A stretch of DNA of 10,208 bases. It comes from JBHIER01 sp046760705 [NCBI: bacterium]. GTDB lineage: Bacteria; JBHIER01; G020348925. The notes under the pieces were generated by a model, which did not search any database, was not told the DNA's origin, and saw nothing but the letters and a program-made list of their open reading frames with translations. Below, piece after piece: positions 1-10,208 of the stretch. The DNA lies in the NCBI GenBank assembly GCA_046760705.1, contig JBHIER010000078.1, positions 1 through 10,208 on the forward strand. The letters are read 5' to 3'. The position numbers and the translations under genes were made by a program. Within the stretch, counting starts at the first letter, position 1; each line of letters opens with the position of its first letter.

Positions 1-57
1 TACCAGATGCAGGCCGGTGATTTCAAAGCCACTAAGAGGATGGTGTTGATGAGATAG
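1..57 (+). CDS. C-terminal end of a secreted protein with a T9SS/FlgD-type tail (partial)
   Basis: The window opens inside a gene. Reading from base 1 gives YQMQAGDFKATKRMVLMR and then a TAG stop at 55-57. The pattern Y-x-x-x-A-G-x-F-x-x-T-K/R-x-M-x-L-x-R/K is the last strand of the C-terminal sorting domain (T9SS type A tail, overlapping the FlgD Ig-like family) found on many exported proteins of FCB-group bacteria. It closely matches the tail of the protein ending at 3546 and the remnant ending at 3771. Everything upstream lies outside the window, so the function of the protein is unknown; only its probable export to the cell surface is inferred. Confidence 0.75.
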   Translation, partial: YQMQAGDFKATKRMVLMR

Positions 58-73
58 GTGTCCCTCGACACTA

Positions 74-121
74 GGCAGAACCCGGCTGAGTGCGAGTCAA
101 TCTCTCCGGCCTGGTTCTGCC
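74..121 (+). terminator. Stem-loop after the upstream secreted-protein gene
   Basis: Bases 74-88 (GGCAGAACCCGGCTG) pair with 107-121 (CGGCCTGGTTCTGCC), with one C/T mismatch and one G-U pair around an 18-base loop. The hairpin starts 16 bases after the stop codon, which fits a transcript 3' end. There is no T-run after the stem, so it is not a canonical intrinsic terminator; it may instead be a factor-dependent 3' end or an mRNA-stabilising stem. Confidence 0.5.
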
Positions 122-189
122 CTTCGAATGCCGAGTTATGAGCAATATGGATGGCAGCAGAGACAACTAATAGACTGCAGGAGAGATTC

Positions 190-497
190 ATGGACAATCC
201 AGCGATATAGGATTGTTGACATTTGCCTGTTTCGGTGCATTGATCTTATACCTGCTTAACGGACTGCACAACAAGCAGCCATTCTCATTGTTCAAGGCGA
301 TCAACATCGACGTGAGCGACAACGCTGCATGGCATACCATATTGACCGATATGATTGTCTCTTCCGTAATCGGAGGAATTGCCGTCTACTATCTGACCTC
401 TGCGACTCCAATTCCGCAGGCAATCGTTGCTGGCTTAGGAATGACCGGTGTGCTGTCGGCACACGCAGTTCCGAAGGAAGGTAGCAAGGGTGAATGA
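190..497 (+). pseudogene. Small three-helix membrane protein, start region frame-broken
   Basis: An ATG at 190 has a good Shine-Dalgarno (AGGAGA, 179-184) but stops after six codons (MDNPAI, TAG 208-210). From about 204 the -1 frame is open to TGA 495-497 and reads LLTFACFGALILYLLNGL and onward, with no ATG; the first usable codon there is TTG 213. One added base near 207-208 would join MDNPAI to GLLTFACF and give about 102 residues. Numbering from TTG 213, hydrophobic stretches lie at about 2-17, 46-62 and 66-83, and the C-terminus is charged (KEGSKGE). The 3' end overlaps the next gene by 8 bases, as in an operon. I do not recognise the family. The break could be real decay, a sequence error, or misjudged initiation at TTG 213; the last would need almost no leader spacing. 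Confidence 0.55.
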
Positions 498-771
498 GCA
501 GATGAGCAACTCCTGCAAGGAACCTGGAGAAAAGCTTAGAGAGCTGACCAAAGACCTGAAACGAGACTCAACTGTAGGCACCGTTGCAGGAATTCTCAGC
601 CTCACTATTACAGCGATTTTTGCGTCTGTTCCTCTTGTGAGAAGCGTAGCCGCGAGCGCAATCACAGGTGCGGGAGGCGTTACCATCGTGGCTCTGCTTC
701 TCCGAGACAAGCTCAAAAAGCAGAAGGAAATGGAACAACTGCGGCACGACCATCGAGCCATCGGAGGATGA
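490..771 (+). CDS. Small two-helix membrane protein, unknown function
   Basis: This is a 93-residue protein starting at GTG 490, chosen because AAGGAAGG (474-481) lies about eight bases upstream; ATG 502 is the alternative but has a poorer spacing. Residues 1-29 are polar and charged, with a short basic amphipathic segment (EKLRELTKDLKRD). Two hydrophobic helices follow at about 30-50 and 52-72, with an alanine- and glycine-rich turn between them. The tail is strongly charged (RDKLKKQKEMEQLRHDHR), which suggests both ends face the cytoplasm as a helical hairpin. It overlaps the end of the preceding small membrane-protein gene by 8 bases, so the two are probably cotranslated. Size and topology resemble holins or small membrane-active peptides, but no family signature is visible, so no function is assigned. 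Confidence 0.6.
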   Translation: MNEQMSNSCKEPGEKLRELTKDLKRDSTVGTVAGILSLTITAIFASVPLVRSVAASAITGAGGVTIVALLLRDKLKKQKEMEQLRHDHRAIGG

Positions 772-828
772 GAAATCGCTGCAAATAGAGGTGGCTGTTA
801 GTCAGCGGCTTTTCGTAAACTTTTTCGC

Positions 829-1203
829 ATGAGCGATAATTTTAAAGACAGCCCTCAGGTTCGTGATGCTTTGGACCGGATTCGCAAGGGCGGCTGGGAC
901 AACGCCAACCCCAAGGACGTCGTTTTTTACGTCGGAGCGAATATCAACGACTACATTCACGGAGTGAAGGAGGACATCGAGAGACAGATTGAAGGGCTGC
1001 GGGGTCGGATCGATGGGGTGGAGGAGCTCAATCTGGCCATCGAAGGGTTAAAGACGGAGCTCAATGAGCGAACTCGAGGCCTTCAGAAACAATTGAAAGG
1101 ACTGAAGACGTTCATGTGGTTCGTGGCCGGAGGTCTTCTGGCCACCATATTGGCCTACGTTTTGATCAATATCTGGTTGGTGCCGCGGGTGGTGATCCGA
1201 TGA
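829..1203 (+). CDS. Coiled-coil protein with C-terminal membrane anchor, unknown function
   Basis: This is a 124-residue protein. Residues 1-40 form a polar head (MSDNFKDSPQVRDALDRIRK and following). Residues about 43-94 form a long heptad-like helix rich in E, K, R, L and I (for example VKEDIERQIEGLRGRIDGV), which predicts a coiled coil. Residues about 95-117 are a single transmembrane helix, followed by a short basic end (PRVVIR). It therefore looks like a tail-anchored oligomeric membrane protein with a cytoplasmic head. The start is fixed at ATG 829 because an in-frame stop lies at 799-801 with no other start between; no Shine-Dalgarno is present. It follows two small membrane-protein genes by 57 bases and may belong to the same group. 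I do not recognise the family. Confidence 0.7.
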   Translation: MSDNFKDSPQVRDALDRIRKGGWDNANPKDVVFYVGANINDYIHGVKEDIERQIEGLRGRIDGVEELNLAIEGLKTELNERTRGLQKQLKGLKTFMWFVAGGLLATILAYVLINIWLVPRVVIR

Positions 1204-1274
1204 TGCTGGGCGGGGCAGAAATATTGCTGGTTCCTGCGGGCATGGAGGACATGGAAGCGAAAACAATAGATCAG

Positions 1275-1320
1275 GAGGAAGGTTTCACCTTGAGGAAGGT
1301 TTCACTTTAAAAGGAAGGGG
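1275..1320 (+). promoter_or_regulatory. Tandem 14-bp duplication and ribosome-binding site before the secreted-protein gene
   Basis: GAGGAAGGTTTCAC occurs at 1275-1288 and again at 1292-1305. A third purine-rich block, AAAAGGAAGGGG (1309-1320), is the actual ribosome-binding site, six bases before ATG 1327. Each copy carries GAGGAAGG, itself a strong Shine-Dalgarno-like sequence. The duplication may be neutral, or may create standby ribosome sites; the sequence alone does not decide this. Confidence 0.5.
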
Positions 1321-1326
1321 TAGACG

Positions 1327-3546
1327 ATGCACACCTTTGTTGAGAAGCAGAAAAGCAGATTTTTTGGGGAAGTCCGGTTGATCTCTGCGGTTGTTTTTGT
1401 CGCCGGACTGGCGGTGGCTCTGGCCGGTTCTGTTTCGGCGCAAAAGATCGTCCTCGATCCGACGGCCATCGACTTTGGTAAGGTATTGATCGGTGAGTCT
1501 GCCCAGCGAACTCTGACGATCTCGAATGAGGGGACCGAGGATCTGATTGTCTCCAGCGTATCCGTGTCCAGCCGGGCTTTCGCGGTGGACCCGACCTCCT
1601 TGACGGTTCCGGCTGACTCCTCCTCCTCAGTCTTAGTGACCTTCACGCCTGGAGGCGAGGGGCTCTTATCAGCCACCCTCACCGTGGCCAGTAACGATCC
1701 TGATGAGCCGACTGTGGAGATCCCCTTGAGCGGTACTGGAGCCTATCTGGAAGCAACCCTGTCTGTGGCCGACGGATACGGAGATCCTGGAACTTCGGGC
1801 AACAAGGTTTCTATTGTCATGGATAACACGTTGGGGGTGGCCGGATTGAATTTTGTCCTCAATTTCGACCCGGACGTACTGGAGCCCACGGAGGTGGTGG
1901 CCACGGCCAGAACCGCTGAGATGAGCATTTTCAACGAAAACCTGCAGTATGGGCCTGGCCAGGCGATCCTGGTCATCGCTGACCTCGAGGGAGACACGAT
2001 CCCTCCGGGATCGGGTCCGATAGCCACCTTCTACTTCGATGTGGCACCAGGGGCTCTTCTGGGGGAATACCCCCTCACCCTGACCGACGTTGTCCTGGCC
2101 GATGTGGAGGGCCAGGCGATCTATACCGACGTGGTCAACGGCACGTTTGTGGTCACCGGACCCTCCGGTGAGGCCTGGGCTGTTTCGTTGACGGCGACGA
2201 GCAGTGATCCTGAGGAGCCTTCCGTCGATCTCATCTTTGGCGTCGATCCTGAGGGGACGGATGAGTTTGATCCTGACCTCGACGATCTTGCGGCCCCACC
2301 TCCTCCTGGGAGAGAGTTCACGGCGTACTTCTCCATTGGTGGGCTCTTTGATAAGCTGACTAAGGATATCCGAAGTTCCACGGTTCTGACCGTAGCCTGG
2401 ACCCTGGTGACCGAAGGGAGGGGCGGAACGCTGACGTGGGATCCTGAGAGTCTGCCCCACGATGCTCAGTTAGTGATTGACGGCTCGGACATGAGCGTAA
2501 CTGGGTCTATGGAGTTTGCTGAGGATGATACACTCACGATCACTTACACCTATCAGGATCAGACGCCACCAGCCGATGTGACCGACCTGCTGGGGCTGGC
2601 AGGTGATCGTAAGGCAATCTTGACGTGGACGGCCAGCGTCTCCGGGGATGTCCGGGGGTACAAGGTCTACGTCGATAGCGCCGGTGTCCGGGTGGACGAG
2701 ATCGATGTGGGCGACGTGACCTATTTCGAGGTGGGGGGGTTGGCCAATCTGGTCACCTATACCTTCACCGTCACCGCATACGACGAGGTGGGCAACGAGA
2801 GTTTTGGGGTTTCGGTCGATGTGGTGCCCAATCCAGGATACTACGGCGCAGTGATGCTGACGTTGGGGAGCAGCGCTCACGAGGATACAGCTCGGGTGTT
2901 CTTCGGGCTTGATCCTGAGGCCAGCGATGGTCTCGATGCAGGTCTGGATATACCCTGTCCGCCGGACCCGCCGTTACCACCAGAATTGAAGGCTTACTTC
3001 CCACTCGATCATCCCGACTTTCCAAAGCTCTGCACCGACATTCGGAACTCCCTGGTTGAGGCGATAACATGGATCCTCGTGACTGAGGGGACCGGGGGTG
3101 AGATCTGCTGGGATCCGGACGATCTGCCGGAAAGCGGCCAGTTCATTCTGAACGACGAGATCAACATGAGGGATGAGAGCTGTGCGCAGTTTGCTGCCAA
3201 TGATACATTGACAATCTTTTACAGTGTCTGGGTCTCCGTTGAGCCCTATCGGGAGACCCCTATCCCTGAAGAGTACGTGCTGGTTCAGAACTACCCCAAT
3301 CCTTTCAACCCGGAGACGACCATTGAGTATCGGCTGCCGGAGTCCGGGGAGGTGAGGTTGGAGGTGTTCAATCTCCTCGGACAGCATATCCGGACGCTGG
3401 TCGATGGGAGGCAAGAGGTGGGCTATTATGCCGTCACCTGGGACGGGATCGGCGACGACGGTGCGCCGGTGGCCAGCGGTGTCTACTTCTACCGGCTCCA
3501 GGCTGGAGAGTTTACGGCCACCAGATCGATGCTGCTGCTGAAGTGA
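1327..3546 (+). CDS. Secreted multidomain protein: ASH/HYDIN-like, cohesin-like, FnIII and T9SS-type tail
   Basis: This is a 739-residue exported protein. Residues 1-38 are a signal peptide: basic start, hydrophobic core (LISAVVFVAGLAVALAG), and likely cleavage after SVSA. Residues 40-138 resemble an ASH/HYDIN ('choice-of-anchor D') domain, with DFGKVLIGES, LTISNEGTEDL and VASNDPDEP. Residues 141-277 look like a cohesin-type beta-sandwich (VAGLNFVLNFDPDVLE, IATFYFDVAPG). Residues 284-408 and 507-634 are two copies of one unnamed module (FGxDPE, PP-rich turn, AYF, DIR, LVTEGxGG, WDP, DTLTI). Residues 413-502 between them are FnIII-like. Residues 652-739 are the sorting domain (VQNYPNPFNPETTIEYRLP ... 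GVYFYRLQAGEF). All four cysteines are in the second module. The start has a strong ribosome-binding site and the gene ends at a clear terminator, so it is probably monocistronic. A surface adhesive or scaffolding role is inferred; no catalytic motif is seen. Confidence 0.88.
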   Translation: MHTFVEKQKSRFFGEVRLISAVVFVAGLAVALAGSVSAQKIVLDPTAIDFGKVLIGESAQRTLTISNEGTEDLIVSSVSVSSRAFAVDPTSLTVPADSSSSVLVTFTPGGEGLLSATLTVASNDPDEPTVEIPLSGTGAYLEATLSVADGYGDPGTSGNKVSIVMDNTLGVAGLNFVLNFDPDVLEPTEVVATARTAEMSIFNENLQYGPGQAILVIADLEGDTIPPGSGPIATFYFDVAPGALLGEYPLTLTDVVLADVEGQAIYTDVVNGTFVVTGPSGEAWAVSLTATSSDPEEPSVDLIFGVDPEGTDEFDPDLDDLAAPPPPGREFTAYFSIGGLFDKLTKDIRSSTVLTVAWTLVTEGRGGTLTWDPESLPHDAQLVIDGSDMSVTGSMEFAEDDTLTITYTYQDQTPPADVTDLLGLAGDRKAILTWTASVSGDVRGYKVYVDSAGVRVDEIDVGDVTYFEVGGLANLVTYTFTVTAYDEVGNESFGVSVDVVPNPGYYGAVMLTLGSSAHEDTARVFFGLDPEASDGLDAGLDIPCPPDPPLPPELKAYFPLDHPDFPKLCTDIRNSLVEAITWILVTEGTGGEICWDPDDLPESGQFILNDEINMRDESCAQFAANDTLTIFYSVWVSVEPYRETPIPEEYVLVQNYPNPFNPETTIEYRLPESGEVRLEVFNLLGQHIRTLVDGRQEVGYYAVTWDGIGDDGAPVASGVYFYRLQAGEFTATRSMLLLK

Positions 3547-3576
3547 GAAACCCGCAAGTGATTGAGCGAAAGTGAA

Positions 3577-3609
3577 ACCGCCGGGGTAGGGCAGCCCCGG
3601 CGGTTTTTT
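3577..3609 (+). terminator. Intrinsic terminator of the secreted-protein gene
   Basis: A perfect 10-bp GC-rich stem, ACCGCCGGGG (3577-3586) with CCCCGGCGGT (3595-3604), encloses an 8-base loop and runs directly into a run of six T (3604-3609). It begins 30 bases after the stop at 3546. This is a textbook intrinsic terminator. Confidence 0.93.
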
Positions 3610-3639
3610 GACATTCTTTCTCTGAGAATTTTCATTCTA

Positions 3640-3771
3640 AACGGCGAAGGTGAAAATCATGGAGCGAAGGCGTCTCGTTCGTCCCATTATCGGAATGGTT
3701 ACGATGTCTACTTCTATCGGCTGACGGCCGGCCAATTCGCAGATACAAAGCGCATGGTTCTATTGAGATAG
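3640..3771 (+). pseudogene. Orphan remnant of a T9SS/FlgD-type C-terminal tail
   Basis: One frame from 3640 to the TAG at 3769-3771 reads NGEGENHGAKAS, ten unmatched residues, then VYFYRLTAGQFADTKRMVLLR. This is the end of a sorting domain, whose usual form is W-(D/N)-G-x-x-x-x-G-x-x-(V/A)-x-S-G-V-Y-F-Y-R-L-x-A-G-x-F. The normal SGVYFYRL join is interrupted by RSSHYRNGYD. Nothing upstream forms the rest of the domain: a terminator ends only 31 bases before, and no export signal or ribosome-binding site is present. It therefore looks like the leftover 3' end of a third secreted-protein gene, lost by deletion or unequal recombination with its neighbours. An alternative is a short independent peptide, for which I see no support. 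Confidence 0.65.
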
Positions 3772-3896
3772 CGCCAGGTTTCATGCTGGAGGATCAACAA
3801 CGCCCCGTGTGAAACGGGCCGCACTTTCCAAAGCGCATCATGCCCTTTCATCCCTTCTCCTTCACGAGGATTTCTGTTGATTCGATGAAAAAGGTG
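3772..3896. other. Intergenic stretch without a gene
   Basis: No open frame with coding character is present on either strand. The only structure noted is a small hairpin, CCCGT (3804-3808) with ACGGG (3814-3818) around a five-base loop, without a T-run. Together with the promoter and leader downstream, this makes a gap of about 300 bases between the tail remnant and the next gene. Confidence 0.5.
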
Positions 3897-3925
3897 TTGA
3901 CAATGGGAACTGAGACCATTATTAT
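3897..3925 (+). promoter_or_regulatory. Sigma-70-type promoter
   Basis: TTGACA (3897-3902) is a perfect -35 box. After exactly 17 bases comes TATTAT (3920-3925), which matches five of six -10 positions. Transcription would start near 3932. A short hairpin (3934-3941 with 3945-3951, loop TAA, one bulged T) would then sit at the 5' end of the RNA. The first downstream gene starts at 4077, giving a leader of about 145 bases. The genes from 4077 to 8794 follow in the same direction, so this could also serve the moxR operon. Confidence 0.6.
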
Positions 3926-3982
3926 ACGTTTAACCCTTCTGTAACAGAGGGCTTATGTTCCGCATTTTCAACCGGTGACTCT

Positions 3983-4019
3983 TAGCCACAGAGGCTCAGA
4001 AAAAAGACAGAGAAGCCTC
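3983..4019. repeat. CACAGAGG-type intergenic sequence with weak stem
   Basis: TAGCCACAGAGGCTCAGA and the following GACAGAGAA resemble the CACAGAG-rich motif that I recall as dispersed between genes in many environmental bacterial genomes. GAGGCT (3991-3996) can pair with AGCCTC (4014-4019) around a 17-base loop. A related stretch, CCCAGAGACCGCAGAGA, lies at 8821-8837, just left of the 8-bp inverted array. No function is apparent. Confidence 0.3.
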
Positions 4020-4076
4020 ATATGAGTGGGTTAGATGGCATAAGGTATTAGAAAACACTGACATAATATAGTGTGA

Positions 4077-4473
4077 ATGACAAAACTGTTTGTTTTCTCA
4101 GTTCCTCTGATAGGCCTGAGTGTGCTTGTACCCCTTACTGTGTTGCTCTGGAAAAAGGCCTGTCAGAAGCCCAAAGAAACTGGTGATATTGAGGGTCATA
4201 ACAATCGCATCTACCGGGACTTCGAATTCTTCGTCAAAGTTTTCCTATCTTTGGGGTGCTGGCTTCGGTTACGTGAGACTCAAACCCGATATTCCATCCG
4301 ACTTAGCACGTCAGACAATGATCGGTATTGCAGGCGTCGGAGTTGTGACAATGATGGCGCTCGTAATTTTTATAGCGTGTCACCAAGCATCAAAAATTCA
4401 ACGTTGGAAACAAGTCTATCGGCAGGACTATGGGTCGTGGCTCTGGTTTCGTAGGTCGGTAGGTAAGGACTAG
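4077..4473 (+). pseudogene. Three-helix membrane protein broken by one base in a G run
   Basis: From ATG 4077 the frame encodes MTKLFVFSVPLIGLSVLVPL and on to NRIYRDFEFFVKVFLSLG, then loses membrane-protein character. The +1 frame continues with AGFGYVRLKPDIPSDLARQT to the TAG at 4471-4473. Removing one G from GGGG at 4253-4256 joins the two exactly (VFLSL-GAGFGYV) and gives 131 residues. Hydrophobic helices would lie at about 5-25, 50-66 and 80-101, with charged segments between them and a basic, aromatic C-terminus (QRWKQVYRQDYGSWLWFRRS). The local DNA is visibly more A/T-rich than the operon downstream. No Shine-Dalgarno precedes the ATG. I do not recognise the family. Either the gene is inactivated, the base is an assembly error, or the ribosome shifts frame; the first two are more likely. 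Confidence 0.55.
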
Positions 4474-4484
4474 GGAGTGCCGCA

Positions 4485-4816
4485 GTGCTTACAAGACCTA
4501 CACCTATTTCTGCTTTGGTCTTCGATTTCGCGGTTGAAATCGCTGAAGCAAGGCGGAAACGGCCGATGCTGTTGTGGACAGCCTTGCTGAGGTTAAGCAG
4601 ATCCTATCGGCCGATGGCAGGGCTGGTGCGCTTCAATTGTTTCTCCGGGAATCCGAAGTTGTTTGCCATTTGTCAAGTTTAGTCCTTGACAATCTGCCGC
4701 GGCTGAAATGCGAGATTATGTATGGGATTTTCGACGCCCATCTCCACGTTTCTACTACGAAAGGAAAGGATGGAGGGTTTTCATGCCATTACAGGAACCG
4801 AAAGGGAGCGATTTAG
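4485..4816 (+). pseudogene. Possible small helical-protein gene upstream of moxR, frame-broken
   Basis: GTG 4485 follows AGGGAG (4472-4477) by seven bases and the previous stop by eleven. The first frame reads ISALVFDFAVEIAEA and then degrades into arginine-rich sequence. The -1 frame picks up at 4553 with AETADAVVDSLAEVKQILSA, followed by GALQLFLRESEVVCHLSSLV, and ends at TAG 4814-4816. One added base near 4551 (CAAGG to CAAAGG) would join them into a helical protein of about 110 residues. Its 3' end overlaps the moxR start by 34 bases, and the last 35 or so residues (after about 4712) look less convincing. There is no clear transmembrane segment and no recognised family. The case rests on the good ribosome-binding site and the coding-like composition on both sides of the break. 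Confidence 0.35.
4523..4542. repeat. Seven-base inverted repeat in the region before moxR
   Basis: CGATTTC (4523-4529) and GAAATCG (4536-4542) form a perfect hairpin with a six-base loop. CTTC and GAAG just outside can extend it across a bulge. It lies inside the doubtful small gene upstream of moxR, so it may be chance or a leader structure. Confidence 0.3.
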
Positions 4817-5787
4817 AGACGATCCAGCGGTTGAAGACCGCTCGGGATAACATCGTCAGGGAGATCAGGAAGGTGATCGTGGGCCAGGACCAGATCATTG
4901 ACGAGTTGATGATCGCCCTTTTGGCCAGCGGCCATTGCCTCATCATCGGCGTGCCGGGGTTAGCCAAGACATTGCTCATCAGTACGCTGGCCGAAGTGCT
5001 CAATCTGAAGTTCAGCCGCATACAGTTCACCCCGGATCTGATGCCCTCTGATATTACGGGCACCGAGATCATTGAGGAGGACGTCTCCACCGGCCGGAAG
5101 GCCTTCAAATTTGTGAGAGGGCCGGTCTTTGCCAACATCATCCTGGCCGATGAGATCAACCGAACTCCTCCCAAGACCCAGTCGGCTTTGCTTCAGGCCA
5201 TGCAGGAACATCAGGTGACGGCGGCCGGCGAAACGTACACCCTGAGTGAGCCCTTCTATGTGTTGGCCACCCAGAACCCCATAGAACAGGAGGGAACTTA
5301 TCCGCTGCCTGAAGCCCAGTTGGACCGGTTCATGTTCAACATCTGGATCGATTACCCCCGTAGCTCCGAGGAGGAGGAGATCGTTAAGACCACTACCAGC
5401 GCCTACAGTGCTGAGCTCACTCAGGTCCTGAGCGCTGAAGACATTGTGGCCTTGCAACGTCTGGTGCGAAAGGTGCCGGTGCCCCCCCACGTGATCCAGT
5501 ATGCAGTGAAATTGGCCCGAAACACAAGGCCGGGCAACGATGGCATACCGAAGTTTATCAGCGACTGGGTGAGCTGGGGGGCCGGTCCCCGGGCATCTCA
5601 ATACATGATCTTAGGAGCCAAAACGAAAGCCGTGCTCGACGGTCGATATGAAGCCTCCTGTGAGGATGTGCAGGCGGTGGTCCTGCCCGTGCTGAGACAC
5701 AGAATTGTGACCAACTTTAACGCCGAAGCCGACGGTGTGGATACGGTCACCATCGTCAATGAACTCCTAAAGACGGTCAAAGAGTGA
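4783..5787 (+). CDS. moxR: MoxR-family AAA+ ATPase
   Basis: This is a 334-residue cytoplasmic ATPase of the MoxR branch of AAA+ proteins, which act as chaperones for partner proteins with VWA domains. Walker A is GVPGLAKT (56-63), with the Ala before Lys common in this family. Walker B is IILADEINR (119-127), followed by the MoxR-typical TPPKTQSALLQAMQEHQVT (128-146). Sensor 1 is ATQNP (162-166), then EQEGTYPLPEAQLDRF (168-183). The sensor 2 region is GAGPRAS (266-272). Length is normal for the family. ATG 4783 is chosen because GGAGGG (4772-4777) precedes it by five bases; an in-frame ATG at 4708 would add 25 unrelated residues and lacks a ribosome-binding site. The next gene starts four bases after the stop, so coexpression and partnership with it are likely. 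The client process is not known. Confidence 0.95.
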   Translation: MPLQEPKGSDLETIQRLKTARDNIVREIRKVIVGQDQIIDELMIALLASGHCLIIGVPGLAKTLLISTLAEVLNLKFSRIQFTPDLMPSDITGTEIIEEDVSTGRKAFKFVRGPVFANIILADEINRTPPKTQSALLQAMQEHQVTAAGETYTLSEPFYVLATQNPIEQEGTYPLPEAQLDRFMFNIWIDYPRSSEEEEIVKTTTSAYSAELTQVLSAEDIVALQRLVRKVPVPPHVIQYAVKLARNTRPGNDGIPKFISDWVSWGAGPRASQYMILGAKTKAVLDGRYEASCEDVQAVVLPVLRHRIVTNFNAEADGVDTVTIVNELLKTVKE

Positions 5788-5791
5788 AGGA

Positions 5792-6685
5792 ATGAAAGAC
5801 TACCGCCGTTTCCTCAACCCTGAGGTTGTGTCGAGACTGTCCAACATCGACCTCAAGGCAAGACTTGTGGTTGAAGGATTCATTACCGGCCTTCACAAAA
5901 GCCCCTATCACGGGTTCAGTGTGGAGTTCGCCGAGCACCGCCAGTACATGCCCGGCGATTCGATCCGGCACATCGACTGGAAGGTGTACGCCAAATCGGA
6001 TCGGTTTTACGTCAAGGAGTATGAGGAGGAGACGAACCTCAAGGCCTATCTTCTGCTGGATGCCAGCGGTTCGATGGGGTACCGGTCAGACGCCATCCCC
6101 AAACTGGAATACGGCTCCTACCTGTCTGCAGCCCTGAGCTACCTCATGCTCATTCAGCGGGACGCCGTGGGGTTGGCCATCTTCGATTCCCGCATTCGTC
6201 GCTACATCGCCCCCAGATCGGTGAAGAGCCAGCTGAGTGTGGTGCTGAAAGAATTGAACGTCGTCGAGGCTGGGGAGACAACCGACGTCTCATCGACCTT
6301 CCATCAGTTGGCAGAGCGGATCAAACGCCGTGGGTTGATCGTCATCATCTCCGATCTCTTCGACGATCCGCAAAGGATACTTCTGGGCTTGAAACATTTC
6401 CGACATAGAAAACATGAGGTGATCGTTTTCCACATCCTCGATCCCTACGAACGCACCTTCTCCTATCGGGATGAGGCCAGATTCAAGGACATGGAGACGG
6501 GGGAGGAACTGCCCACTCAACCGTGGCACATCTGGTCCGAGTATCGCCAACTGATGTCGGAACGGATCGAGACGTTCAAACGGGAATGTAGAGCGGACCT
6601 CATCGACTACGTCCTCATGGACACGTCGGTGGACTTCGACTACGCCCTCTTCTCCTACCTGAATAAGAGAAAAAGGTTGGGCTGA
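5792..6685 (+). CDS. DUF58 family protein with VWA-like fold
   Basis: This is a 297-residue protein of the DUF58 family, the usual partner of MoxR. The N-terminal family signature is FLNPEVVSRLSNIDLKARLV (7-26), then GLHKSPYHGFSVEFAEHRQY (33-52), PGDSIRHIDWKVYAKSDRFY (54-73) and KEYEEETNL (75-83). The VWA-like half begins with LLLDASGSMGY (87-97), whose DxSGS is a metal-ion-dependent adhesion site; TTD (163-165) and ISDLFDD (186-192) supply the other expected loops. No transmembrane helix or signal peptide is seen, so it is probably cytoplasmic or peripheral. The start is confirmed by alignment of the conserved N-terminus. GAAGGA lies directly before the ATG, an unusually tight ribosome-binding site, so translation is probably coupled to moxR, whose stop is four bases away. 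It is probably the soluble client or adaptor of the ATPase. Confidence 0.93.
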   Translation: MKDYRRFLNPEVVSRLSNIDLKARLVVEGFITGLHKSPYHGFSVEFAEHRQYMPGDSIRHIDWKVYAKSDRFYVKEYEEETNLKAYLLLDASGSMGYRSDAIPKLEYGSYLSAALSYLMLIQRDAVGLAIFDSRIRRYIAPRSVKSQLSVVLKELNVVEAGETTDVSSTFHQLAERIKRRGLIVIISDLFDDPQRILLGLKHFRHRKHEVIVFHILDPYERTFSYRDEARFKDMETGEELPTQPWHIWSEYRQLMSERIETFKRECRADLIDYVLMDTSVDFDYALFSYLNKRKRLG

Positions 6686-6700
6686 GGCCCATTTCATCCC

Positions 6701-8794
6701 ATGGCATTCCTCAATTCAATCTTTCTGTTTGCATTGGCAGCGGTGACGGTCCCTCTGCTCATCCATCTGTTCAGCCGGCAGAGGGTGAAGACCGTCTATT
6801 TCTCGTCGCTGGAGTTTCTGAAGGTGCTCCAGCGGCAGAAGATGCGGAGGGTGAAGCTTCGGCAGCTCATCCTGTTGCTTCTCAGAACCCTCATCGTCCT
6901 GTTCGTCGTTCTGGCCTTTGCTCGGCCTGCTCTGAAGGGGGTCTTCTCTGCCGGGCTGAGCGCACGGGCCAGGACGACCGCGGTCATTCTCTTGGACAAC
7001 TCCTTCAGCATGGGATTGAGCACGCCCCGGGGCATTCTCTTCGACCGGGCCAAGGAGAAGGCCATGGAGGTGGTCGAGCTGCTCAAGGAGGGCGATGAAG
7101 CCTGGTTTCTTCTGGCCTCGGATGTCCCTGCGGTTGTGCACCATACTCAGGATTTCGCCGGTCTGAGAAGGGTTATTGAGGAGTCTGATCTGTCCAATCG
7201 GACGACGGACGTCCGGGCTGCCCTGATTTCGGCCACCGAACTGTTAACCAGATCGAAAAATGCCAACCTCGAGGTCTACCTCATCACCGACATGCGGAGA
7301 AACGGCTGGCGGGACATTTTGCAGGGCGAAGCCCTGCCCTTGGCCGAGGGGTCCACTCTCTTTGTCCTTCCGGTGGCCGAGAGAAGAGATGAAAATGTGA
7401 GCATCGATGGGGTGGAGTTTCTCGATCGCCTTCTGGAGGCCGGAAAACCGATCAATCTTCAGGCCACGGTGGCGAACCATTCGGATCGTAAGAGAGAAGA
7501 CCTGTTGGTCCAGTTGTACGTGGAGGGCAAACGGATCGGCCAGACAACACTGGATCTTGAAGCGGACCGGACGAGCAGAGCAGACTTTGTGGCTGTGTTC
7601 GACGAGCCGGGCCAGGTGTCCGGCTATGTCGAGATTGAGGAGGACGACCTACCTCTCGATGACCGGCGGTACTTCGCTATCAACGTGCCTGAGAAGATAA
7701 GGGTGCTCATCATCGGGCGCACGGAGGCCGATGGACGTTATCTCAAATTGGCCCTCAACCCCTTCGAAACGGACCGTTCCCTCATCATTCCGACGGTGAC
7801 TTCCGTGGATCGCCTGGGCCGATATGCCCTACCAGACTTCGATGTGATCCTGTTGGCCAACGTACCCCGTCTCAGCGAGGCCCAGCTTTCCCGATTGGAG
7901 AGCTATGTCGAGGGGGGCCGGGGCGTAGTCATCCTTCTGGGCAATGACATCGATCCGAGATTTTATAACTCGCAGCTTCTGCCGACACTCTTCCCGGCCA
8001 CGTTGAAATCTCCCATCGGAACAATCGGGGAGAAGGGTTCATTTCTCACCTTGGGCACGATCGATTATGATCACCCCATCTTTAAGGGGCTATTCTCCGA
8101 GAAGAATGAATTTGAATCCCCAAGGTTTTATCTGGTCTACGATGTGAGCCCGTCCGCTGGTGTGGAGCCGATCATCTTCTACAGTAATGGCAGAGTGGCG
8201 TTGGCTGAAGCGAGGACAGGACAGGGGAGGACTATGTTGTTCTCTTCGGCCGCTGACCCAAATTGGACCGATCTGGTGCGAAAGGGCATCTATTTGCCAC
8301 TTCTCTACAGAGTGGTGCAGTACCTGGCCACCGATCTGGCTGCGCTGGAGGAGCGAAACCTCGTCGGGTCAGCGGTGAGAAAGGAGGTGGGCGGCCTCGA
8401 GCTCGGCCAGGGAGTTCTGTGTGTCGAGCCCGACGGGGAGGAGCGGGCCATCGAGCCGAAAAGCTCCGGCAGCGCTTTTCTTTTGGAGTTTGAACATACT
8501 GAAGCGCCCGGCATTTACCGGTTTCTCTCAGGCCCCAGGGCCATCAAGAGCTTTGCCGTGAACGTGGACCCCGCTGAATCGGATCTGACCACAATAGAGA
8601 CAGACCAGGTTGAGGAGGTGTTGAAACCCATTCCAGTCCATATTATTGGCTCAGGCCAAACTATCGAGGAGTTTGTCCTCCGGGCAAGGTACGGTCGAGA
8701 GTTGTGGAAACAGTTTCTGTTGGTGGCATTCATTCTTATGTGCGTTGAGATGTTGATTGCCAGAGAAGGGCGAGAGAATCGTCTGTCCGGATAG
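6701..8794 (+). CDS. BatA-like membrane protein with double-TM N-terminus and VWA domain
   Basis: This is a 697-residue inner-membrane protein. Residues 5-23 and 54-76 are two transmembrane helices separated by a basic stretch with SLEFLKVLQRQKMRRVKLRQ (36-55), the known 'N-terminal double-transmembrane' (BatA-type) architecture. Residues 92-225 form a VWA domain with DNSFSM (99-104), TTD (168-170) and YLITD (193-197), so its metal site looks intact. Residues about 233-328 look like an Ig-type beta domain. Residues 333-435 resemble a class I glutamine-amidotransferase-like fold (VRVLIIGR, FDVILLANVP, GGRGVVILLGN), with no convincing catalytic triad. A third helix lies near 671-688, before a short charged tail. 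The gene starts 15 bases after the DUF58 stop; the nearest Shine-Dalgarno-like GAGG is 13 bases away, so coupling is likely. It probably forms the membrane platform of the MoxR system. Confidence 0.9.
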   Translation: MAFLNSIFLFALAAVTVPLLIHLFSRQRVKTVYFSSLEFLKVLQRQKMRRVKLRQLILLLLRTLIVLFVVLAFARPALKGVFSAGLSARARTTAVILLDNSFSMGLSTPRGILFDRAKEKAMEVVELLKEGDEAWFLLASDVPAVVHHTQDFAGLRRVIEESDLSNRTTDVRAALISATELLTRSKNANLEVYLITDMRRNGWRDILQGEALPLAEGSTLFVLPVAERRDENVSIDGVEFLDRLLEAGKPINLQATVANHSDRKREDLLVQLYVEGKRIGQTTLDLEADRTSRADFVAVFDEPGQVSGYVEIEEDDLPLDDRRYFAINVPEKIRVLIIGRTEADGRYLKLALNPFETDRSLIIPTVTSVDRLGRYALPDFDVILLANVPRLSEAQLSRLESYVEGGRGVVILLGNDIDPRFYNSQLLPTLFPATLKSPIGTIGEKGSFLTLGTIDYDHPIFKGLFSEKNEFESPRFYLVYDVSPSAGVEPIIFYSNGRVALAEARTGQGRTMLFSSAADPNWTDLVRKGIYLPLLYRVVQYLATDLAALEERNLVGSAVRKEVGGLELGQGVLCVEPDGEERAIEPKSSGSAFLLEFEHTEAPGIYRFLSGPRAIKSFAVNVDPAESDLTTIETDQVEEVLKPIPVHIIGSGQTIEEFVLRARYGRELWKQFLLVAFILMCVEMLIAREGRENRLSG

Positions 8795-8820
8795 AGACTG
8801 AGAAAACCTATGTTATGCAC

Positions 8821-8968
8821 CCCAGAGACCGCAGAGATCTTTCGAAACACAGGAGTACTGGAGTATTGGAGTGTTGGGGCGTCCGGGGGTCCCCCAAATT
8901 CAGACCTCAATGCCATGCACTACTCCATCACTCCAGCCATCCAATACTCCAAAGTCTTCAAAACTCCA
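8821..8968. repeat. Inverted array of 8-bp GGAGTAYT-type units
   Basis: The left arm has consecutive 8-base units GGAGTACT, GGAGTATT and GGAGTGTT (8852-8875), then GGGGCGTC. The right arm carries the complementary form with the same period: CTACTCCA, TCACTCCA, GCCATCCA and ATACTCCA (8920-8951), and AAACTCCA (8961-8968). GGAGTATTGG (8860-8869) pairs perfectly with CCAATACTCC (8941-8950). The centre contains GGGGGTCCCCC (8885-8895). A CAGAGACCGCAGAGA stretch flanks it on the left. It fills most of the gap between the VWA gene and rtcA, has no coding potential and no transposase, and could fold as a long imperfect hairpin. It resembles dispersed intergenic repeats I recall from environmental genomes, but copy number cannot be judged here. 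Confidence 0.7.
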
Positions 8969-9053
8969 ATTTGTCCTCCGTGCCCCAGATCTATCCTGCG
9001 GGGCGTGACTCAGTGGTTGATGAATGGAAACAGGCTAAAAAGGAATCGTGAGA

Positions 9054-10091
9054 ATGGTTGAGTTAGATGGCAAATACGGTGAAGGTGGTGGCCAAATTGT
9101 GCGCACTGCCCTGGCACTTTCGAGCATACTGAAGGTCCCTGTACGTGTGAGCAACATTCGGGCTAACAGGAAGAAGCCGGGGCTGAAACCGCAGCATGTC
9201 ACCTGTGTTCAGGCCCTAACAGCCATCACGGACGCCGTAGTCGAAGGGGCGAAGGTCAATTCGATGGAGCTCGTATTCGAGCCGAGGACGCACCGCTCCG
9301 GCGTGTTCTCCTTCAATGTGGGCGACGTCAAATCGAGCGCCGGCTCGGTGACCCTGATCCTGCAGGCCCTTCTGCCCGCGCTCCTTTTCGGGTCGGAGAA
9401 GTCACACGTAACCATCCGCGGGGGGACGCACGTGGAGTGGAGCCCCCCGGCTCACTATATTATGCACGTCTTCCTGCCTACCCTAAGAAGGATGGGGGCC
9501 AATGTGAATCTGTCTCTCGACCGTTGGGGATGGTACCCCAAGGGGAAGGGGGAGGTGACCGTCGATGTAGAGCCGCTTCAAGAGCTCACCCCTATCCATC
9601 TGGATCGGCGGGGTGATCCGAAGGCGATCAGAGGGCTGTCTGTCTCCTCGAAACTCCCCATGACCGTCCCGAAACGGCAGAGACGTCGCGCCGATCTGCT
9701 CCTTCGGGAGGCAGGATACGACTCTCACATCAAAATGCTCGATGCCCCTGCCTCCTGCGCCGGGACCATCTTCTTCCTCTGGATTGAGTTCGAGGAGAGT
9801 TGGGTCGGATTCAATACCCTGGGTCGGCGGGGTCGACCGGCAGAGGAGGTGGCCGAGAGTACGGTCCGTCAGTTTCTCGAATTTATGGATACCGGATCGG
9901 CCATCGATGAACACTTGGCCGATCAACTCGTCATCTACATGGCCTTAGCCAAAGGGCCGTCCTCTTTTACCACCTCTCGAATTACTCAACATCTGCTGAC
10001 CTGTATATGGGTGGTGGAACAGTTCTTGCCCGTAAAATTCCAGGTCGAGGGGAACGAAGGCGAAGTGGGGAGGGTGACCAAGATAGATTAA
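9054..10091 (+). CDS. rtcA: RNA 3'-terminal phosphate cyclase
   Basis: RtcA converts RNA 3'-phosphate ends to 2',3'-cyclic phosphates using ATP, through a covalent histidine-AMP intermediate. The 345-residue protein has the family signatures GKYGEGGGQIVRTALALS (6-23), NIRANRKKPGLKPQH (34-48), the insert-flanking RGGTHVEWSPPAHY (122-135), DEHLADQL (285-292) and the C-terminal TQHLLT (311-316). His313 aligns by context with the nucleophile His309 of the E. coli enzyme, so it should be an active cyclase rather than an Rcl1-type protein, which lacks that residue. ATG 9054 is preferred because AAGGA (9040-9044) lies nine bases upstream; GTG 9048 would add two residues but leaves only three bases. 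It stands alone, with no rtcB or RtcR-type regulator in the window and no sigma-54 site seen upstream. It is separated from the moxR operon by a repeat. Confidence 0.95.
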   Translation: MVELDGKYGEGGGQIVRTALALSSILKVPVRVSNIRANRKKPGLKPQHVTCVQALTAITDAVVEGAKVNSMELVFEPRTHRSGVFSFNVGDVKSSAGSVTLILQALLPALLFGSEKSHVTIRGGTHVEWSPPAHYIMHVFLPTLRRMGANVNLSLDRWGWYPKGKGEVTVDVEPLQELTPIHLDRRGDPKAIRGLSVSSKLPMTVPKRQRRRADLLLREAGYDSHIKMLDAPASCAGTIFFLWIEFEESWVGFNTLGRRGRPAEEVAESTVRQFLEFMDTGSAIDEHLADQLVIYMALAKGPSSFTTSRITQHLLTCIWVVEQFLPVKFQVEGNEGEVGRVTKID

Positions 10092-10155
10092 TTATTGGCC
10101 ACTGCAACGATGTCACTCCGGTGCCAAATGAGACAGGAGTATTAGGACCAGTTTG

Positions 10156-10191
10156 AGAGAGGCCGTTGGGCTTAAGCCCAACGGCCTCTCT
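10156..10191 (+). terminator. Perfect 36-bp palindrome, probable terminator after rtcA
   Basis: The 17-base arm GAGAGGCCGTTGGGCTT (10157-10173) is followed at once by its exact reverse complement (10174-10190), and one more A/T pair extends it to 10156-10191. As RNA it would form a very stable hairpin with a four-base TTAA loop, followed by a weak U-rich tail (TTTGTT). It lies 64 bases after the rtcA stop. Being fully symmetric, it could end transcription from either side. Confidence 0.8.
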
Positions 10192-10208
10192 TTGTTGCGG
10201 CCGGCTCA

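Follow-up and report, generated by a model that had tools for sequence, protein, structure and literature searches.

An unnamed module duplicated in a predicted T9SS cargo protein, with four cysteines confined to the second copy

The window analysed here is a stretch of 10,208 nucleotides (positions 1 to 10,208 of contig JBHIER010000078.1, GenBank assembly GCA_046760705.1, JBHIER01 sp046760705). It carries a gene for a 739-residue protein in which a signal peptide, a HYDIN/ASH domain, a cohesin domain, a first module, an FnIII domain, a second module and a T9SS tail follow one another from the N-terminus to the C-terminus. In positions of the window, and with the source of each assignment in brackets, these features are:

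1327..3546, + strand: predicted secreted multidomain protein of 739 aa (ORF translation, Pfam and NCBIfam)
1327..1440, + strand: putative signal peptide, about residues 1-38, likely cut between VSA and Q (read from the sequence)
1444..1734, + strand: HYDIN/ASH Ig-like domain, residues 40-136 (PF22544, E 4.6e-15)
1807..2148, + strand: cohesin domain, residues 161-274 (PF00963, E 1.3e-6, above the curated cut-off)
2176..2550, + strand: module copy 1, residues 284-408, without cysteine (copy alignment, profile and tree)
2605..2802, + strand: FnIII domain, residues 427-492, separating the two module copies (PF00041, E 1.9e-6)
2845..3228, + strand: module copy 2, residues 507-634, holding all four cysteines (copy alignment, profile and tree)
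3292..3525, + strand: T9SS type A C-terminal sorting domain, residues 656-733 (TIGR04183, E 1.3e-8)

The 739-residue protein is probably exported to the cell surface. By eye, its N-terminus has the features of a signal peptide, with a basic start, a hydrophobic core and small residues ahead of Q, and residues 30-127 also match choice_anch_D (NCBIfam NF012200, E 3.2e-17). At the other end, the tail scores 34.7 bits with TIGR04183 against a cut-off of 23, which places the protein among T9SS cargo. FlgD_ig (PF13860) matches residues 665-726 (E 7.9e-9, 35.8 bits versus a cut-off of 27), and with Por_Secre_tail (PF18962) the tail reaches 21.6 bits, under the Pfam cut-off of 27. A search for the T9SS translocon SprA was positive for 11 of 12 related genomes (all except G002) and negative for all 14 controls.

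The neighbouring genes comprise a MoxR-DUF58-BatA group and a gene for RNA 3'-phosphate cyclase; none has an evident link to the 739-residue protein. The MoxR ATPase, DUF58 and BatA/VWA genes stand in a row on the + strand (window positions 4708-8794), a grouping that is ordinary in such bacteria; the best identity of the DUF58 neighbour is 69%, with a Zixiibacteriota record, and KSB1 records reach 65%, values that point to a source in the FCB group without fixing its phylum. Positions 829-1203 of the + strand encode a small protein, part of which looks like a coiled coil and whose C-terminus has a hydrophobic segment; it matches no Pfam family over the cut-off.

The protein resembles the T9SS type A proteins (TIGR04183/PF18962) of the Bacteroidetes/FCB bacteria in its NYPNPFNP sorting tail and in being an exported multidomain protein that includes Ig-like and FnIII domains, and relatives join the same module straight to the tail. 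The module, however, is distinct from the sorting domain, which it precedes, and is unnamed. The cohesin match (E 1.3e-6) is shared with cellulosomal scaffoldins, but it is limited to residues 161-274 and PF00963 does not match the duplicated modules. Similarly, FnIII and HYDIN/ASH Ig-like repeats occur within the same protein, yet the modules match neither fn3 nor ASH and are set apart by their D-rich/PP loop and D-x-R site.

The initial annotation described the segments 284-408 and 507-634 as copies of one module, alignable along their length and separated by an FnIII-like domain, and the comparison made here bears this out. The copies, each of about 128 residues, align end to end with 42-43% identity; their local alignment scores 225, whereas shuffling copy 2 500 times gave scores that averaged 31 and never exceeded 52. 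All the motifs that had been listed are found (FG(V/L)DPE, the D-rich loop, the PP turn, AYF, KLxxDIR, LVTEGxGG, WDPxxLP and DTLTI), and the separator corresponds to residues 427-492, matched by Pfam fn3. At the aligned codons the two copies are 55% identical in DNA, and 29 of 56 identical residues are encoded by the same codon; consequently, the duplication is probably old. In a tree of 323 modules, the number left when duplicates and short pieces are removed from 365 matches, the copies are sisters with a support of 0.958, and the next node contains 123 modules. This placement supports the duplication that had been claimed.

The best explanation of the two segments is that they are members of an abundant, unnamed, beta-rich module of about 130 aa carried by T9SS-exported proteins of the FCB group. 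Both have the conserved G, D, PP and D-x-R of the family; its conserved A is kept in copy 2, whereas copy 1 has G there. The strongly conserved positions are G 528, A 533, D 538, PP 546-547 and D-x-R 572 and 574, given here in ORF numbering, which is one above protein numbering. A profile built from the two copies alone recognized members in 6 of 30 related genomes. With a 12-sequence profile and E values up to 0.001, members were found in 27 of 132 genomes from the phylum of G001 (Zixibacteria), 2 of 6 from the phylum of G002, 51 of 82 from the phylum of G008 (KSB1 and Calditrichota) and 92 of 149 from the class of G013 (Ignavibacteria). A 22-sequence profile, with E values up to 1e-5, detected them in 86 of 149 genomes from the phylum of G023 (Marinimicrobia); the genomes of this phylum and of the G013 class are samples of those groups. 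The module thus occurs in 258 of 518 genomes over five FCB-type groups, a total obtained with two profiles and two cut-offs. This tally is probably too low, since module 2 and the tail together match in two genomes, G093 and G094, that are not among the hits of the 12-sequence profile. The initial annotation linked similar motifs with exported proteins of Ignavibacteria-type genomes, and the count of 92 of 149 supports this link. The NYPNPF tail motif is present in 96 of 123 module-bearing ORFs and a GWNLIS-like motif in 57, counts taken from fetched loci many of which cut their ORF.

The earlier statement that no domain name is known for the module also stands, as Pfam and NCBIfam gave no convincing match for the members scanned. 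Within residues 284-408 and 507-634 of the window protein there was no match over a curated cut-off in either database; 12 members compared with Pfam and NCBIfam, and 22 (partly the same) compared with Pfam, gave isolated single-member matches with a best E of 0.0078. Searches with PHROGs and PADLOC yielded no match inside either module, and sequence searches of the PDB nothing credible for it. Positions 88-137 of the 143-position family profile weakly match two designed immunoglobulins, 8bl3 (E 0.0059) and 8bl6 (E 0.0088), no single stretch being significant alone. Exact-pattern scans of genome contigs and viral contigs with the two-copy alignment detected no relative, DNA-motif scans of the viral contigs returned L228 only, a diverged partial match, and the plasmid records contained no module match. 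No description of the module was found among the titles and abstract beginnings listed from the open PMC literature, and the portion of PMC3534657 consulted does not mention it.

In four proteins (L083, L084, L085 and L088) two modules flank a GWNLISVPV-type segment, for which Pfam scans of three proteins returned no match. The second module of relatives of this type is diverged: it lacks the ATDGxD loop but retains a PP-rich turn with a DxRF-like stretch after it.

The 739-residue protein contains only four cysteines, every one of them within copy 2, as the initial annotation had noted. Their codons are:

2956..2958, + strand: Cys544, codon TGT, in the D-rich/PP loop; proposed partner Cys569 (sequence, coupling and co-occurrence)
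3031..3033, + strand: Cys569, codon TGC, directly ahead of the conserved D-I-R; proposed partner Cys544 (sequence, coupling and co-occurrence)
3106..3108, + strand: Cys594, codon TGC, in the strand preceding WDP; proposed partner Cys619, a weak assignment (sequence and coupling)
3181..3183, + strand: Cys619, codon TGT, at an -SC- site preceding the last strands; proposed partner Cys594, a weak assignment (sequence and coupling)

An alignment with longer flanks places them at A322, T345, T370 and S394 of copy 1, which are the A, T, T and S sites named before. The copies being sisters and copy 1 having no cysteine, a gain in copy 2 is the simplest history, and we infer from the aligned sequences that copy 2 probably acquired its cysteines after the duplication. 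Closer relatives outside the sample could alter this history.

The four cysteines are separated by exactly 25 residues. The chance of equal spacing for four random sites in 128 is 0.0002, and that of all four cysteines falling in copy 2 is 0.0009, both for patterns noticed post hoc. Across the family, 105 different sets of spacings exist at these columns and the 25-25-25 set is found in one of 323 modules, copy 2 itself. The 25-residue pieces around the cysteines are mutually unlike: their best pairwise score, 19, was equalled in 697 of 1000 shuffles. We therefore rejected the spacing as a repeat or structural period; its equality is a coincidence.

Cysteines are sparse in the family. In profile-trimmed envelopes, 211 of the 323 modules have none, 86 have one, 19 two, six three and one, copy 2, four; when the extents are longer, four cysteines are found in 3 of 138 modules. 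In the other 322 modules, C occupies column 544 once, column 569 in 11 cases, column 594 once and column 619 never, and in none of them does it occupy more than one of these columns. The nearest module beyond the window (L139), 38% identical to copy 2 over 116 residues, does not have the four cysteines. The whole 739-residue query was also compared with sets of 132, 82 and 6 genomes; in the two larger sets, the scoring covered 8 or 13 candidates from each genome. The matches listed cover the tail, or module 2 and the tail, and start at residue 497 or beyond. At the 12 matched places the best alignments have 36-40% identity over module and tail, or over the tail alone, and the four cysteines are absent from the 13 modules there, which belong to relatives rather than to clear orthologues. 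Directly ahead of the tail, the position of module 2, is where relatives often have the module. The cysteine pattern of copy 2 is best read as a probable, lineage-specific double disulfide. Two proteins of the Zixibacteria group (L116 and L117) have module cysteines at other sites (DCYDAG, LCKEF, GCYKI and VCAG), which suggests independent additions of disulfides in other lineages.

The occurrence of a single cysteine in 86 of 323 modules means that a cysteine alone is no sign of a bond. As odd cysteines are tolerated in the family, those of copy 2 might be neutral, or might form bonds between molecules and multimerize the protein at the surface instead of acting within the module. We regard this as distinctly unlikely, considering that there are exactly four cysteines and no others in 739 residues, that the columns are coupled in pairs, and that four other modules (L108, L109, L114 and L364) offer parallels, each having a cysteine in the loop together with one ahead of DIR. 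Including copy 2, cysteines are present in both the loop (534-547) and the pre-DIR segment (566-572) in 5 of 323 modules, the loop having them in 18 and the pre-DIR segment in 22 (Fisher p 0.004 for co-occurrence); without the window and the near-duplicate L114 the figure is 3 of 320, with p = 0.069. None of the other modules among the 323 has cysteines at both 590-597 and 614-622.

Which cysteines pair was addressed by a mean-field coupling analysis of 321 modules, the window copies being left out; the sequences are divergent and their effective number is about 260. The pair 544-569 ranked 80 of 9180 (z 2.68) and the pair 594-619 ranked 613 (z 1.52), and the remaining four cysteine pairs had z from -0.18 to -2.71. 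The matching 544-569 plus 594-619 came out best in all 25 subsamples (70% each), which overlap and so provide a check of stability and no probability. The ranking was unchanged in the 308 modules that lack C at all four of these columns (z 2.43 for 544-569 and 1.27 for 594-619). Realignment with longer flanks put 544-569 at rank 69 and 594-619 at rank 782 of 11325, the other pairs having z of 0.02 or less. With coupling scores that are moderate, these data favour the pairing 544-569 and 594-619.

Any pairing is compatible with an even number of cysteines in an exported module, and either 544-594 with 569-619 or 544-619 with 569-594 could be envisaged. Neighbouring pairs of positions are coupled in a way that would suit such arrangements (543-593, z 2.88; 568-593, z 2.26; 570-617, z 2.02). 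However, z does not exceed 0.02 in either alignment for any of the four cysteine pairs involved in these arrangements, and every subsample returned the other matching, so that we consider these alternatives quite unlikely. A joint metal site would be another use of the four cysteines, and four in one module is as many as a tetrahedral site requires. Nevertheless, the module has no CxxC or CxxxC spacing, coupling is seen within 544/569 and within 594/619 and none between the pairs, and thiolate sites are rare in exported proteins, to which this one is predicted to belong. The coupling pattern ruled against a metal site as the first reading, and the binding of an ion or cluster appears very improbable.

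Within the favoured pairing, the two proposed bonds differ in strength. The 544-569 pair is the better supported, although 544 is more strongly coupled with 524 (z 5.3) and 520 (z 3.5) than with 569. The 594-619 pair is weak and less certain: 619 is more strongly coupled with 627 (z 3.6) than with 594, and the 619 column is sensitive to the alignment, copy 1 being shifted in the first alignment and placed at S394 in the second. In addition, the best antiparallel register of strands E and G leaves 594 about four residues from 619 (S394 being position 114 of the model) and not directly opposite. Overall, the suggestion of the initial annotation that copy 2 became stabilized by disulfides gains from the coupling, which favours this pairing, and from the parallels of 544-569 in other modules; it is likely, although not proven.

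The register was obtained with the copy-1 model, one of two AlphaFold models, both of poor quality, that were based on alignments of the two copies. With copy 2 first the mean pLDDT was 48.2; with copy 1 first it was 58.5, with a pTM of 0.54 and eight strands. A four-sequence alignment with L020 and L228 was too poorly aligned and was rejected. Nine strand pairs of the copy-1 model exceed a loose coupling threshold, the best diagonal being picked in each case with no null: five are antiparallel (A-B, A-E, C-D, E-G and F-G) and four parallel (A-D, B-C, C-E and F-H). The predicted fold is rich in beta strands, and a sandwich is probable. Foldseek found no PDB match with E up to 0.001 for this low-confidence model, and its best VIA Z, 4.7, is read as giving no information on kinship.

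The D-rich loop and D-x-R might form a calcium- or carbohydrate-binding module, the cysteines bracing the site of copy 2, a proposal compatible with the disulfide pairing favoured above. The strong conservation of the G, A, D, PP and D-x-R positions would fit such a role, as would the couplings D537-D571 (z 4.7) and D537-R573 (z 3.9), computed with the window included. The D and R could instead be partners in a buried salt bridge, and partial sequences may create artefactual coupling between conserved columns. Among many weak structural rows, vCBM60 (2xfd) and a calcium-dependent carbohydrate-binding module (2xhh) appear with Z of 4.0-4.1, but they tie with unrelated beta proteins and derive from the low-confidence model, and sequence comparison did not link the module convincingly to any CBM family. 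We view this proposal as possible, if on the unlikely side. Its extension to the whole family, as a major unnamed extracellular family of the FCB bacteria whose D-rich loop and D-x-R would bind calcium or glycan and in which separate lineages would each have braced that loop with disulfides at different places, seems unlikely. If it were true, no other member sampled would be braced as heavily as copy 2.

The explanation that we hold to be somewhat more likely than not is that of an unnamed module of T9SS cargo, duplicated around an FnIII domain, whose second copy then gained two disulfides within the module. Duplication around the FnIII domain would have produced a rod-like surface protein, of which the T9SS tail would display the N-terminal HYDIN/ASH and cohesin domains. 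The four cysteines, if oxidized, would make two bonds: C544-C569 would pin the D-rich/PP loop to the segment ahead of the conserved D-x-R, and C594-C619 would tie the WDP strand to the region past a DMR-like motif. Outside the cell, such bonds may make the copy closest to the sorting tail stiffer or shield it.

No new kind of system is described here. The module family is real, extracellular and unnamed, and is of greater interest than the cysteine pattern, which is a local curiosity. The data should be useful towards naming the module; a named profile would annotate many exported proteins from uncultured bacteria, and the family provides a natural series in which to ask how T9SS cargo gains disulfides. 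The module is greatly expanded in some genomes of the G013 class: one of them, G301, with 27 of its 58 candidates scored, has 27 or more module matches, and five others have 13 to 22.
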